Source of the DNA: Enterobacter sp. CC120223-11
GTDB lineage: Bacteria > Pseudomonadota > Gammaproteobacteria > Enterobacterales > Enterobacteriaceae
Direction of reading: 5' to 3'
Length of the DNA: 64,000 nt
Assembly: GCF_900215375.1 (NCBI RefSeq)
Contig: NZ_OBEF01000006.1
Coordinates: 186,001-250,000, forward strand
Positions 1-64,000 of the stretch are shown in pieces. Every line of letters starts with the position of its first letter. Position 1 is the first letter of the stretch. Below the pieces are notes generated by a model that searched no databases, was not told the origin of the DNA, and saw only the letters and a program-made list of their open reading frames with translations. Both the position numbers and the translations under genes were made by a program.

Positions 1-329
1 CCTGCATACGGGTCTGGCGAGGTGTAACGGGCAATATCCAGCGCCGCCTGCACGGTGCGGGCGATGGCGTCCGGACTTAAGTCCGTTGAGGAGGCGCTGC
101 CTTTACGGTTCTGGTGATACACCGTGATGCCAAGCGCGCCGTCGCTGTTGAATTCGACATTTTCGACTTCGCCAAAGCGAGTGCTGACGCCGATCCCGGT
201 CGTTTTGCTGACCCCAACCTCTGCGCCATCAGACTTGCCTGCCGCCAGTTCCAGCGCGGTGGAGACGGCCTTTTCCAGTGCTTTACGCTGTTCTGCTACC
301 TGTGTGATCACTTTCATCGCTAATGCCAT
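1..329 (-). CDS. pmbA: PmbA/TldE metalloprotease subunit, N-terminal part (cut by window edge)
   Basis: The first ~109 codons of PmbA (TldE) are present; the rest lies left of the window. The minus-strand product begins [14 protein letters not shown] and continues through [20 protein letters not shown] and TSTDLSP-like segments that match E. coli PmbA nearly residue for residue. With TldD, PmbA forms a cytoplasmic heteromeric metalloprotease that matures microcin B17 and degrades CcdA antitoxin. The start is the ATG at 329, transcribed away from yjgA, as in E. coli. The C-terminal domain cannot be seen, so intactness is not proven. Confidence 0.93.
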
Positions 330-423
330 AATGTAGAAAGGAGTTTAGTGAAGTCTAACAGAGAACTGTTTTTCAGTGCGTAGTGAAACTGCTACCATAT
401 GCCTCTTTTTTTAGGAGCCTGAG

Positions 424-978
424 ATGACAAAGCAGCCCGAAGACTGGCTCGACGACGTGCCCGGTGATGACGAAATTGACGATGAAGATGATGAAATCAT
501 CTGGGTCAGCAAAAGTGAAATTAAACGCGACGCTGAGGAATTAAAAGATCTCGGCGCCGAAATGGTAGAGCTCGGTAAGAACGCGCTCGACAAAATCCCG
601 CTGGATGAAGACCTGCGTGCCGCCATTGAGCTGGCGCAGAAGATCAAGAAAGAGGGCCGCCGCCGTCAGCTGCAGCTGATTGGAAAAATGCTGCGAAACC
701 GCGACGTTGATCCGATTCGCCAGGCGCTGGATAAGCTGAAAAACCGCCACAACCAGCAGGTTGCCCTGTTCCATAAGCTGGAACAGCTGCGCGATCGTCT
801 GATCGTGGAAGGGGATGATGCGGTTGCGGAAGTGCTGAACCTGTGGCCGGACGCCGACCGCCAGCAGCTGCGCTCGCTTATCCGTAATGCGAAGAAAGAG
901 AAGGAAGGCAATAAGCCGCCAAAATCATCTCGTCTGATTTTCCAGTACCTGCGCGAGTTGGCGGAAAACGCCGAGTAA
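424..978 (+). CDS. yjgA: Ribosome biogenesis factor YjgA (DarP), DUF615 family
   Basis: A 184-residue protein matching E. coli YjgA/DarP over its length. Residues ~13-26 are a run of Asp/Glu, followed by a charged, mainly helical body ([41 protein letters not shown]). The family associates with late 50S precursors near the peptidyl-transferase centre and helps large-subunit assembly. The start ATG follows a clear AGGAG about 8 bases upstream. It is divergent from pmbA and is closed by a hairpin at about 988-1014. In E. coli mpl lies next to it; here a GNAT gene intervenes. Confidence 0.94.
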
Positions 979-987
979 TCGCCTGTA

Positions 988-1014
988 GCAGCCCCGTTCT
1001 GGACGGGGCTTGCT
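988..1014 (+). terminator. Hairpin terminator after yjgA
   Basis: The inverted repeat AGCCCCGT / ACGGGGCT (990-997 and 1003-1010), extended by AGCA/TGCT, sits between the convergent 3' ends of yjgA and the GNAT gene. The T-rich tail is short, so it may be bidirectional or weak. Confidence 0.6.
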
Positions 1015-1015
1015 G

Positions 1016-1552
1016 TTACTGTGCCATCACCACCTGATGTAATTCCTTCCTGAAGCGTTGATACGCTTCTTCCGCCAGCGGCTGCGGGTAGCTCAATACA
1101 ATCAGTTCATGATCGGCGATGCCGTCGTGATAGCTCGGATGCGTATGCGCGTAGTCGTTCGCCACAAACCCCATGCTCTGATAAAAGCGAAGCCGCTTGC
1201 GGGCAATGTCCGTGGTCAGCGGGTCGATTTCCAGCAGCGTACGCGGATTGCGCGCCAAAAGCCGGGCGAGTAAACGCTTGCCGTAGCCCTGACCGCGCAG
1301 GCTGTCGTCAATGGCGAGATGCTCAATGTAGCCATAATCCACGAATCGCCAGGTACCGCTTAAGCCCACAAATATGTCGCCATCGAACCAGACCTCCAGC
1401 GCATAGTCCGGATGCGCCAGCGCCTGCCTTTTCGCCACATCTTCCCGCTGTTCATGCCAGGGAAAAGCGTGGGAATAGAGGTCATCTACCAGGGAGAAAC
1501 GTTCCCCTTCGGCGTTCGTCAGTTTTTCGCTCGTTAGCATCGCAGCGTCCAT
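1016..1552 (-). CDS. GNAT-family N-acetyltransferase
   Basis: A 178-residue GNAT-fold protein. The acetyl-CoA-binding motif A is visible as the segment IEHLAIDDSLRGQGYGKRLL around residues 76-95, preceded by beta strands (ALEVWFDGDIFVGLSG) and followed by a motif B-like FYQSMGFVAND. This supports transfer of an acetyl group from acetyl-CoA to an amine; the acceptor cannot be deduced. Neither possible start (ATG at 1552, or ATG at 1540 giving MLTSEKL) has a strong Shine-Dalgarno sequence; the longer form is listed. E. coli K-12 has no gene between yjgA and mpl, so this is an accessory insertion. Base composition looks like its neighbours. Confidence 0.85.
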   Translation of the reverse strand: MDAAMLTSEKLTNAEGERFSLVDDLYSHAFPWHEQREDVAKRQALAHPDYALEVWFDGDIFVGLSGTWRFVDYGYIEHLAIDDSLRGQGYGKRLLARLLARNPRTLLEIDPLTTDIARKRLRFYQSMGFVANDYAHTHPSYHDGIADHELIVLSYPQPLAEEAYQRFRKELHQVVMAQ

Positions 1553-1586
1553 TATCGATGAGGGAAAGGCAGTAAAGCGGGGAAAT

Positions 1587-1614
1587 GAGCCGTCGGCGGA
1601 GATGCCGACGGCTC
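1587..1614 (-). terminator. Terminator hairpin downstream of mpl
   Basis: A perfect 11-bp stem, GAGCCGTCGGC / GCCGACGGCTC, with a 6-base loop lies just after the mpl stop codon. A moderately T-containing stretch (CATTTCC) follows on the minus strand. Confidence 0.7.
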
Positions 1615-1625
1615 TGACTGCGGGA

Positions 1626-3002
1626 TTACTCTTGCGCCAGCTGCGCTTTCTTCGCCAGCATATCCAGCAGCTTCTGATGAATGCCGCCGAAACCGCCGTT
1701 GCTCATCACCAGAATATGATCGCCCGGCTGTGCGGATTTACCGACCATATCAACCAGCGTGTCCACGTCCGCACTCCAGTGCGCAGGCTGGATGCAGGCT
1801 TCCGCTACTTCCGCTACTTGCCATGGAATGTGCTGAGGCTGAAGCAGGAAGACTTCATCCGCGCGGCCCAGCGACGGGGCCAGATCGTCTTTGCAGATAC
1901 CCATTTTCATGGTGTTGGAGCGCGGTTCCAGCACGGCCAGAATGCGCGCGGTGCCGCCCACTTTGCCACGCAGTGCCTGAAGCGTGGCGAGGATAGCGGT
2001 TGGATGGTGAGCAAAATCGTCGTACACGGTGACGCCATTGGCTTCACCGCGCAGCTCCAGACGGCGACGGGCGTTCACAAAGGAGCCCAGCGCTTCTGCC
2101 GCATCGGCAGGCTTCACGCCCACGTGACGCGCGGCGGCGATCGCCATCAGGCCGTTGTGCATGTTGTGCTCGCCAACCAGGCCCCACTTCACCTGACCGA
2201 CCTGCTCACCGTCGAGCCATACCTGCCACTCGGCAGCATCCTGGGTGATTTTCTTCGCCTGCCAGTGGCCCTGCTCGCCCACCAGTTCCTGTTCGCTCCA
2301 GCAGCCCATCGCCAGGGTCTGCTTCAGGTTGATATCGTTCTCTGGCGTGATGATACGGCCCTGGCCTGGCACGATGCGCACCAGGTGATGGAACTGTTTC
2401 TGAATCGCTTTCAGGTCGTCGAAGATATCCGCGTGATCGAACTCGAGGTTATTGAGGATCAGCGTGCGCGGGCAGTAGTGGACAAACTTCGAGCGCTTGT
2501 CGAAGAAGGCGCAGTCGTATTCGTCGGCTTCAATCACGAAGAACGGGCTGTCACCCAGACGCGCGGAGACGTCGAAGTTCCCCGGCACGCCGCCAATGAC
2601 AAAGCCAGGCTTATAGCCGCAGGCTTCCAGGATCCAGGTCGCCATACCGGCGGTGGTGGTTTTGCCGTGGGTACCGGCAACGGCCACGACCCAGCGGTCT
2701 TTCAGCACGAAGTCATGCAGCCACTGCGGGCCAGACATAAACGGAATGTTTTTCTCAAGCACCGCTTCCACGCACGGGTTGCCACGGGTCATGGCGTTGC
2801 CAATGATCACCAAATCTGGCTGCGGCTCGAGCTGGCTTGCATCGTAACCCTGAATCAGGTCAATGCCCTGCTCTTCCAGCAGCGTGCTCATTGGCGGATA
2901 GACATTGTTATCCGACCCCGTTACTTCATGGCCAAGGGAACGAGCCAGCATCGCCAGACCGCCCATAAAAGTGCCACAAATACCCAAAATATGAATGCGC
3001 AT
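1626..3002 (-). CDS. mpl: UDP-MurNAc:L-alanyl-gamma-D-glutamyl-meso-diaminopimelate ligase
   Basis: A 458-residue Mur ligase. It begins with a Rossmann-like N-terminal domain (MRIHILGICGTFMGGLAMLA), has the ATP-binding P-loop GTHGKTTT near residue 113, the Mur middle-domain signature NLEFDHADIFDD, and a C-terminal ligase domain with YDDFAHHPTAI and EPRSNTMKMG. Mpl reattaches recycled murein tripeptide to UDP-MurNAc in the cytoplasm, saving de novo synthesis. Length and sequence match E. coli Mpl (457). It is divergent from fbp with ~180 bp between; a strong hairpin follows the gene. Confidence 0.97.
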   Translation of the reverse strand: MRIHILGICGTFMGGLAMLARSLGHEVTGSDNNVYPPMSTLLEEQGIDLIQGYDASQLEPQPDLVIIGNAMTRGNPCVEAVLEKNIPFMSGPQWLHDFVLKDRWVVAVAGTHGKTTTAGMATWILEACGYKPGFVIGGVPGNFDVSARLGDSPFFVIEADEYDCAFFDKRSKFVHYCPRTLILNNLEFDHADIFDDLKAIQKQFHHLVRIVPGQGRIITPENDINLKQTLAMGCWSEQELVGEQGHWQAKKITQDAAEWQVWLDGEQVGQVKWGLVGEHNMHNGLMAIAAARHVGVKPADAAEALGSFVNARRRLELRGEANGVTVYDDFAHHPTAILATLQALRGKVGGTARILAVLEPRSNTMKMGICKDDLAPSLGRADEVFLLQPQHIPWQVAEVAEACIQPAHWSADVDTLVDMVGKSAQPGDHILVMSNGGFGGIHQKLLDMLAKKAQLAQE

Positions 3003-3182
3003 ACGTCACTGTTCCTTTTTCATCAGCGGCGTATTTTACCCTCTTGTGAGCGGGGGCGGAAATGCATTTAGGCAAATTCCGTAATTAGCTGGCGCGATTC
3101 ACCTCTACGCGCATTTTTGAATGTTTGTTAAGATTGTTGGACATTAACCGCTTTACTCAACATCAAATGCAGGGAAAGTGTT

Positions 3183-4181
3183 ATGAAAACGTTAGGTGAA
3201 TTTATTGTCGAGAAGCAGCATGATTTTCCGCATGCTACCGGTGAATTGACTGCTTTGCTGTCGGCAATAAAGCTCGGCGCCAAGATTATCCACCGCGATG
3301 TCAACAAAGCAGGCCTCGTCGACATCCTCGGGGCCAGCGGCGCGGAGAACGTTCAGGGAGAAGCGCAGCAAAAGCTCGATCTGTTTGCGAATGAGAAACT
3401 GAAAGCCGCACTCCGCGCACGTAACATTGTGGCCGGGATCGCCTCCGAAGAAGAAGATGAAATCGTCGTTTTCGAAGGCTGTGAGCACGCCAAATACGTG
3501 GTGTTGATGGACCCGCTGGACGGCTCCTCCAACATCGACGTTAACGTCACCGTCGGTACGATTTTCTCTATTTATCACCGCATTACACCTGTTGGCACTC
3601 CCGTTACCGTAGAAGATTTCCTGCAGCCGGGTAACAAACAAGTCGCTGCAGGCTACGTTGCCTACGGCTCCTCAACGCTGATGGTATACACCACCGGCTG
3701 CGGCGTGCACGCCTTCACCTACGATCCTTCTCTCGGCGTGTTCTGTCTGAGCCAGGAGCACATGCGCTTCCCGGAAAAAGGCAACACCTACTCCATTAAC
3801 GAAGGCAACTACATCAAATTCCCGCAGGGCGTGAAGAAGTACCTGAAGTTCTGCCAGGAAGAAGATAAGAATACGCAGCGCCCGTACACCTCGCGCTACA
3901 TCGGCTCTCTGGTGGCTGATTTTCACCGCAACCTGATGAAAGGCGGGATCTATCTTTACCCAAGCACCGCCAGCCACCCACAAGGGAAACTGCGTCTGCT
4001 GTACGAATGCAACCCAATGGCATTCCTTGCCGAACAGGCAGGCGGCAAAGCGAGTGACGGTAAAGATCGTATCCTGGATATTATTCCGGAGACCCTGCAC
4101 CAACGCCGTCCATTCTTCGTCGGCACCGACCATATGGTGGAAGATGTGGAGCGCTTCATGCGCGAGTATCCGGACGCGTAA
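3183..4181 (+). CDS. fbp: Fructose-1,6-bisphosphatase class I
   Basis: A 332-residue class I FBPase, the E. coli length. The metal/phosphate site signature [22 protein letters not shown] starts near residue 110. The acidic cluster [11 protein letters not shown] lies near residue 86, and the substrate-binding segments include [21 protein letters not shown] and [21 protein letters not shown]. It hydrolyses fructose-1,6-bisphosphate to fructose-6-phosphate in gluconeogenesis and is inhibited by AMP in this family. An AGGGAAAG ribosome-binding site precedes the ATG. Instead of the yjfF end found next in E. coli, a repeat array and a chemoreceptor gene follow. Confidence 0.98.
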
Positions 4182-4198
4182 TTCAGCCCCAGGTTTCC

Positions 4199-4441
4199 CC
4201 TCTCCCCGGCCCTCTCCCGCGGGGAGAGGGAGAAAATCAAAGACCGCTCCGGACAGTTCCCTCTCCCTCCGGGGAAGAGAGACAATCAATACAGCCCCCT
4301 GGCAGTTTCCTCTCCCTCCTGGAGAGTGAGAAAATTAAAGACCGCTCTGGACAGTCCCCTCTCCCACCTCGGGAGTGAGAAAATTAAAAATCGCTGCTGA
4401 CAGTTCCCTCTCCCTCCGGGAGAGGGTTAGGGAGAGGGCAT
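4199..4441. repeat. Tandem array of five 49-bp palindromic repeats
   Basis: The core CCTCTCCC occurs at 4211, 4260, 4309, 4358 and 4407, a constant period of 49 bp. Each unit has a C/T-rich arm, a short loop and a G/A-rich arm (GGGGAGAGGG or eroded forms), then a conserved linker resembling AGAAAATCAAAGACCGCTCCGG and ending near ACAGTTC. Copies differ by substitutions, so the array is not very recent. It fills the gap between the convergent fbp and chemoreceptor genes. Hairpins with the same core occur singly or in pairs elsewhere in the window (9665-9780, 37027-37049, 49414-49503). Confidence 0.85.
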
Positions 4442-4451
4442 CTCCGAAGGT

Positions 4452-6020
4452 TTAAGCCGCCTGACTCTGCAATCTGAACGATGCCATGGCGTCCATCAAT
4501 TCGCGGGACTGCTCTTCCAGCGAACGGGTGGCCGCTGAAGACTGCTGCACCAGCGCCGCATTCTGCTGTGCCGTTTCGTCCATCTGGCTCACCGCAATAT
4601 TCACCTGCTCGATACCACGACTCTGCTCCAGAGAAGCGCTGGCGATTTCACGCATCAGTTTGGTCATGCGCATCACTTCAGACGCGATTTCATCCATCGT
4701 CTCCCCGGCCTGCTGCGCCAGGTCACTGCCTTCGCTGACGTGGGCCTGAGAATCGCTGATAAGCGTGCGGATCTCTTTTGCCGCATCGGCGCTGCGGCTC
4801 GCGAGGTTACGCACTTCTCCCGCCACCACGGCAAAACCACGCCCCTGCTCTCCGGCGCGCGCTGCTTCGACCGAGGCGTTCAGCGCCAGGATGTTAGTCT
4901 GGAAAGCAATGCCGTCGATCACGCTGAGAATGTCGCCTATACGGCTGGAACTGCCGGAAATGTCGCGCATTTTCTCAATCACGTAGCAGACCATTTCGCT
5001 GCCGCGATCGGCGGTGTCGGACACGGTTTTCGCCAGCAAGTGCGCCTGCTCGGCGTTGTCTGCGTTCTGTTTCACCGTGGCGGTGATCTGCTCCATGCTG
5101 GCCGCCGTTTGCTCAAGCGAGGTGGCGGTGGATTCTGTGCGCTGCGCGAGGTTGTTGTTACCCGCCGTCAGCTCGCGGCTGCCAATATCAATCTGCGAAC
5201 TGGCATCACGCACCCGCAGTACCGAATCCATCAGCGACTGGCGCATCTCGCCAATCGCTGCATTCAGGCGGTTGATCTCCTGGCTTACCGGCGGATTGAT
5301 GCTGTGGGTCAGATTACCCGTCGCCACCTGCTCCAGCTGGACAATTGCCGTATTCAGCGGTTTCAGCAGCATATGACGCAGCGCCAGCCAGGCCAGTACG
5401 ATGGCGCCTGCGGTAAGTACAATAGCGATAAACATTAGCGACATAACCCGGTTTTTACTGGCCTGCACTATGCCCACTTCCGCCTGACCGCGCGCGTCCA
5501 CCCAGGCCTGGAATGCCTGCATATCGTTATCGAACTGACGGGAAACCGGGATCAGGTGGTTTTCCAACAGATCGTAATAGTTATCGGCGCTCTGGCTGTC
5601 GAGCGCGGCCAACATTGGCGTGATGCCCTGCTGGTTGTAAGCCGTGTAGCTTTTCGCGACCTTAGCCAGCAGCGCTGAGCCCTGCTCATCGTCCACCGTT
5701 GAGGCAATCACGTCCGACAACGTTTTCTGCGCAATCGCCACCTCACGATGAATGTTCTGCACGGACTTTGCGGCATCATCGAGCATGCCGATTTCCATCA
5801 GACGCACGGCCTGCCCGGCTTCGTTACGGGCGCGCAAAATAAGCGTATAGCCTTTGTTGAGCTGCACGAGCTGCTCACCCTGAAGGTGATTAATGCGCTC
5901 TAACGAGGCCGAACTTTTGGTGAGGGCATAAATTCCAATGCCGCTGACCAGCAGCAAAAGGAGGGTCATCACGGCCAGTAGAGAAAGCAGGCCGGTACGG
6001 ATGGAAAGCTGTTTCAGCAT
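4452..6020 (-). CDS. Methyl-accepting chemotaxis protein
   Basis: A 522-residue transmembrane chemoreceptor. Residues ~10-32 form a first membrane helix, followed by a ~155-residue periplasmic four-helix-bundle-type sensor, a second membrane helix near 190-212 (MSLMFIAIVLTAGAIVLAWLAL), a HAMP segment and the coiled-coil signalling domain. The hairpin tip reads IAFQTNILALNASVEAARAGEQGRGFAVVAGEVR. The protein ends ...ASFRLQSQAA without the NWETF CheR/CheB tether seen in Tar and Tsr. The ligand is unknown. A near-consensus FliA promoter lies at 6066-6092. In E. coli fbp and yjfF are adjacent, so this gene is an insertion relative to K-12. Confidence 0.93.
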   Translation of the reverse strand: MLKQLSIRTGLLSLLAVMTLLLLLVSGIGIYALTKSSASLERINHLQGEQLVQLNKGYTLILRARNEAGQAVRLMEIGMLDDAAKSVQNIHREVAIAQKTLSDVIASTVDDEQGSALLAKVAKSYTAYNQQGITPMLAALDSQSADNYYDLLENHLIPVSRQFDNDMQAFQAWVDARGQAEVGIVQASKNRVMSLMFIAIVLTAGAIVLAWLALRHMLLKPLNTAIVQLEQVATGNLTHSINPPVSQEINRLNAAIGEMRQSLMDSVLRVRDASSQIDIGSRELTAGNNNLAQRTESTATSLEQTAASMEQITATVKQNADNAEQAHLLAKTVSDTADRGSEMVCYVIEKMRDISGSSSRIGDILSVIDGIAFQTNILALNASVEAARAGEQGRGFAVVAGEVRNLASRSADAAKEIRTLISDSQAHVSEGSDLAQQAGETMDEIASEVMRMTKLMREIASASLEQSRGIEQVNIAVSQMDETAQQNAALVQQSSAATRSLEEQSRELMDAMASFRLQSQAA

Positions 6021-6065
6021 GATGTCATTCCCGGTAGCAAAGAGACTTTTTGGCGTAAATGAAAA

Positions 6066-6092
6066 GTATCGGCTGCTACCGGAAAGACTTTA
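6066..6092 (-). promoter_or_regulatory. Predicted sigma-28 (FliA) flagellar promoter of the chemoreceptor gene
   Basis: On the minus strand TAAAGTCT, an 11-base spacer and GCCGATAC match the FliA consensus TAAAGTTT-N11-GCCGATAA at 14 of 16 positions with the exact spacing. It ends 45 bases upstream of the start codon at 6020, which places the receptor in the flagellar/chemotaxis late-gene class. Confidence 0.8.
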
Positions 6093-6115
6093 GGGTTATG
6101 AATAAATTCAGTATG

Positions 6116-7117
6116 TTATTGCTTTGTTACCGCCACCGGCACGCGCGTTACCGGTGAACTCTGACGGTTTTCCCAGAGCACGGTCAGGCCGCGCTGCAGG
6201 GCAATAAAGATGAACAGCAAAATGCCGATGGCGATTTTCGTCCACCACGAGCTGAGCGTGCCGTCGAAGTTGATATAGGTCTGAATCAGCCCCTGAATGC
6301 CCACGCCAAACAGCGTGCCGAGCACTGTGCCGACGCCGCCGCTCAACAGCGTTCCGCCAATCACCACCGAAGCGATGGCGTCCAGTTCCACGCCCACGCC
6401 CGCCAGCGCATAGCCCGCCTGGGTGTAAACAGAGAAGACGATCCCGGCGAGCGTCGCCAGGCCTGTCGACAACATATAAATACGAATGGTCGTGCTACGG
6501 GTGGAGATTCCCATCAGGTTCGCCGACACCGCACTGCCGCCGATGGCGTAGACCTGATTACCAAACCGCGTACGGTGCGCGACAAATATTCCCGCCACCA
6601 CCACCAGCAGCATCAGCAAACCCATGGCGCTGAGTCGTCCGCCGCCGGGGATCATCCATGCCATATCGGAAAGCTTGTCGTAAATCGGGTGGTTGATCGG
6701 GATCGACTCCTCCGACACCAGATAGCTGACGCCGCGCAGGAAGAACATGCCCGCAAGGGTGATGATAAACGCCGGAATTTTCAGGGCGTCAATCAGCAGC
6801 CCCATAAACGCGCCGAAAGCGCAGCCCATCACCAGCACCAGCGGGAACGCCACCAGCGGCGACAGGCCCCAGAAGCCAATCGCTTTGGCGAGGAACACGC
6901 CGGTAAAGGCGATCACCGAGCCCACGGAGAGATCAATCCCGCCAGAGAGGATCACGAAGGTCATGCCGACGGCAATGATCCCCAGAAACGCGTTATCGGT
7001 CAGGATGTTGCAGATGACGCGCGTTGAGGCGAAGCCGGGGAACTGCGTCAGGCAGTAGAGGTAACCGAGGATAAACACCGCGAGGGTGATCATCAGCGGC
7101 AGATTACGTTTTATCAT
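6116..7117 (-). CDS. yjfF: Galactofuranose ABC transporter permease YjfF
   Basis: A 333-residue BPD_transp_2-type inner-membrane permease nearly identical to E. coli YjfF. Multiple hydrophobic segments are visible, with the family signature GGIDLSVGSVIAFTGVF near residues 60-76 and the conserved cytoplasmic loop GGTLLSGGVGTVLGTLFG near 253. It pairs with YtfT to form the channel of the YtfQ-YtfR-YtfT-YjfF importer for galactofuranose. Its ATG at 7117 overlaps the ytfT stop codon region by 14 bp, indicating translational coupling at the end of the operon. Confidence 0.95.
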   Translation of the reverse strand: MIKRNLPLMITLAVFILGYLYCLTQFPGFASTRVICNILTDNAFLGIIAVGMTFVILSGGIDLSVGSVIAFTGVFLAKAIGFWGLSPLVAFPLVLVMGCAFGAFMGLLIDALKIPAFIITLAGMFFLRGVSYLVSEESIPINHPIYDKLSDMAWMIPGGGRLSAMGLLMLLVVVAGIFVAHRTRFGNQVYAIGGSAVSANLMGISTRSTTIRIYMLSTGLATLAGIVFSVYTQAGYALAGVGVELDAIASVVIGGTLLSGGVGTVLGTLFGVGIQGLIQTYINFDGTLSSWWTKIAIGILLFIFIALQRGLTVLWENRQSSPVTRVPVAVTKQ

Positions 7118-8126
7118 GGCCGCGCACTCCTTTCAGTAAGCTGATAAAGCGCGGCGACTGGACCACCAGCACGCACAGCACCACCACCGCTTTCACCACC
7201 TGGTTGAGCTCCGGCTGGAAGCCCGACAGCAGAATACCGGTGTTCATGCCCTGAATAATCAGCGCGCCGATCACCGACAGCAGCAGATTAAAGCGCCCGC
7301 CCATTAAGGAACCGCCGCCGATCACCACCGCCAGAATCGCGTCCAGCTCCAGCCACAGCCCGGCGTTATTGGCATCGGCACCCCGAATATCCGCCGCGAC
7401 GATAACCCCGGCAATGGCGGCACATACCCCGCTTAGCACGTAGGTCAGCATCACCACCACACGGGTATTCACGCCAGCGTTTTTCGCCGCGCGAATGTTG
7501 ATCCCCACCGCTTCAATAAACATCCCAAGCGCCGTTTTGCGGGTGAACAGCCAGAAGATAACCAGCGTCACCAGGGCGATGATCACCGGCGTCGGGAACA
7601 GCAGCATCTTGCCGCTGCCGAACCAGGCGAGTGAGTCGGAATCAAAAGTCACGATTTGCCCGGCGGTAATGAGCTGCGCCACGCCTCGTCCGGCCACCAT
7701 CAGAATAAGCGTGGCAACGAACGGCTGGATTTTGAGGATGGCCACCAGAATGCCGTTCCAGAGCCCTGCCAGAGCCCCCGTCGCCAGCGCTGCCAACAGC
7801 ACGACTGGCAGGCTGTGCCCGGCAACCTCCATCGACGCCGCCGTAGCTCCGGCAATCGCCATCACCGCGCCAACAGAAAGATCGATCCCCCCGGTGGCAA
7901 TCACCAGCGTCATGCCGATAGCCAGTAGCGCCACAGGGGCCGCGCGGTTGAGAATATCAATCGGGCTGCCGAACAGGCGTCCGTCCTGCAACACGATCTG
8001 GAAAAAATGAGGAGAAACAAAGCTGTCGACCAGCAGCACGAGGATCAACGCCGCGATCTGCGGCATCCCCGTCGGCCAGTTGAAACGGCGCTTCTTCGCC
8101 CCGCTTTGAGGGAGAGATTGTGGCAT
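7104..8126 (-). CDS. ytfT: Galactofuranose ABC transporter permease YtfT
   Basis: A 340-residue permease matching E. coli YtfT (341) from MPQSLPQSG onward. It carries the paired signatures ATGGIDLSVGAVMAIAGAT and LDAILAVVIGGGSLMGGRFN. The ATG at 8126 is chosen because AAGGGG overlapping the ytfR stop codon is 9 bases upstream and because it aligns with the E. coli start; a GTG directly before it (8129) is the alternative. A longer frame opening at 8156 would run back into ytfR. It forms the transmembrane pore with YjfF. Confidence 0.94.
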   Translation of the reverse strand: MPQSLPQSGAKKRRFNWPTGMPQIAALILVLLVDSFVSPHFFQIVLQDGRLFGSPIDILNRAAPVALLAIGMTLVIATGGIDLSVGAVMAIAGATAASMEVAGHSLPVVLLAALATGALAGLWNGILVAILKIQPFVATLILMVAGRGVAQLITAGQIVTFDSDSLAWFGSGKMLLFPTPVIIALVTLVIFWLFTRKTALGMFIEAVGINIRAAKNAGVNTRVVVMLTYVLSGVCAAIAGVIVAADIRGADANNAGLWLELDAILAVVIGGGSLMGGRFNLLLSVIGALIIQGMNTGILLSGFQPELNQVVKAVVVLCVLVVQSPRFISLLKGVRGHDKT

Positions 8127-8139
8127 CACTGCATACCCC

Positions 8140-9645
8140 TTATGCCGCAATAGCATTCATGATCGCCGGGACCGACAGCGCATCCAGCGGGATCTCTGCC
8201 ACCTGTTGCCGATCGCGCAGAATAATCACCCGATCCGCATAGCCCACCAGTTCTTCCAACTCCGAGGAGATAACCAGCAGCGCCAGGCCATCGGCGCAGA
8301 GCGTTTCGATCAGGCGAATAATTTCCGCATGCGCACCCACGTCGATACCGCGTGTTGGCTCATCGAGGATAAGGAACTGAGGGCGCGTCAGCAGCCAGCG
8401 CGACAGCAGCACCTTCTGCTGATTACCGCCGGAGAGAAACTCAATCGGCTGCTCAGCACTCGGCGTGCGGATACCTAACTGACGGATAAAGCGCTCAGCA
8501 ATTTCATTTTGCTCGCGACGTGGGATTGGACGCAGCCAGCCGCGCTGTGCCTGGAGCGCCAGGATAATGTTTTCCCGCACAGAGGCGGCGGCAATGATGC
8601 CATCGGTTTTCCTGTCCTCCGGGCAAAAACCGATGCCGAGACAGGAGGCCTGATGCGGCGAACGCAGCGTCTGCGGCTTGCCTTTGATCTCCGCGCTGCC
8701 GCTGTCTGAAGGTTTGATCCCAAAAATCACTTCTGCGGTTTCGGTGCGCCCTGAACCGAGCAGACCCGCCAGCCCGACAATTTCGCCAGGGCGTACCTGC
8801 AAATCGAACGGCTCAATCACCCCTTTCTTGCCGTAGCCTTTGAACGCCGCAACAGGTTTGTCGCTAAGCAGCGTGCGGCCTGCGCGTTGCAGGGCATTGT
8901 GGTCCAGTTCACGACCCAGCATCATTTTGACCAGCTCTATCTGTGGCAGCGCTTTAGTTTCTTTGCAGCCGACAAAGCTGCCGTTGCGCAGCACGGTGAT
9001 GCGGTCGCTGACCTGATACACCTGATCGAGAAAGTGGGTGACAAAGATAAGGCTGACCCCCTGGTCGCGCAGCTGACGCATGAGGGTAAACAGCATTTCG
9101 ACTTCCTGGGTATCGAGGCTCGCCGTGGGTTCGTCGAGGATCAGCACTTTGGCTGAGAGATCGATCGCGCGGCAGATGGCCACAATCTGCTGCATGGCAA
9201 CGGAAAAGCGGTTCAGCGGTTCGCGCACGTCAAGTGAGAAGCCGTAGGACGCCATCAGCGCGGTCGCGCGTTTCTCCATCTCTTTGCGTTGCAGGAAGCC
9301 GAAGCGCCGCGGTTCGCGGCCGATAAAGAGGTTGTCCGCGACCGACATATTCGGCAGCAGGTTCACTTCCTGATACACGGTCCCGATCCCCAGTTGTTGA
9401 GCGTGGGCCGTGTTTTTCGGAGAAATAGTTTCGCCTTCGAGCCAGATGGTGCCGCGATCTGCGTGATAAACGCCGGTCAGTGCTTTAATCAGGGTGGATT
9501 TCCCGGCGCCGTTTTCACCGAGCAGGGCCATGATTTCACCACGACGCAGGCTGAAATCGACGTTATCCAGCGCTTTCACGCCAGGGAAAAATTTGCTTAA
9601 GCCTTCCGTGCGTAGAATGTCCTGATTGTGAGTGCTGTCAGTCAT
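8140..9645 (-). CDS. ytfR: Galactofuranose ABC transporter ATP-binding protein YtfR
   Basis: A 501-residue tandem-ABC protein of the ribose/galactose (RbsA/MglA) type. The first cassette has Walker A GENGAGKST (~42-50), a Q-loop YQEVNLLPNMS, a degenerate signature and Walker B KVLILDEPTASLD. The second cassette has GLLGSGRTE in place of a classical Walker A, the signature LSGGNQQKVLLSRWL and Walker B FLILDEPTRGIDVGAHAE. The degenerate second Walker A is normal for the family. It powers uptake through YtfT/YjfF. It is separated from ytfQ by 140 bp holding a double hairpin repeat. Confidence 0.96.
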   Translation of the reverse strand: MTDSTHNQDILRTEGLSKFFPGVKALDNVDFSLRRGEIMALLGENGAGKSTLIKALTGVYHADRGTIWLEGETISPKNTAHAQQLGIGTVYQEVNLLPNMSVADNLFIGREPRRFGFLQRKEMEKRATALMASYGFSLDVREPLNRFSVAMQQIVAICRAIDLSAKVLILDEPTASLDTQEVEMLFTLMRQLRDQGVSLIFVTHFLDQVYQVSDRITVLRNGSFVGCKETKALPQIELVKMMLGRELDHNALQRAGRTLLSDKPVAAFKGYGKKGVIEPFDLQVRPGEIVGLAGLLGSGRTETAEVIFGIKPSDSGSAEIKGKPQTLRSPHQASCLGIGFCPEDRKTDGIIAAASVRENIILALQAQRGWLRPIPRREQNEIAERFIRQLGIRTPSAEQPIEFLSGGNQQKVLLSRWLLTRPQFLILDEPTRGIDVGAHAEIIRLIETLCADGLALLVISSELEELVGYADRVIILRDRQQVAEIPLDALSVPAIMNAIAA

Positions 9646-9664
9646 TATCGGCCCCTAAAAAATA

Positions 9665-9780
9665 ACCCTCACCCCGACCCTCTCCCTAAAAGGGAGAGGG
9701 AGAACACCAGGCCCGCTCAAAGTGAAACGCCGCACAGTCGGTTCCCTCTCCCCTCAGGGGAGAGGGTTAGGGTGAGGGGT
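9665..9780. repeat. Paired palindromic repeat (BIME-like) between ytfQ and ytfR
   Basis: Two perfect hairpins, CCCTCTCCCT/AGGGAGAGGG at 9678-9700 and CCCTCTCCCC/GGGGAGAGGG at 9744-9766, are flanked by outer arms (ACCCTCACCCC at 9665, GGGTGAGGGGT at 9770) that pair with each other. The whole unit is therefore a ~115-bp nested inverted repeat. Its core is shared with the array at 4199-4441. Its place after the binding-protein gene suggests 3'-end protection or partial termination of ytfQ mRNA (inference). Confidence 0.85.
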
Positions 9781-9785
9781 TTACA

Positions 9786-10742
9786 TCAGTAACCCATGTC
9801 TTTTTTCTTATCCAGCTGTGCCTGAGCGCTGTCTTTCAGGTAGAGCTGCGAATGCGTCAGGGTCAGTTTCGGCGGCATGGTGCCGTCTTTTTTGAATTTC
9901 TCGAGAGCATCAAACGCCGGGCCGGCCATGTTTGGCGTCAGCTCCACGTTGGCGTTGGCTTCGTCGGCCAGCATCGCTTTATAGATGTCCGGCACGCCGT
10001 CGATAGACCCGGTCAGGATATCTTTACCCGGCTTCAGGCCCGCTTCTTTGATGGCCTGAATGGCGCCGATAGCCATGTCGTCGTTATGGGCGTAAACCAT
10101 GCAGATGTTTTTGCCGTTGTTTTCCGCTTTGATGAAGCTCTCCATAACCTCTTTACCTTTGCTGCGGGTAAAGTCGCCGGACTGAGAACGGATGATTTTG
10201 ATGTTTGGTGCTTTGGCGATGGCTTCAGCAAAGCCTTTCTTACGGTCAATCGCCACGCTTGCGCCAACGGTGCCCTGCAGTTCAACCACGTTACACGGTT
10301 TACCGGCTTCGGTTTTCACCAGCCAGTCGCCGATGAGTTTGCCTTCCAGCACGTTGTCAGCGGTGACGGTGGTCATGTAGAGGGATTTATCTTTCACATC
10401 AACAGAGCGGTCGAGCAGGAACACCGGAATTTTGGCCTGTTTGGCTTCTTTCAGCACCGGTTCCCAGCCCGTGGCCACAACCGGCGCAATGAAAATGGCA
10501 TCAACGCCCTGAGCGATGAACGAACGGACCGCCTTGATTTGGTTTTCCTGTTTCTGCTGACCATCAGCGATTTTCAGGGTGATCCCACGTTTTTCGGCTT
10601 CACTTTTCGCCACGCTGGTTTCAGCTGCGCGCCAGCCGGACTCCGAACCAACCTGCGAAAATCCTACGGTTAAAGGGGCAGCCATCGCCATAGACGACAT
10701 GGCTGCGGAAACAGCGGAGACAAGAAGTAAGCGCTTCCACAT
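9786..10742 (-). CDS. ytfQ: Galactofuranose-binding periplasmic protein YtfQ
   Basis: A 318-residue periplasmic sugar-binding protein, same length as E. coli YtfQ. The signal peptide MWKRLLLVSAVSAAMSSMAMA is cleaved before APLTVGFSQVG. The type I periplasmic-binding fold is visible in VDAIFIAPVVATGWEPVL, IPVFLLDRSVDVKD and DILTGSIDGVPDIYKAM. E. coli YtfQ binds galactofuranose and, more weakly, galactopyranose. It is the first gene of ytfQRT-yjfF. A GalR-like operator overlaps codons 1-6 and a second lies 133 bp upstream. Confidence 0.96.
   Translation of the reverse strand: MWKRLLLVSAVSAAMSSMAMAAPLTVGFSQVGSESGWRAAETSVAKSEAEKRGITLKIADGQQKQENQIKAVRSFIAQGVDAIFIAPVVATGWEPVLKEAKQAKIPVFLLDRSVDVKDKSLYMTTVTADNVLEGKLIGDWLVKTEAGKPCNVVELQGTVGASVAIDRKKGFAEAIAKAPNIKIIRSQSGDFTRSKGKEVMESFIKAENNGKNICMVYAHNDDMAIGAIQAIKEAGLKPGKDILTGSIDGVPDIYKAMLADEANANVELTPNMAGPAFDALEKFKKDGTMPPKLTLTHSQLYLKDSAQAQLDKKKDMGY
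10727..10742 (-). promoter_or_regulatory. GalR/GalS-like internal operator at the ytfQ start
   Basis: The minus strand reads GTGGAAGCGCTTACTT across the first codons of ytfQ. This fits the GalR/GalS consensus GTGNAANCGNTTNCAC at 14 of 16 positions, centred on AAGCGCTT. Its position inside the gene resembles the internal operator of the gal operon. Confidence 0.6.
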
Positions 10743-10792
10743 AAGGGTATCCTCGTGAGGTTATTGTTAGTGAATCCATCATCTGCCGAAAA

Positions 10793-10829
10793 ACTATAGA
10801 CAATGGGAAATGTAACGTGATGCGTTACA
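10793..10829 (-). promoter_or_regulatory. ytfQ promoter region with a TGTAACG inverted repeat
   Basis: A TATAGT -10 candidate lies at 10793-10798 on the minus strand with no good -35. Just upstream is a perfect inverted repeat, TGTAACG-N5-CGTTACA (10811-10829), a likely activator or repressor site of unknown identity. It does not have the CRP spacing. Confidence 0.45.
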
Positions 10830-10857
10830 TCACACTTCCCAAAAGAGAAAGCGGGTT

Positions 10858-10873
10858 TTGTAAGCGCTTCCAC
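10858..10873 (-). promoter_or_regulatory. GalR/GalS-like external operator upstream of ytfQ
   Basis: The minus strand reads GTGGAAGCGCTTACAA, matching GTGNAANCGNTTNCAC at 15 of 16 positions. It shares a 14-base identical core with the operator at the ytfQ start codon, 133 bp away. Confidence 0.65.
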
Positions 10874-11036
10874 AGCCGTATTCATCAGGCGGCTGGGTTT
10901 ATGGATTTTCCACCTGGTTAAAGGCTCCGAAAAACGACGAGAGGGCAAGCCACGGCTGAAAAGAAGCGAAGACATTTAGGTTGAGTTGGCTATAATACCG
11001 GGCACTTGGTTGCCATACATTTTTAAGGAATCCGAC

Positions 11037-11564
11037 ATGAGCTTACTCAACGTCCCTGCGGGCAAAGAGCTGCCAGAAGACATCTACGTTGTTATCGAAA
11101 TTCCTGCTAACGCAGACCCAATCAAATACGAAATCGACAAGGACACCGGTGCGCTGTTCGTGGACCGTTTCATGTCTACCGCGATGTTCTATCCGTGCAA
11201 CTACGGCTACATCAACCACACCCTCTCTCTGGATGGTGACCCGGTTGACGTCCTGGTCCCAACTCCGTACCCGCTGCAGCCAGGTTCCGTGATTCGCTGC
11301 CGTCCGGTTGGCGTTCTGAAAATGACCGACGAAGCCGGTGAAGATGCGAAACTGGTTGCCGTGCCGCACACCAAACTGAGCAAAGAGTACGATCACATCA
11401 AAGATGTGAACGACCTGCCAGAACTGCTGAAAGCCCAGATCGCTCACTTCTTCGAGCACTATAAAGATCTGGAAAAAGGCAAGTGGGTGAAAGTGGAAGG
11501 TTGGGACAACGCTGAAGCTGCGAAAGCAGAAATCATCGCCTCCTTCGAACGCGCTAAGAAGTAA
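11037..11564 (+). CDS. ppa: Inorganic pyrophosphatase
   Basis: A 175-residue family I soluble pyrophosphatase nearly identical to E. coli Ppa. The active-site signature DGDPVDVLV is at about residues 66-74, with the metal/substrate residues in [19 protein letters not shown] and the segment [19 protein letters not shown]. It hydrolyses PPi and drives biosynthesis in the cytoplasm. The ATG at 11037 is chosen because it matches E. coli MSLLNVPAG and follows AAGGA; a 17-codon upstream extension is not conserved. A strong terminator follows. Confidence 0.98.
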
Positions 11565-11582
11565 TTCTTACCGCGCTAAAGA

Positions 11583-11606
11583 CACCGCCTCCGGGCGGTG
11601 TTTTTG
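11583..11606 (+). terminator. Rho-independent terminator of ppa
   Basis: A GC-rich stem CACCGCC / GGGCGGTG is followed by TTTTTGTTT about 20 bases after the ppa stop codon. Confidence 0.9.
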
Positions 11607-11625
11607 TTTGTAGCCGCACAAAAAA

Positions 11626-11650
11626 ATAACGCCACCCGAAGGTGGCGTTA
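11626..11650 (-). terminator. Terminator of the tamA-tamB-ytfP operon
   Basis: The stem AACGCCACC / GGTGGCGTT has a 4-base loop. On the minus strand it is followed by ATTTTTTTG, directly after the ytfP stop codon. Confidence 0.88.
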
Positions 11651-11655
11651 CGTAT

Positions 11656-12000
11656 TCAGAACTGATCTTTATCCAGCCAGTTGCCGGTATCAATTCGGGT
11701 GAAACCCTCCACCGGACGCTGGTAGACGTACATCCACGCGCTGCCGTAGGGTGTCTGGATCAGGTGACGCGCGTATTCACCGCCTTTGGTGCGCAGCGCG
11801 TCGAGCTCGGCGAGCGTTGAGGCGTCGATTCGATAGACTTCACCTACTACCGTGCCAGCACCGGGCACCGCGCCTGGATAGTGGCCCAGGCTGTAGAGCT
11901 GATAGTTATCGACGCTGTGATCGCCCAGCCACTGAGCGTTGGTCATCCAGTGGCTGTTGCCCTGTTTGCGCCGTAAACTGCCGTAAACAAATATTCGCAT
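11656..12000 (-). CDS. ytfP: Gamma-glutamylcyclotransferase-like protein YtfP
   Basis: A 114-residue GGCT-fold (AIG2-like) protein. The N-terminal substrate-loop motif FVYGSLRRKQGN (residues 4-15) is present, as are VVGEVYRIDASTLAELDALR and a conserved acidic residue in KGGEYARHLI. The family fold resembles gamma-glutamylcyclotransferases, but the physiological substrate of YtfP is not established. It begins 2 bases after tamB and completes the tamA-tamB-ytfP operon, as in E. coli. Confidence 0.93.
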   Translation of the reverse strand: MRIFVYGSLRRKQGNSHWMTNAQWLGDHSVDNYQLYSLGHYPGAVPGAGTVVGEVYRIDASTLAELDALRTKGGEYARHLIQTPYGSAWMYVYQRPVEGFTRIDTGNWLDKDQF

Positions 12001-12002
12001 TG

Positions 12003-15000
12003 CTAAAACTCAAACTGATAGAGCAGATCAAGTGCCTGGTCTATGCCAGACACCGCTTCCAGATATAGCTTGGGCATCAGGCGATAGCGTAACGTGAGTG
12101 TTGCTAAAGAGTCAAAAATTCCCACGCCATATTTTACCTGCAAGCCTGGCGCGATATATCCGCTCACCACGACCTGCGAGGAATCGCCTACCCCGGCGGT
12201 ATCCAGGGCCAGATTACTGACGCCAAACGTCTCGCCGATTTTACCCACAATCTGCCCACTTTGTGCAACCCCTAGTCCGACCAGCGCTGACGTCATCGCC
12301 GCACCGTCGCCCTGTTCGCTGTCGAGGCCTTGCCCGCGAAGCAGGTACGAGAGCGCGGCCTGCTGCGACATTGCCGGGTCAGAGAAGATTTCGGCCTTCG
12401 GCTGATCCGCAAGACCCGTTACGCGCACGCCAGCGATCACATCATTTTCAGTCGCTTCCGGGTTACGAATAGCTTCAATATTCAGCATCGGCTGGTCCGG
12501 CGGGCCGGAGAACAGCAGAATACCTTTACGCACGATCAAATCCTGACCGTAGGCGTGGAAGCGGCCTTCCGGGATGTTGATTTGACCGTTAAGGCCCAGA
12601 CCCTGCTTGTCCTGCGCCACTTTCAGATCGCCCGTCAGGCGCGCTTTCAGGCCAAACGCATCCAGCCGCACGTTGTTACCGACGTGAATGGTCAGGTTGC
12701 TGTTGATCGGAATACCCGCCGTTTGTGGCTCAACGGGCTTCAGTTCTTTATCAAGCATCACCTCGTCGCCGGAGACGCCGACGGCGCTCTCAGGCACGTC
12801 ATGCACCACAATACGCGCCCAGGGCACATCCACGTTGCCATCCAGCGTAAACAGGCTTGGCGTGGCCGTGAAGACCACATCCGGCGACACATCAAGGCGA
12901 ACCATCGGCGGCACGGTGATACGTACCCGGCTGCCTTTCGCCGCCACCTGAGCACGCCAGTTGTCGATTTGCGTCCAGTCGGCGTTACCGCTGAGGCTGA
13001 TTTGCCCCTGCTGTGTGGCAATGACGCCGTCAAGGGTCGAACGCGTGCCGTTGAAGTTCATCGCCACCCGGCTCGGCTGCATGTCGAACGGCATAAAGTT
13101 GCCGTCGATATCCAGACCGGTGAGCTGTAGCTGCCCGAACAGCTGCGGGCTCTGGACGTTTCCGCCGAGGCGCAGGTTCGCATTCAGAAGACCTGCCGCT
13201 TTTTCCCCTCGCTCGAAAATCGGGTTGACCATCGCCAGCGAGAAGTTGCGGATATTGACGTTACCACCGAGATTACGTCGTCCCTCTGGATCGGTGACCT
13301 CAATCTGCCCGTCCAGCTGACCGTTGTTGGTCAGGCGAATCATCCAGCCCAGCTGCGCGCGGTTGTTATGCAGATCGGCGTTCAGGTTCAGCGTATCAAA
13401 GGCCACGGGCAGCGCCGCGTCGTTTACGGTCTGCGTGACCTTCACGTTACGCCCGCTGAGCGTCACTTTGCCCTGCGGCAGGCCTGGTTTGGTCGCATCC
13501 CAGCTGACGTCCGCGTTGCCGCTGAAGACGCCGCTCGCCTGGGTTGCTTCCGGCATAAACGGCTTGAGCATGGCTAAGTCAAAGCGGTTGAGGTTCACCA
13601 CCGCTCGCCCGGTTTCCCCGGCATCAATGGTTTGCGGTACGCACAACTCGGCATTCGGGTTCGTCCAGCAGTGTGGTCCGATGCTGATTTTCTGTTCTTT
13701 GTTGCGGAAATCGAGCGCGATGGCGCGTGAGAGTGACACAGGCCCAACCGGCGTCTGGAAGCGAGTATTGCTGAGCGAGCCTTTCCAGCGCTCCTCTTTG
13801 CGGTCGAAGCTGCCTGCTAAATCAAGCTGACCGGAGACAGGTTCGCCCTGAACACGCAGTTCCAGCTTGTGCTGTTTCTCATCGCCTTTTGCTGAGAGCA
13901 GCAGCTGGCTGATGTTCACGCCAGGCTGCGCAATGCCGTTCACGCGCACGTCGAGGTTGCCGCCAATCTGGTCGGTGGATTTGACGTCGCCTTTGATGGA
14001 AGCCTGAGCAACGGAAATCTCCTGCCAGCGCAGATTGCGGGCGGTGATATCCGCCAGCAGCTGCGGCGCATCCACGGTGCCGCGCACTTTCAGCAGCCCT
14101 TTCGCCGTACCGCCGAGGCCCGGCAGCGCGTTATCGAGCCCTGGCGCGTCGATGGTCGCATCCAGGTTCAACTCCTTCACGCCCAGCTCGCCCTTCACGT
14201 CCGCGCTGTTTTTACCCAGCTCCAGATGCAGCCCTGGAATTTTCCACTGCATATAGCTGTTGCCTGCAAGCTTGCCGTCAACGTTCACCTTGTTTTGCTT
14301 CACGTTACCGGTGAGTTTGAGTTCCGGCACATCCACCTGCCAGCTGCCGCCATACAGGCTGCCGGTGGTTTTGATGCTGCCGTTGAGCTTCGCAGGCCAG
14401 TCCGGTACTTCTTTTGCCGTGTTGATGCCGTTCAGGGTCAGCGCACCGCGCCAGCTGATTGCCTGCTGCCAGTCCAGCAGCGCCTTGAGTTCGGTTTTCC
14501 CTTCGAGTGCAGCGATAGTTAGCTTGTCGAGATTCACCTGCAGCTCATTGCCTTTGGCATCCAGCGTGATGGTCGCCGGTGGCACATCCTGCCCCTTCAC
14601 AGCCGTGCGGAACGAGAGCGTATAGTCGGTCATCTTGCCGCTGAGCTTCAGCTTCACATCATCAGCCTGGTACTGTTTCTCGCCAGTGAACGGCCAGTAA
14701 AGCTGTTTGCTGAGCACTTCCAGATTGAGCGGCAGTCCGGCTTCGGCGAGCTGCGCCTGCGCCCGGATGCCCACATCCACCGGGCCGGAGAGATTGATCC
14801 CGACGTCGAGCTGCTTGCGCACCTCGCCGCCGATCTTCATTTTGATCTTCTCGCCTTTTACCGGGTCAATGTTGAGGGTGCTGTTCAGCGTTAAATCAAC
14901 CGGCCAGTTATCCTGCAGCTTCGCCGTGCCGGTGGCATTCACCGTGCCCTGGCTGGAATCGACGTCCAGCGCATCCAGCTTCATGTCACCGTCGATGCTG

Positions 15001-15779
15001 CTGACCTTGAGCAGCATTTTGTAAACGGTGAGATCGGTGTCGCCCGTCAGCCGGAGCTGCTCGCCGCGAAATTCCTGGATGTTCAGGTTGAGGGGCAGAT
15101 GAACGTCAGTCATTTCAGGCAGCACGGGCTTCGAGAAGAGATCTTTCATCGTCTCGCCGAGCGGTTTCTCATCCGGCTTTGGCTTCTCGATTTTCGGCTC
15201 AACCACCTGTTCCTGCGCGACTTTCGCCACTTTCGGCAAGGCGATAAGCAGCCCCTGCAGCGAGGTTGGCGTCAGCGTCAGGTTCTTCTCCTGCCAGTTC
15301 AGGCCGGAGGTAAAGTCCATCACCGACACGGTCGTGTCGTCGATTTTGATGTTCACCTTGTTCAGCGCCACCCGGCTCAGGGTGATGGGATACGGCGTGG
15401 AGAGGTTCAGCGGGCCGCTGTCCTCCTCTTCAACCGGCGCTGACGGCGGCATTTTTTTGCTGTCGATGACCACGTTCACGTTTGAGAGCGACAGGTCGTT
15501 GACGCACAGGCTGCTGTTCCACAGGCATTTTGTGTTCACCGCGAGATGGAACTGCCCGGCATCCACCGCCACGCCCGGCTGGTCGTAGCGCAGGTTCTTG
15601 ATGGTTAAATCTTTCCAGCCGCCAACAACCTGACCGATGGAAAGGCCAGGCACCCAACGATCTGCCGCCTTGAACACCAGATGGAGCCCGGTCGTGGTTC
15701 CCACCAGGAACGCCACCGTGCCGAGCAGCAAAATAAGGAACACCAGCACGCCGAGGCTAATCTTCTTCCATAAACTCAT
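12003..15779 (-). CDS. tamB: Translocation and assembly module inner-membrane protein TamB
   Basis: A 1258-residue AsmA-like giant protein, the E. coli length (1259). Residues ~7-29 ([23 protein letters not shown]) form the inner-membrane anchor. The bulk consists of repeated amphipathic beta stretches that build a periplasm-spanning beta-taco. The C-terminal DUF490 domain ends ...[27 protein letters not shown], which contacts TamA. It assists outer-membrane protein assembly and, with YhdP and YdbH, phospholipid transport. It overlaps the tamA stop codon by 4 bp. Confidence 0.97.
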
Positions 15780-17509
15780 AATTCTGGCCCCAGACCGATA
15801 TAGAACTGTAATCCGTGCTCTTCTTTGTCACCAACCGGCACCGCCAGATCGAGCTTGATTGGCCCAACCGGCGACTGCCAACGCACGCCCACGCCTGCGC
15901 CAGTTTTGAAATCGTTATCGCGGAAGTCGTTCACCGCCTCACCGCTGTCGACGAACATCGCGCCCCACCATTTGCCGGTCACGTTGTACTGATACTCCAG
16001 CGAGCCTGTTGCCAGGCGTGATGCCCCGGTGAGCTTGCCGTTGTCATCCTTCGGTGAAATGGACTGATATTTATAACCGCGAATGCTGCGATCGCCCCCG
16101 GCGAAGAAGCGCAGGTCCGGCGGCACTTTGTCGAAGTCGCCGGTTTCGATCCAGCCAAGATTGCCGCGCACCACGAAGCGGTGGCGGTCATAGAGGGTGC
16201 GGATCCAGGTGTTTTGCGCCTGAATAACGGCGAAGTCAACGTCCGATCCCCATGCGGTGTTCGATACATCGACCGAATAGCGCTGGGAATCGCCCCAGGT
16301 TGGCATCAGCCCACCGCGCGAACGGGTGCGGCTGATCATCACGCCAGGGTAGAGCAGCATAGTGGTGTTGGTCACATCCGCCTGGGTAAAGTGGGAGAGG
16401 CTCCAGCGCAGGTTGATGGCGCGCTGCCAGCCGCTCGAGAGGTCCCAGTAACGCGACACGCCGAGCGTGGTGGAATCGGATTCCGTATCGTTCAAATCGG
16501 TGCGTTTGAATCCACCCTGCAACAGATAATATTGCTCCAGCGGATTCTTCAGCAGCGGCACTTTGTAGGAGAAATCGAGCTGCTGTTCTGGCGCGGAAAG
16601 GCTCAGGGAAGAGGTCAGGCTGTGGCCGTAGGAGTTGATCCACGGCTTGTTCCAGGAGGCTTTCACGCGCGGGCCCACATCTGTGGAATACCCGACACCG
16701 GTTTCAATGGTATTTTGGGTACGTGGCGACACCACCCCCTGTAACGGCAGAACTTTCGTTTTGCGCGCCTTATCAAATTCCGGCGCCACCACAACCGAGT
16801 TGAACCAGCCGGTCGCCGAGAGTCGACGGTTGAGTTCGGCCAGATCCTCAGAGGTGTAGTAATCCCCTTCCTTGAAAGGGATCAGGTTTTGCAGATAGCG
16901 GTCCTGAATCTGCGAGCCCTGGAAGGACACCTCGCCGAAGCGATAGCGCTCGCCGCTGTCGTAGTCGATATCCCAGAACGCCTGGTGACGGTCGAGCGAC
17001 ACGCCAAGCTGGCTCTTTTTAAATTCACTGTCGAAATAGCCTTTGCGCAGCGAGACGCTGGTCAGGCTTTTTTTGAAGTCGTCGTAATCGCCGTGGTCGA
17101 GGACGGTTCCGATAGCAGGACGTTTTTTCAGCAGGTCCAGGTAGTCACGATCGGTTCGCGCACCGCCGCGTAAAATCACGTCGGTACCGCCAATTCGCAC
17201 GGGTTCACCCGGTGTCACATGAGCGAGTAATACCTGACGGCCCTTGGCCGGCGCAGGTTTGAGTTCGAAATCGATGGTGGGTTCGTAATACCCAAGCGCT
17301 TTCAGCCCGTCGCGAATGGCATCATCGACGCGCGCACGAAAACGGCGATCCGGCGTGACCTCATCGCTCTGGATGGTGGACAGCTGCGCGCGCACGTTTT
17401 TCTGCAGCTCTCCCGACAGCCCATCAACCTGTAAACGGATGTTTGCCGCCCCGGCAATACCACTGACCAGCAACAGGCTGGCCCCAAATAATCTGCGAAG
17501 TTGTGGCAC
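15776..17509 (-). CDS. tamA: Outer-membrane translocation and assembly module component TamA
   Basis: An Omp85-family protein of 577 residues when started at the GTG at 17509, exactly the E. coli length. GGGAG lies 6 bases upstream, and the product begins with a typical signal sequence ([21 protein letters not shown]). An upstream in-frame ATG at 17554 adds 15 non-signal residues and is rejected. Three POTRA domains are followed by a 16-strand barrel with the lid-lock motif region [17 protein letters not shown] and the terminal strand [12 protein letters not shown]. It works with TamB in outer-membrane protein assembly. It is divergent from msrA. Confidence 0.96.
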
Positions 17510-17723
17510 GTTTTCTCCCAAAATTCCTTGTTTCCTCCCCGTCAGGAAACACAATGCCCGATCTACGGTTTAACAAAATCTCAACACTTCCGGTTGAAAA
17601 AAAACGATCCAACTCAATATTATTTCTTATGTCTAACTTTAGTCGTATTCACGGCCTTATTGTGTGCAAAGTGAAGCGCTGTGACAACCTTAACCCCAAT
17701 TTCACGTCTCCGGAGGCCAAACC

Positions 17724-18365
17724 GTGAGCTTATTCGATAAAAAACACATTGTTTCTCAGGCGGATGCGCTGCCAGGCCGCAACACGCCGATGCCTGTCGC
17801 CACACTGCACGCCGTTAATGACCACTCGATGACCAACATCCCGGAAGGTATGGAAGTCGCGCTGTTTGCGATGGGCTGCTTCTGGGGCGTTGAGCGCCTC
17901 TTCTGGCAGTTGCCCGGCGTCTATAGCACTGCGGCAGGCTATACCGGCGGCTATACGCCGAATCCGACTTATCGTGAAGTGTGTTCAGGCCAGACCGGAC
18001 ATGCCGAAGCGGTGCGCATCGTCTATGACCCGGCCGTTATCAGCTATGCGCAATTGTTGCAGGTGTTCTGGGAGAATCACGACCCGGCCCAGGGCATGCG
18101 TCAGGGCAACGATCAGGGCACGCAGTACCGCTCGGCGATTTACCCTCTGACTCCTGAGCAGGACAAAGCCGCCCACGCAAGCCTTGAGCGCTTCCAGGCA
18201 GCGATGCACGAAGCCCATGACGAGCGCACCATCACTACCGAAATCAGCACCGCCAGGCCGTTCTATTACGCGGAAGACGACCACCAGCAGTACCTGCACA
18301 AAAACCCGTACGGCTATTGCGGTATCGGCGGAATCGGCGTGTGTTTGCCGCCGCAGCTTGCCTGA
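17724..18365 (+). CDS. msrA: Peptide methionine sulfoxide reductase A
   Basis: A 213-residue MsrA. The catalytic motif [11 protein letters not shown] carries the active cysteine at about residue 52, and the C-terminal [17 protein letters not shown] provides the resolving cysteines. [18 protein letters not shown] is family-typical. It reduces the S epimer of methionine sulfoxide in proteins and free methionine, using thioredoxin. The start is a GTG preceded by GGAGG at 7 bases and aligns with E. coli MSLFDKKH. Its stop lies 4 bp from that of the convergent LacI-type gene; in E. coli the next gene is ytfL. Confidence 0.97.
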
Positions 18366-18369
18366 GTCT

Positions 18370-19428
18370 TTAACTCTCCATCGCAACGCGGGCAGCATGC
18401 CGCGTTGCGTTACTCACCGTGCCTGCGTCCTGTATTTTCCCCTGCAGCAGCACGTTGAGCACTGATGCCTCCTGGCGGTTAAGGCGATTTTGCAGCAAAT
18501 GCACCGCTTCGACGCCAAGCTCCCGGCAGGGTACGGTGATGCTGGTAACGGAGTGCGACAGCTCGTTATCCAGACGCCAGACGAAATCCGTGATCAGCAA
18601 CGAAATATCTTCCGGCACCCTGAGGCCATGACGTTCAAGCACCTTCTGTACCCCCAGCGTCATCGTCGTACTTCCAGGGAAAATCACCTGCGGCCACTGG
18701 TCGCGCGGCGTTTCCGTCAGCCACTTCTCCAGCGCCTGCTCCGACTCCTCCGCCGTAAAGCCTTCGGTGACGATCACCTCTTTTTGCGCATTGAACGGCA
18801 CGTGATAGCGCCGGTAGGCTTCTTTGATGCCGTCCAGCCGCGCATAAAGGGTTTCACGCCTGAGCGTGGTCATGCACAGCACGCGCCGATGCCCTTGCTC
18901 AAACAGATAACGCATGGCGCTAAAGCCAATGGCACGATGGTCGGGTGACACGGCGTCCAGAATACGTTCTTTATCGTTGGTGTTAATTAACACGCAGGGT
19001 TTATTCAGCGTTTGCGCCAGCTTCAATACGGTGGGGTCGTCGGTGCCGATAATAATGATCGCATTGATATTCTTATTACTGGCCTTCTCCAGAAAAACTT
19101 TAATATCGGCGTCCTGCTCCTCCAGCCCGCAAAAGGTCAGATACACGTCGTGCGGTTCAATCGCATCGGCAATGCCGCGGGTCACTTCCTGATAGAAAAT
19201 ATCTCCCCGCGCCGTAAAGGTTCTGGCTGGCGCGAAAACCGCTATGCCATTAATCAACAGCCGTCCGCTGGCCAGTTCGTCCAGCACGCCGAGCTTTCTG
19301 GCGCAGCGCACAATGGCGTCACGCGCCTTTTCGCTGGTGTACGACTTGCCGCTAAGCACCCGGGAAACGGTGCTGACGGAGTAGCCCGTCGCGGCGGCAA
19401 TCTGGTCCATTTTAAGCTTGCCGGACAT
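18370..19428 (-). CDS. LacI-family transcriptional regulator of the oxidoreductase cassette
   Basis: A 352-residue LacI/GalR-type repressor from the ATG at 19428, which has GAGG 7 bases upstream. The helix-turn-helix is at residues 4-30 (LKMDQIAAATGYSVSTVSRVLSGKSYTS), followed by a hinge-like stretch and a sugar-binding domain with GIAVFAPARTF, NKNINAIIIIG, RYLFEQGHRRVLCMTT and VPEDISLLITDF. The effector is unknown but by family is probably a sugar or derivative. It is divergently transcribed from the first oxidoreductase gene, with palindromes in the 191-bp gap, so it most likely controls that operon. It is absent from this locus in E. coli K-12. Confidence 0.9.
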   Translation of the reverse strand: MSGKLKMDQIAAATGYSVSTVSRVLSGKSYTSEKARDAIVRCARKLGVLDELASGRLLINGIAVFAPARTFTARGDIFYQEVTRGIADAIEPHDVYLTFCGLEEQDADIKVFLEKASNKNINAIIIIGTDDPTVLKLAQTLNKPCVLINTNDKERILDAVSPDHRAIGFSAMRYLFEQGHRRVLCMTTLRRETLYARLDGIKEAYRRYHVPFNAQKEVIVTEGFTAEESEQALEKWLTETPRDQWPQVIFPGSTTMTLGVQKVLERHGLRVPEDISLLITDFVWRLDNELSHSVTSITVPCRELGVEAVHLLQNRLNRQEASVLNVLLQGKIQDAGTVSNATRHAARVAMES

Positions 19429-19454
19429 GATGTGACCTCGCTCGCATTCGTTTT

Positions 19455-19470
19455 CTGCAATTTTTTGCAG
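19455..19470. promoter_or_regulatory. Palindrome in the regulator leader
   Basis: The sequence CTGCAA-TTTT-TTGCAG is a perfect 6-bp inverted repeat 27-42 bases upstream of the LacI-type start codon. It could be an autoregulatory operator or an mRNA hairpin. Confidence 0.4.
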
Positions 19471-19517
19471 ATGCAGTGAACTGATTTTAAAACACAATTT
19501 CATCCACTACGGAAAAT

Positions 19518-19543
19518 TGAGAATGAGCCTGCGAGCATTCTCA
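19518..19543. promoter_or_regulatory. Candidate LacI-type operator between regulator and operon
   Basis: A perfect 8-bp inverted repeat, TGAGAATG-N10-CATTCTCA, lies in the centre of the divergent intergenic region, about 77 bp upstream of the first oxidoreductase gene. Its position suits a repressor operator controlling both directions. Confidence 0.5.
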
Positions 19544-19619
19544 CAAAATCCTTTTGTCTGCCCGCGCCGCCTTTTCTATTTTCGCCTTATTGGCCCATTA
19601 GCTCTGAATAAGGTGTGAG

Positions 19620-20774
19620 ATGAAAACAGTCCGGTTCGGCATTATTGGTGTAGGAAATATTGGTACCGTTCACGCACGTTATTTACTAGCGGGAACGGTC
19701 AAAGAGGCCCGCCTGACCGCGGTTTGCGATATTGATGAGCAAAAGCACGACGCGATTCGTGAGCTTGTGGGGGAGAAGATCGAAATCTTCACCCACGCCC
19801 GCGATCTGCTACAAAGCGGACTTATCGACGCGGTAATTGTCGCCACGCCACACTATTCACATCCTGAGCTGTCGATGCTGGCGATGCGCAGCGGCATCCA
19901 CACGCTGTGTGAAAAACCCGCCGGGGTTTATACCGCGCAGGTTCAGGCGATGAACGCCTGCGCCCGCGAGTGCGACGTCGTGTTTGGCATCATGTACAAC
20001 CAGCGCCCTAACCCGCTGTATCAGAAAGTGAAAGATCTGATCGACAGCGGCGAGCTCGGCGAAATTCGCCGCTCCAACTGGATTATCACCAACTGGTACC
20101 GCTCGCAAAGCTACTACAACTCCGGCGGCTGGCGCGCCACATGGAAAGGCGAAGGCGGCGGCGTGCTGCTCAATCAAGACCCTCATCAGCTCGATCTCTG
20201 GCAGTGGCTGGTGGGCATGCCGGTGCGTCTGCGCGCGTTCTGCCAGTTCGGCAAACATCGTCAGATTGAAGTCGAAGATGAAGTCACCGCCTACGCCGAA
20301 TACGCCAACGGCGCGACGGGCGTGTTCATCACCACCGTCGCTGAAACACCGGGCACCAATCGTCTGGAAATTGCCGGGTCGCGCGGGAAGGTAGTCGTCG
20401 AAGAAGGCCGCCTGCGCTACTGGCGACTGCGTGAATCGGAAGACGACTTCAACGCCCGCTGGCAAAACGGCTTTGGCGAGCCGGAGTGCTGGGAGGTGAC
20501 CATCCCCGTCGCGCCGGAATGCAGCGAACACCACGTCATCACCGAAAACTTTTGCGCCGCCGTGCTGCGCGGCACACCGCTGATTGCGCCGGGCCTCGAA
20601 GGCATTCGCGGCCTCACCCTCTCCAACGCCATGCACCTCTCCACCTGGACCGACGGCTGGGTCGATTTGCCGTTCGACGAAGAGCGTTTCAAGCAGCTGC
20701 TGGATGAACGTATCGCCAGCTCAGTGGAAAAGCAGGCCGGGAGCCGCACGCTCGACGCTTCCGGAACCTGGTAA
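19620..20774 (+). CDS. Gfo/Idh/MocA-family oxidoreductase 1 of the cassette
   Basis: A 384-residue NAD(P)-dependent sugar oxidoreductase. The Rossmann motif GVGNIG is at residues 10-15, the conserved EKP (cofactor/substrate lysine) at 98-100, and the second-domain active-site segment GGGVLLNQDPHQLD at 179-192, with H189 as likely catalytic base and N185 where many relatives have Asp. The family oxidises or reduces a hydroxyl of sugars, inositols or glycosides; the substrate here is unknown. It is the first gene of a tight operon, with AAGG 6 bases before the ATG and a 12-bp gap to the next gene. A C-terminal ~30-residue polar tail is unusual. Confidence 0.88.
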   Translation: MKTVRFGIIGVGNIGTVHARYLLAGTVKEARLTAVCDIDEQKHDAIRELVGEKIEIFTHARDLLQSGLIDAVIVATPHYSHPELSMLAMRSGIHTLCEKPAGVYTAQVQAMNACARECDVVFGIMYNQRPNPLYQKVKDLIDSGELGEIRRSNWIITNWYRSQSYYNSGGWRATWKGEGGGVLLNQDPHQLDLWQWLVGMPVRLRAFCQFGKHRQIEVEDEVTAYAEYANGATGVFITTVAETPGTNRLEIAGSRGKVVVEEGRLRYWRLRESEDDFNARWQNGFGEPECWEVTIPVAPECSEHHVITENFCAAVLRGTPLIAPGLEGIRGLTLSNAMHLSTWTDGWVDLPFDEERFKQLLDERIASSVEKQAGSRTLDASGTW

Positions 20775-20786
20775 TAAGGAGCCTCT

Positions 20787-21971
20787 ATGTTACGTGTCGC
20801 TATCGTGGGAACCGGGAACATCTCGCACAACCACATTCAGGGCTATCTGGAGATGAGCGAGCGCTGCCAGATTGTCGCGCTCGTTGATATCTATCCGGAA
20901 AAGGCCGAAGAGAAAAAAACGCGTTACGCACTGCGCGAAGCGCGAGTCTACAGCAGCCACCAGCAGATGCTGGAACAGGAGCCTGACGTCGATATCGTCG
21001 ACGTCTGCACGCCGCCGTATGTTCACGCTGAAATCAGCATTGATGCGCTGCACGCAGGCAAGCACGTGTTGTGTGAGAAACCGATGGCGGCTTCTCTCGA
21101 GGAGTGCGACGCGATGATCGCCGCGCAGCAAGCCAGCGGCAAAACGCTGTCGATCATCGCCCAGAACCGCTTCACCGATGCGTTCTGGCGGCTGAAAGCC
21201 GCGGTGGATTCTGGCCTGGCAGGGAAAATCTGCCACGCGCAGGTCGACTCCTTCTGGTGGCGCGGCCACTGCTATTACGATCTGTGGTGGCGCGGCACCT
21301 GGGAAAAAGAGGGTGGCGGCTGCACGCTCAACCACGCCGTCCATCACATCGACGCCGTGCAGTGGATGCTCGGCTTCCCCAGTGAAGTGGTGGCAATGAT
21401 GAGTAATGTCGCCCACGACAACGCCGAAGTGGAAGATCTGAGCGCCGCTATTTTTCGCTATCCATCGGGCGCAATCACGCAGCTCACCGCCTCCGTGGTG
21501 CATCACGGCGAAGATCAGAAGATGGTGATTCAGGGCGAAAAGGCGTGCATCTCCGCCCCGTGGGACGTGTTTGCCAGCCAGTCGGCGGACAACGGTTTCC
21601 CGCAGGATGCGCATAACACGGCGCTGGAAGACCAGCTACAAACGCTGTTTACCGGCACGCCAAAGCTGCGCTGGACGCTGCACGCCGGGCAAATCGACAA
21701 CTTTATCCGCGCGATTGAAACGCAAACCACGCCGCTGGTCGATGGCCTGCAAGGCAAGCGCTCGCTGGAGATCATCACCGCGATTTATAAGTCCGCCATC
21801 ACGCGCTCGGTCGTGACGCTGCCCATTGCTCCTGACGACGCCTTTTACCGCACCGGCGGCCTCACAGCCCGCGCCCCACGCTTTCACGAAAAATCCTCAT
21901 CGGTCGCCAACTTCAGCGAAGTGGGCGCGATCCCGCTCGGCAAAAATTTCGATACAGGAGCCACATCATGA
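20787..21971 (+). CDS. Gfo/Idh/MocA-family oxidoreductase 2 of the cassette
   Basis: A 394-residue paralogue of gene 1 but clearly divergent. The Rossmann motif GTGNIS is at residues 8-13, CEKP near 95, and the active-site segment EGGGCTLNHAVHHIDAVQWML follows an aromatic stretch (FWWRGHCYYDLWWRGTW) that probably lines a sugar pocket. The C-terminal ~45 residues (DDAFYRTGGLTARAPRFHEK...) extend beyond the standard fold. AAGGAG stands 8 bases before the start. Its stop overlaps the next start (ATGA), indicating translational coupling. Specific substrate unknown. Confidence 0.87.
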   Translation: MLRVAIVGTGNISHNHIQGYLEMSERCQIVALVDIYPEKAEEKKTRYALREARVYSSHQQMLEQEPDVDIVDVCTPPYVHAEISIDALHAGKHVLCEKPMAASLEECDAMIAAQQASGKTLSIIAQNRFTDAFWRLKAAVDSGLAGKICHAQVDSFWWRGHCYYDLWWRGTWEKEGGGCTLNHAVHHIDAVQWMLGFPSEVVAMMSNVAHDNAEVEDLSAAIFRYPSGAITQLTASVVHHGEDQKMVIQGEKACISAPWDVFASQSADNGFPQDAHNTALEDQLQTLFTGTPKLRWTLHAGQIDNFIRAIETQTTPLVDGLQGKRSLEIITAIYKSAITRSVVTLPIAPDDAFYRTGGLTARAPRFHEKSSSVANFSEVGAIPLGKNFDTGATS

Positions 21972-23035
21972 GCAAAAACGACGGTATGAATTACGCCCCG
22001 ACCGGCAAGCCTCAGCTAGTAGTACAACCCGGCGAGTTTGTGTTTGCCGCCGCCGCCCTCGATCACGGTCATATCTACGGGATGTGCAACGGCCTGCTGG
22101 AGGCGGGCGCGGAGCTGAAATGGGTGTGGGATCCGGACCCGGCGAAAATCGATAAATTTGTGCAGCAGTATCCGCAGGTGCAGGTGGCTGATTCGCTCGA
22201 AACTTTGCTCAGCGATCCGCAGGTAAAGCTGATTGCTGGCGCAGGGGTGCCTTCTGAGCGCTGCCCGCTGGGACTGAAAGTGATGGCGGCAGGGAAAGAT
22301 TACTTCGTGGATAAAGCGCCGTTGACCACCCTCGAACAGCTGGAAGAGGCCAGAGCGATGGTGGCGAAAACCGGGCGCAAATACGCGGTCTATTACAGCG
22401 AGCGTCTGCACGTGGAGAGCGCCGTTTTCGCCGGGCAGCTGGTGAAACAGGGTGCCATTGGCCAGGTCATCCAGACCCTCGGCACCGGGCCACATCGCGA
22501 AGGTGAAGGCCGCCCGGGCTGGTTCTATGAGAAACGCTATTTTGGCGGCATCCTCTGCGACATCGGCAGCCATCAGATTGAACAGTTCCTGTTCTACACC
22601 GGCAATGAAGAGGCGCGCATCGTCGCCAGCCAGACCCGCAACGTCAGCCATCCGCAGTATCCGCAGTTTGAAGACTTCGGTGACGCCATGCTGGCCGGGG
22701 CCAACGGCGCAACGGGCTATTTCCGCTGCGACTGGTTCACGCCTTCAGGCCTCTCCACCTGGGGCGATGGCCGCCTGACGCTGCTCGGCACCGAAGGCTA
22801 TATCGAAATTCGCAAGTACGTCGATCTCACGCACGGTGAGCAGGACGTGGTGTATCTGGTTAATAAGGAAGGAGAACAGCGCTTCCCGGTGGCTGGAAAA
22901 GTGGGCTTCCCGTTCTTCGGCGAGCTGATTAAGGACTGCCTGAACCGCACCGAAAACGCGATGACCCAGGCCCATGCCTTCAAAGCCGCCGAGCTGTGCG
23001 TCAAAGCGCAAATGCTGGCTAACGCAGCGGTTTAA
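21968..23035 (+). CDS. Divergent Gfo/Idh/MocA-like protein with altered nucleotide motif
   Basis: A 355-residue member of the same fold with several departures. Where GxGxxG is expected, residues 27-39 read AAAALDHGHIYGM. The EKP motif is DKAP (115-118), keeping the lysine. The active-site segment is FGGILCDIGSHQIEQF, with D198 and H202 in the classical D-x-x-x-H spacing, whereas the other three genes have Asn at that position. The first ~20 residues are a non-conserved extension. It may bind NAD differently, or act as a lyase/hydratase on an oxidised sugar rather than as a simple dehydrogenase (inference). It overlaps gene 2 by 4 bp and is 10 bp from gene 4. Confidence 0.85.
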   Translation: MSKNDGMNYAPTGKPQLVVQPGEFVFAAAALDHGHIYGMCNGLLEAGAELKWVWDPDPAKIDKFVQQYPQVQVADSLETLLSDPQVKLIAGAGVPSERCPLGLKVMAAGKDYFVDKAPLTTLEQLEEARAMVAKTGRKYAVYYSERLHVESAVFAGQLVKQGAIGQVIQTLGTGPHREGEGRPGWFYEKRYFGGILCDIGSHQIEQFLFYTGNEEARIVASQTRNVSHPQYPQFEDFGDAMLAGANGATGYFRCDWFTPSGLSTWGDGRLTLLGTEGYIEIRKYVDLTHGEQDVVYLVNKEGEQRFPVAGKVGFPFFGELIKDCLNRTENAMTQAHAFKAAELCVKAQMLANAAV

Positions 23036-23045
23036 GGAGGCACGG

Positions 23046-24068
23046 ATGAGAACGCTGAATGCCGCCATTATTGGCTGCGGGGCTATCCACGCCTGTCACG
23101 TTGAGGCGCTGCACCAGACGCCCGACGTGACGCTGCGGGCCATTGCGGATATCGACGTTGACAAAGGCCAGCGGCTGGCGTCGGAGTACGGCTGCCACTT
23201 TTATAGCGATTATCAGGAGATGCTACAGGACGCCACCATTGACGTGGTGCATATCTGTACGCCGCATCATCTGCACAAGCCAATGATCCTAGCCGCGCTG
23301 GCCGCCGGGAAGCAGGTGTTTTGCGAAAAACCCGTCGGGATGAACATGGCGGAAGTCGCGGAGATTGGCGAAGCGGAAAACAGGGCCCGCGGGCGCGTCG
23401 GCATCTGCTATCAAAACCGCCTGAACCCCACCAGTCAGGCACTGCGGTCGCTGTTGAACGAGCAGGTGCTCGGCAACCTGCTCAGCATCAATGCGTTCCT
23501 CACCTGGTCGCGTAAAGCGCCCTATTACAGCGAAAGTCCGTGGCGTGGACGCCACGCCACCGAAGGCGGCAGCCTGCTGATTAATCAGGCCATTCATACG
23601 CTGGATCTGCTGCAGTGGCTTGGCGGCGGCGTGTCTCGGCTCAAGGGCGTGGTGGACTGCGCAAGGCCTGCAGATGTCATCGACACCGAAGACACCGCAA
23701 TGGCAACGCTGACCTTCTCCGGCGGTGCGACGGGCCTGTTTTTCGCCAGCAACAATCACACCCGTGACGCCCCGTTACAGCTTGATATCCAGTGCGAGCG
23801 CGGCGAGTTGCAGCTTCGCGACAATACCCTCTGGCGCATCACCGACGGCAAACGGGTGGCAATCGCCTGCGACGAAACGCCCTACAGCCACAGCAAAAGC
23901 TACTGGGGAATCGGCCATCTTCAGGCCATTAATCAGTTCTACATTGCCGTGCGCAGCGGCACCTTCGAAGGCCTAACCGGCCTTCACGAGGCGGCAAAAT
24001 CCCTGCGTCTCGTGGAGGCGATCTATCGCTCGTCACAATTACGACAATGGATTTCGTTGCCCGAATAA
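23046..24068 (+). CDS. Gfo/Idh/MocA-family oxidoreductase 4 of the cassette
   Basis: A 340-residue canonical-length member. GCGAIH at residues 10-15 is the Rossmann motif, CEKP lies near residue 97, and the catalytic stretch is TEGGSLLINQAIHTLDLLQWL. The ATG at 23046 is preferred over an in-frame upstream ATG inside gene 3 because AAGGAGG lies about 8 bases upstream and MRTLNAAIIGCG begins with the Rossmann strand. It is closest to gene 1 in its active-site segment. Reaction and substrate are unknown beyond the family's sugar hydroxyl/ketone chemistry. An 81-bp gap then leads to the transporter gene. Confidence 0.88.
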   Translation: MRTLNAAIIGCGAIHACHVEALHQTPDVTLRAIADIDVDKGQRLASEYGCHFYSDYQEMLQDATIDVVHICTPHHLHKPMILAALAAGKQVFCEKPVGMNMAEVAEIGEAENRARGRVGICYQNRLNPTSQALRSLLNEQVLGNLLSINAFLTWSRKAPYYSESPWRGRHATEGGSLLINQAIHTLDLLQWLGGGVSRLKGVVDCARPADVIDTEDTAMATLTFSGGATGLFFASNNHTRDAPLQLDIQCERGELQLRDNTLWRITDGKRVAIACDETPYSHSKSYWGIGHLQAINQFYIAVRSGTFEGLTGLHEAAKSLRLVEAIYRSSQLRQWISLPE

Positions 24069-24149
24069 CAATGCAGTTCCGGCTGTAATAAGATGCGGCG
24101 CACTATGGGTGCGCCATACCGATACCTTACAAGCACGAGAATAATAACT

Positions 24150-25694
24150 ATGGCTAAACCTACGGAACGCAGAGTGGGTTACGGCGTGGCGATTGGCTAC
24201 GGCGTGACCGATCTTTTTGGCGGGGGTGCATTTGCGGTTATCGGCACCTGGTTACTGTTTTTCTATACGACCTACTGTGGCCTGTCAGTCCTGGAGGCAG
24301 GCTCCATCTTCGCAATTGCCCGCGTCATTGACGCTATCCTGAGCCCGGTAATGGGCTACGTGACGGACAACTTCGGTCATACCTGGCTCGGTCGTAAGTT
24401 TGGCCGCCGCCGCTTTTTCCTGCTGCTGAGCGCTCCGCTGATGTTCCTGTACGCGCTGGTATGGGTCACCGACATGAGCTACTGGTACTATCTCGGCACT
24501 TACCTGTCCATCGAGCTCCTGTCGGCAATGGTGCTGGTGCCGTGGGAAACCCTGGCCGCGGAAATGACCAACCGCTTCAGTGAACGCACCCGCCTTTCCG
24601 GCGTGCGCATGATGTGCTCGCAGTTTGGCGGCTTCCTGGCGGTGTCGGTGCCTGGCATCATTATGCAGTTCACCGGCAAGGACAATTCACTCACCTACAC
24701 CCTGACAGGCGCTATTTTTGCCCTGATTTTCTGTATTGCCGTCTTTATCACCTGGGCGGTGACCTGGGAGGCGAAAGACGTGCGGGAAGAGTATGCATTC
24801 ACGCCTGACACCCAGCGTCGCTCAGGCCTGCTCAATCACCTGAAGTATCTGGTCATCGACCTTTTCTCTTCCTTTAAAATCAAGGCGTTCCGCCAGCACA
24901 TCATTATCTATATCTGTTCCTTCACCGCGATGGATGTGTTCGGCTCCGTGTTCACCTATTACGTGGTTTACGCCTTAGGGCGTGATGCCGCTGCGGTGTC
25001 GGGGCTGCTGACCGTCGCCGCCTTTGTCTCAGTGCCCGGCACCTTTGGCTTTATGATGCTGATGAACAAACTCAACATGACACCGTCTTCGGCGCTCCGC
25101 CTCTCTTACGGCTGTATTTTTGCCGTACTGGCGTTCTTGTTTGTGGTTTACGTCAACGACATTGCAGTGCCCACGCTGCTCTTTTCCGCCGTCTTTGTGC
25201 TGCTGGGCGCGGCCCGCGCCGGGCTCTATTACATCCCCTGGAATATCTACAGCTTTATTCCCGACGTTGATGAGATGGTCACCTGCCAGCGTCGCGAAGG
25301 CATTTTCGCGGGCGTGATGGTGCTGACACGCAAAAGCACCGTGGCGCTGGCCATCATGCTCATCGGTATCGTTCTGGAAGAGAGTGGTTTTGTGAAAGGT
25401 GGCGGTAGCCAGCCTGTTAGCGCCCTGCACGCCATTATCGGCCTGATGATTTTTGCCACCGGAGCGCTGCTGGCCGTGAGCTTCTGGATGACCTACAAGT
25501 TCAAACTTACCCAGACTTCGCACAAGACGCTGATCAAAGAAATTGCCCGCCGCAAGCTGGGCGGCAACCCTGAAGACTGTGATGAAAATACGCGTCTGGT
25601 TATCAAAGATCTGACCGGCTTCGCTTACAACGAGGTGTGGAACGCCGGACCGGCAAAAGGCAAAAATGCCGCTGCGCTGGCCCCTGAAAGTTAA
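24150..25694 (+). CDS. GPH-type (MelB/YihO-like) sugar:cation symporter
   Basis: A 514-residue, roughly 12-helix transporter. The N-terminus has the glycoside-pentoside-hexuronide family features: VGYGVAIGYGVTDLFGGGAF, then RVIDAILSPVMGYVTDN (the Asp residues that coordinate cation and sugar in MelB) and GRKFGRRRFFLLLSAP. A long cytoplasmic C-terminal tail (~50 residues) follows the last helix. The family imports melibiose, glucuronides, sulfoquinovose and other glycosides with H+ or Na+, so it probably brings the cassette substrate into the cytoplasm. The ATG at 24150 is chosen because MAKPTERRVGYG begins the conserved region. A terminator follows ~50 bp downstream. Confidence 0.87.
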   Translation: MAKPTERRVGYGVAIGYGVTDLFGGGAFAVIGTWLLFFYTTYCGLSVLEAGSIFAIARVIDAILSPVMGYVTDNFGHTWLGRKFGRRRFFLLLSAPLMFLYALVWVTDMSYWYYLGTYLSIELLSAMVLVPWETLAAEMTNRFSERTRLSGVRMMCSQFGGFLAVSVPGIIMQFTGKDNSLTYTLTGAIFALIFCIAVFITWAVTWEAKDVREEYAFTPDTQRRSGLLNHLKYLVIDLFSSFKIKAFRQHIIIYICSFTAMDVFGSVFTYYVVYALGRDAAAVSGLLTVAAFVSVPGTFGFMMLMNKLNMTPSSALRLSYGCIFAVLAFLFVVYVNDIAVPTLLFSAVFVLLGAARAGLYYIPWNIYSFIPDVDEMVTCQRREGIFAGVMVLTRKSTVALAIMLIGIVLEESGFVKGGGSQPVSALHAIIGLMIFATGALLAVSFWMTYKFKLTQTSHKTLIKEIARRKLGGNPEDCDENTRLVIKDLTGFAYNEVWNAGPAKGKNAAALAPES

Positions 25695-25742
25695 GTCTCT
25701 GGCGAATTTACAGTCCCTTACGCTATACTATCCTTCGATATT

Positions 25743-25773
25743 ACCGGTCCAGCGCCTTCGGACCGGTTTTTTT
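25743..25773 (+). terminator. Rho-independent terminator of the oxidoreductase-symporter operon
   Basis: A strong stem, ACCGGTCC / GGACCGGT, is followed by TTTTTTT. It separates the accessory cassette from ytfL. Confidence 0.9.
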
Positions 25774-25818
25774 AAGCGCAATTTCACGCGCAAAAACTTC
25801 ATCAACTATCCTTCCGAG

Positions 25819-25840
25819 GTTCTGGCGACAAAAGCCAGAA
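25819..25840 (+). promoter_or_regulatory. Leader hairpin directly upstream of ytfL start
   Basis: TTCTGGC (25820-25826) and GCCAGAA (25834-25840) form a perfect 7-bp stem ending 5 bases before the ATG. No good Shine-Dalgarno sequence is visible there, so the hairpin may modulate translation. Confidence 0.45.
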
Positions 25841-25845
25841 AAACT

Positions 25846-27183
25846 ATGCTAAACAGTATATTAATCATACTCTGCCTCATCGGCGTCAGTGCGTTTTTCT
25901 CGATCTCCGAGATTTCGCTTGCAGCTTCCCGCAAAATCAAACTGAAGCTGCTCGCCGATGAGGGTAATGTAAATGCTCAACGTGTTCTGAAAATGCAGGA
26001 AAACCCCGGTATGTTCTTTACCGTGGTGCAAATTGGCCTTAACGCCGTTGCCATCCTCGGTGGTATCGTCGGCGACGCCGCCTTCTCCCCCGCCTTCCAC
26101 AGTATTCTTATCAACTACGTTTCAGCGGAGCTCGCCGAACAGATAAGCTTCATTCTGTCGTTCGTGCTGGTGACCAGCCTGTTCATTCTGATTGCCGACC
26201 TGACACCGAAACGCATCGGTATGATTTCGCCCGAAGCCGTGGCTTTGCGTATCATCAACCCGATGCGCTTCTGCCTTGCTGTGTTCCGCCCGCTGGTGTG
26301 GTTCTTCAACGGCATGGCGAACATGATTTTCCGCCTCTTCAAGCTGCCGATGGTGCGCAAAGACGACATCACCTCCGACGATATCTACGCGGTGGTTGAA
26401 GCCGGAGCGCTGGCAGGCGTGCTGCGCAAACAGGAACACGAGCTGATTGAGAACGTGTTTGAACTGGAATCGCGCACCGTGCCGTCGTCCATGACCGCAC
26501 GTGAAAACGTCATCTGGTTCGATATCAACGAAGACGAGCAGAGCCTGAAAAGCAAAGTGGCCGAGCATCCGCACTCTAAGTTCCTGGTGTGTAAAGAAGA
26601 TATCGACCACATCATCGGCTACGTCGACTCAAAAGACCTGCTGAATCGCGTGCTCGCCAATCAGAGCATGGTGCTCACCAGCGGCGTGCAGATCCGCAAC
26701 ACGCTGATCGTGCCGGACACGCTGACGCTCTCAGAAGCGCTGGAAAGTTTCAAAACCGCCGGGGAAGACTTCGCGGTTATCATGAACGAATACGCGCTGG
26801 TCGTCGGCATCATCACCCTTAACGACGTGATGACCACGCTGATGGGCGATCTGGTCGGCCAGGGGCTGGAAGAGCAGATTGTCGCCCGTGACGAAAATTC
26901 ATGGCTGGTCGACGGCGGTACGCCGATTGATGACGTGATGCGCGTGCTGGATATCGATGAGTTCCCGCAGTCGGGCAACTATGAAACCATCGGCGGCTTT
27001 ATGATGTTTATGCTGCGTAAGATCCCGAAACGTACCGACTTCGTGAAGTTCTCCGGGTACAAGTTCGAGGTGGTGGATATCGACAACTTCCGTATCGATC
27101 AGCTGCTGGTGACCCGCATCGACAGCAAGCCGACGGTGCTGACGCCGAAGCTGCCGGACGCCGAAGAGAAAGGCGCGGCCTGA
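25846..27183 (+). CDS. paeA: Polyamine exporter PaeA (YtfL), CorC/HlyC-type membrane protein
   Basis: A 445-residue protein matching E. coli YtfL/PaeA. The N-terminal ~200 residues form a CNNM/DUF21 membrane domain (MLNSILIILCLIGVSAFFS; SFILSFVLVTSLFILIADLTPKRIG), followed by two CBS domains (VWFDINEDEQSLKSKVAEHPHS...; IRNTLIVPDTLTLSEALESF...) and a CorC_HlyC domain near the C-terminus. The E. coli protein is needed for cadaverine/putrescine tolerance and efflux. The ATG at 25846 is used because a 60-codon upstream extension runs through the terminator of the previous operon and is not conserved. Confidence 0.95.
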   Translation: MLNSILIILCLIGVSAFFSISEISLAASRKIKLKLLADEGNVNAQRVLKMQENPGMFFTVVQIGLNAVAILGGIVGDAAFSPAFHSILINYVSAELAEQISFILSFVLVTSLFILIADLTPKRIGMISPEAVALRIINPMRFCLAVFRPLVWFFNGMANMIFRLFKLPMVRKDDITSDDIYAVVEAGALAGVLRKQEHELIENVFELESRTVPSSMTARENVIWFDINEDEQSLKSKVAEHPHSKFLVCKEDIDHIIGYVDSKDLLNRVLANQSMVLTSGVQIRNTLIVPDTLTLSEALESFKTAGEDFAVIMNEYALVVGIITLNDVMTTLMGDLVGQGLEEQIVARDENSWLVDGGTPIDDVMRVLDIDEFPQSGNYETIGGFMMFMLRKIPKRTDFVKFSGYKFEVVDIDNFRIDQLLVTRIDSKPTVLTPKLPDAEEKGAA

Positions 27184-27205
27184 TTTATCGTCCCTCAGAA
27201 ACACC

Positions 27206-27235
27206 AACGGCTCCCATCGGGAGCCGTTTTTTTTA
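27206..27235 (+). terminator. Terminator of ytfL
   Basis: The stem AACGGCTCCC / GGGAGCCGTT with a 3-base loop is followed by eight T residues. It lies between the convergent ytfL and ytfK genes. Confidence 0.93.
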
Positions 27236-27259
27236 CGTTACTGCATAGCACGTTGCTGA

Positions 27260-27466
27260 TTACGCCATCTCGGTTTGCAGACGCGTAACCTGACGGTTGA
27301 TTTCGGACATCACGGAAAGATGCTGCTTGTCCTTCACCTTCGGGATAAGGATCTTGCCCTTATCAAACTCAAAAGCGCCAACGTCCTTGATGTACAACCG
27401 TCCACGGAACAGGATCTTCACGTACTTAGCCACCTGAAGTGGGTTGTACTTTTGGAAAATTTTCAT
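27260..27466 (-). CDS. ytfK: YtfK, SpoT-binding stringent-response modulator (DUF1107)
   Basis: A 68-residue protein, the same length as E. coli YtfK, beginning [20 protein letters not shown]. It is almost invariant ([41 protein letters not shown]). In E. coli it promotes (p)ppGpp accumulation through SpoT under phosphate or fatty-acid limitation. The ATG at 27466 has AGGAGATAAC just upstream; a 13-codon extension is rejected. A TATAGT -10 candidate lies on the minus strand near 27547. Confidence 0.95.
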
Positions 27467-27787
27467 TGTTATCTCCTGCTGAGTCTTACACCCTTGCGAA
27501 TCCACAATCGGCTCCGCGTTCCGGGGCGCAAAATTAATGCACTGAAACTATAGTCCATATCGACCGGGACACCCAGTCTGTAGAAGTTTATTTACCGTTT
27601 GATGACAAAGTTTAAGAATTATCTATTCACAACTACGCGAAAGGCAGTATAAACCTTCATTTTTTCGCGGTTATGTGCGGTCCCCCGCAAACTGGCATCA
27701 CGCTTGCGGGAAAAGCGCATCATTCGCACTTATGATTAAAACAGACACCTAAGTGGTCGGATCACCTGCATACAATAAGGAAACACC
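27467..27787. promoter_or_regulatory. Divergent ytfK-ytfJ regulatory gap
   Basis: This 321-bp interval has no gene. It carries the ytfK -10 candidate (TATAGT, minus strand, ~27547-27552). Farther upstream is TGTCATCAAACGGTAA on the minus strand (about 27592-27608), loosely resembling a Pho box; this fits known phosphate regulation of E. coli ytfK but is weak. On the ytfJ side is a perfect inverted repeat, CCCGCAA-N13-TTGCGGG (27684-27710), with no T-tract. ytfJ is preceded by AATAAGGA. Confidence 0.4.
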
Positions 27788-28345
27788 ATGACTCTAAGTA
27801 AGCTGATGGCGATTTCATGCCTGCTGTTACCGCTGATGGCCTCTGCCCATAACCTGAAAACCGGGGAACGCGTGCCTGCGGTTGGCATCGCCGACCGGGG
27901 GGAACTCATCCTCAATAATGATGAGTTTAGCTATAAAAACTGGAATAGCTCGCAGCTCGCGGGGAAAGTGAGAGTTGTACAACATATTGCCGGGCGTACA
28001 TCTGCCAAAGAGAAAAATGCAACGCTGATTGAAGCGATCAAGGCCGCAAAATTCCCTCATGACAAGTACCAGACCACCACCATCGTCAACACCGATGACG
28101 CGATTCCGGGCTCCGGCATGTTTGTCCGCAGCAGCCTTGAGAGCAATAAAAAGCTCTATCCGTGGTCGCAGTTCATCGTCGACAGCAACGGCGTGGTGAA
28201 GAGCGCGTGGCAGCTCGAAGAAGAGAGTTCCGCGATTATCGTGCTCGATAAAAATGGCCGCATAGAGTGGGCGAAAGACGGGGCATTAACCCAGGAGGAA
28301 GTGCAGCAGGTTATCGCCCTGCTGCATAAGCTGCTCGGTCAGTAG
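27788..28345 (+). CDS. ytfJ: YtfJ, periplasmic thioredoxin-like protein of unknown function
   Basis: A 185-residue protein like E. coli YtfJ. The signal peptide [20 protein letters not shown] is cleaved before [11 protein letters not shown]. The body has a thioredoxin-like arrangement ([45 protein letters not shown]) but no CxxC redox pair, so no redox activity is inferred. Its 3' end overlaps the convergent cysQ stop by 7 bp. Confidence 0.93.
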
Positions 28346-29079
28346 AGCGACACCCGGAAGCCGGGGTTGAGGAACGATTCGCGCGGTGTGTAATCCAGGG
28401 TTTTGCCCTGCCAGTCGTGAACGTGCGCCCCGGCGGCTACCGCCACGGCATGGCCTGCCGCCGTATCCCAGACGTTGGTTGGCCCGAAGCGCGGGTAAAG
28501 CTGCGCCTGCCCTTCCGCCACAAGGCAAAACTTGAGCGAAGAACCGATTGAGGTGGTCTGGTGTTCGCCAAGCTGCTGGAGATACTCCTGCAGTTCGCTG
28601 TCCGCATGGGAACGGCTGATCACCACCAGCGGTGGCCGGGCATCGCGCACCTGAATCTGTTTGCGGATGCCGCACTCTTCCTTCCAGGCTTTGCCTTCAG
28701 CGGCACTGTACATCACCTTCATCACTGGCGCATACACCACGCCGAGAACCGGTTTTCCTTTTTCAATCAACGCAATATTGACGGTAAATTCGCCATTGCG
28801 CTTGATAAACTCTTTGGTGCCGTCAAGCGGATCGACCAGCCAGTAGCGCTGCCAGTGCTGACGCACGTCCCAGCCCGGCGGATCTTCTTCAGACAGCACC
28901 GGAACGTCCGGCGTCAGCGCGCTTAGCCCTTCGACGATCACTTTATGCGCCGCAATATCTGCCGCAGTGACCGGAGAATCATCGGCTTTGCTGACCACGT
29001 CCATCGGCTTCGCACCCTCATACACCTGCATAATGGCATCACCCGCTTTCCGTGCAAGCTGACAAACCTGTTCCAACAT
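28339..29079 (-). CDS. cysQ: 3'(2'),5'-bisphosphate nucleotidase CysQ
   Basis: A 246-residue inositol-monophosphatase-fold enzyme. The metal-binding signatures SEEDP near residue 63 and [19 protein letters not shown] near 80-98 are present, as is [20 protein letters not shown] near the C-terminus. It converts 3'-phosphoadenosine-5'-phosphate to AMP, recycling the by-product of sulfate assimilation. It is convergent with ytfJ and divergent from cpdB, as in E. coli. Confidence 0.97.
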
Positions 29080-29268
29080 ATTCCACCTCGTTTGAGTAGA
29101 GTGGCGTTAACTCGTTGTTTTAGTTATATCCCATCGCGACAAATTGCGCTATCTGTGAAGCGTTGCCCGTTTCCTCGCACAACTTTCTGGCAAGCTTCAC
29201 ACTTCTGTAAGCAACAGGATGTATACCCTTTTCTCTTTTGTGCCCCCGATCAATAAAGGACGCCTCTG

Positions 29269-31212
29269 ATGATTAAGTTTAGCGCAACGCTCCTGGCTAC
29301 GCTGATTGCCGCCAGCGTGCACGCCGCGACGGTGGATCTGCGGATCATGGAAACCACCGACCTGCACAGCAACATGATGGACTTCGACTACTACAAAGAT
29401 AACGCGACGGAAAAATTCGGCCTGGTGCGGACCGCAAGCCTTATCAACGCCGCGCGTGAGGAAGTCAAAAACAGCGTGCTGGTGGACAACGGCGACGTCA
29501 TTCAGGGGAGTCCGCTCGGCGATTATATGGCGGCCAAAGGATTAAAAACGGGAGATGTGCATCCTGTTTACAAAGCGATGAACACGCTCGATTACGCCGT
29601 CGGTAACCTCGGCAATCATGAATTTAACTACGGGCTGGAATATCTGCACAAAGCCATCAACGGGGCGAAATTCCCGTACGTTAACGCCAATATCATCGAC
29701 GTTAAGACCAAAAAACCGCTGTTTACCCCTTATTTGATTAAAGAGACAAAAGTCGTCGATAAAGACGGCAAACCGCAAATGCTGAAAATCGGCTACATCG
29801 GTTTCGTGCCGCCGCAGATCATGACGTGGGATAAGGCCAATCTGACGGGCAAGGTGACGGTCAACGACATCACTGAAACCGCGCGCAAATACGTGCCTGA
29901 AATGCGCGAGAAAGGTGCAGATGTGGTCGTCGTCATTGCCCACTCGGGTCTTTCCGCCGCTCCGTATCAGGCGATGGCCGAAAACTCCGTTTACTACCTG
30001 AGCCAGGTGCCGGGCGTGGACGCCATCATGTTCGGCCACGCGCATGCGGTATTCCCGTCGAAAGATTTCGCCAGCATTAAAGGGGCCGATATTGAGAAAG
30101 GTCTCCTGAACGGCGTGCCTGCCGTGATGCCAGGCATGTGGGGCGATCATTTAGGCGTGGTCGATTTGGTATTGAACAATGACAGCGGTAAATGGCAGGT
30201 GACGCAGTCCAAAGCTGAAGCGCGCCCGATTTACGATCCAGTGGCGAAGAAATCTCTCGCCGCGGAAGATGCAAACCTGGTGAAGGTATTGAAAGACGAT
30301 CATGACGCCACCCGCGCCTTTGTCAGCAAGCCGATCGGCAAGTCGTCAGACAACATGTACAGCTATTTGTCGCTGGTGCAGGATGACCCGACCGTACAGG
30401 TCGTGAATATGGCGCAGAAAGCCTACGTCGAGCATTTCATTCAGGGCGATCCGGATCTGGCGAAGCTGCCTGTCCTTTCAGCTGCCGCACCGTTTAAAGC
30501 GGGCGGGCGTAAAAACGATCCGGCGAGCTACACCGAAGTGGAAAAAGGTCAGCTCACCTTCCGCAATGCCGCCGATTTGTATCTTTATCCGAATACTCTG
30601 GTGGTGATGAAGGTCAGCGGTAAAGAGGTTAAGGAGTGGCTGGAGTGCTCCGCCGGGCAGTTTAATCAGATTGACGTCAACAGCGCTAAACCGCAGTCGC
30701 TCATCAACTGGGATGGCTTCCGCACCTACAACTTCGACGTGATCGACGGCGTGAACTACCAAATCGACGTCAGCCAGCCTGCGCGCTACGACGGCGAATG
30801 CCAGAGCGTGAACCCTGACGCGGAACGCATCAAAAACCTGACCTTCAACGGGAAGCCCATCGATCCGAAGGCCACTTTCCTGGTCGCCACCAACAACTAT
30901 CGCGCCTATGGCGGCAAATTTGCGGGCACCGGCGACAGCCATATCGCTTTTGCCTCACCGGATGAGAACCGTTCGGTGCTGGCGGCATGGATAAGTGCGG
31001 AGTCTAAAAAGCACGGTGAAATTCACCCGGCGGCGGACAACAACTGGCGTTTAGCGCCGATTCAGTCAGCCACGCCGCTGGATATTCGCTTCGAAACGTC
31101 ACCCACGGAGAAAGCAGCAGCGTTTATCAAAGACAAAGCGCAGTATCCAATGAAACAGGTCGGCACCGACGAGATTGGTTTTGCCGTGTATCAGGTCGAT
31201 TTGTCGAAGTAA
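29269..31212 (+). CDS. cpdB: 2',3'-cyclic-nucleotide 2'-phosphodiesterase/3'-nucleotidase (periplasmic)
   Basis: A 647-residue periplasmic enzyme, the E. coli CpdB length. A signal peptide ([19 protein letters not shown]) precedes the metallophosphoesterase domain with [43 protein letters not shown] and [11 protein letters not shown]. The C-terminal 5'-nucleotidase domain (about 370-600) carries [23 protein letters not shown] and [12 protein letters not shown]. It scavenges 2',3'-cyclic nucleotides and 3'-AMP outside the inner membrane. A GGGCGG/CCGCCC hairpin lies after the stop codon, shared with convergent ytfH. Confidence 0.97.
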
Positions 31213-31231
31213 CGTTAAAACCGGGCGGTAA

Positions 31232-31612
31232 TCATGCCGCCCGCTCATCCCAGTTGGCCATCACCTGCGGCAGATTCAGCTCAATCCAGTCGGCCAGCGC
31301 TTCCACTTTCTCACTCACCTGTAAACCGAGCGGCGTCAGGCTGTATTCCACGTGCGGCGGCACCACAGGGTAAGAAACGCGAACGAGAAAGCCGTCCTGC
31401 TCCAGCGCCTGTAAGGACTGCGCCAGCATTTTTTCACTCACTCCGCCCATCTTGCGCCGCAAATCACTGAAGCGATGCGTGCCATCACGCAGCGCCACAA
31501 GGATCAGCACGCCCCAGCGGCTGGTGACGTGCTTTAACACATCGCGGGAAGGACACTGTTCGGCAAACAGATTGCCATCGCGCATTTGTTCTCTGAGGGT
31601 TGGGGTCGTCAT
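31232..31612 (-). CDS. ytfH: HxlR-family transcriptional regulator YtfH
   Basis: A 126-residue winged-helix HxlR/MarR-like protein. CPSRDVLKHVTSRWGVLILVALRDGTHRFSDLRRKMGGVSEKMLAQSLQALEQDGFL covers the helix-turn-helix and wing, and Cys19 is the conserved cysteine that senses electrophiles in several relatives. The ATG at 31612 gives the E. coli length; a GTG at 31618 with a better-spaced AAGG is the alternative. It is divergent from ytfG (qorB) with a perfect inverted repeat between them, so it probably controls both genes. Confidence 0.92.
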   Translation of the reverse strand: MTTPTLREQMRDGNLFAEQCPSRDVLKHVTSRWGVLILVALRDGTHRFSDLRRKMGGVSEKMLAQSLQALEQDGFLVRVSYPVVPPHVEYSLTPLGLQVSEKVEALADWIELNLPQVMANWDERAA

Positions 31613-31637
31613 TTTCACACTTACCTTTTTGTACGTA

Positions 31638-31656
31638 CTTACTAAAAGTTAGTAAG
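31638..31656. promoter_or_regulatory. Probable YtfH (HxlR) operator
   Basis: A perfect palindrome, CTTACTAA-N3-TTAGTAAG, lies in the ytfH-ytfG divergent promoter. HxlR-family sites typically have this kind of short-spaced symmetry. Confidence 0.6.
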
Positions 31657-31702
31657 GGTGTTAGCGTATCACCACTGAAGACAAACACCAAGGAGTCACC
31701 TC

Positions 31703-32551
31703 ATGATCGCAATTACCGGCGCAACCGGCCAGCTTGGCCAACTCGTTATTGAAGACCTGCTGAAAACCGTCCCAGCCAGCCAGCTGGTCGCCATTGTGCG
31801 TAACCCGGCAAAAGCTCAGGCGCTGAGCGACAAAGGCATCGACGTTCGTCAGGGCGACTACAACGACGAAGCGACGCTGAGCAAAGCCCTTCAGGGCGTG
31901 GACAAACTGCTGCTGATTTCCGGCAGTGAAGTAGGCAAACGCGCTGAGCAGCACGGCAATGCCATCCGCGCCGCCAAAGCGGCAGGCGTGAAATTCATTG
32001 CGTATACCAGCCTACTGCATGCGGATAAATCCCCGCTCGGCCTGCACGTTGAACACGTTGCCACTGAGAAAATGCTGGCGGAATCAGGCATTCCTTACGC
32101 ACTGCTGCGCAACGGCTGGTACACCGAAAACTATCTGGCAAGCGCGCCGCCAGCCATTGAGCACGGCGTGTTTATTGGTTCCGCCGGAGAAGGCAAAATC
32201 GCAGCGGCGCCTCGCGCAGACTACGCGGCTGCCGCGGCTCGCGTTATCAGCAGCGACGGCCACGCAGGGAAAATCTATGAGCTGGCGGGCGACAACGCCT
32301 GGACACTCAGCGAGCTGGCCTCCGAACTGAGCAAACAAAGTGGCAAACCGGTGAGCTACCAGAACCTGAGCGAGGCTGACTTCGCGGCGGCGCTGAAAGG
32401 CGTGGGCCTGCCTGCGGGCCTCGCAGACATGCTGGCAGATTCGGATATCGGCGCGTCGAAAGGCGGCCTGTTTGATGACAGCCATACGCTGAGCAAGCTG
32501 ATTCAGCGCCCGACCACGCCGCTGTCTGAAAGCGTCAAAAGCATTCTGTAA
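31703..32551 (+). CDS. qorB: NAD(P)H:quinone oxidoreductase QorB (YtfG)
   Basis: A 282-residue NmrA-like atypical short-chain dehydrogenase. The nucleotide-binding GATGQLGQLV is at residues 6-15, with a typical NmrA body (VDKLLLISGSEVGKRAEQHGNAIRAAKAAGVKFIAYTS; LRNGWYTENYL). The E. coli enzyme reduces quinones with NADPH. It is preceded by AAGGAG and shares a palindromic promoter with ytfH. It is slightly shorter than E. coli QorB (286). Confidence 0.94.
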   Translation: MIAITGATGQLGQLVIEDLLKTVPASQLVAIVRNPAKAQALSDKGIDVRQGDYNDEATLSKALQGVDKLLLISGSEVGKRAEQHGNAIRAAKAAGVKFIAYTSLLHADKSPLGLHVEHVATEKMLAESGIPYALLRNGWYTENYLASAPPAIEHGVFIGSAGEGKIAAAPRADYAAAAARVISSDGHAGKIYELAGDNAWTLSELASELSKQSGKPVSYQNLSEADFAAALKGVGLPAGLADMLADSDIGASKGGLFDDSHTLSKLIQRPTTPLSESVKSIL

Positions 32552-32629
32552 GCGCTGAAAGCTGCTCATTTTTGTGGCACACCCACGGAGTATCTTCGAT
32601 AATGTCGGGATATTCCGTGGGAGGTTAGC

Positions 32630-33454
32630 GTGCAGGGTGTTCCTCAGCAGTTCACAGACGAAAGAGACAGCGCCAGCTTCCGCCACCTGGCAGAAGTGCC
32701 TGGGGTGGAGCTTTATCACGCGCATATCTCACGTTACGCCTTTGAGCCGCACACGCATGAAGCCTTTGGCATTGGGGCGATAGAACTGGGTGCCGAGCGT
32801 TTTCGCTATCGGGGTACTCAGCACGTGGCCCCGGCCAATTCCGTTGTCACCATGAACCCGGATGAGTTGCACACCGGCGAAGCGGCAACCGCCGACGGCT
32901 GGCGCTACCGGATGGTGTATCTCGAGCCAGATTTGCTGGAAGAGGTCACCGGCGTTCGCCACTGGTGGTTCAGCGATGTGGTTCGCCACGATGCACAGCG
33001 TTCCGCCCTGCTCTGTCAGCAGATTTATGGCTTGTGGAATACTCATGACCCGCTCGCTCAAAAAGGTTTGCTGCTGAACCTGATTGAAACCTTCAGCCCT
33101 TTCGCAAAACACGCGCCAGTCTCATGCGAAGGCGCACATCGCTTTGAGCGTGTGCGTGAATTCCTGCACGACAACTATATGCACGCCCTGACGCTCGATG
33201 AACTGGCTGCCGTGGTGTCACTCAGCCCGTATCACTTTCAGCGCCAGTTCAAGGCCCGCTATCACGTCACACCGCATCAGATGCTGATGGCGATCCGCCT
33301 GTGGCGCGCCAAAGATTTCCTGACCCGTGGAATGCCCGCCGCCGAAGTGGCTGCCGCCACGGGCCTCACCGATCAGTCCCACCTTACCCGCGCCTTTACC
33401 CGCCGCTATGGCATCACCCCCGTGCGCTATCAGAAGCAGGTTTTTCCGCGCTGA
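32630..33454 (+). CDS. AraC-family transcriptional regulator
   Basis: A 274-residue regulator started at a GTG with GGGAGG 5 bases upstream. The N-terminal half is an AraC-type cupin (ISRYAFEPHTHEAFGIGAIELG; VVTMNPDELHTGEA). The C-terminal ~100 residues hold two helix-turn-helix units (LTLDELAAVVSLSPYHFQRQFKARYHVTPHQML and MPAAEVAAATGLTDQSHLTRAFTRRYGITPVRY). E. coli K-12 has no gene between ytfG and ytfF. Regulators of this subgroup often control an adjacent exporter, so the downstream ytfF in the same direction is a plausible target (inference); the ligand is unknown. Confidence 0.88.
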   Translation: MQGVPQQFTDERDSASFRHLAEVPGVELYHAHISRYAFEPHTHEAFGIGAIELGAERFRYRGTQHVAPANSVVTMNPDELHTGEAATADGWRYRMVYLEPDLLEEVTGVRHWWFSDVVRHDAQRSALLCQQIYGLWNTHDPLAQKGLLLNLIETFSPFAKHAPVSCEGAHRFERVREFLHDNYMHALTLDELAAVVSLSPYHFQRQFKARYHVTPHQMLMAIRLWRAKDFLTRGMPAAEVAAATGLTDQSHLTRAFTRRYGITPVRYQKQVFPR

Positions 33455-33527
33455 TGCGCAACCTCATACAATACGCCCTGCTTTGCGCCTCCTTACACTG
33501 CGGCTGTAAACCAAAAAGGTGGCAAAA

Positions 33528-34502
33528 ATGATGAGTGGTGTGCTGTATGCCCTGCTGGCAGGGCTGATGTGGGGATTAATTTTCGTCGGGCCGCTGCTGG
33601 TGCCGGAGTACCCGGCGGTATTGCAGTCGATGGGCCGCTATCTGGCGCTGGGGCTTATCGCCCTGCCGCTGGCGTGGCTGGGTCGGGCGCAGCTTAAACT
33701 GCTCGGCAAGCGCGACTGGCTGACGGCGCTGGGCCTGACGATGATGGGCAACCTTATCTATTACGTCTGCCTTGCCAGCGCCATTCAGCGCGCCGGAGCC
33801 CCCGTCTCCACCATGATTATCGGCACGCTCCCGGTGGTGATCCCGGTGTTTGCCAACCTGCTTTACAGCCAGCGTGACGGGAAGCTCTCCTGGCTGAGCA
33901 TGGCCCCGGCACTGGGCTGCATCGCGCTGGGGTTACTGTGCGTGAATATCGCCGAACTACGTCATGGGCTGGCCGACTTCAGCTGGTGGCGCTATGGCAG
34001 CGGCATCGGCCTGGCGCTGATTTCCGTGGTTTGCTGGGCGTGGTACGCGCTGCGAAACGCCCGCTGGCTGCGTGAAAATCCGGATAAGCATCCGATGATG
34101 TGGGCCACCGCGCAGGCGCTGGTGACGCTGCCGGTATCGCTGCTCGGCTACGTGCTGGCCTGCCTGTGGTTGAGCGGTAAAGGCGAGAGCTTCCCGCTAC
34201 CGTTCGGTCCTCGCCCGGAAGTCTTTATCACCCTGATGATCGCCATTGCCGTGTTCTGCTCCTGGATCGGCGCGCTGTGCTGGAACATCGCCAGCCAGCG
34301 TCTGCCTACGGTGATTGTCGGGCCGCTTATCGTGTTCGAAACCCTGGCGGGCCTGCTCTATACCTTTATGCTGCGCCAGAGCGTGCCGCCGCTGCTGACC
34401 CTCACCGGCATTGCGCTGCTGGTCATCGGGGTGGTGATTGCCGTTCGCAGCAAGCCACAGAAGCCGCTTCTCGAGGCGCTGCATGAAGACCCTATAAAAT
34501 AG
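33528..34502 (+). CDS. ytfF: EamA/DMT-family inner-membrane transporter YtfF
   Basis: A 324-residue protein with ten predicted membrane helices in two EamA-like halves, matching E. coli YtfF. It starts [21 protein letters not shown]; conserved stretches include [45 protein letters not shown] and [20 protein letters not shown]. The ATG at 33528 has AAAAAGG upstream; a GTG at 33519 would overlap that site. The substrate is unknown. Confidence 0.92.
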
Positions 34503-34536
34503 TGCGTTATTCCTTAAGGGGTATTTCCTTATCTTA

Positions 34537-34559
34537 AAGATGCATTTAAAATGCATCTT
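34537..34559. promoter_or_regulatory. NsrR operator upstream of ytfE
   Basis: A perfect 11-1-11 inverted repeat, AAGATGCATTT-A-AAATGCATCTT, ends 26 bp before the ytfE start codon. This is the canonical nitric-oxide-responsive NsrR site. The nsrR gene itself is in this window at 52019-52444. Confidence 0.93.
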
Positions 34560-34584
34560 ATATTTTACAGATGAGGTAACGACT

Positions 34585-35247
34585 ATGGCCTTCCGCGATC
34601 AACCCTTAGGTGAACTGGCTCTCTCCATTCCGCGCGCGTCTGCGCTGTTCCGTAAATATGATATGGATTACTGCTGCGGCGGGAAGCAAACGCTGGAGCG
34701 AGCGGCGGCACGCAAGGATCTGGACGTTGCCGTGATTGAGGCAGAGCTGGCAACGCTGGCTGAAGCGCCGGTCGAGAAAGAGTGGCGCACCACGCCGCTG
34801 GCAGAGATTATCGATCACATCCTGGTGCGCTATCACGACCGCCACCGCGAACAGCTGCCGGAGCTGATTTTGCAGGCCACCAAAGTGGAACGCGTTCACG
34901 CCGACAAACCGAACGTGCCGAAAGGGCTCACCAAATACCTGACCGCACTGCATCAGGAACTCTCCAGCCATATGATGAAAGAGGAGCAGATCCTTTTCCC
35001 GATGATCAAACAGGGCATGGGCACTCAGGCGATGGGCCCCATCAGCGTGATGGAAAGCGAGCATGATGAAGCGGGTGAACTGCTGGAAGTGATTAAGCAC
35101 GTCACCCAGAACGTGACGCCGCCGCCGGAAGCCTGCACCACCTGGAAGGCGATGTATAACGGCATTAATGAGCTGATTGACGATCTGATGGAGCATATCA
35201 GCCTGGAAAACAACGTGCTGTTCCCGCGTGCTTTGGCGGGAGAGTAA
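34585..35247 (+). CDS. ytfE: Iron-sulfur cluster repair di-iron protein YtfE (RIC)
   Basis: A 220-residue RIC protein, same length as E. coli. The N-terminal domain has CCGG at about residues 30-33, and the hemerythrin-like domain supplies His/Glu ligands in [53 protein letters not shown] and [15 protein letters not shown]. It repairs Fe-S clusters damaged by nitric oxide and oxidants. The ATG at 34585 aligns with E. coli [11 protein letters not shown]; an upstream ATG lies inside the NsrR operator. Confidence 0.97.
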
Positions 35248-35250
35248 AAA

Positions 35251-35332
35251 AATGCCCGGTGGCGCTAGCGCTTACCGGGCCTACAAAGGGTATTGAACTG
35301 TAGGCCCGTGCAAACGAAGTGCCGCCGGGCAA
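35251..35332. repeat. BIME (two inverted REP elements) between ytfE and cycA
   Basis: Two REP-like units in opposite orientation, GCCCGGTGGCGCT...TACCGGGCCTAC at 35253-35284 and GTAGGCCCGTG...CGCCGGGC at 35300-35329, lie between the convergent genes. They are typical enterobacterial palindromes and can act as mRNA-end barriers. Confidence 0.85.
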
Positions 35333-35345
35333 CAGATTTCCTGAC

Positions 35346-36749
35346 TTACTTCACTAACCGTTTTTTCCCGGCGTAGAGCCAGCCCAGCCCCAGCACGATA
35401 AACCACAACGGGGTGACGATCAGCGCCTGACGGGTATCGTCCTCCAGCGTCAGCAGCACCAGCACGAACACGAAGAACGCCATGCAAACCCAGCACATCA
35501 GCTTGCCGAGCGGCATTTTGTATTTCGACGCTTCGTGCAGCTGCGGGCGCTGTTTACGGTAGACCAGGTACGAGCAGAGAATGATGGTCCACACGAACAT
35601 AAACAGAATCGCTGACACGGTGGTGATCATAGTGAACGCCGCAATAGCGCTTGGGTTCACATAGAGCATCACCACGCCGCCGAGCAGGCAGATGCAGGAG
35701 AAGGTCAGCCCTTTTGCCGGAACGGCGCGTTTTGACAGCGTCGCGAAAGCCTTCGGTGCCATCTTATCCTGCGCCAGGCCGAACAGCATACGGCTGGTAG
35801 AGAATACGCCGCTGTTCGCGGATGAGGCTGCTGACGTCAGCACCACAAAGTTAATAATGCTCGCCGCCGCAGGCAGACCCACCAGTACGAACAATTCCAC
35901 AAACGGACTCTTATCCGGAACTACCGAGCCCCACGGCGTCACCGACATGATCACAACCAGCGCGAAGACGTAGAACATGATGATACGAATCGGGATCGAG
36001 TTAATCGCGCGCGGCAGTGACTTCTCTGGATCTTTGGTTTCCGCCGCCGTGGTGCCCACCAGTTCGATGCCTACGAAGGCAAACACCGCTATCTGGAAGC
36101 CCGCAAAGAAGCCGCTGATGCCTTTCGGGAACCAGCCGCCGTCGTTCCACAGGTGGTCGAACGAGGCCTGCACGCCGCTCGGGGAGGTGAAGTGCGTCAT
36201 CACCATCACCAGGCCGACAATTACCAGGCCAACGATGGCGACGATTTTGATCATCGCAAACCAGAACTCCATCTCGCCGAACATCTTCACGGTGGCGAGG
36301 TTCAGGCCCAGCAGCAGCAGAATGACCGCGAGCGAGGCCACCCAATCGGAAAGCCCCGGGAACCAGAACTGAGCGTATGAGGTTATCGCCACCACATCCG
36401 CCATCCCGGTGACTACCCAGCAGAACCAGTAGGTCCAGCCGGTGAAATACCCGGCCCACGGGCCGAGCAGGTCGGCGGCGAAATCGCTGAAGGATTTGTA
36501 TTCGAGATTCGACAGCAGCAATTCACCCATTGCGCGCATGACGAAAAAGAGCATAAAGCCGATGATCATATAAACGAAAATGATCGATGGCCCGGCCAGG
36601 CTGATGGTTTTGCCCGAGCCCATAAACAGGCCGGTGCCTATCGCGCCGCCGATGGCTATCAGCTGAATATGCCGGTTAGTGAGATTGCGCCGCAGCGACT
36701 GTTCCGTCGGGGCGTCTTCTTGAGCCCCAACTTTTACCTGATCTACCAT
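35346..36749 (-). CDS. cycA: D-serine/D-alanine/glycine:H+ symporter CycA
   Basis: A 467-residue amino acid permease of the AAT family with twelve hydrophobic segments. The signature IAIGGAIGTGLFMGSGKTISLAGPS is near residues 32-56, with FKSFSDFA-type and GWTYWFCWVVTGMADVVAI segments matching E. coli CycA (470). It imports glycine, alanine, D-serine and cycloserine. The leader contains a CACAACA-rich stretch, the type of site repressed by the GcvB small RNA. Confidence 0.96.
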   Translation of the reverse strand: MVDQVKVGAQEDAPTEQSLRRNLTNRHIQLIAIGGAIGTGLFMGSGKTISLAGPSIIFVYMIIGFMLFFVMRAMGELLLSNLEYKSFSDFAADLLGPWAGYFTGWTYWFCWVVTGMADVVAITSYAQFWFPGLSDWVASLAVILLLLGLNLATVKMFGEMEFWFAMIKIVAIVGLVIVGLVMVMTHFTSPSGVQASFDHLWNDGGWFPKGISGFFAGFQIAVFAFVGIELVGTTAAETKDPEKSLPRAINSIPIRIIMFYVFALVVIMSVTPWGSVVPDKSPFVELFVLVGLPAAASIINFVVLTSAASSANSGVFSTSRMLFGLAQDKMAPKAFATLSKRAVPAKGLTFSCICLLGGVVMLYVNPSAIAAFTMITTVSAILFMFVWTIILCSYLVYRKQRPQLHEASKYKMPLGKLMCWVCMAFFVFVLVLLTLEDDTRQALIVTPLWFIVLGLGWLYAGKKRLVK

Positions 36750-36761
36750 GTGATTTTCTTC

Positions 36762-36784
36762 CTGTTGTTCCTGTTGTGTTGTGC
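36762..36784 (-). promoter_or_regulatory. Candidate GcvB sRNA target in the cycA leader
   Basis: The minus-strand leader reads GCACAACACAACAGGAACAA just upstream of the cycA start codon. It is complementary to the GU-rich R1 region of GcvB, and GcvB repression of cycA is established in E. coli. The overlap with the ribosome-binding region fits translational repression. Confidence 0.6.
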
Positions 36785-37061
36785 TTTATGGCTCTTCGGC
36801 CATTGAATACCCCTGACGAGGTTTCAGTTTTTTGACTGATCGATAGTAGGTAAGAATCGGCGGGTTGAATACTATGAATTGGTTATTATGTTAATAAGAT
36901 GTTTAAAGTGAGTGTTATATCACTCTGTTAACGCGAAACAGCTCACAAAAATACACTGCCTGCGCCACAAAGCAAGATTAAATGCTAACAAACTTCTAAC
37001 TTAGGGATTTTGCACTGATTTTAGACGTCCTCTCCCGTTACCGGGAGAGGAAACAGCGGCC
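36785..37061. promoter_or_regulatory. cycA upstream gap (no gene)
   Basis: AT-rich spacer between cycA and fklB. It includes a GAGTG-N6-CACTC inverted repeat near 36912-36927 that might be a regulator site. At 37027-37049 is the hairpin CCTCTCCCG/CGGGAGAGG, a single copy of the window's palindromic repeat family and a probable terminator for fklB. No coding potential is seen. Confidence 0.5.
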
Positions 37062-37682
37062 TTACAGGATTTCGAGCAGTTCGACTTCGAAAACCAGGGT
37101 GCTGAAAGGAGGGATGGATGCGCCAGCACCGCGCTCGCCGTAGGCGAGGTTTTGCGGGATGGTCAGTTCCCATTTGGAGCCAACCGGCATCAGGGTCAGC
37201 GCTTCGATCCAGCCTGGGATCACGCCGTTAACCGGGAATTCAGCTGGTTCGCCACGCGCGACGGAGCTGTCAAACACGGTACCGTCGGTCAGTTTGCCGG
37301 TGTAGTGAACGCGTACGCGGTCAGTACGGGCCGGGATAGCACCTTCGCCCTGGGTCAGAACGCGGAACTGCAGACCGGACTCGGTGCTGCTCACGCCTTC
37401 TTTCTCACGGTTTTCTTCCAGATATTTCACGCCTTCTGCCGCCATGGCTTCAAAACGCTCACGACGCACTGCATCAGCACGCTCGTGAATTTCGCGCAGC
37501 GCACGGTGTACCACGTCCACCGGAACCTGCGGCTGCTTGCCTTCCAGGGCGTCAGCAATACCAGCAACCAGTGCTTCCGGCAGCAGGCCCTGCAGGCCGG
37601 ATTCGCTGAGCTGTTGTCCTACCTGGAGGCCGATTCCGTAACTGGCCTGGGCTTCAATGGTGTCAAAAGTCGGGGTTGCCAT
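37062..37682 (-). CDS. fklB: FKBP-type peptidyl-prolyl isomerase FklB (FKBP22)
   Basis: A 206-residue protein, the exact E. coli length when started at the ATG at 37682 ([18 protein letters not shown]). An N-terminal dimerisation helix region (residues 1-~90) precedes the FKBP domain with [46 protein letters not shown] and [26 protein letters not shown]. There is no signal peptide, so it acts in the cytoplasm. A 34-codon upstream extension is not conserved. Confidence 0.95.
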
Positions 37683-37814
37683 GGTCTTTCCTTTCATCGG
37701 ATGAAAATCAGCGGGCAGCATACCAGCCAGGCCGCATCGGGTAAAACTTTGTCTCGGCAGAATTATGTATATACTGAGGGACAAAACAGGGAAACGCGGA
37801 GCAGGAGGTGACCC

Positions 37815-38492
37815 ATGCCCGGGCGATTCGCACTACAACCTTTGTTGTTAAAAATTTGGCATGCCCCGGATGATTTCAGGCTGATGGACCCGCTGCCGCC
37901 GCTGCATCGTCGCGGTATTATTGCCAGCTTTCTGCTGGTCATTCTCGGTTTTCTGCTTCCTTCCGCCGACAACGCGCCTGAACAACCGGTGAGCCGCAAC
38001 GCGCAGCTCGATATGCAGTCGCAGTCCCAACCGCAGCAGGGCAACCTGCAACAGCCGCTGCCTCCGCTGGTTTCTTCTAGTCCGACAGTGAGCGACCCGG
38101 ATCAGGCGGCACCTGCCGCGCCAGAAGTGGTTCAGGAAGTTCAGCCGGACGACGAGCCGCAGCAGGTTCAGACTCAGCCTCAACAGCAAAGCACTCCTGC
38201 GCAAACCCAGTCCGTGCCGGGCATTGAACAGCAGTGGCGCAGCTATCGCGTCGAGCCGGGTAAAACCCTGGCGCAGCTGTTCCGCGATCACAACCTGCCG
38301 CCAACGGACGTTTACGCGATGTCTAAGGTGGAAGGGGCAGGCAAACCGCTCAGTACATTACAGGCCGGGCAAATGGTGCAGGTGCGCCAGAATGCCAACG
38401 GTGTAGTGACTGGCCTGACGATTGACAGCGGCAACGGGCAACAGGTGCTGTTTACCCGCCAGGCCGACGGCAGCTATATCCGCGCTCGCTAA
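37815..38492 (+). CDS. ytfB: YtfB (OapA family), cell-division-associated membrane protein
   Basis: A 225-residue bitopic inner-membrane protein. Residues 1-32 are cytoplasmic ([20 protein letters not shown]), the membrane helix is ~33-49 ([16 protein letters not shown]), and a long Gln/Pro-rich periplasmic linker (~50-135) leads to a C-terminal OapA/LysM-like domain ([29 protein letters not shown]...). E. coli YtfB binds glycan strands and localises to the septum. The linker is longer than in E. coli (212 total). A GCCCGGC/GCCGGGC hairpin follows the gene. Confidence 0.93.
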
Positions 38493-38495
38493 TTA

Positions 38496-38518
38496 TCTTG
38501 CCCGGCACTCGCCGGGCA
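38496..38518. terminator. Hairpin between ytfB and the EamA transporter gene
   Basis: The stem GCCCGGC / GCCGGGC with a short loop separates two convergent genes. The T-tract is weak on both strands. Confidence 0.55.
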
Positions 38519-38522
38519 TCTC

Positions 38523-39452
38523 TCACGCACTTCTCTTGTTGACCCACCAGATCCCCGAGCACACCAGCACCAGCGCCAGCGCATATTTCCACTCCAGAAT
38601 GTTCTCGCCGAGGAAGATACCGGACAGAACCGTGCCCGCAACCGGGATCACAAAGTTGAAAGGCGCGATCATGCTGACGCGGTTGTATTTCAACAGCGTG
38701 CTCCAGAGCGCAAACGCCACGGAAGAAAGCAGCGTCAGATAGCCGAGCACGGCAACAGAATCAATGCCGTGGAACGTCAGCGTGCCGCCGCTCAGATAGC
38801 CACCTATAACCAGTGCCAGGCCGCCAATGCCGAGCTGCCAGCCGGTCATTACGGTTGGATCGACCGTCTGCGAAATGCGTTTGCCGTACAGCGTCGCCGC
38901 CGAGAGGATAAACGCCGCCAGCACCACAAAGCCGTCGCCCTGCCAGACGAAGCTGAAGTCCATCAGTGAATGGCTGAAGTTCACCAGCATCACCCCGGCA
39001 AAGCCGAGGATACAGCCAATCGTTTTGTTGTAGCTCAGTTTGTCATTCTGGTAGATGAAGTGCGCCAGCAGCACGCTGAAGAAGGTGCCCGTCACATTCA
39101 TGATTGAGCCTTTCACGCCAGTTGTGAACGCGAGCCCAATGTAAAAAATGGCGTACTGGATGGAGGTTTGCGTCAGGCCGAGCAGCGTCAGCTGGCCAAA
39201 CTGGCGGGCGTTCAGGCGCGCAATGGGCTTACGCTGCGCCATAGCAAACAGCAATAACAGCAGCCCTGCGAACAGGAAGCGGTAGCCGGCAAAGATGATT
39301 TTCGACGGGATGTCGTCGGTCGCTATCTGGAAAATTTCATAGCCGTTTTTAATGGCGGGATACGAGCTTCCCCACAATAAACAGCAGAGCGTGGCGCCTG
39401 CATAAACGACATTTTTACGGGTAAACAACGGGGCGGGTGTCACACTGTCCAT
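38523..39452 (-). CDS. EamA/DMT-family transporter
   Basis: A 309-residue protein of about ten membrane helices with two EamA repeats. Family-typical stretches are CCLLWGSSYPAIKNGYEIFQ, RFLFAGLLLLLFAMAQRKPI and FNFVIPVAGTVLSGIFLGENILEWKYALALVLVCSGIWWVNKR. It resembles the YedA/YdcZ-type metabolite exporters, but the substrate is unknown. E. coli K-12 has no transporter between ytfB and rplI, so it is accessory relative to K-12. Confidence 0.87.
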   Translation of the reverse strand: MDSVTPAPLFTRKNVVYAGATLCCLLWGSSYPAIKNGYEIFQIATDDIPSKIIFAGYRFLFAGLLLLLFAMAQRKPIARLNARQFGQLTLLGLTQTSIQYAIFYIGLAFTTGVKGSIMNVTGTFFSVLLAHFIYQNDKLSYNKTIGCILGFAGVMLVNFSHSLMDFSFVWQGDGFVVLAAFILSAATLYGKRISQTVDPTVMTGWQLGIGGLALVIGGYLSGGTLTFHGIDSVAVLGYLTLLSSVAFALWSTLLKYNRVSMIAPFNFVIPVAGTVLSGIFLGENILEWKYALALVLVCSGIWWVNKRSA

Positions 39453-39550
39453 GAGCTAAACCTGAATTAAAATCGCGTTTTAATTCATTATCCGGAATTG
39501 CCGTTGGAATAGCTACCATACAAGTGAGAAAGTGCGAACGCCAGAAAGCA

Positions 39551-39576
39551 AAACGCCGGCACAGGGCCGGCGATTT
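39551..39576 (-). terminator. Terminator of the rpsF-priB-rpsR-rplI operon
   Basis: The stem CGCCGGC / GCCGGCG with loop CCTGT is followed on the minus strand by TTTTGCTTTC, about 25 bp after the rplI stop codon. Confidence 0.88.
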
Positions 39577-39597
39577 GTCGTGCTACAGAGTAACGAA

Positions 39598-40059
<462 letters not shown>

Positions 40060-40086
40060 TTAAAGTCGTTAATAGACGGCGGCCGA

Positions 40087-40633
<547 letters not shown>

Positions 40634-40639
40634 CAGCAA

Positions 40640-41053
<414 letters not shown>

Positions 41054-41060
41054 TTATTCA

Positions 41061-41095
41061 GCCTCCTGTCTGGGTCAGCCGCGGCCCATGGAGGC
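41061..41095 (-). promoter_or_regulatory. Probable S6:S18-binding autoregulatory RNA in the rpsF leader
   Basis: The minus-strand leader can form the stem GCCTCC/GGAGGC enclosing an inner TGGG/CCCA pair. CCG sits directly after the inner 5' strand. This fits the described rpsF leader motif in which a bulged CCG is bound by the S6:S18 complex. It ends 25 bases before the rpsF start codon. Confidence 0.6.
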
Positions 41096-41374
41096 AAGGA
41101 ACGTGTTAAAGGGCGGCTGAAAAATTGACGCGTAATCATACTTGCGGCCAAGGGGAAACTCAAGGTGATTGCGCAAATAATTCGCACGAAGGGCAAAGCG
41201 AAAGAAAGTCAGTGGCTTAAAATTGAGCAATAGGGAATGCGCCAATTTTTTGAACAACTGCATCAGAAATGGTCGTGATGGAATCGAAAAGGAACGATTA
41301 CACTTACATCATACCTTATCGGGAGACCGCAGGAGACTTCAGTTTAACGCAGCAGGCTGTATGGAGTAACGCAC
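41096..41374. other. rpsF-yjfY divergent spacer (no gene)
   Basis: The 279-bp interval between the rpsF leader element and yjfY holds the upstream parts of two divergent promoters. I see no conserved coding frame or RNA gene. A GGAGA-type stretch and GGAGTAA precede yjfY. Confidence 0.5.
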
Positions 41375-41650
41375 ATGAAAAACATCGCAATCGCCTTAAT
41401 GGCTACCCTTTTGCTCACAGCAAACGCGATGGCAGCCATCAAAATCGACGGCCGACAGGCCAGAAATATGGACGATGTGCAGAGCTTAGGCGTCATTTAC
41501 ATCAATCATAACATCGCCACCGAAAGCGAAGCAGATCAAGCCTTGAGTGAAGAGAGTGACGCCCGTGGCGCCAAATATTTTCACCCAATCCTTCTCCATG
41601 AACCCGGCAGCAATGGCCTTATTCACGCCAGCGCTGACGTTTACCGCTAG
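41375..41650 (+). CDS. yjfY: YjfY, small periplasmic DUF1471 (BhsA/McbA-like) protein
   Basis: A 91-residue protein, as long as E. coli YjfY. The signal peptide MKNIAIALMATLLLTANAMA is cleaved before AIKIDGRQARNMDDVQSLGVIYINHNIATESEADQAL, and the DUF1471 motif ends in IHASADVYR. Relatives (BhsA, McbA) affect stress resistance and biofilm formation; the role of YjfY is not known. Confidence 0.92.
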   Translation: MKNIAIALMATLLLTANAMAAIKIDGRQARNMDDVQSLGVIYINHNIATESEADQALSEESDARGAKYFHPILLHEPGSNGLIHASADVYR

Positions 41651-41716
41651 CACCAGGAAATCCTAAGCACGTATTTGCCCTGACTCACCTGCCCCCGGCT
41701 CCGGGGGCTTTTTTTG

Positions 41717-42430
41717 TCACAAATGCTGTCGGAGAAACGCCACCGTCGCATCCAGCGCTTCCGGCGTGATGCGGTGGCGAACGCCTGCCTGCCATTCGCA
41801 GGTCAGCTTTTCATCCAGCCCGGCCTGACGCAGCGCCTGCTGCAAGCGGAACGTTTCTGCCGCCGGGACGATGTCATCCTCCTCTCCGTGCCACAGGAAC
41901 AAAGGCTTCGCGGCAAGTTTTTCCAGCTGATGGGTGACGTCCCACTCGGCGAGCGCCTTCGGAAACTCAGGCGAGGGAAAGAGCGTGCGGGAGAGCGACA
42001 TAAAATAGCCCGAGCCCATCAGGCTGGCGGCACATTTGATTTCCGGGTGATGCGTCATGATCCCCAGCGCCGTCATCGCTCCCATTGATGCCCCGGCAAC
42101 GGCCAGCCGCCCTTCCGCCAGCCAGCCTTGCTCAACAATAGCCTCGCGCAGCGACCCAAACTCCTGACAGCCGCGCAGCAAAATCGGCCAGAAGTGCTGC
42201 AGCCGTGCGCCAGCATCGCCAGTAAATCGTGAGCCGTGCTCGGGCGCATCCGGCATAATGACGCGAAAGCCAGCCTGAGCCAGCGCCACGGCAAAATAGC
42301 TGTAAACCAGCTTCGAGGAGGTAAAGCCATGATAAAAGACGACACAGGGCAATGACGCCTGCGCTTTTCCCTGGGGATAGGCATGCAGGACTTCAACGTC
42401 GGCCAGCTTGCGCACTTCAAGTTCAATCAT
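41717..42430 (-). CDS. yjfP: Alpha/beta-hydrolase esterase YjfP
   Basis: A 237-residue alpha/beta hydrolase. The nucleophile elbow GASMGAM is near residue 114, the oxyanion-type segment VVFYHGFTSSKLVYSYF near 30, and the acid/base region LWHGEEDDIVPAAETFRLQQAL with the catalytic His in GVRHRITPEAL. E. coli YjfP (249) hydrolyses short acyl esters and acetylated sugars. About 12 residues of the lid loop before LAEW (FPSPEFPKALAEW) are missing relative to K-12. Confidence 0.92.
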   Translation of the reverse strand: MIELEVRKLADVEVLHAYPQGKAQASLPCVVFYHGFTSSKLVYSYFAVALAQAGFRVIMPDAPEHGSRFTGDAGARLQHFWPILLRGCQEFGSLREAIVEQGWLAEGRLAVAGASMGAMTALGIMTHHPEIKCAASLMGSGYFMSLSRTLFPSPEFPKALAEWDVTHQLEKLAAKPLFLWHGEEDDIVPAAETFRLQQALRQAGLDEKLTCEWQAGVRHRITPEALDATVAFLRQHL

Positions 42431-42615
42431 TTATCTTCTCCTTCTTTTATGCTGGTATGACACGCAGCGATTTCACGCGCAAGTTTGCTCCACGTTCAGC
42501 GCGCTAAATGTTGCGACGTGGATTACGCTTTTACGATAATTTCATTCGAAAATCGCGCCGAAGATAACAGTTCGGGAACATTCCCCCTAAAGGCAAATTA
42601 TTAATCACTACACTC

Positions 42616-42948
42616 ATGATTATCAGGAAACGGGATATGGCTATGCGACGTTTTACGCCACTGCTTCTGGCGCTGTTGTTAGGCGGATGTAGCGTTCTTC
42701 AGGGCACCCCTGAGGCACCACCGCCGAAAACCGATCGCCCGCAGGAAATCCAGAAAAACCAGACGGAAGGCCTGCAAAAGATCGGCACGGTCAGCACCAT
42801 GATATACGGCTCTCCGATGGATGTTGAAGCCGATATCAAGGCGAAAGTGACCGCCGCCAAAGCGGACTACTACGTGATCGTCATGATTGATGACACCATG
42901 GTTCCGGGGCAATGGTATTCACAGGCGATAATGTATCGCAAACCCTAA
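42616..42948 (+). CDS. bsmA: Biofilm peroxide resistance lipoprotein BsmA (YjfO), DUF1471
   Basis: A 110-residue lipoprotein. The lipobox LLLGGC (Cys at about residue 24) follows a hydrophobic signal, and the mature part has IQKNQTEGLQKIGTVSTMIYGSPMDVEADIKAKVTAAKADYYVIVMIDD, a DUF1471 fold. The listed ATG aligns with the E. coli start; an internal ATG at 42637 has better spacing from AGGAAA and gives a normal lipoprotein signal. E. coli BsmA contributes to peroxide resistance in biofilms. Confidence 0.9.
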   Translation: MIIRKRDMAMRRFTPLLLALLLGGCSVLQGTPEAPPPKTDRPQEIQKNQTEGLQKIGTVSTMIYGSPMDVEADIKAKVTAAKADYYVIVMIDDTMVPGQWYSQAIMYRKP

Positions 42949-43080
42949 GCGGTGATTATTTAGCCAGATTTACATTGCTTTTCAGCCATTCACGTTTCCC
43001 GATGCACAATGGCGTCATGCCGATTTACGATGGGATGACTGCCGCGATGGATTGCCCTGGGCTACCTCGGGTTACGTGAA

Positions 43081-43350
43081 ATGGAGCTGACGACGATGAA
43101 ACATGCCTTTTCTTTAGGATTTTCAAGCACCACGGCGCAGTCTGCGGAGTTTGCCAGCGCCGATTGTGTTACCGGACTGAACGAAATCGGTCTGATTTCC
43201 GTCAACAATATTTCTGGCACGCTCCAGGACGTCGAATACGTTATCGCCCGCAAAGCCGATGAGCAAGGGGCCAGCTGGTACCGTATTATCCAAATGTATG
43301 AAGAGCAGCACGCCGATAACTGGCGCGTACAGGCCATTCTTTATGCATAA
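43081..43350 (+). CDS. yjfN: YjfN, DUF1471 protease-activator-like protein
   Basis: An 89-residue protein (84 if started at the ATG at 43096, which has GGAG 9 bases upstream). The mature part, AQSAEFASADCVTGLNEIGLISVNNISG... to DNWRVQAILYA, matches E. coli YjfN well. The N-terminus (MKHAFSLGFSSTT) is short and only weakly hydrophobic compared with K-12, so export is uncertain. YjfN has been linked to activation of periplasmic protease DegP in E. coli. It lies 132 bp after bsmA in the same direction. Confidence 0.8.
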   Translation: MELTTMKHAFSLGFSSTTAQSAEFASADCVTGLNEIGLISVNNISGTLQDVEYVIARKADEQGASWYRIIQMYEEQHADNWRVQAILYA

Positions 43351-43461
43351 TCCCTTCCGACAAAACCCCTTAAAATTAGTGGTTTTCTGTTTTTGCAAAT
43401 GATTTATCCGTTTATAAACGTATTAAAAACAATTGAATGACATTTTTTTACATTAAACGGA

Positions 43462-43488
43462 TAAATGTTCTCTCCGCTCTGCCGTTGA
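43462..43488 (+). promoter_or_regulatory. Predicted sigma-28 promoter of the second chemoreceptor gene
   Basis: TAAATGTT, an 11-base spacer and GCCGTTGA match the FliA consensus TAAAGTTT-N11-GCCGATAA at 12 of 16 positions with exact spacing, 31 bases before the start codon at 43520. Confidence 0.55.
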
Positions 43489-43519
43489 ACAGCCACAACT
43501 TTTCAATGATGAGCAATTT

Positions 43520-45451
43520 ATGATCACTGTTTTCCACCGGGCAGGTCTGGGCACCAGGCTATCGCTGCTAACGGGCGCGAGCGTTGCCTCGCTTTTTTTG
43601 CTGTTCACTTTCCTGCTCAGCCACAAAGCCAGCCAGCAGCTTGAAGATTTAGCGGTTGAAGACCTGCATAACCAGTCCACCGGCATGGTGGATATGGTGC
43701 AGATGTTCAACACCAGCCTGAGCGAAGAGGTCGAAAGCTATACCCGTCTGTTCACCACCTATTTGCCGCAGCCACTCACCAGGGACAGCAGCCAGAGCCG
43801 GACCATTAACGGACTCAACGTTCCTCTGCTGAAGGGCGGCGAAACAGAGTTACATGAAAATAATACGCTTTCTGATGACTTCCTGAGCCGGACGGGAGCC
43901 ATCTCCACGCTGTTCGTCCGCAGCGGCAATGACTTTATCCGCGTAGCCACTTCGCTGCGCAAAGAGAATGGCGATCGCGCGATCGGGACCCTGCTCGACA
44001 CCACCAGCCCGGCGTTCGCGTCTGCAACCAAAGGGGAAGTCTATCGTGGTCTGGCCCTGCTGTTCGGCAAGCGCTACATCACGCAATACCAGCCCGTGAA
44101 GGATGCGGCAGGACAGGTTATCGGGATCATCTTTGTCGGCGTGGACATCACCCATTCGTGGAACGTCATGCGCGAGAAAATCCTTAACCGTCGTCTGGGC
44201 GAGAGCGGCCACTTCTTTGTACTGGACCGCAGCAACGGCAAAACGCGCGGACAGTACCTGTTCCACACAAGCGAAGAGGGCAAATTGCCTACCTGGGACC
44301 AGGCAACACAGCAGCAGCTTCTGAGCGTTAAGCCTGGCACGCTGGAGCGCAAGAGCCCGGATGGCCGGACGCTAAAAGTCGCCTATACGCCGCTACCGGG
44401 CTGGAACTGGACCATCGTCGGTGAAGTGGACAAAGCCGTACTGCTTTCAAACGTCACAACCCTGCGCGATCGCTTCCTGATGGCGGGCGTAGTGCTGTCC
44501 GCGCTCTTCGCGGGACTGTTCGTTATTATCATTCGCCGGATGCTGACCCGCCCGCTGCGCTCGGTGATCGACCTTGCCAACCAGTATGCTGCGGGCGATC
44601 TTCGCTCCAGCCTGCCGGTCACGCGTCAGGATGAAGTCGGCCAGTTGATTGGTGCCATTAACGGTATCGGGGGCGGTCTGCAAAAAATTGTATTGCAGGT
44701 CCGCGAGGCCGCCAGCGAAATCCATCTGGGGACGAACGCGCTGGCTTCAGACACCGGTGAGATCTCGGAGCAGATCAACAAGCAGGCCAGCAGCGTTGAG
44801 GAGACTTCTGCGAGCATGGAGCAATTAGCGGCGACCGTACAGCACAATGCCGACAACATGGAACAAACTCAGCAACTGGTGGGAGAAACCTCACGCGCGG
44901 TGCATCAGGGTGGCGAGACGGTCACTCACGCAGTCTCCACCATGGATGATATTCGCGCCGCATCGAAACGCATCGAAGATATCACCCGCGTGATTGAGTC
45001 CATCGCTTTCCAGACTAATATTCTGGCGCTTAATGCGGCGGTTGAAGCAGCGCGAGCGGGGGAGCATGGCAAAGGTTTCGCGGTGGTGGCGCAGGAAGTT
45101 CGCGCCCTGGCGGCACGCAGCGCCAATGCGGTGAAAGAGATTGAGCAGTTGATTGGCGACACGCTGAAAAAGGTGAGCGAAGGGCATGCGTTGTCTGAAC
45201 AGACGCGCATGGCGATGGATTCCATTACTGTTCATATCGATAACATCAGCCAACTTGTTACCGGGATCAATCACGCGTCCCGCGAGCAGTCAGTGGGAAT
45301 TGGTCAGGTGAATCTGGCGATGACGCACATTGGTGAGGCATCGCACATCAACGCCGACAGAGTCTCGCGCAGCGAGCAAACCGCGCAAACGCTGCGTGAG
45401 AAGGGATCGCACCTCACCCGTCTGGTGAGTCTGTTCCAGTTGAAGCCTTAA
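43520..45451 (+). CDS. Methyl-accepting chemotaxis protein with Cache-type sensor
   Basis: A 643-residue receptor. The first membrane helix is at ~14-33 (SLLTGASVASLFLLFTFLLS) and the second at ~318-340 (FLMAGVVLSALFAGLFVIIIRR). The ~285-residue periplasmic part resembles a Cache_3-Cache_2 sensor (FVRSGNDFIRVATSLRKENGDRAIGTLLD; QVIGIIFVGVDIT; LPGWNWTIVGEVD). HAMP and a full signalling hairpin (SIAFQTNILALNAAVEAARAGEHGKGFAVVAQEVR) follow. There is no NWETF pentapeptide; it ends LVSLFQLKP. The ligand is unknown. Its stop codon overlaps the convergent aidB stop, and E. coli has no receptor here. Confidence 0.93.
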   Translation: MITVFHRAGLGTRLSLLTGASVASLFLLFTFLLSHKASQQLEDLAVEDLHNQSTGMVDMVQMFNTSLSEEVESYTRLFTTYLPQPLTRDSSQSRTINGLNVPLLKGGETELHENNTLSDDFLSRTGAISTLFVRSGNDFIRVATSLRKENGDRAIGTLLDTTSPAFASATKGEVYRGLALLFGKRYITQYQPVKDAAGQVIGIIFVGVDITHSWNVMREKILNRRLGESGHFFVLDRSNGKTRGQYLFHTSEEGKLPTWDQATQQQLLSVKPGTLERKSPDGRTLKVAYTPLPGWNWTIVGEVDKAVLLSNVTTLRDRFLMAGVVLSALFAGLFVIIIRRMLTRPLRSVIDLANQYAAGDLRSSLPVTRQDEVGQLIGAINGIGGGLQKIVLQVREAASEIHLGTNALASDTGEISEQINKQASSVEETSASMEQLAATVQHNADNMEQTQQLVGETSRAVHQGGETVTHAVSTMDDIRAASKRIEDITRVIESIAFQTNILALNAAVEAARAGEHGKGFAVVAQEVRALAARSANAVKEIEQLIGDTLKKVSEGHALSEQTRMAMDSITVHIDNISQLVTGINHASREQSVGIGQVNLAMTHIGEASHINADRVSRSEQTAQTLREKGSHLTRLVSLFQLKP

Positions 45452-47070
45452 CCGACTCTGCCCGTGGCACGCAGCAGCAGGTCATTCTGTACCGACTCGC
45501 TCATCAGCGTGCCGCCTCGGGTATCCAGCATCATGCGGCACCACGCCTGCGCTACGGGCGGCGATGCGTGCCGCAGCATCTGACTTCCGGCGCACAGTAA
45601 AAAGAGCTGCTGCGCGATCTCCCTGCCCTGCGCTTCCTGCGGTTTATTCAGCTTCTGCTGTAACTGCCGCCAGCTGCGATCGAAGTGCCTGTCCAGGCCT
45701 TTCACCTGCGCAAAATCATCCGCGAGCAGGTCGTGAATGCCCGGCTGCTTCGCCAGCACACGCAGAACGTCCAGGCACATGATATTGCCTGAGCCTTCCC
45801 AGATACTGTTCACCGGCATTTCACGGTACAGGCGCGGCAGCTCGTTATCTTCGCAATACCCCACGCCACCGAGCACCTCCATCGCTTCGGCCACAAACGG
45901 GATTCCCGCTTTGCACACCCCGAATTTGGCCGTGGGTGTGAACAGGCGCGCCCATAATGCCGATTCCGGCGACGAGCGGTTATCCCACGCCCGGGCCAGG
46001 CGGAACAGAAACGCAGTCTGCCCTTCCAGCTGCAGAGCCATCCGGCTGAGCACATGGCGCATCAGCGGTTGCTCGATAAGCAGCTTGCCGAATGCCTGCC
46101 TCTGGTGAGCATGATAAAGCGCCACCGAAAGCGCCCGACGCATCAGGCCATGGCTCCCCAGCGCACAGTCAAAACGCGTCAGGCCGCCCATCTTCAGGAT
46201 CAATCGGATGCCTTCGCCTTCTTCTCCCAGCAGCCAGCCGGTGGCATCGGTAAATTCCACTTCGCTGCTGGCATTCGAGCGGTTGCCTAACTTATCTTTC
46301 AGGCGCTCCATCCTGACGGCATTGCGCTGCCCGTCAGGCAAAAAGCGTGGAACAAAAAAGCACGAAAGTCCCCCTTTTGCCTGGGCCAGGACCAGGTGCG
46401 CATCGCTTTGTGGCACCGAGAAAAACCATTTATGCCCCACCAGCCGGTACATATCGCCGTCGATTTTCTCTGCACGGGTGGTGTTGCTGAGCACATCTGA
46501 GCCGCCCTGTTTTTCCGTCATCCCCATGCCAATCAGCAGACCACGCTTCTGACTTCCGGGCAGCAGATGAGAGTCATAACGATCGCTCATCAGCGGCGTC
46601 AGCCACTCGGCAAAAGGCTTCGGCATCAATTGCTGCAACAGCGGAGCAGCAGCGAAGGTCATGGTTACCGGGCAAAGGGTGCCCGCTTCCACCTGAGCAT
46701 GAAGCGTAAAACGTGCAGCGCGAGCCACGAACGACCCGGCCCTTGCCTGCTCTTCCCAGGCAAGATTATGCACCCGGTTGGCGCACAGCCCCTGCATCAG
46801 CAGATGCCAGGCAGGATGAAAACGCACGTCGTCCAGACGCTCGCCCGTCACGTCATAGCGCAGCAGCTCCGGCGGATTCAGGTTCGCCAGTCGCCCAAGC
46901 TCCAGCGATTCCGCCGCACCGAGCTGCTGCCCGATGCTTGCCAGCAAGTCACCATCCCAGCCAGCACCTTCCCGTAACACGGCCTCTCGCAACGCGGTAT
47001 CCGAGAGAAAAAGGTTGCTGTTATTGAGCGGCAGTGGCTGGTTGAACACGGTATGGGTTTGCCAGGGCAT
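45448..47070 (-). CDS. aidB: AidB, acyl-CoA-dehydrogenase-like alkylation-response protein
   Basis: A 540-residue flavoprotein of the acyl-CoA dehydrogenase fold, like E. coli AidB (541). The flavin-site segment LLIGMGMTEKQGGSDV is near residues 178-193; HKWFFSVPQSDAHLVLAQ and the catalytic region YREMPVNSIWEGSGNIM are conserved. In E. coli it is induced by Ada during alkylation damage and binds DNA upstream of alkylation-response genes. The ATG at 47070 follows AAGGAGACAAC and aligns with MHWQTHTVFNQP. Confidence 0.95.
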   Translation of the reverse strand: MPWQTHTVFNQPLPLNNSNLFLSDTALREAVLREGAGWDGDLLASIGQQLGAAESLELGRLANLNPPELLRYDVTGERLDDVRFHPAWHLLMQGLCANRVHNLAWEEQARAGSFVARAARFTLHAQVEAGTLCPVTMTFAAAPLLQQLMPKPFAEWLTPLMSDRYDSHLLPGSQKRGLLIGMGMTEKQGGSDVLSNTTRAEKIDGDMYRLVGHKWFFSVPQSDAHLVLAQAKGGLSCFFVPRFLPDGQRNAVRMERLKDKLGNRSNASSEVEFTDATGWLLGEEGEGIRLILKMGGLTRFDCALGSHGLMRRALSVALYHAHQRQAFGKLLIEQPLMRHVLSRMALQLEGQTAFLFRLARAWDNRSSPESALWARLFTPTAKFGVCKAGIPFVAEAMEVLGGVGYCEDNELPRLYREMPVNSIWEGSGNIMCLDVLRVLAKQPGIHDLLADDFAQVKGLDRHFDRSWRQLQQKLNKPQEAQGREIAQQLFLLCAGSQMLRHASPPVAQAWCRMMLDTRGGTLMSESVQNDLLLRATGRVG

Positions 47071-47185
47071 GTTGTCTCCTTCGGGCATCAACATCAGCGG
47101 TAAGTATGGTCAGCACACAGTGAGTCTGCCCGTGAAAGCGTGGACAAAAAATATTCTGCCGAAGCTTCGTGAAGCGCATCACAGC

Positions 47186-47238
47186 CATAAGAATTTTAAA
47201 TTTTCTTATGTTTTATGTGTGGAATAATTTATTCACAC
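47186..47238. promoter_or_regulatory. Two inverted repeats upstream of the MHS transporter
   Basis: CATAAGAA-N9-TTCTTATG (47186-47210) is an 8-bp perfect inverted repeat. It is followed at once by GTGTG-g-AATAA-t-TTATT-CACAC (47217-47238), which would fold as a bulged RNA hairpin. They probably form the operator and leader of the transporter gene 30 bp downstream. Confidence 0.5.
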
Positions 47239-47268
47239 GTTAATGCGATGTTTACAACGGGACAGTTT

Positions 47269-48561
47269 ATGCAAACAGGGTCAGTGGCAACGGCGGCGCA
47301 CAAACGTGCGCTGATTGCCGGTTCGATTGGCAACTTTATCGAATGGTATGAGTTTGCCGTGTACGGTTTTCTGGCAACGGTTATCGCCAAAAACTTCTTT
47401 CAGCTGGCGGGAGAAGCCCCGCTCACCAGCCTTATCCTCACCTATGCAGCCTTCGCGGTGGCGTTTTTCTTCCGCCCGCTGGGGGCGGTTGTCTTTGGTC
47501 GTATTGGCGATCGCATCGGGCGTAAACCCACGCTGATTCTGGTGTTGGTGATGATGACCCTTGCCACGACGACGATTGGCCTCGTGCCGGTTTATGCCTC
47601 CATTGGCGTGGCCGCCCCGCTGCTGCTGACCGCACTGCGCATCCTGCAAGGCCTGTTTGCCGGTGGGGAATACGGCGGCGCGGTTTCGCTGATGACGGAG
47701 TTTGCCCCGCGCGGTAAACGCGGCCTGTACGGCGCATGGCAGTCCTTCACCGTCGCGCTAGGTCTGCTGGCTGGTGCCGGGATCGTCGCACTGATGTCTG
47801 CCCTGCTGACGCCGGAAGCCATGCTTGACTGGGGCTGGCGCGTCCCGTTCTTCTTAGCGCTGCCGATGGGGGCCATCGCGCTCTGGCTGCGCATGCATAT
47901 GGAAGAGACGCCGAGCTTTGTGCGCCAGCAGAAAACCAGCACGCCTGCGGTCAAGGCGGGCCTCAGTGGCACATTTAAAGCGATCGTGACTGGTATTGGC
48001 CGACTGATGGTGTGGTCCGCAGCCGGGTACACCTACCTGGTGATTATGCCTTCGTATCTGCAATCGGCGCTGCATACCGGTTTTAACCAGGCGCTGCTGA
48101 TTGCCGTTATCTCCAATATTGGCTTTGCCGCCACCATTCTGCCGTCGGGAATGCTGAGCGACAAAATTGGCCGTCGGAAGGTGATGGTGCTCGCTGCTGT
48201 TCTGCTGCTGGTACTGGCCCTACCGCTGCTGAAAGTTTTGCAGGCGGAGTCCAGCACGCTGCTGGTGAAGGCTTTAGTGGTATTCGTTGCGGGAGGGCTG
48301 GTGGGAATGCTGGCAGGCCCGGGGCCAGCGATGCTGTCAGAGATGTTCCCGACCAAAGTGCGTTACACCGGGCTTGGTCTGGCGTATTCGCTGTCGAACG
48401 CCATTTTCTCCGGATGCGCAGGGCTGATTATCACCGGGCTGATTAAGCAGACGGGTAATCTTGATATCCCGGCTTATTACGTGATGGCCACGGCGGTGGT
48501 GAGTATTTTCGCGCTGATGACGCTGAGGAAAGATGACCATTTGCGGTCACTGGATGAGTAA
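47269..48561 (+). CDS. MFS transporter of the metabolite:H+ symporter (ProP/ShiA-like) family
   Basis: A 430-residue, 12-helix MFS protein. Family features are IAGSIGNFIEWYEFAVYGFLATVIA, the first loop FGRIGDRIGRKPTL (residues ~79-92), and RILQGLFAGGEYGGAVSLMTEFAPRGKRG. The ATG at 47269 is preferred because GGGAC precedes it and the conserved region starts soon after; upstream ATGs at 47215 and 47248 fall in or just after inverted repeats. Substrates of this family include proline/betaine, citrate, shikimate and alpha-ketoglutarate; the specific one is unknown. E. coli has yjfIJKLM at this spot. Confidence 0.87.
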   Translation: MQTGSVATAAHKRALIAGSIGNFIEWYEFAVYGFLATVIAKNFFQLAGEAPLTSLILTYAAFAVAFFFRPLGAVVFGRIGDRIGRKPTLILVLVMMTLATTTIGLVPVYASIGVAAPLLLTALRILQGLFAGGEYGGAVSLMTEFAPRGKRGLYGAWQSFTVALGLLAGAGIVALMSALLTPEAMLDWGWRVPFFLALPMGAIALWLRMHMEETPSFVRQQKTSTPAVKAGLSGTFKAIVTGIGRLMVWSAAGYTYLVIMPSYLQSALHTGFNQALLIAVISNIGFAATILPSGMLSDKIGRRKVMVLAAVLLLVLALPLLKVLQAESSTLLVKALVVFVAGGLVGMLAGPGPAMLSEMFPTKVRYTGLGLAYSLSNAIFSGCAGLIITGLIKQTGNLDIPAYYVMATAVVSIFALMTLRKDDHLRSLDE

Positions 48562-48567
48562 AATGAT

Positions 48568-48637
48568 GTGCCGGGTGGCGGCTTCGCCTGACCCGGCCTA
48601 CGATTTGTAGGCCCGGTAAGCGCAGCGCCACCGGGCA
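48568..48637. repeat. BIME (two inverted REP elements) between the MHS transporter gene and rlmB
   Basis: GTGCCGGGTGGCGGCTTCGC...CCGGCCTACG (48568-48602) and TGTAGGCCCGGTAAGCGCAG...CCGGGC (48606-48636) are opposite REP-type palindromes between convergent genes, similar to those at 35251-35332. Confidence 0.88.
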
Positions 48638-48645
48638 AATCAGAT

Positions 48646-49377
48646 TCAGCTACGCTGACGCACGGCCTCGAACAGGCAGATGCCCGTCGCAACAGAAACG
48701 TTCAGCGATGACACGCTACCCGCCATCGGGATGCTGATCAGCTCATCGCAGTGTTCACGCGTCAGGCGACGCATGCCTTCACCTTCAGCGCCCATCACCA
48801 GCGCCATACGGCCCGTCATTTTGCTCTGATACAGAGTGTGGTCGGCTTCGCCAGCGGTGCCCACAATCCAGATATTCTCTTCCTGCAGCAGACGCATGGT
48901 GCGCGCGAGGTTGGTCACGCGGATCAGCGGCACGCTTTCGGCTGCGCCACAGGCCACTTTCTTCGCCGTTGCATTCAGCTGGGCGGAGCGATCGCGTGGA
49001 ACAATTACAGCGTGAACACCTGCCGCGTCCGCGCTACGCAGGCATGCGCCGAGGTTGTGCGGATCGGTAACGCCGTCCAGGATCAGCAGGAACGGGTTGT
49101 CTAACTGAGCCAGCAGATCCGGCAGATCGTTTTCCTGATACTGACGGCCCTCTTTCACACGGGCAATGATTCCCTGATGCACGGCGCCTTCACTCTTTTC
49201 GTCAAGGAACTGGCGGTTCGCAACCTGGATCACCACACCCTGCGCTTCCAGCGCGTGGATCAGCGGCAGCAGACGTTTGTCCTCGCGGCCTTTCAGAATA
49301 AAGACTTCCTGAAAACGTTCCGGAGCGCGCTCCAGCAGGGCCTGCACCGCGTGGATGCCGTAAATCATTTCACTCAT
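48646..49377 (-). CDS. rlmB: 23S rRNA (guanosine-2251-2'-O)-methyltransferase
   Basis: A 243-residue SpoU/TrmH-class (SPOUT) methyltransferase matching E. coli RlmB. The N-terminal substrate-binding domain ([33 protein letters not shown]) precedes the knotted catalytic domain with [51 protein letters not shown] and [19 protein letters not shown]. It methylates G2251 in the peptidyl-transferase P-loop. It is downstream of rnr in the nsrR-rnr-rlmB operon. Confidence 0.98.
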
Positions 49378-49413
49378 GAAGGGTACTCGTTACCTGTTAG
49401 TTCAAATATGGTT

Positions 49414-49503
49414 TTCCCCTCTCCCACAGAGAGAGGGAACAGCCCTGAGCTTCGTTCTGGAAAGCTCGCTGCATATATTCCCCCTCTCCCTGGGGGAGAG
49501 GAG
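49414..49503. repeat. Palindromic repeat pair between rnr and rlmB
   Basis: Two hairpins with the CCCTCTCCC core, one near 49417-49437 with arms ending GAGAGGG and one at 49481-49501 (CCCCTCTCCC/GGGGAGAGG), are separated by ~45 bp. They belong to the same family as 4199-4441 and 9665-9780 and sit inside an operon. Confidence 0.8.
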
Positions 49504-49511
49504 CTTATCTC

Positions 49512-51980
49512 TTACTCTGCCGCCGGCTTCTTCGTTGCGCGCTTCGCTTTGGTGGCGGCGGCAATTTTAAGCGTTTTTTCCGACGGTTTTTTGGCTTTTT
49601 TGCTGGCCGCCTCTTTCTTCAGCGCTTTCGACTTAGGGGCCTTTGGCTTTTTCCCGGGGCCATTTTCGCCCCGGAAGGCACTGTCTGGCTCGAAGTTAGC
49701 CTTTTTCCCTGCATCACGGCGCTTACCGCCAGGTTTACCACCTGCGGGTTTTTTCGCTTTCTCACGGGCGGTTTTGCCGACGTTACGCGGGCCACGCTCG
49801 CTGGAGATCAGCGAGAAGTCGATTTTCCGCTCGTCCATATTCACGGCTTCAACCTTCACTTCCACGCGATCGCCCAAACGATAGGTCTGGCCGCCGGATT
49901 CGCCAATCAGACGCTGGCCAATCTGGTCAAAGCGGTAGTAGTCGTTGTCCAGCGACGACACGTGTACCAGTCCGTCAATAAACAGATCGTTGAGGCGCAC
50001 GAAGAAGCCGAAGCCCGTCACGCTGGCAATCACGCCGGAGAACACGTTGCCGACCTGATCCTGCATGAAGTCGCACTTCAGCCAGTCGGAGACTTCACGG
50101 GTGGCTTCGTCAGCACGGCGTTCGGTCATCGAACAGTGCTGACCCAGCTGCAGCATCTCTTCCATGCTGTAGTGCCAGCCGCCGGTATCCGTTGAGTTGC
50201 CTTTGTGCCCTTCATCTTTCGCCAGCAGATATTTGATGGCGCGGTGCAGAGTCAGGTCCGGGTAACGGCGGATTGGTGAAGTGAAGTGGGCGTAGGACTG
50301 AAGCGCCAGGCCAAAGTGGCCGCGGTTTTCCGGATCGTACACCGCTTGCTTCATTGAGCGCAGCAGCATGGTTTGCAGCATTTCTGCATCCGGACGATCG
50401 GCAACAGACTCCAGCAGCTTCGCATAGTCGCGCGGCTCCGGTTTGCTGCCGCCTGGCAGCTCAAGGCCCAGCTCAGCAAGCACCGTGCGGAAGGAGGTGA
50501 TCGCTTCTTCGGTCGGCTTGTCGTGAATACGGAACAGCGCAGGCTCATTCTCTTTCTCGACGAAGCGCGCCGCCGAGATATTCGCGAGGATCATGCACTC
50601 TTCGATAAGCTTGTGTGCATCATTACGCTGAGTTTGCTCAATGCGTTCAATGCGGCGTTCGGCATTGAAGATAAACTTCGCCTCTTCGCTCTCAAACGAG
50701 ATCCCACCGCGTTCGTCGCGAGAAGCATCCAGCACTTTATAGAGGTTATGCAGCTCTTCGATGTGCTTCACCAGCGGCGCATACTGCTCGCGCAGATCCT
50801 GATCGCCCTGCAGCATATGCCAGACTTTGTTGTAGGTCAGACGCGCATGGGAGCTCATTACCGCTTCGTAGAACGTGTAGCTCGTCAGGCGGCCCTTCGC
50901 CGAGATGGTCATTTCGCAGACCATACACAGGCGATCAACCTGCGGGTTCAGCGAGCACAGGCCGTTGGAAAGCACTTCCGGCAGCATCGGCACGACCTGC
51001 GACGGGAAGTAGACCGAGGTGCCGCGGTTGCGGGCTTCGGTATCCAGCGGCGTTGGCGGACGAACGTAATAGCTGACGTCAGCAATGGCCACCCACAGGC
51101 GCCAGCCGCCGCCGCGTTTCTTCTCACAGAAAACGGCGTCATCGAAGTCGCGGGCGTCTTCACCATCGATGGTGACCAGCGGTAAATCACGCAGATCTAC
51201 GCGGCCGATTTTCGCCTCTTCCGGTACCTGCTCTTTCAGGTTCGCAATCTGCTTTTCAACTTCAGGCGGCCAGACGTACGGAATTTCATGAGTGCGCAGC
51301 GCCATGTCCACTGCCATGCCGGTGCCCATGTTGTCGCCGAGCACTTCCACGATTTTACCGATAGCTTTGGTGCGACGGGTCGGGCGCTGGGTGAGTTCAA
51401 CCACCACTACAAAGCCCATTCGTGCGCCCATTAACTCTTCCGGCGGAATGAGGATGTCGAAGCTCAGACGGCTGTCGTCCGGCACCACGAAGCCGATACC
51501 GGCGTCGGTAAAGTAACGGCCAACAATTTGCCCGGTTCTTGGCTCCAGCACGCGCACGATGCGCGCTTCGCGGCGACCTTTACGATCGGCCCCCAGCGGT
51601 TGTGCCAGCACCAGATCGCCGTGCATGCACATTTTCATCTGCTCTGATGAAAGGTAGAGATCGTCTTTGCGCCCTTCAACGCGCAGGAAGCCAAAGCCAT
51701 CGCGGTGGCCAATGACTTTGCCTTTGAGCAGATCGAGACGCTCCGGCAGCGCGTAGCACTGACGGCGGGTAAAAACGAGTTGCCCGTCGCGCTCCATGGC
51801 GCGCAGGCGGCGACGCAGGGCTTCCTGCTGCTCTTCACCTTCGATTTTCAGTTCGATTGCCAGCTCATCACGGCTGACCGGTTTTTCGCGTTGGGTGATG
51901 AAATCGAGGATAAATTCCCGGCTTGGGATAGGGTTCGCGTATTTTTCGGCTTCGCGTTGCTGGAAAGGATCTTGTGACAT
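49512..51980 (-). CDS. rnr: Ribonuclease R
   Basis: An 822-residue 3'-5' exoribonuclease. Order of domains: N-terminal helix-turn-helix (residues ~20-85), cold-shock domains (~85-220), the RNB catalytic domain with the Asp cluster in [16 protein letters not shown] (~268-283), an S1 domain ([32 protein letters not shown], ~640) and a Lys/Ala-rich basic tail slightly longer than in E. coli (813 total). It degrades structured RNA, including defective rRNA and tmRNA-tagged messages. The ATG at 51980 gives [17 protein letters not shown] as in E. coli; an upstream ATG at 52022 overlaps nsrR. Confidence 0.98.
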
Positions 51981-52018
51981 AGCGGTTCCTCCGTTGTCAG
52001 CTCCGGTGAAGTGACGGG

Positions 52019-52444
52019 TCACTCCACCAGCAATAATTTATAAAGTGGTTGATTCTCTTCAACCAAATCGGCCAGCGTGTAGTTATCCAGCTCCTTGAGA
52101 AAACTGTTCACGGCCTGAGAAAGTGCCTGTTTCAAACGACAGGCGGGCGTTATATGGCAAAACTCGCTGCTGCAGTTCACAAGCGTTAGCGGCTCAAGTT
52201 CACGAACCACATCGCCAATAACAATACTTTGGGCTGGTTTACCCAGGCGAATACCGCCGTTTTTTCCTCGCACGGCGTCAACAAAGCCTGCACGACTTAA
52301 CTGGTTGATAATTTTAACCATATGATTACGGGACACGCCATACACCTCTGTCACCTCAGAGATACTGGTCATTCGGCCGTCCGGCAGCGATGCCATATAG
52401 ATTAGCGCACGCAATCCGTAATCGGTGAAACTCGTTAACTGCAC
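52019..52444 (-). CDS. nsrR: Nitric-oxide-sensitive repressor NsrR
   Basis: A 141-residue Rrf2-family regulator, same length as E. coli NsrR. The winged helix [68 protein letters not shown] is followed by the Fe-S ligand cysteines in [21 protein letters not shown] (about residues 91, 96 and 102). Nitric oxide disrupts the cluster and relieves repression of hmp, ytfE and others; the ytfE operator is in this window. It is the first gene of nsrR-rnr-rlmB. Confidence 0.98.
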
Positions 52445-52553
52445 ATCAACCTCAAAGCGGGAAAAAACGGGGTGTTATTACCATTGATGATAAACCAGCC
52501 AGCCAGGTAGCGGTTAATTAATTTAAGCGGGGAAGGCGGAAAGCGGGAACAAA

Positions 52554-52574
52554 GGGGCGCAAAGAGTGCGCCCC
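52554..52574 (-). terminator. Hairpin after purA
   Basis: The 7-bp stem GGGGCGC / GCGCCCC lies just past the purA stop codon, before nsrR. The T-tract is short (TTTG), so termination may be partial. Confidence 0.6.
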
Positions 52575-52582
52575 TGACATGA

Positions 52583-53884
<1,302 letters not shown>

Positions 53885-53887
53885 TCA

Positions 53888-53903
53888 AAATCACCGTTTG
53901 CTT
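53888..53903 (-). promoter_or_regulatory. Candidate PurR operator of purA
   Basis: The minus strand reads AAGCAAACGGTGATTT just upstream of the purA start codon. It keeps the GCAAACG half of the PurR consensus ACGCAAACGTTTTCGT but the other half is poor. PurR control of E. coli purA is established. Confidence 0.4.
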
Positions 53904-53983
53904 AAAAATGGATTCTACCATCGGTTTCGATGATGACCAGCACTTTTTGCATCCTGGAAATGATGATTCCGCCGTTTTTTTAC

Positions 53984-54181
53984 TCAGCCAATCGTTTTCG
54001 TCAACATGTAGTAGATCACCACGCCTGCGACCACAAGACCACCACCAAAACGACGAAGAAGGTGATCCGGCAACTGTGAAAGCGCCGCCACCATTTTGCG
54101 CCATGCCTGAGGATAGAGCATCGGCCCGAGGCCTTCGAGCACCAGAACCAGCGCGAGCGCCAGCCAGATTGTTGAATTCAT
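53984..54181 (-). CDS. yjeT: YjeT, small inner-membrane protein (DUF2065)
   Basis: A 65-residue protein with two hydrophobic helices (MNSTIWLALALVLVLEGLGPMLYP and LLRRFGGGLVVAGVVIYYML) and the conserved PQAWRKM segment between them. It matches E. coli YjeT. The function is unknown; it sits between hflC and purA as in many gamma-proteobacteria. Confidence 0.93.
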   Translation of the reverse strand: MNSTIWLALALVLVLEGLGPMLYPQAWRKMVAALSQLPDHLLRRFGGGLVVAGVVIYYMLTKTIG

Positions 54182-54199
54182 GGTTCATCCTGATAAAAG

Positions 54200-54226
54200 A
54201 AAACCACCGCAGGTGCGGTGGTTTTT
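54200..54226. terminator. Terminator after hflC (bidirectional shape)
   Basis: The stem AACCACCGCA / TGCGGTGGTT is flanked by T runs on both strands and lies between hflC and yjeT. On the minus strand it is followed by TTTTC. Confidence 0.85.
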
Positions 54227-54245
54227 TCAAAGCGTTACGGTGATA

Positions 54246-55250
54246 TTAACGCACCGTGCTGCTCGGCGTCTTCATGTAGCGGAAGAAATCGCTATCCGGG
54301 CTCAGCACCATCACGTCCTGATTGCTTTCAAAGCTGTTCTCGTAAGCACGCAGGCTACGGATGAACGCGTAGAAATCTGGATCCTGGCTGAAGGCATCGG
54401 CGAACAGTTTTGCGGCCTCTGCATCGCCTTCACCGCGCATGATACGACCCTGACGCTCGGACTCTGCCAGCGTTTTGGTCACTTCATAGTCGGCTGCCGC
54501 ACGCAGTTTTTCCGCTTCTTCCTGACCCTGTGAACGGTGGCGACGGGCTACCGCTTCACGCTCGGCGCGCATACGGTTGTAAATCGCTTCCGACACTTCC
54601 GCCGGCAGGTTGATCTGCTTGATGCGAACATCAACCACTTCAATACCTAACGCCGCCATACTGTTCGGGTTGATTACCGGCACTTTGCCGTTGGTTTCTG
54701 CGACTACGCGCTCTGCAGCTTCAGCGATAGCGCTGTCTGCTGCTGGTGTGGCGACTTCGTCATCGCCGCCGGAGCTCCCGGAGTTCAGGGCATCGCGCAC
54801 TTCGATAGTCAGACGACCACGAGAATCAGTGACGATGTCTTTCACATCCAGGCGACCAATTTCAGAACGCAGACGGTCAGAGAACTTACGTTTCAGCAGC
54901 ACTTCGGCCTGGGAGACGTCGCCGCCGCCAGTTGCCAGATAGTAACGGCTGAAGTCACTGATGCGCCACTTGATGTAAGAGTCAACGATCAGGTCTTTCT
55001 TCTCTTTGGTCACAAAGCGATCGGCCTGGTTGTCCATGGTCTGAATGCGCGCATCCAGCGTTTTAACCGATTCAATAAACGGCACTTTAAAGTGCAGGCC
55101 CGGCGCATACACCAGCGGTTTGTTTTCATCGTCACGAACGACTTTACCAAATCGCAGGGTGATACCACGCTCGCCCTCTTTCACCACAAAGACTGAAGCG
55201 TAGAGGCCGACCAGCACGATGATAATTACTGCAATGACTGACTTACGCAT
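54246..55250 (-). CDS. hflC: HflC, FtsH protease modulator (SPFH/prohibitin family)
   Basis: A 334-residue SPFH protein, E. coli length. An N-terminal membrane anchor (MRKSVIAVIIIVLVGLYASVFVV) precedes a periplasmic SPFH domain (GERGITLRFGKVVRDDENKPLVYAPGLHFKVPFIESVKTLDARIQ), coiled coils (AERVVAETNGK; AEREAVARRHRSQGQEEAEKLRAAADYE) and a C-terminal segment. With HflK it forms a large cage that encloses FtsH hexamers. It lies 2 bp after hflK. Confidence 0.98.
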   Translation of the reverse strand: MRKSVIAVIIIVLVGLYASVFVVKEGERGITLRFGKVVRDDENKPLVYAPGLHFKVPFIESVKTLDARIQTMDNQADRFVTKEKKDLIVDSYIKWRISDFSRYYLATGGGDVSQAEVLLKRKFSDRLRSEIGRLDVKDIVTDSRGRLTIEVRDALNSGSSGGDDEVATPAADSAIAEAAERVVAETNGKVPVINPNSMAALGIEVVDVRIKQINLPAEVSEAIYNRMRAEREAVARRHRSQGQEEAEKLRAAADYEVTKTLAESERQGRIMRGEGDAEAAKLFADAFSQDPDFYAFIRSLRAYENSFESNQDVMVLSPDSDFFRYMKTPSSTVR

Positions 55251-55252
55251 CG

Positions 55253-56527
55253 TTATTCCCCCTGACGCTGGTAGTCGTTACGCTGTGCGTTAGCACGGCG
55301 TTGGTCCATGATATCGGCATCGCTTGTGGCCGGCGTGTTGCTGTTGCTGCTGGCATTGCCAGAGTTCGAGGCAGGCGGCAGGCGCAACAGGCTGTTGGCA
55401 CCACTGCTGTCACTCTTTTTTGCCGGGGCAGCACCACCTTTCAGCATCTGGTCGAGCGGCAGCACCATCAGGTTGCCTCCCTTATCGTTGACCAATACTT
55501 TACGGGTGTGGCTCAGCACTTTCTCCATGGTTTCGATATACAGACGCTCACGGGTAATTTGCGGGGCAGCTTTGTACTCAGGCAGAATTTTCGCGAAACG
55601 CGCGACTTCACCCTGAGCTTCCAGCACGGTTTGAGTCTTGTACGCACGCGCCTCTTCGAGGATACGCTGCGCCTGACCGTTCGCACGCGGCTGAACTTCG
55701 TTGGTGTAGGCTTCAGCTTCGCGGATGTACTGCTGTTCGTTTTCACGAGCGGCAATGGCATCATCAAACGCGGCTTTCACTTCTTCCGGCGGACGCGCGG
55801 TCTGGAAGTTGACGTCCAGCAGGGTGATACCCATGTTGTAAGGACGAATGGTCTCTTCCAGTTCACGCTGGGTATCGCTACGAATAACGGTACGGCCTTC
55901 GGTCAGAATACGGTCCATGGTGTATTTGCCGATCACGCCACGCAGGGCGCTGTCGGTCGCCTGACGCAGGCTGTCATCCGGGCTGGTCACGCTGAACAGG
56001 TATTTCTGCGGATCGGTGATACGGTACTGCACGTTCATTTCTACGCGCACTACGTTTTCATCAGAAGTCAGCATCACGCCGGAAGCGGCCAGTTCACGCA
56101 CGGCTTCCACGTTAACCGGGGTGACATCATCAACAAACGTCGGCTTCCAGTTCAGACCTGGCTCAACCAGATGGCTGAATTTACCGAAGCGAGTGACCAC
56201 GCCGCGTTCTGCTTCTTTGATGGTATAGAAACCACTGGCAGCCCAGAAGATAACGACCGCTGCGGCAGCAATGCCGACGATGCGTCCGCCCATCGGCGCA
56301 CGTGGTCCCTGAGAAGAAGAGTTGTTACTGCCGCCGCCTGAGCCGCCTTTACCCCCGCCCAGACCACCGAGCTTTTTGCTCAGCTTGCGGAAGATATCAT
56401 CCAGATCAGGAGGCCCCTGATCGCGACCACCTTTGTTTCCATTTCCCCCAGAGTTGCCGCCTTGATTATTGCTGCTTCCCCACGGGTCGCGGTCCTGTCC
56501 GTTATTACCGGGCTGATTCCACGCCAT
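55253..56527 (-). CDS. hflK: HflK, FtsH protease modulator (SPFH/prohibitin family)
   Basis: A 424-residue partner of HflC. The cytoplasmic N-terminus (residues 1-~75) is very Gly/Asn-rich, followed by a membrane helix (~82-100, IVGIAAAAVVIFWAASGFYTI), the SPFH domain (GVVTRFGKFSHLVEPGLNWKPTFVDDVTPVNVEAVRELAASG), coiled coil (RENEQQYIREAEAYTNEVQPRANGQAQRILEEA) and a low-complexity Ser/Asn C-terminus. It controls access of membrane substrates and lambda CII to FtsH. Confidence 0.98.
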   Translation of the reverse strand: MAWNQPGNNGQDRDPWGSSNNQGGNSGGNGNKGGRDQGPPDLDDIFRKLSKKLGGLGGGKGGSGGGSNNSSSQGPRAPMGGRIVGIAAAAVVIFWAASGFYTIKEAERGVVTRFGKFSHLVEPGLNWKPTFVDDVTPVNVEAVRELAASGVMLTSDENVVRVEMNVQYRITDPQKYLFSVTSPDDSLRQATDSALRGVIGKYTMDRILTEGRTVIRSDTQRELEETIRPYNMGITLLDVNFQTARPPEEVKAAFDDAIAARENEQQYIREAEAYTNEVQPRANGQAQRILEEARAYKTQTVLEAQGEVARFAKILPEYKAAPQITRERLYIETMEKVLSHTRKVLVNDKGGNLMVLPLDQMLKGGAAPAKKSDSSGANSLLRLPPASNSGNASSNSNTPATSDADIMDQRRANAQRNDYQRQGE

Positions 56528-56607
56528 GTATATGCTCCATATTTGTTATGCGGTGTATGCCCGGGCTACCGGGCATAAAGGCGAATAATCTTCAGGCCAA
56601 CTGGCTC

Positions 56608-57888
56608 TCAGACAACATAGTCTGTCAGCGCAGGTTCTTGCTTACAGAGGCGACGCCAGTCGACTATCGGCATCCTGACTTCAAGACCGACGCTACCGTC
56701 ATCCTCCATCCACTCTTTTTCTATCGCCTGAAGCTGATAAAAACGACTTCTGAGACGCCCCTCCTGCGGCGGTAAGCGCAGCGTATGCTGAGCCACCTCA
56801 CCGGAAAGCCGTTCCGTTAAAGCCTGGAAAAGCAGTGGTACACCGACACCGGTCTGGGCAGAAAGCCAGACCCGAATCGGTTTGTTTTCATCGTCCCTGT
56901 CGATACGCGGCTCGAAATCGTCCAGCATATCTATCTTGTTCATCACCAGCAGCGTCGGGATCTCGTCGGCTTCGATTTCATCGAGCACAACATTCACTGC
57001 ATCAATGTTTTCCTGCAAACGCACGTCAGCGGCGTCAATCACATGCAGCAGCAGCGTCGCCTGACGCGTTTCCTGCAAAGTCGCCTTAAACGCCGCCACT
57101 AAATCATGTGGTAAATGGCGAATAAAGCCGACGGTGTCCGCCAGCACGGTTTCACCCACGTCTGCGACGTTAATGCGGCGCAGAGTCGGGTCGAGCGTGG
57201 CGAACAGCTGGTCCGCCGCGTAAACATCGGCTTCAGTAATCTGATTAAACAGCGTCGACTTCCCGGCGTTGGTGTAACCCACCAGCGACACGGTCGGAAT
57301 ATCGGCTTTGGTTCGCGAACGACGACCCTGTTCGCGCTGCTTCTCAACTCTCTCCAGACGGGAGAGAATTTGCATAATACGGTTGCGCAGCAAGCGACGG
57401 TCGGTTTCGAGCTGGGTTTCACCCGGGCCACGCAAACCAATCCCGCCCTTCTGGCGCTCAAGGTGGGTCCAGCCGCGCACCAGGCGCGTCGCCAGATGGC
57501 GCAGCTGCGCCAGCTCAACCTGCAGTTTCCCTTCATGGGTACGCGCACGCTGAGCAAAAATATCGAGAATAAGACCGGTACGATCGATAACCCTGCACTC
57601 GCACAAACGCTCCAGGTTTCGCTCCTGGGCCGGACTTAATGCATGGTCGAACAAGACAACGGAGGCCCCCGTTGCTTTCACGGCTTCCGCAATTTCGACA
57701 GCCTTACCTTCACCAACAAAATACTTTGGGTGCGGCGCTTTACGGCTACCGGTAATCACCTGCATTGCTTCGACACCGGCGGAAGAGACCAGGGATTCGA
57801 ACTCCTGAAGGTCTTCCATATCTTTGTCTTGCGAAAAATAGATGTGTACCAGCACCGCCTGCTCACCGGCGTCATAACGGTCAAACAA
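56608..57888 (-). CDS. hflX: HflX, ribosome-rescue GTPase
   Basis: A 426-residue translation-factor-type GTPase. The N-terminal HflX domain ([52 protein letters not shown]) and the linker [18 protein letters not shown] precede the G domain with G1 GYTNAGKST (~205-213), G3 DTVGF (~251) and G4 NKID (~318). It splits stalled 70S ribosomes, notably after heat shock. It is the gene after hfq in the miaA-hfq-hflXKC superoperon. Confidence 0.98.
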
Positions 57889-57962
57889 GCGAAATATCTC
57901 CTAAAAGACCAGCGGGGAACCGAAAAAACGGGCTCCCCGACATGGAAAAACAGCCATCAACC

Positions 57963-58292
<330 letters not shown>

Positions 58293-58394
58293 TTATACCC
58301 ACGGTTTTCAGGGTGTTACCCACAAACTTCGGGCTTGTACTTAGAACCTTTCGATTCTGAAAAATTGCGCACGATACGTCTTAATTTTACACGT

Positions 58395-59342
58395 TCAGCC
58401 CAGGCCCGCATCAACAACCTTTAACACATCGTTGAACGCCTGTTCAGGTTGCTCACTGTCTAACCAGTGAACCCCTTCCCAACCGCGCAACCAGGTCACC
58501 TGACGCTTGGCCAACTGTCTCGTGGCGCAAATACCTCTATAAACCATTTCATCATATGAGATTTCACCTTCAAGGTATGACCACATCTGGCGGTATCCCA
58601 CACAACGAACGGAAGGCATATCCGTATGCAAATCACCACGGGCAAAAAGCGCCCGTACTTCTGCTTCAAAACCTGAAGCCAACATCTGATGAAAACGCTG
58701 CTCAATGCGTTGATGGAGCAGTTCACGGCTCGCCGGGGCGATAGCGAACTGATGCACCTTGTACGGCAGAGCGTCTCCTGACGTTTGCGTCAGTTCCGTT
58801 AAAGTTTTACCCGAAATGAAAAAAACTTCCAGTGCCCGGGAAAGTCTTTGCGGATCATTTGGATGAATACGCGCACCGGCAACCGGATCAATTTCCAGAA
58901 GTTGCTGATGCAAGGCATTCCATCCCTGCTCTGCTGCCTGTTGCTCAATTCTGGCCCTGACGGCCGGGTCAGCCGACGGTAAGGGCGACAAACCTTCCAA
59001 CAACGCTTTGAAATATAACATTGTACCGCCCACCAGCAGCGGAATTCTGCCAGCGGCGGTGATTTCGGCCATCTCGGCCAGCGCATCGCGGCGGAAATCC
59101 GCGGCGGAGTACGCCTGCACCGGATCGCGAATATCCAGTAACCGATGAGGGGCCAGGGCCAGCTCACGGGCATCCGGCTTCGCGGTGCCGATATCCATCC
59201 CCTGATAAATAAGGGCGGAATCCACGCTAATCAACTCAACGGGCAAAACTTTACGCAGCTCAATCGCCAGCGCGGTTTTACCTGAGGCCGTTGGCCCCAT
59301 CAAAAAAATGGCCTGGGGCAGGCTCTGTGTTACGTCACTCAT
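58395..59342 (-). CDS. miaA: tRNA dimethylallyltransferase
   Basis: A 315-residue MiaA. The P-loop [11 protein letters not shown] is near residue 17, followed by [38 protein letters not shown] and [16 protein letters not shown]. It adds a dimethylallyl group to N6 of A37 in tRNAs that read UNN codons. The ATG at 59342 ([10 protein letters not shown]) is chosen as the E. coli-like start; it overlaps the end of mutL by 8 bp. An in-frame ATG four codons earlier is possible. Confidence 0.97.
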
Positions 59343-61182
59343 GTTTAAGGGCATTCATCGCCGTAAGCAAATCAACGGGTTGTAACAGGCCACCCGGCGG
59401 CGCTTTCACCAACTGCGGACAAAGGCGTTCTAAGTCCGTCAGCAGGGCAATCGCCTGCGCCATATTCCACTGCGCATGTTCGCTTGCAAGATTACGCGCT
59501 AACCACTGCGCCAGCGTCACCGCATCGAACGTCGATTGCTGCGCGAGGTAGCCTATCAGTTCAGGAATCAAGATTTGTAAATTTTGTTGTCTTAAGGGTA
59601 AAGGCACCGCTCGCACCGTCACATGCTGCGCTTCTGATTGAATTTCAACGCCTAATTGCCCTAAAACGGGTAAGGATTTAGCCAGCGCAGCCTGCTCATC
59701 AGCGCTGACCTTTAAACGCAGAGGGATCAGTAAAGGCTGAGCGCACACCGGGGAATTTTCCGGCGAGAGCTGCGCCTGCTTCAGCCAGCGTTCTGCCACC
59801 GGCAGCGCCATAAGGCTCAGCTGACCGTCACGTTCCAGCAGCGCGCGGTCGGCCGCGATAATTGTCAGCACACGACCAAAGCTGTTGCTGTGTCCGGACA
59901 AACTTTCCGGCGCGGCAGGCATAATGGGCTTGCGCTCTGCGACCGGCGTCTCCAGCAGTTGCTTGTACAACGCCCCTTGCTGCTTCTGGTAACCCGGCTG
60001 CGCATTTGGCCAGCTCTCATTGCGCGAACTGCCGCCTGAAGATGCGCTGTAGCGCGGTGCGGCGGGTTCGCGGGCAACGGCAGGTTCAGCGAAATGGTTA
60101 CGCCCGGCAGCCACGCGGTTTTCAGGCAATGCACGCGGGGCGGGTTCTGCAACCTCTTCCATCAGCGGCAATGGCGAATCCATCTGCTGCTGCAGCACGC
60201 TCAGCACGCCCTGATAGATAAAATCATGCACCAGACGGGACTGATGAAAACGCACTTCATGCTTCGCCGGATGCACGTTCACATCGACCTGATGCGGATC
60301 GATGGTCAGATACAGCACGAACGCGGGCTGTTCTCCGGCACCGAGTTTATCTTCGCAGGCCTGACGAATCGCGTGATTGATAAGCCTGTCACGCATCATA
60401 CGGCCATTCACATAGCAGTACTGAATTTCGGCCAGCTGTGCATTACTGTGTTTCGGATCGGCCACCCAGCCGTGTAAAGCCAGGTCACCATGCTGCCATT
60501 CAATCGCCAGCGCGTGCTCCACAAATGGCGTGCCGCAAATGGCTGCAAGACGGCGTTCTTTCTGACCGCCTTCCGCCACCGCGCGATACTGCCGCACCGC
60601 TTTGCCGTTGTGATTCAGGTTGATGGTGACGTCAAACCGCGCCAGCGCAATGCGGCGAATGACTTCGTCGATGTGGCTGAACTCGGTTTTCTCGGTGCGC
60701 ATAAACTTGCGGCGTGCCGGAGTGTTGTAAAACAGATCCAGCACTTCAAGCGTGGTGCCAACGGGATGCGCCGCAGGTTTGACGGTCACATCCATATCGC
60801 GCCCTTCGGCGTAGGCCTGCCAGGCTTCAGGCTGCTCAGCCACGCGGGAGGTTAGCGTCAGGCGGGAAACGGAGCTGATACTGGCGAGCGCTTCACCGCG
60901 AAAGCCGAGGCTGATAATCGCCTCAAGGTCATCGAGTGAAGCGATCTTACTGGTGGCGTGACGGGCCAGCGCCAGCGCCAGCTCGTCTTTTTTGATGCCG
61001 CAGCCGTTGTCACGAATGCGAATAAGCTTTGCGCCGCCGCGTTCGATATCAATATCAATGCGGGTCGCACCCGCATCAAGGCTGTTTTCAACCAGCTCTT
61101 TCACTACCGATGCAGGCCGCTCCACCACTTCGCCAGCGGCAATCTGGTTCGCAAGCTGTGGGGGCAAAACCTGTATCGGCAT
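59335..61182 (-). CDS. mutL: DNA mismatch repair protein MutL
   Basis: A 615-residue MutL, E. coli length. The GHKL ATPase motifs are visible: [12 protein letters not shown] (motif I, Glu29/Asn33 region), IRDNGCGI (motif II), and [12 protein letters not shown] (motif III). A Pro/Ser-rich linker (~340-430) precedes the dimerisation domain. The endonuclease motif of other MutL proteins is absent, as expected for the MutH-dependent type. It couples MutS mismatch recognition to MutH nicking. Confidence 0.98.
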
Positions 61183-61192
61183 GAAGCACTCC

Positions 61193-62536
61193 TTAGTTAA
61201 TTAACGTTCCGTTCGGGCCAGCGGCGCTGGCCGTCTGCGAGGCCTCACCACGCGGCCCGCTTTGTAACGGATGATCCTCAAAGTACTTCCGCAAACCGTT
61301 ATAAATCGCTTCGGCAATCTGCTGCTGATAGCTGTCGCTGCCGAGCAGACGCTCTTCGCCGCCATTGCTGATAAAGCCGGTTTCAACGAGGATCGACGGA
61401 ATATCTGGCGAACGCAAAACGCCGAGGCTCGCGTGTTCCGGACGGCGTTTGTGAATATTGCCGACGCGCTGCAGCTGGCTCAGAACATCCACCGCCACAT
61501 CATACCCGACGCGCTGGGAATGGCCGAACTGTAAATCCAGCACCGCCTGGCTCAGATACGGATCGGCCTGGCTGTTCGCCAGTACGTCGCCCGCGCCGCC
61601 GAGCAGCTCAGACTGTTTCTCGTGCTGCTCCAGCCAGCCCGCCATTTCGCTGTTGGCGCGACGGTTAGAAAGCACCCACACTGAAGCCCCTGTCGCATCG
61701 CGGTTTGGTGCAGCGTCCGCATGAATGGAGACCAGGAAGTTAGCGTTCTGCTTACGCGCCACATCTGAACGGCCCATCACGGAGATAAAGTAATCGCCAT
61801 CGCGGGTCAGCACGCCTTTAAACATCGGGTCATCGTTCAGCAGGCCGCGCAGCTTGCGGGCAATCGAAATGGTGACGTTCTTCTCTTTGGTGCCGCCGGG
61901 GCCAATTGCGCCAGGATCCTGGCCGCCGTGACCGGCATCAATGGCGATAATAACCTTATCTCCGCTGACGCTGGCAGGACGTGCTCTTGCCGCCGGACGC
62001 GTTTCCGTATTGCTGCTGGTCGCGCTGGTGATGCGGTCATTTTGCGATTTGAACGGGTTACGCGCAGGTTCAACAGGACGAGGGGCTGCTGCGATAACGG
62101 GCGCTTCCACACGTTTTGCCACCACAGGTGGAGGCGGTGGTGGAGGCGGCTCATCGGCATTGATGGTGAAGATAACGAGGTAGTTCGCGCCATTTTGCTG
62201 CTTTACGGCGCGGGTTTTGCCGTCGCCGGTCAAGTCGACCACGAGGCGTAAGGATTGATCGTCCTTCGGCGTACCTGAACGAATGCTTTTCACCAGGTTG
62301 TTGCCGCTGAAATTAAGCGGTAATCCCTGAATCACGCCGCTTTGTTTGATATCCAGCGCGACGCTGCGTTTTCCCTGCTGCGAGAAGGCGTAATCAGGAT
62401 CGCCCATAAAACTGAACGTAATGCGGGCCTGCTTATCTCCATTGGAGACCTGGATATCGGATAAGCTTGCCGCCGTCGCCTGCAGGCAAAAAAGCATCAG
62501 GCTTGCCACCAACCAACTTTTAACGCGATAAATCAT
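61193..62536 (-). CDS. amiB: N-acetylmuramoyl-L-alanine amidase AmiB
   Basis: A 447-residue periplasmic amidase. The signal peptide [22 protein letters not shown] leads to an AMIN domain ([28 protein letters not shown]), a Pro-rich linker with eight consecutive prolines near residue 137, and the Amidase_3 zinc domain ([66 protein letters not shown]). It splits septal murein under EnvC activation. No LysM repeat is present. It lies 10 bp before mutL. Confidence 0.97.
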
Positions 62537-62552
62537 CCCGTCATCCCTCAGG

Positions 62553-63014
62553 TTAACTGGCTAAGCGTGCCAGTAAAGACTCACCCAGTGAGGAGACTGC
62601 CGTCACGCGCGCCTCTCGCCCTTGCGCCTGGTACTCGAGGTGAATTTCGACATCCGGTTCAGGCAGCACACCCGCGCCCTGTTGCGGCCACTCCACCAGG
62701 CAGATGGCATTGTCAGCGAAATAATCACGGATCCCCATGAATTCGAGCTCCTCAGGATCCGCAAGGCGGTACAAATCGAAGTGGTAAACCATCAGATTGT
62801 CGAGCGTGTAGGGCTCAACCAGGGTGTAAGTCGGGCTTTTAACGTTGCCTTTGTGACCCAGCGCCTGCAAAAAGCCGCGGCTGAACGTGGTTTTTCCGGC
62901 ACCCAAATCACCGTAGAGATAAATGACGGTCGCGCCCGTGCATGCCCCGGCAATACGATTGCCGAGATCTAACGTGGCCTGCTCATGGGGTAAGGGAATC
63001 ACTCGATTTATCAT
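62553..63014 (-). CDS. tsaE: tRNA threonylcarbamoyladenosine biosynthesis ATPase TsaE
   Basis: A 153-residue P-loop ATPase, E. coli length. Walker A is [14 protein letters not shown] near residue 36, followed by [12 protein letters not shown] and the Walker B-like segment [25 protein letters not shown]. With TsaB and TsaD it makes the t6A37 modification on ANN-decoding tRNAs. Its start lies inside the end of nnr (32-bp overlap). Confidence 0.97.
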
Positions 63015-64000
63015 GGTTTACGTCAATCACATCCGGGTTAACAACACGCTGAAGCGTGAAAAAAAGATCGGTGGCAAGCATGCCACGTGTTCCGTAACGG
63101 GCGGCAAGTTCGTCCGCCGCTGCGCCGTGTGCGACACAGCCCGCGCAGGCAGCATCATACGGCGAGAGGTGCTGGCCTAGCAACGAGCCGATAATACCGG
63201 AAAGCACATCGCCCATTCCGCCGCTAGCCATGCCCGCGTTGCCGGCATCGACAATGGCGATCCCCTGTACTTCATCGGCAATCACCGTGCCCGCCCCTTT
63301 CAGCACCGCAACACCGCCATACCGTTTTACCAGACGTTGCGCAGAAAGTAAGCGATCGCGTTCAATTTCCGCCACGCTGCAGTTCAGCAACCTGGCCGCT
63401 TCGCCGGGGTGCGGTGTCAGGATGCGATTGTGACGTTTATCCGGATTGATTGCCAGAATGTTAAGCGCATCGGCATCCCAGAGCATCGGCTTTCTGACGT
63501 TTTCCACTTTGCGCAGCGCCTGCTTGCCCCAGGCCTGCTGCCCAAGGCCCGGACCGATGACGATAACGTCTGCCCACTCAAGGCTCTCATCCAGAGTTTG
63601 CGGCGTGAGTTCGTGCACCATCAGTTCAGGACGTGCGGTCACAATCGGTACGATGTTTTCAGCGCGGGTTAGGACCCGTACCAGCCCGGCTCCCGCCCGA
63701 AGCGCCGCCTCCCCCGCCATGCGAATTGCGCCAGCGGTGCCATGATCGCCACCGATAATCACCAACTTGCCGTGGTCGCCTTTGTGCGAAGTGGGACGGC
63801 GCGGCGGCAGCCATTGCGCCAGCTGGCTGGCATCTATGCGCTGAAGATCCGTGGACTGCGTTGCCAGCCAGGCCTCAAGGCCCAGCGCGTGATGATGCAG
63901 AATGCCTGTTACGTCGCGAGCCTTGCCGGTCAATAAGCCAGGCTTCAGCGCGATGAACGTGATGGTGTGAGTGGCACGGATTGCCGCTCCCGGCGTGGCT
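62983..64000 (-). CDS. nnr: Bifunctional NAD(P)HX epimerase/dehydratase Nnr (YjeF), C-terminal part (cut by window edge)
   Basis: The frame is open to the window end and reads [29 protein letters not shown] before the segment shown, matching the junction of the two domains in E. coli Nnr. The first ~175 codons (epimerase domain) lie beyond 64000. The dehydratase domain is complete: [59 protein letters not shown]-like [12 protein letters not shown] and [21 protein letters not shown]. It repairs hydrated NAD(P)H using ADP. The 3' end overlaps tsaE. Confidence 0.96.

Follow-up and report, generated by a model that had tools for sequence, protein, structure and literature searches.

Which chemistry is carried out by a protein that is classed by its fold as an NAD-dependent oxidoreductase and yet has lost the glycine-rich motif GxGxxG? 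The question is raised by GfoC, the third of four Gfo/Idh/MocA proteins encoded in a putative operon of Enterobacter sp. CC120223-11, within a window of 64,000 nucleotides that was analysed as a whole. The genes concerned are arranged as follows.

18370..19503, minus strand: divergent LacI-family regulator (P0006; PF00356 33.9 bits, PF13377 60.1 bits)
19620..20774, plus strand: GfoA (P0002), intact GVGNIG, PF01408 77 bits
20787..21971, plus strand: GfoB (P0003), GTGNIS, PF01408 106 bits
21968..23035, plus strand: GfoC (P0001), 355 aa with an ATG start, Gfo/Idh/MocA fold without GxGxxG
23046..24068, plus strand: GfoD (P0004), Gfo/Idh/MocA oxidoreductase, GCGAIH, PF01408 99 bits, 113 bits to 3q2i
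24150..25694, plus strand: GPH-type sugar/glycoside:cation symporter (P0005), PF13347 149 bits

The ATG of GfoC overlaps the stop codon of GfoB by 4 bases, and 18 of the 20 enteric regions with GfoC also have a LacI relative. GfoA finds its best solved relative in 8tdi, which carries the PDB name 'P2B11 Glucuronide-3-dehydrogenase' (342 bits, E 3.6e-101), and is a probable glycoside/glucuronide 3-dehydrogenase; judged by that name and the alignment, 8TDI represents the dehydrogenase partner type, unlike GfoC. GfoB, related to 3q2i/3q2k (154/148 bits) and to DgpA 7xr9 (114 bits), is a probable sugar 3-dehydrogenase. The symporter is a probable importer and scores 132 bits against NCBIfam gph, below its cut-off of 231. 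The operon DNA (19620-23035) has no match in E. coli genomes.

The first-pass annotation had described GfoC as lacking GxGxxG and as carrying an altered EKP motif, and both observations are borne out. Residues 27-39 read AAAALDHGHIYGM, aligned with GVGNIG, GTGNIS and GCGAIH of the three paralogues, and D115-K116-A117-P118 stands at the EKP place. Motif states were compared in an alignment of 90 GfoC, 44 GfoA, 33 GfoB and 10 GfoD rows, in which L027 and L055 stand for one and the same GfoC protein, and in a second, more diverse GfoC set (n=57). The positions concerned are listed below.

21980..22024, plus strand: conserved N-terminal arm, residues 5-19, consensus DGMNYAPxGKPxPVV
22046..22072, plus strand: shortened, altered glycine loop, residues 27-35, AAAALDHGH, with H33 and H35 in 57/57
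22130..22132, plus strand: Asp55 at the end of beta2, D in 83/90 and E in 2/90 rows, D in 45/57 of the more diverse set
22259..22261, plus strand: Arg98 at the place of the His of TPxxxH, 90/90 GfoC rows and 57/57 in the diverse set
22310..22318, plus strand: D115-K116-A117 at the EKP place, D 90/90, K 90/90, A/T/S 83/90
22400..22402, plus strand: Glu145 at the Gln/Asn of NQR-type motifs, 90/90, proposed C2 base
22559..22573, plus strand: D198-x-x-x-H202, both residues 90/90

The glycine loop is the clearest of these changes. PF01408 matches GfoC from profile position 25 only, while the other eight of the genome's nine PF01408 matches over the cut-off begin at position 1 or 2, so that GfoC is the only one of the nine without the loop in its profile match. 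At the column of the second Gly, 90/90 GfoC rows, the window protein included, have a gap, while Gly stands in 44/44 GfoA, 32/33 GfoB and 10/10 GfoD rows, again with the window proteins. The alignment points to a deletion of three residues that shifts the register, rather than to three substitutions; in the GfoC model, a strand spans residues 25-31 and a helix starts at residue 35. Regular-expression matches in four GfoC rows proved to be other parts of the ORFs and were set aside after column-wise alignment. Additionally, the TP of TPxxxH is replaced in nearly all GfoC rows. The loss of GxGxxG is more than chance, and the altered motif set is a family trait common to all 90 rows; sequencing error or decay was rejected as its cause, the frame being open and the motif pattern identical in the 90 rows.

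The EKP alteration is a softer feature, because DKP also occurs in two of the four other Gfo proteins of the same genome that were compared. The E-to-D change alone was for this reason discarded as a mark of a new cofactor mode. Seven of the 90 GfoC rows have D-K-P, and the change from Pro to Ala, Thr or Ser in the other 83 is the rarer one. At the DxxxH place GfoC reads D198-I-G-S-H202, and all three paralogues have Asn four residues before the His. Here the earlier emphasis on D198 as a sign of novelty was mistaken: since Asp also occupies this place in 6nor, in 3gdo and in own-genome Gfo proteins such as L156, it is probably the ordinary state, and the Asn of the paralogues the unusual one. 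Lys116, Asp198 and His202 are invariant in all 90 GfoC rows, so that the catalytic-type Lys (of EKP) and His (of DxxxH) of the Gfo/Idh/MocA superfamily are both kept.

The fold of GfoC is that of the superfamily. Its model (pLDDT 92.4) has the two-domain Gfo/Idh/MocA architecture, with Z scores of 29.6-49.5 for the 50 structural matches listed, and its C-terminal alpha/beta domain matches PF22725 (67.1 bits) and PF02894 (33.3 bits), both over cut-off. Z reaches 49.5 for 2p2s and 3u3x, as opposed to about 30-33 for NAD enzymes. 2P2S from Erwinia carotovora atroseptica (61-62% identity) and 3U3X from Sinorhizobium meliloti (42%) belong to the same family and superpose on GfoC with an rmsd of about 1 A, the 3U3X chain being compared beyond its first 24 residues; neither has GxGxxG at the corresponding position. 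They are titled only 'putative oxidoreductase', with no function stated, and a literature search lying mostly outside subscription journals found no publication tied to the family. Relatives are encoded in at least 586 stretches, with carriers among Paenibacillus, Lachnospiraceae, rhizobia and enteric bacteria, and a tree built by a quick method groups 15 sampled GfoC rows in a single branch (SH-aLRT 100). GfoC shares its fold and Lys/His catalytic set with NAD(P)-dependent members such as LgdA, inositol dehydrogenase, DgpA and WlbA, but differs from these oxidoreductases in the glycine loop, TPxxxH and EKP.

The neighbourhood supplies the second line of evidence, in that GfoC accompanies probable sugar 3-dehydrogenases both by operon and by genome. 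Among Enterobacteriaceae, GfoA or GfoB (E up to 1e-70) is encoded in 21/23 genomes with GfoC (E up to 1e-20) and in 0/175 without it (p 2e-26). In the Paenibacillus-containing family, 91 of 104 genomes have both GfoC and GfoA, 8 have neither and 5 are discordant (p 3e-8); both tests treat related genomes as independent. Because the best 18-19 candidates per genome were scored in the latter family, absences of GfoC or GfoA in genomes rich in Gfo genes are soft, and because GfoA is common there (94/104), the count of 17/18 alone says little. The best 80 of at least 586 loci, mostly from Paenibacillus and relatives, include 62 at which GfoC shares a putative operon with a Gfo paralogue, these operons resting on mechanically called ORFs. 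Thirty-nine loci are GfoA-only, 19 are GfoB-only and 13 are plain GfoB-GfoC pairs; 19 of the 80 are shorter than 16 kb, including 6 of the GfoB-only loci. Genes for UxaC, UxuA, UxuB or mannonate-oxidoreductase-like proteins lie at some GfoC loci, UxaC or UxuA near only 6/80 (a raw count).

In the first-pass annotation the motif pattern had suggested that the cofactor is used differently or that the protein acts on a keto-sugar by a non-redox step. Partly supported, that claim gains from the joint, fixed change of several NAD-contact motifs around a retained Lys/Asp/His set, from the operon and genome ties to 3-dehydrogenases and from the hexuronate enzymes near some copies; it is weakened by the beta2 Asp, kept in 83/90 rows, which leaves room for a reductase. 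Our favoured reading, held with somewhat less than even confidence, is that GfoC makes no usual use of NAD(P) and performs proton-transfer chemistry on a 3-keto-glycoside. Descended from sugar-oxidising enzymes and usually accompanied by a sugar-oxidising partner, it may, rather than oxidise once more, break the bond in a pathway that cuts glycosides. The fuller proposal is more doubtful: a widespread NAD-free Gfo/Idh/MocA branch would act as eliminase/hydratase of 3-keto-glycosides, perhaps glucuronides, and a redox glycosidase made of two proteins would draw both of them from one fold.

In this scheme, whose cofactor independence, elimination/hydration step, catalytic roles and substrate we infer, the GPH symporter would import a glycoside, perhaps a glucuronide, and GfoA and/or GfoB, with bound NAD, would oxidise its C3. 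Lys116 and His202 of GfoC would polarise the C3 ketone, and a base, proposed to be Glu145, would take the acidic C2 proton; the aglycone would then be expelled from C1 and water added by GfoC. Reduction of the 3-keto sugar would fall to GfoA/GfoB or GfoD, and a freed uronate would enter UxaC/UxuA/UxuB metabolism. The whole would amount to a GH4/GH109/GH188-type redox glycosidase divided between two proteins. The GH188 NAD-dependent sulfoquinovosidase SqgA (and GH109) has the same fold as GfoC (Z 32.9 to 8qc2), and PMC10755693 describes C3 oxidation, elimination, hydration and reduction within one protein. SqgA holds NAD, whereas GfoC is without canonical NAD motifs and is paired with a separate dehydrogenase. 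Glu145 is suggested as the C2 base because it lies 29 residues from Lys116, the same spacing as from Lys107 to the C2-OH-binding Tyr136 in GH188 (PMC10755693). The proposed reaction is that of the 3-keto-glycoside beta-eliminases AtOGE/PuCGE (PMC10628242), which are, however, TIM barrels with Mn2+; GfoC has no PF01261 match, and its fold is of the Rossmann type rather than a TIM barrel.

A serious rival is that GfoC is an NAD(P)(H)-dependent oxidoreductase with an unusual loop, serving as terminal 3-keto-sugar reductase in the role of LgdC, with PF01261 proteins, GfoB or a hydrolase doing the cleavage; it is possible, though on the unlikely side. An Asp at the end of beta2 is the usual adenine-ribose contact, and its retention counts against an NAD-free GfoC and, with the Lys/Asp/His set in 90/90 rows, suits a reductase. 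Against a reductase stand the shortened loop and the replaced TPxxxH His in 90/90 rows, as well as the distant Pseudomonadota members, in which Asp55 gives way to T/A/P and no consistent adenosine-side residue is found. The dehydrogenase plus eliminase/hydratase operon logic of GfoC loci is that of the levoglucosan pathway LgdA-LgdB1-LgdB2-LgdC (PMC7676230), in which PF01261 proteins serve as eliminase and hydratase (PMC10066097). PF01261 proteins occur at 27/80 GfoC loci, where GfoC could fill the terminal-reductase slot, and one order in particular, UxuA-AP2a-GfoA-AP2b-GfoC (L128), resembles the levoglucosan set with its two Gfo and two PF01261 proteins (PMC7676230). The reductase reading would also accommodate two genomes (L188, L189) that keep GfoA and AP2a without GfoC, as LgdC is near only 151/265 LgdA genes (PMC10066097).

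These two genomes count against the favoured proton-transfer role, as do the 2/198 enteric genomes with a 2p2s-type GfoC (61% identical) and no close GfoA or GfoB, the low number of loci (6/80) with UxaC or UxuA nearby and the DKP of two other own-genome Gfo proteins. GfoA occurs without GfoC in three genomes of the Paenibacillus-containing family; in one of these (G632), GfoA has a broken GfoC next to it. The 20 enteric regions yielded no AP2a/AP2b relative, in contrast to the PF01261 eliminase/hydratase of the levoglucosan pathway, and the plain GfoB-GfoC pairs would have no recognised eliminase if GfoC were a reductase. Counting PF01261 relatives of these two types only, they are present at 27/39 GfoA-only and 0/19 GfoB-only loci, a contrast that speaks for the favoured reading and holds inside Paenibacillus (18/26 vs 0/7, p 0.0015). 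A Pfam scan of 82/103 unclassified ORFs of 200-420 aa at GfoB-only loci does not place PF01261 among its 25 largest families; one such gene could hide there, because single-member families lie mostly outside that set. A Pfam census of 61/134 unclassified neighbour ORFs gave two PF01261 members, one of them a UxuA protein.

The mutual exclusion of GfoB and PF01261 types also suits an improbable third reading, in which GfoC is a non-redox C2 or C4 epimerase of a 3-keto-glycoside, interconverting glycosides between two 3-dehydrogenases. E. coli YcjQ-YcjR-YcjS follows this logic. An altered cofactor site with kept enolising residues would fit, as would the window operon, with two 3-dehydrogenase-like genes before GfoC and GfoD after it; a GH5/cellulase-like gene beside the symporter in 5/20 enteric regions, absent from the window, would then cleave. 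The logic needs two dehydrogenases, however, and the 39 GfoA-only and 19 GfoB-only loci have a single type, while hexuronate-catabolic neighbours suggest the release of free uronate. The GH5-like gene also counts against the favoured role, being possibly an ordinary hydrolase for the same glycoside; phmmer found no solved relative for it or for an AP2a protein. Lactate-racemase-type lar genes beside GfoA/GfoC at one locus (L050) look like a neighbouring operon and were set aside as evidence.

Should GfoC do the cleaving for glycoside 3-dehydrogenases, 2P2S and 3U3X would gain a function, glycoside cutting by two-gene operons that have no recognised eliminase would be explained, and an oxidoreductase fold would have been recruited for lyase chemistry. 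Given its carriers, from Paenibacillus and Lachnospiraceae to rhizobia and enterics, GfoC bears on the use of plant or host glycosides.

The N-terminal arm bears on a last and very unlikely reading, that of a non-catalytic subunit or sensor binding the dehydrogenase or keto-sugar, with the arm as contact. The frequent pairing with GfoA/GfoB fits it, as does a conserved arm modelled with low confidence in the monomer (residues 1-14, pLDDT <50); the invariant catalytic-type residues speak against it, as does the lack of the arm in rhizobial plasmid and 2p2s-type members, 2P2S itself having no room for one. Within the 90 GfoC rows, the GMNYAP core of the arm is exact in 66.

GfoC (355 residues) is one of four Gfo/Idh/MocA paralogues encoded in an operon-like run of the window:

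18370-19503, minus strand, divergent LacI-type regulator
19620-20774, GfoA
20787-21971, GfoB
21968-23035, plus strand, GfoC, the protein under study
23046-24068, GfoD
24150-25694, GPH-type symporter

The GfoB and GfoC genes share four bases. Genes resembling msrA and ytfL flank the run, and their relatives stand beside it in 13 of 20 fetched enteric regions, GfoC lying elsewhere in the other 7; the names tamA, tamB, msrA, ytfL, ytfJ, cysQ and cpdB follow what we take to be the E. coli gene order.

GfoA, GfoB and GfoD all keep the glycine loop, the EKP motif and Asn-x-x-x-His. The first-pass annotation had described GfoC as lacking GxGxxG, with an altered EKP and with D198-x-x-x-H202 where the other three have Asn, and sequence comparison bears this out. 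Residues 27-39 read AAAALDHGHIYGM, and in an alignment of 90 GfoC, 44 GfoA, 33 GfoB and 10 GfoD rows the GfoC loop carries a three-residue gap that leaves the second-glycine column empty in 90/90, the first glycine being Ala in 64 GfoC rows, Ser in 7 and retained in 16. EKP becomes DKAP at residues 115-118, with Asp for Glu in 90/90 and Ala, Thr or Ser for Pro in 83/90. TP is mostly replaced by Ala (81) and Ile/Val (88), while the following His is Arg98 and the NQR-type Gln/Asn is Glu145 in all 90 rows; Lys116, Asp198 and His202 are each invariant (90/90). The β2 Asp55 is kept in 83/90 but in only 45/57 once distant Pseudomonadota members are included, a set in which H33, H35, R98, K116, E145, D198 and H202 are conserved in 57/57. 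The PF01408 match begins at profile position 25, unlike the genome's other 8 hits. Fifteen sampled GfoC rows form one tree branch (SH-aLRT 100, quick method), consistent with a change that arose once, in an ancestor. By fold GfoC is a Gfo protein; it lacks the canonical glycine loop and is for that reason not assigned to the NAD(P)-dependent enzymes.

The AlphaFold2 model (57 rows; mean pLDDT 92.4, pTM 0.91) places strand 25-31 before a loop of three residues (D32, H33, G34), after which a helix starts at H35. It matches 2p2s (Z 49.5, 61%) and 3u3x (Z 49.5, 42%), in whose aligned sequences the loop is replaced in the same way. The remaining entries shown (Z 29.6-36.4) include NAD-dependent sulfoquinovosidases and levoglucosan dehydrogenase, and sharing the fold is no evidence of function. 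A conserved, proline-containing N-terminal arm (window 21980-22024), absent from rhizobial plasmid and 2p2s-type relatives, may contact another subunit; residues 1-14 fall under pLDDT 50 in the monomer model. One 2p2s-type relative (genome G167; L024:1501-2487 and L051) is interrupted by an in-frame TGA and may therefore be a pseudogene there.

We tentatively read GfoC as an eliminase/hydratase acting, without the usual use of NAD(P), on a 3-keto-glycoside from GfoA or GfoB, both probable sugar 3-dehydrogenases. Redox glycosidases of the Gfo fold first oxidise the sugar at C3 and act at C2, then release the aglycone, bring in water and finally re-reduce (PMC10755693). There ArSqgA contacts the C3-OH through Lys107 and His193, the C4-OH through Glu189, the C2-OH through Tyr136 and the C1-OH through His321. 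The Lys/acid/His set is common to ArSqgA and GfoC, and Glu145 follows Lys116 at a distance of 29 residues, as Tyr136 follows Lys107, a likeness in spacing alone. GfoC would thereby retain the keto-stabilising half of the site, giving up the NAD half, and would receive the 3-keto-glycoside for elimination and hydration. The DgpA-type D3dgpA co-purified with NAD(H) in a nearly equimolar amount and follows a ping-pong mechanism that runs in either redox direction (PMC11239390); a dehydrogenase of this kind would allow a two-protein system to close the redox cycle. The earlier proposal of a different cofactor mode or a non-redox step on a keto-sugar is partly supported by the lost glycine loop and the 3-dehydrogenase-type partners, while the absence of bound NAD, elimination as the reaction and the residue roles are what we infer.

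GfoC keeps close company with these partners. Of 198 Enterobacteriaceae-type genomes (E up to 1e-20 for GfoC, 1e-70 for GfoA and GfoB), 23 carry GfoC, 18 GfoA and 17 GfoB; every GfoA or GfoB genome also has GfoC, and 21 of the 23 GfoC genomes have GfoA or GfoB. In the two without, GfoC is of the 2p2s-like, more distant type, and the top GfoA hits are weak (1.6e-15 and 1.0e-12). For the family around the genome of a Paenibacillus locus (L061, genome G581), 104 genomes were compared (1e-100 for GfoC, 1e-125 for GfoA): GfoC is found in 93 and GfoA in 94; 91 have the two together and 8 have neither, with 2 carrying GfoC alone and 3 GfoA alone. At 62 of the best 80 of at least 586 GfoC loci a Gfo paralogue shares the putative operon, and GfoA is encoded elsewhere (1e-60) in 17 of 18 genomes without GfoA/GfoB near that GfoC. 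A Gfo gene adjoins GfoC at 7/7 rhizobial or rhodobacteral plasmid loci examined, from 25 of 171 plasmid records listed. At L190 (genome G613), the gene context of GfoC is one in which GfoA immediately precedes it at other loci; GfoA is missing from L190 and was not found in that genome at 1e-125 among 18 of 113 candidates scored.

Within the same best 80 of at least 586 loci, relatives of AP2a or AP2b, two gene types of PF01261 (the family of LgdB1 and LgdB2; PMC10066097), occur at 27/39 GfoA-only loci versus 0/19 GfoB-only, 0/4 with both and 0/18 with neither; GfoC is in every class since the sample was built on it. None was detected in the 20 enteric regions, and PF01261 is not among the families listed in a wider Pfam scan of GfoB-only loci, where a single member could escape listing. 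This mutual exclusion around GfoC hints that GfoB replaces GfoA plus a PF01261 enzyme; in the operon of the window, GfoA and GfoB are both present. That GfoC is instead an atypical NAD(P)H reductase is a serious but somewhat less likely alternative. Had GfoC no role beyond the last reduction, then at the loci with a bare GfoB-GfoC pair (13 of these 80) no cleaving enzyme would be recognised in the vicinity, except GfoB if it can cleave. This reductase reading draws support from two genomes (L188, L189) that have GfoA, AraC and AP2a without GfoC, which is therefore dispensable there; three seemingly close genomes (L192-L194) have GfoA-AraC-GfoC-AP2a, making the comparison a natural experiment on the need for GfoC. 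In 5 of the 20 enteric regions the symporter has a GH5/cellulase-like gene of about 355 aa beside it:

L036:9877-10935, GH5/cellulase-like gene
L037:3848-4906, minus strand, the same type
L043:11153-12217, the same type
L045:2759-3820, minus strand, the same type
L048:10156-11223, the same type

The GH5 likeness is at most weak (28.4 bits at L048, over the cut-off of 23.5; 17 bits at L043, under it; none at L037), the protein has no PDB match, and the gene is absent from the window. It could be an ordinary hydrolase, which would count against GfoC as the cleaving enzyme.

Regarding the substrate, the best solved relative of GfoA is 8tdi, named P2B11 glucuronide-3-dehydrogenase (342 bits), and those nearest to GfoB are 3q2i/3q2k (3q2k titled WlbA dehydrogenase) and DgpA. 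A glucuronate isomerase gene comes immediately after GfoB-GfoC at L056, and mannonate dehydratases lie near GfoC at L068, L115 and L128. At L050, GfoA-GfoC is followed by a fructuronate reductase (929 bits, cut-off 603), separated from it by a single HupE/UreJ-like gene. Mannonate-oxidoreductase-like SDRs occur at L068, L082 and L128, scoring under their cut-off; BLAST by itself adds L192 and L194. By BLAST, UxaC or UxuA is present at 6 of the best 80 of at least 586 loci and in 0/20 enteric regions. The glucuronide reading is a lead, because hexuronate neighbours occur at a minority of loci, counted without a random-region control. At L082:8001-13050, GfoC has as neighbours a nickel-pincer-cofactor isomerase (NPN group 22), the SDR and LarE, a setting possibly serving an aldonate epimerisation step. 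A 430-440 aa protein near GfoA-GfoC and the SDR (L192:12572-13873, minus strand; L194:3221-4537, plus strand) has no Pfam match at 1e-8, and its early MHTH motif suggests an amidohydrolase or uronate isomerase type.
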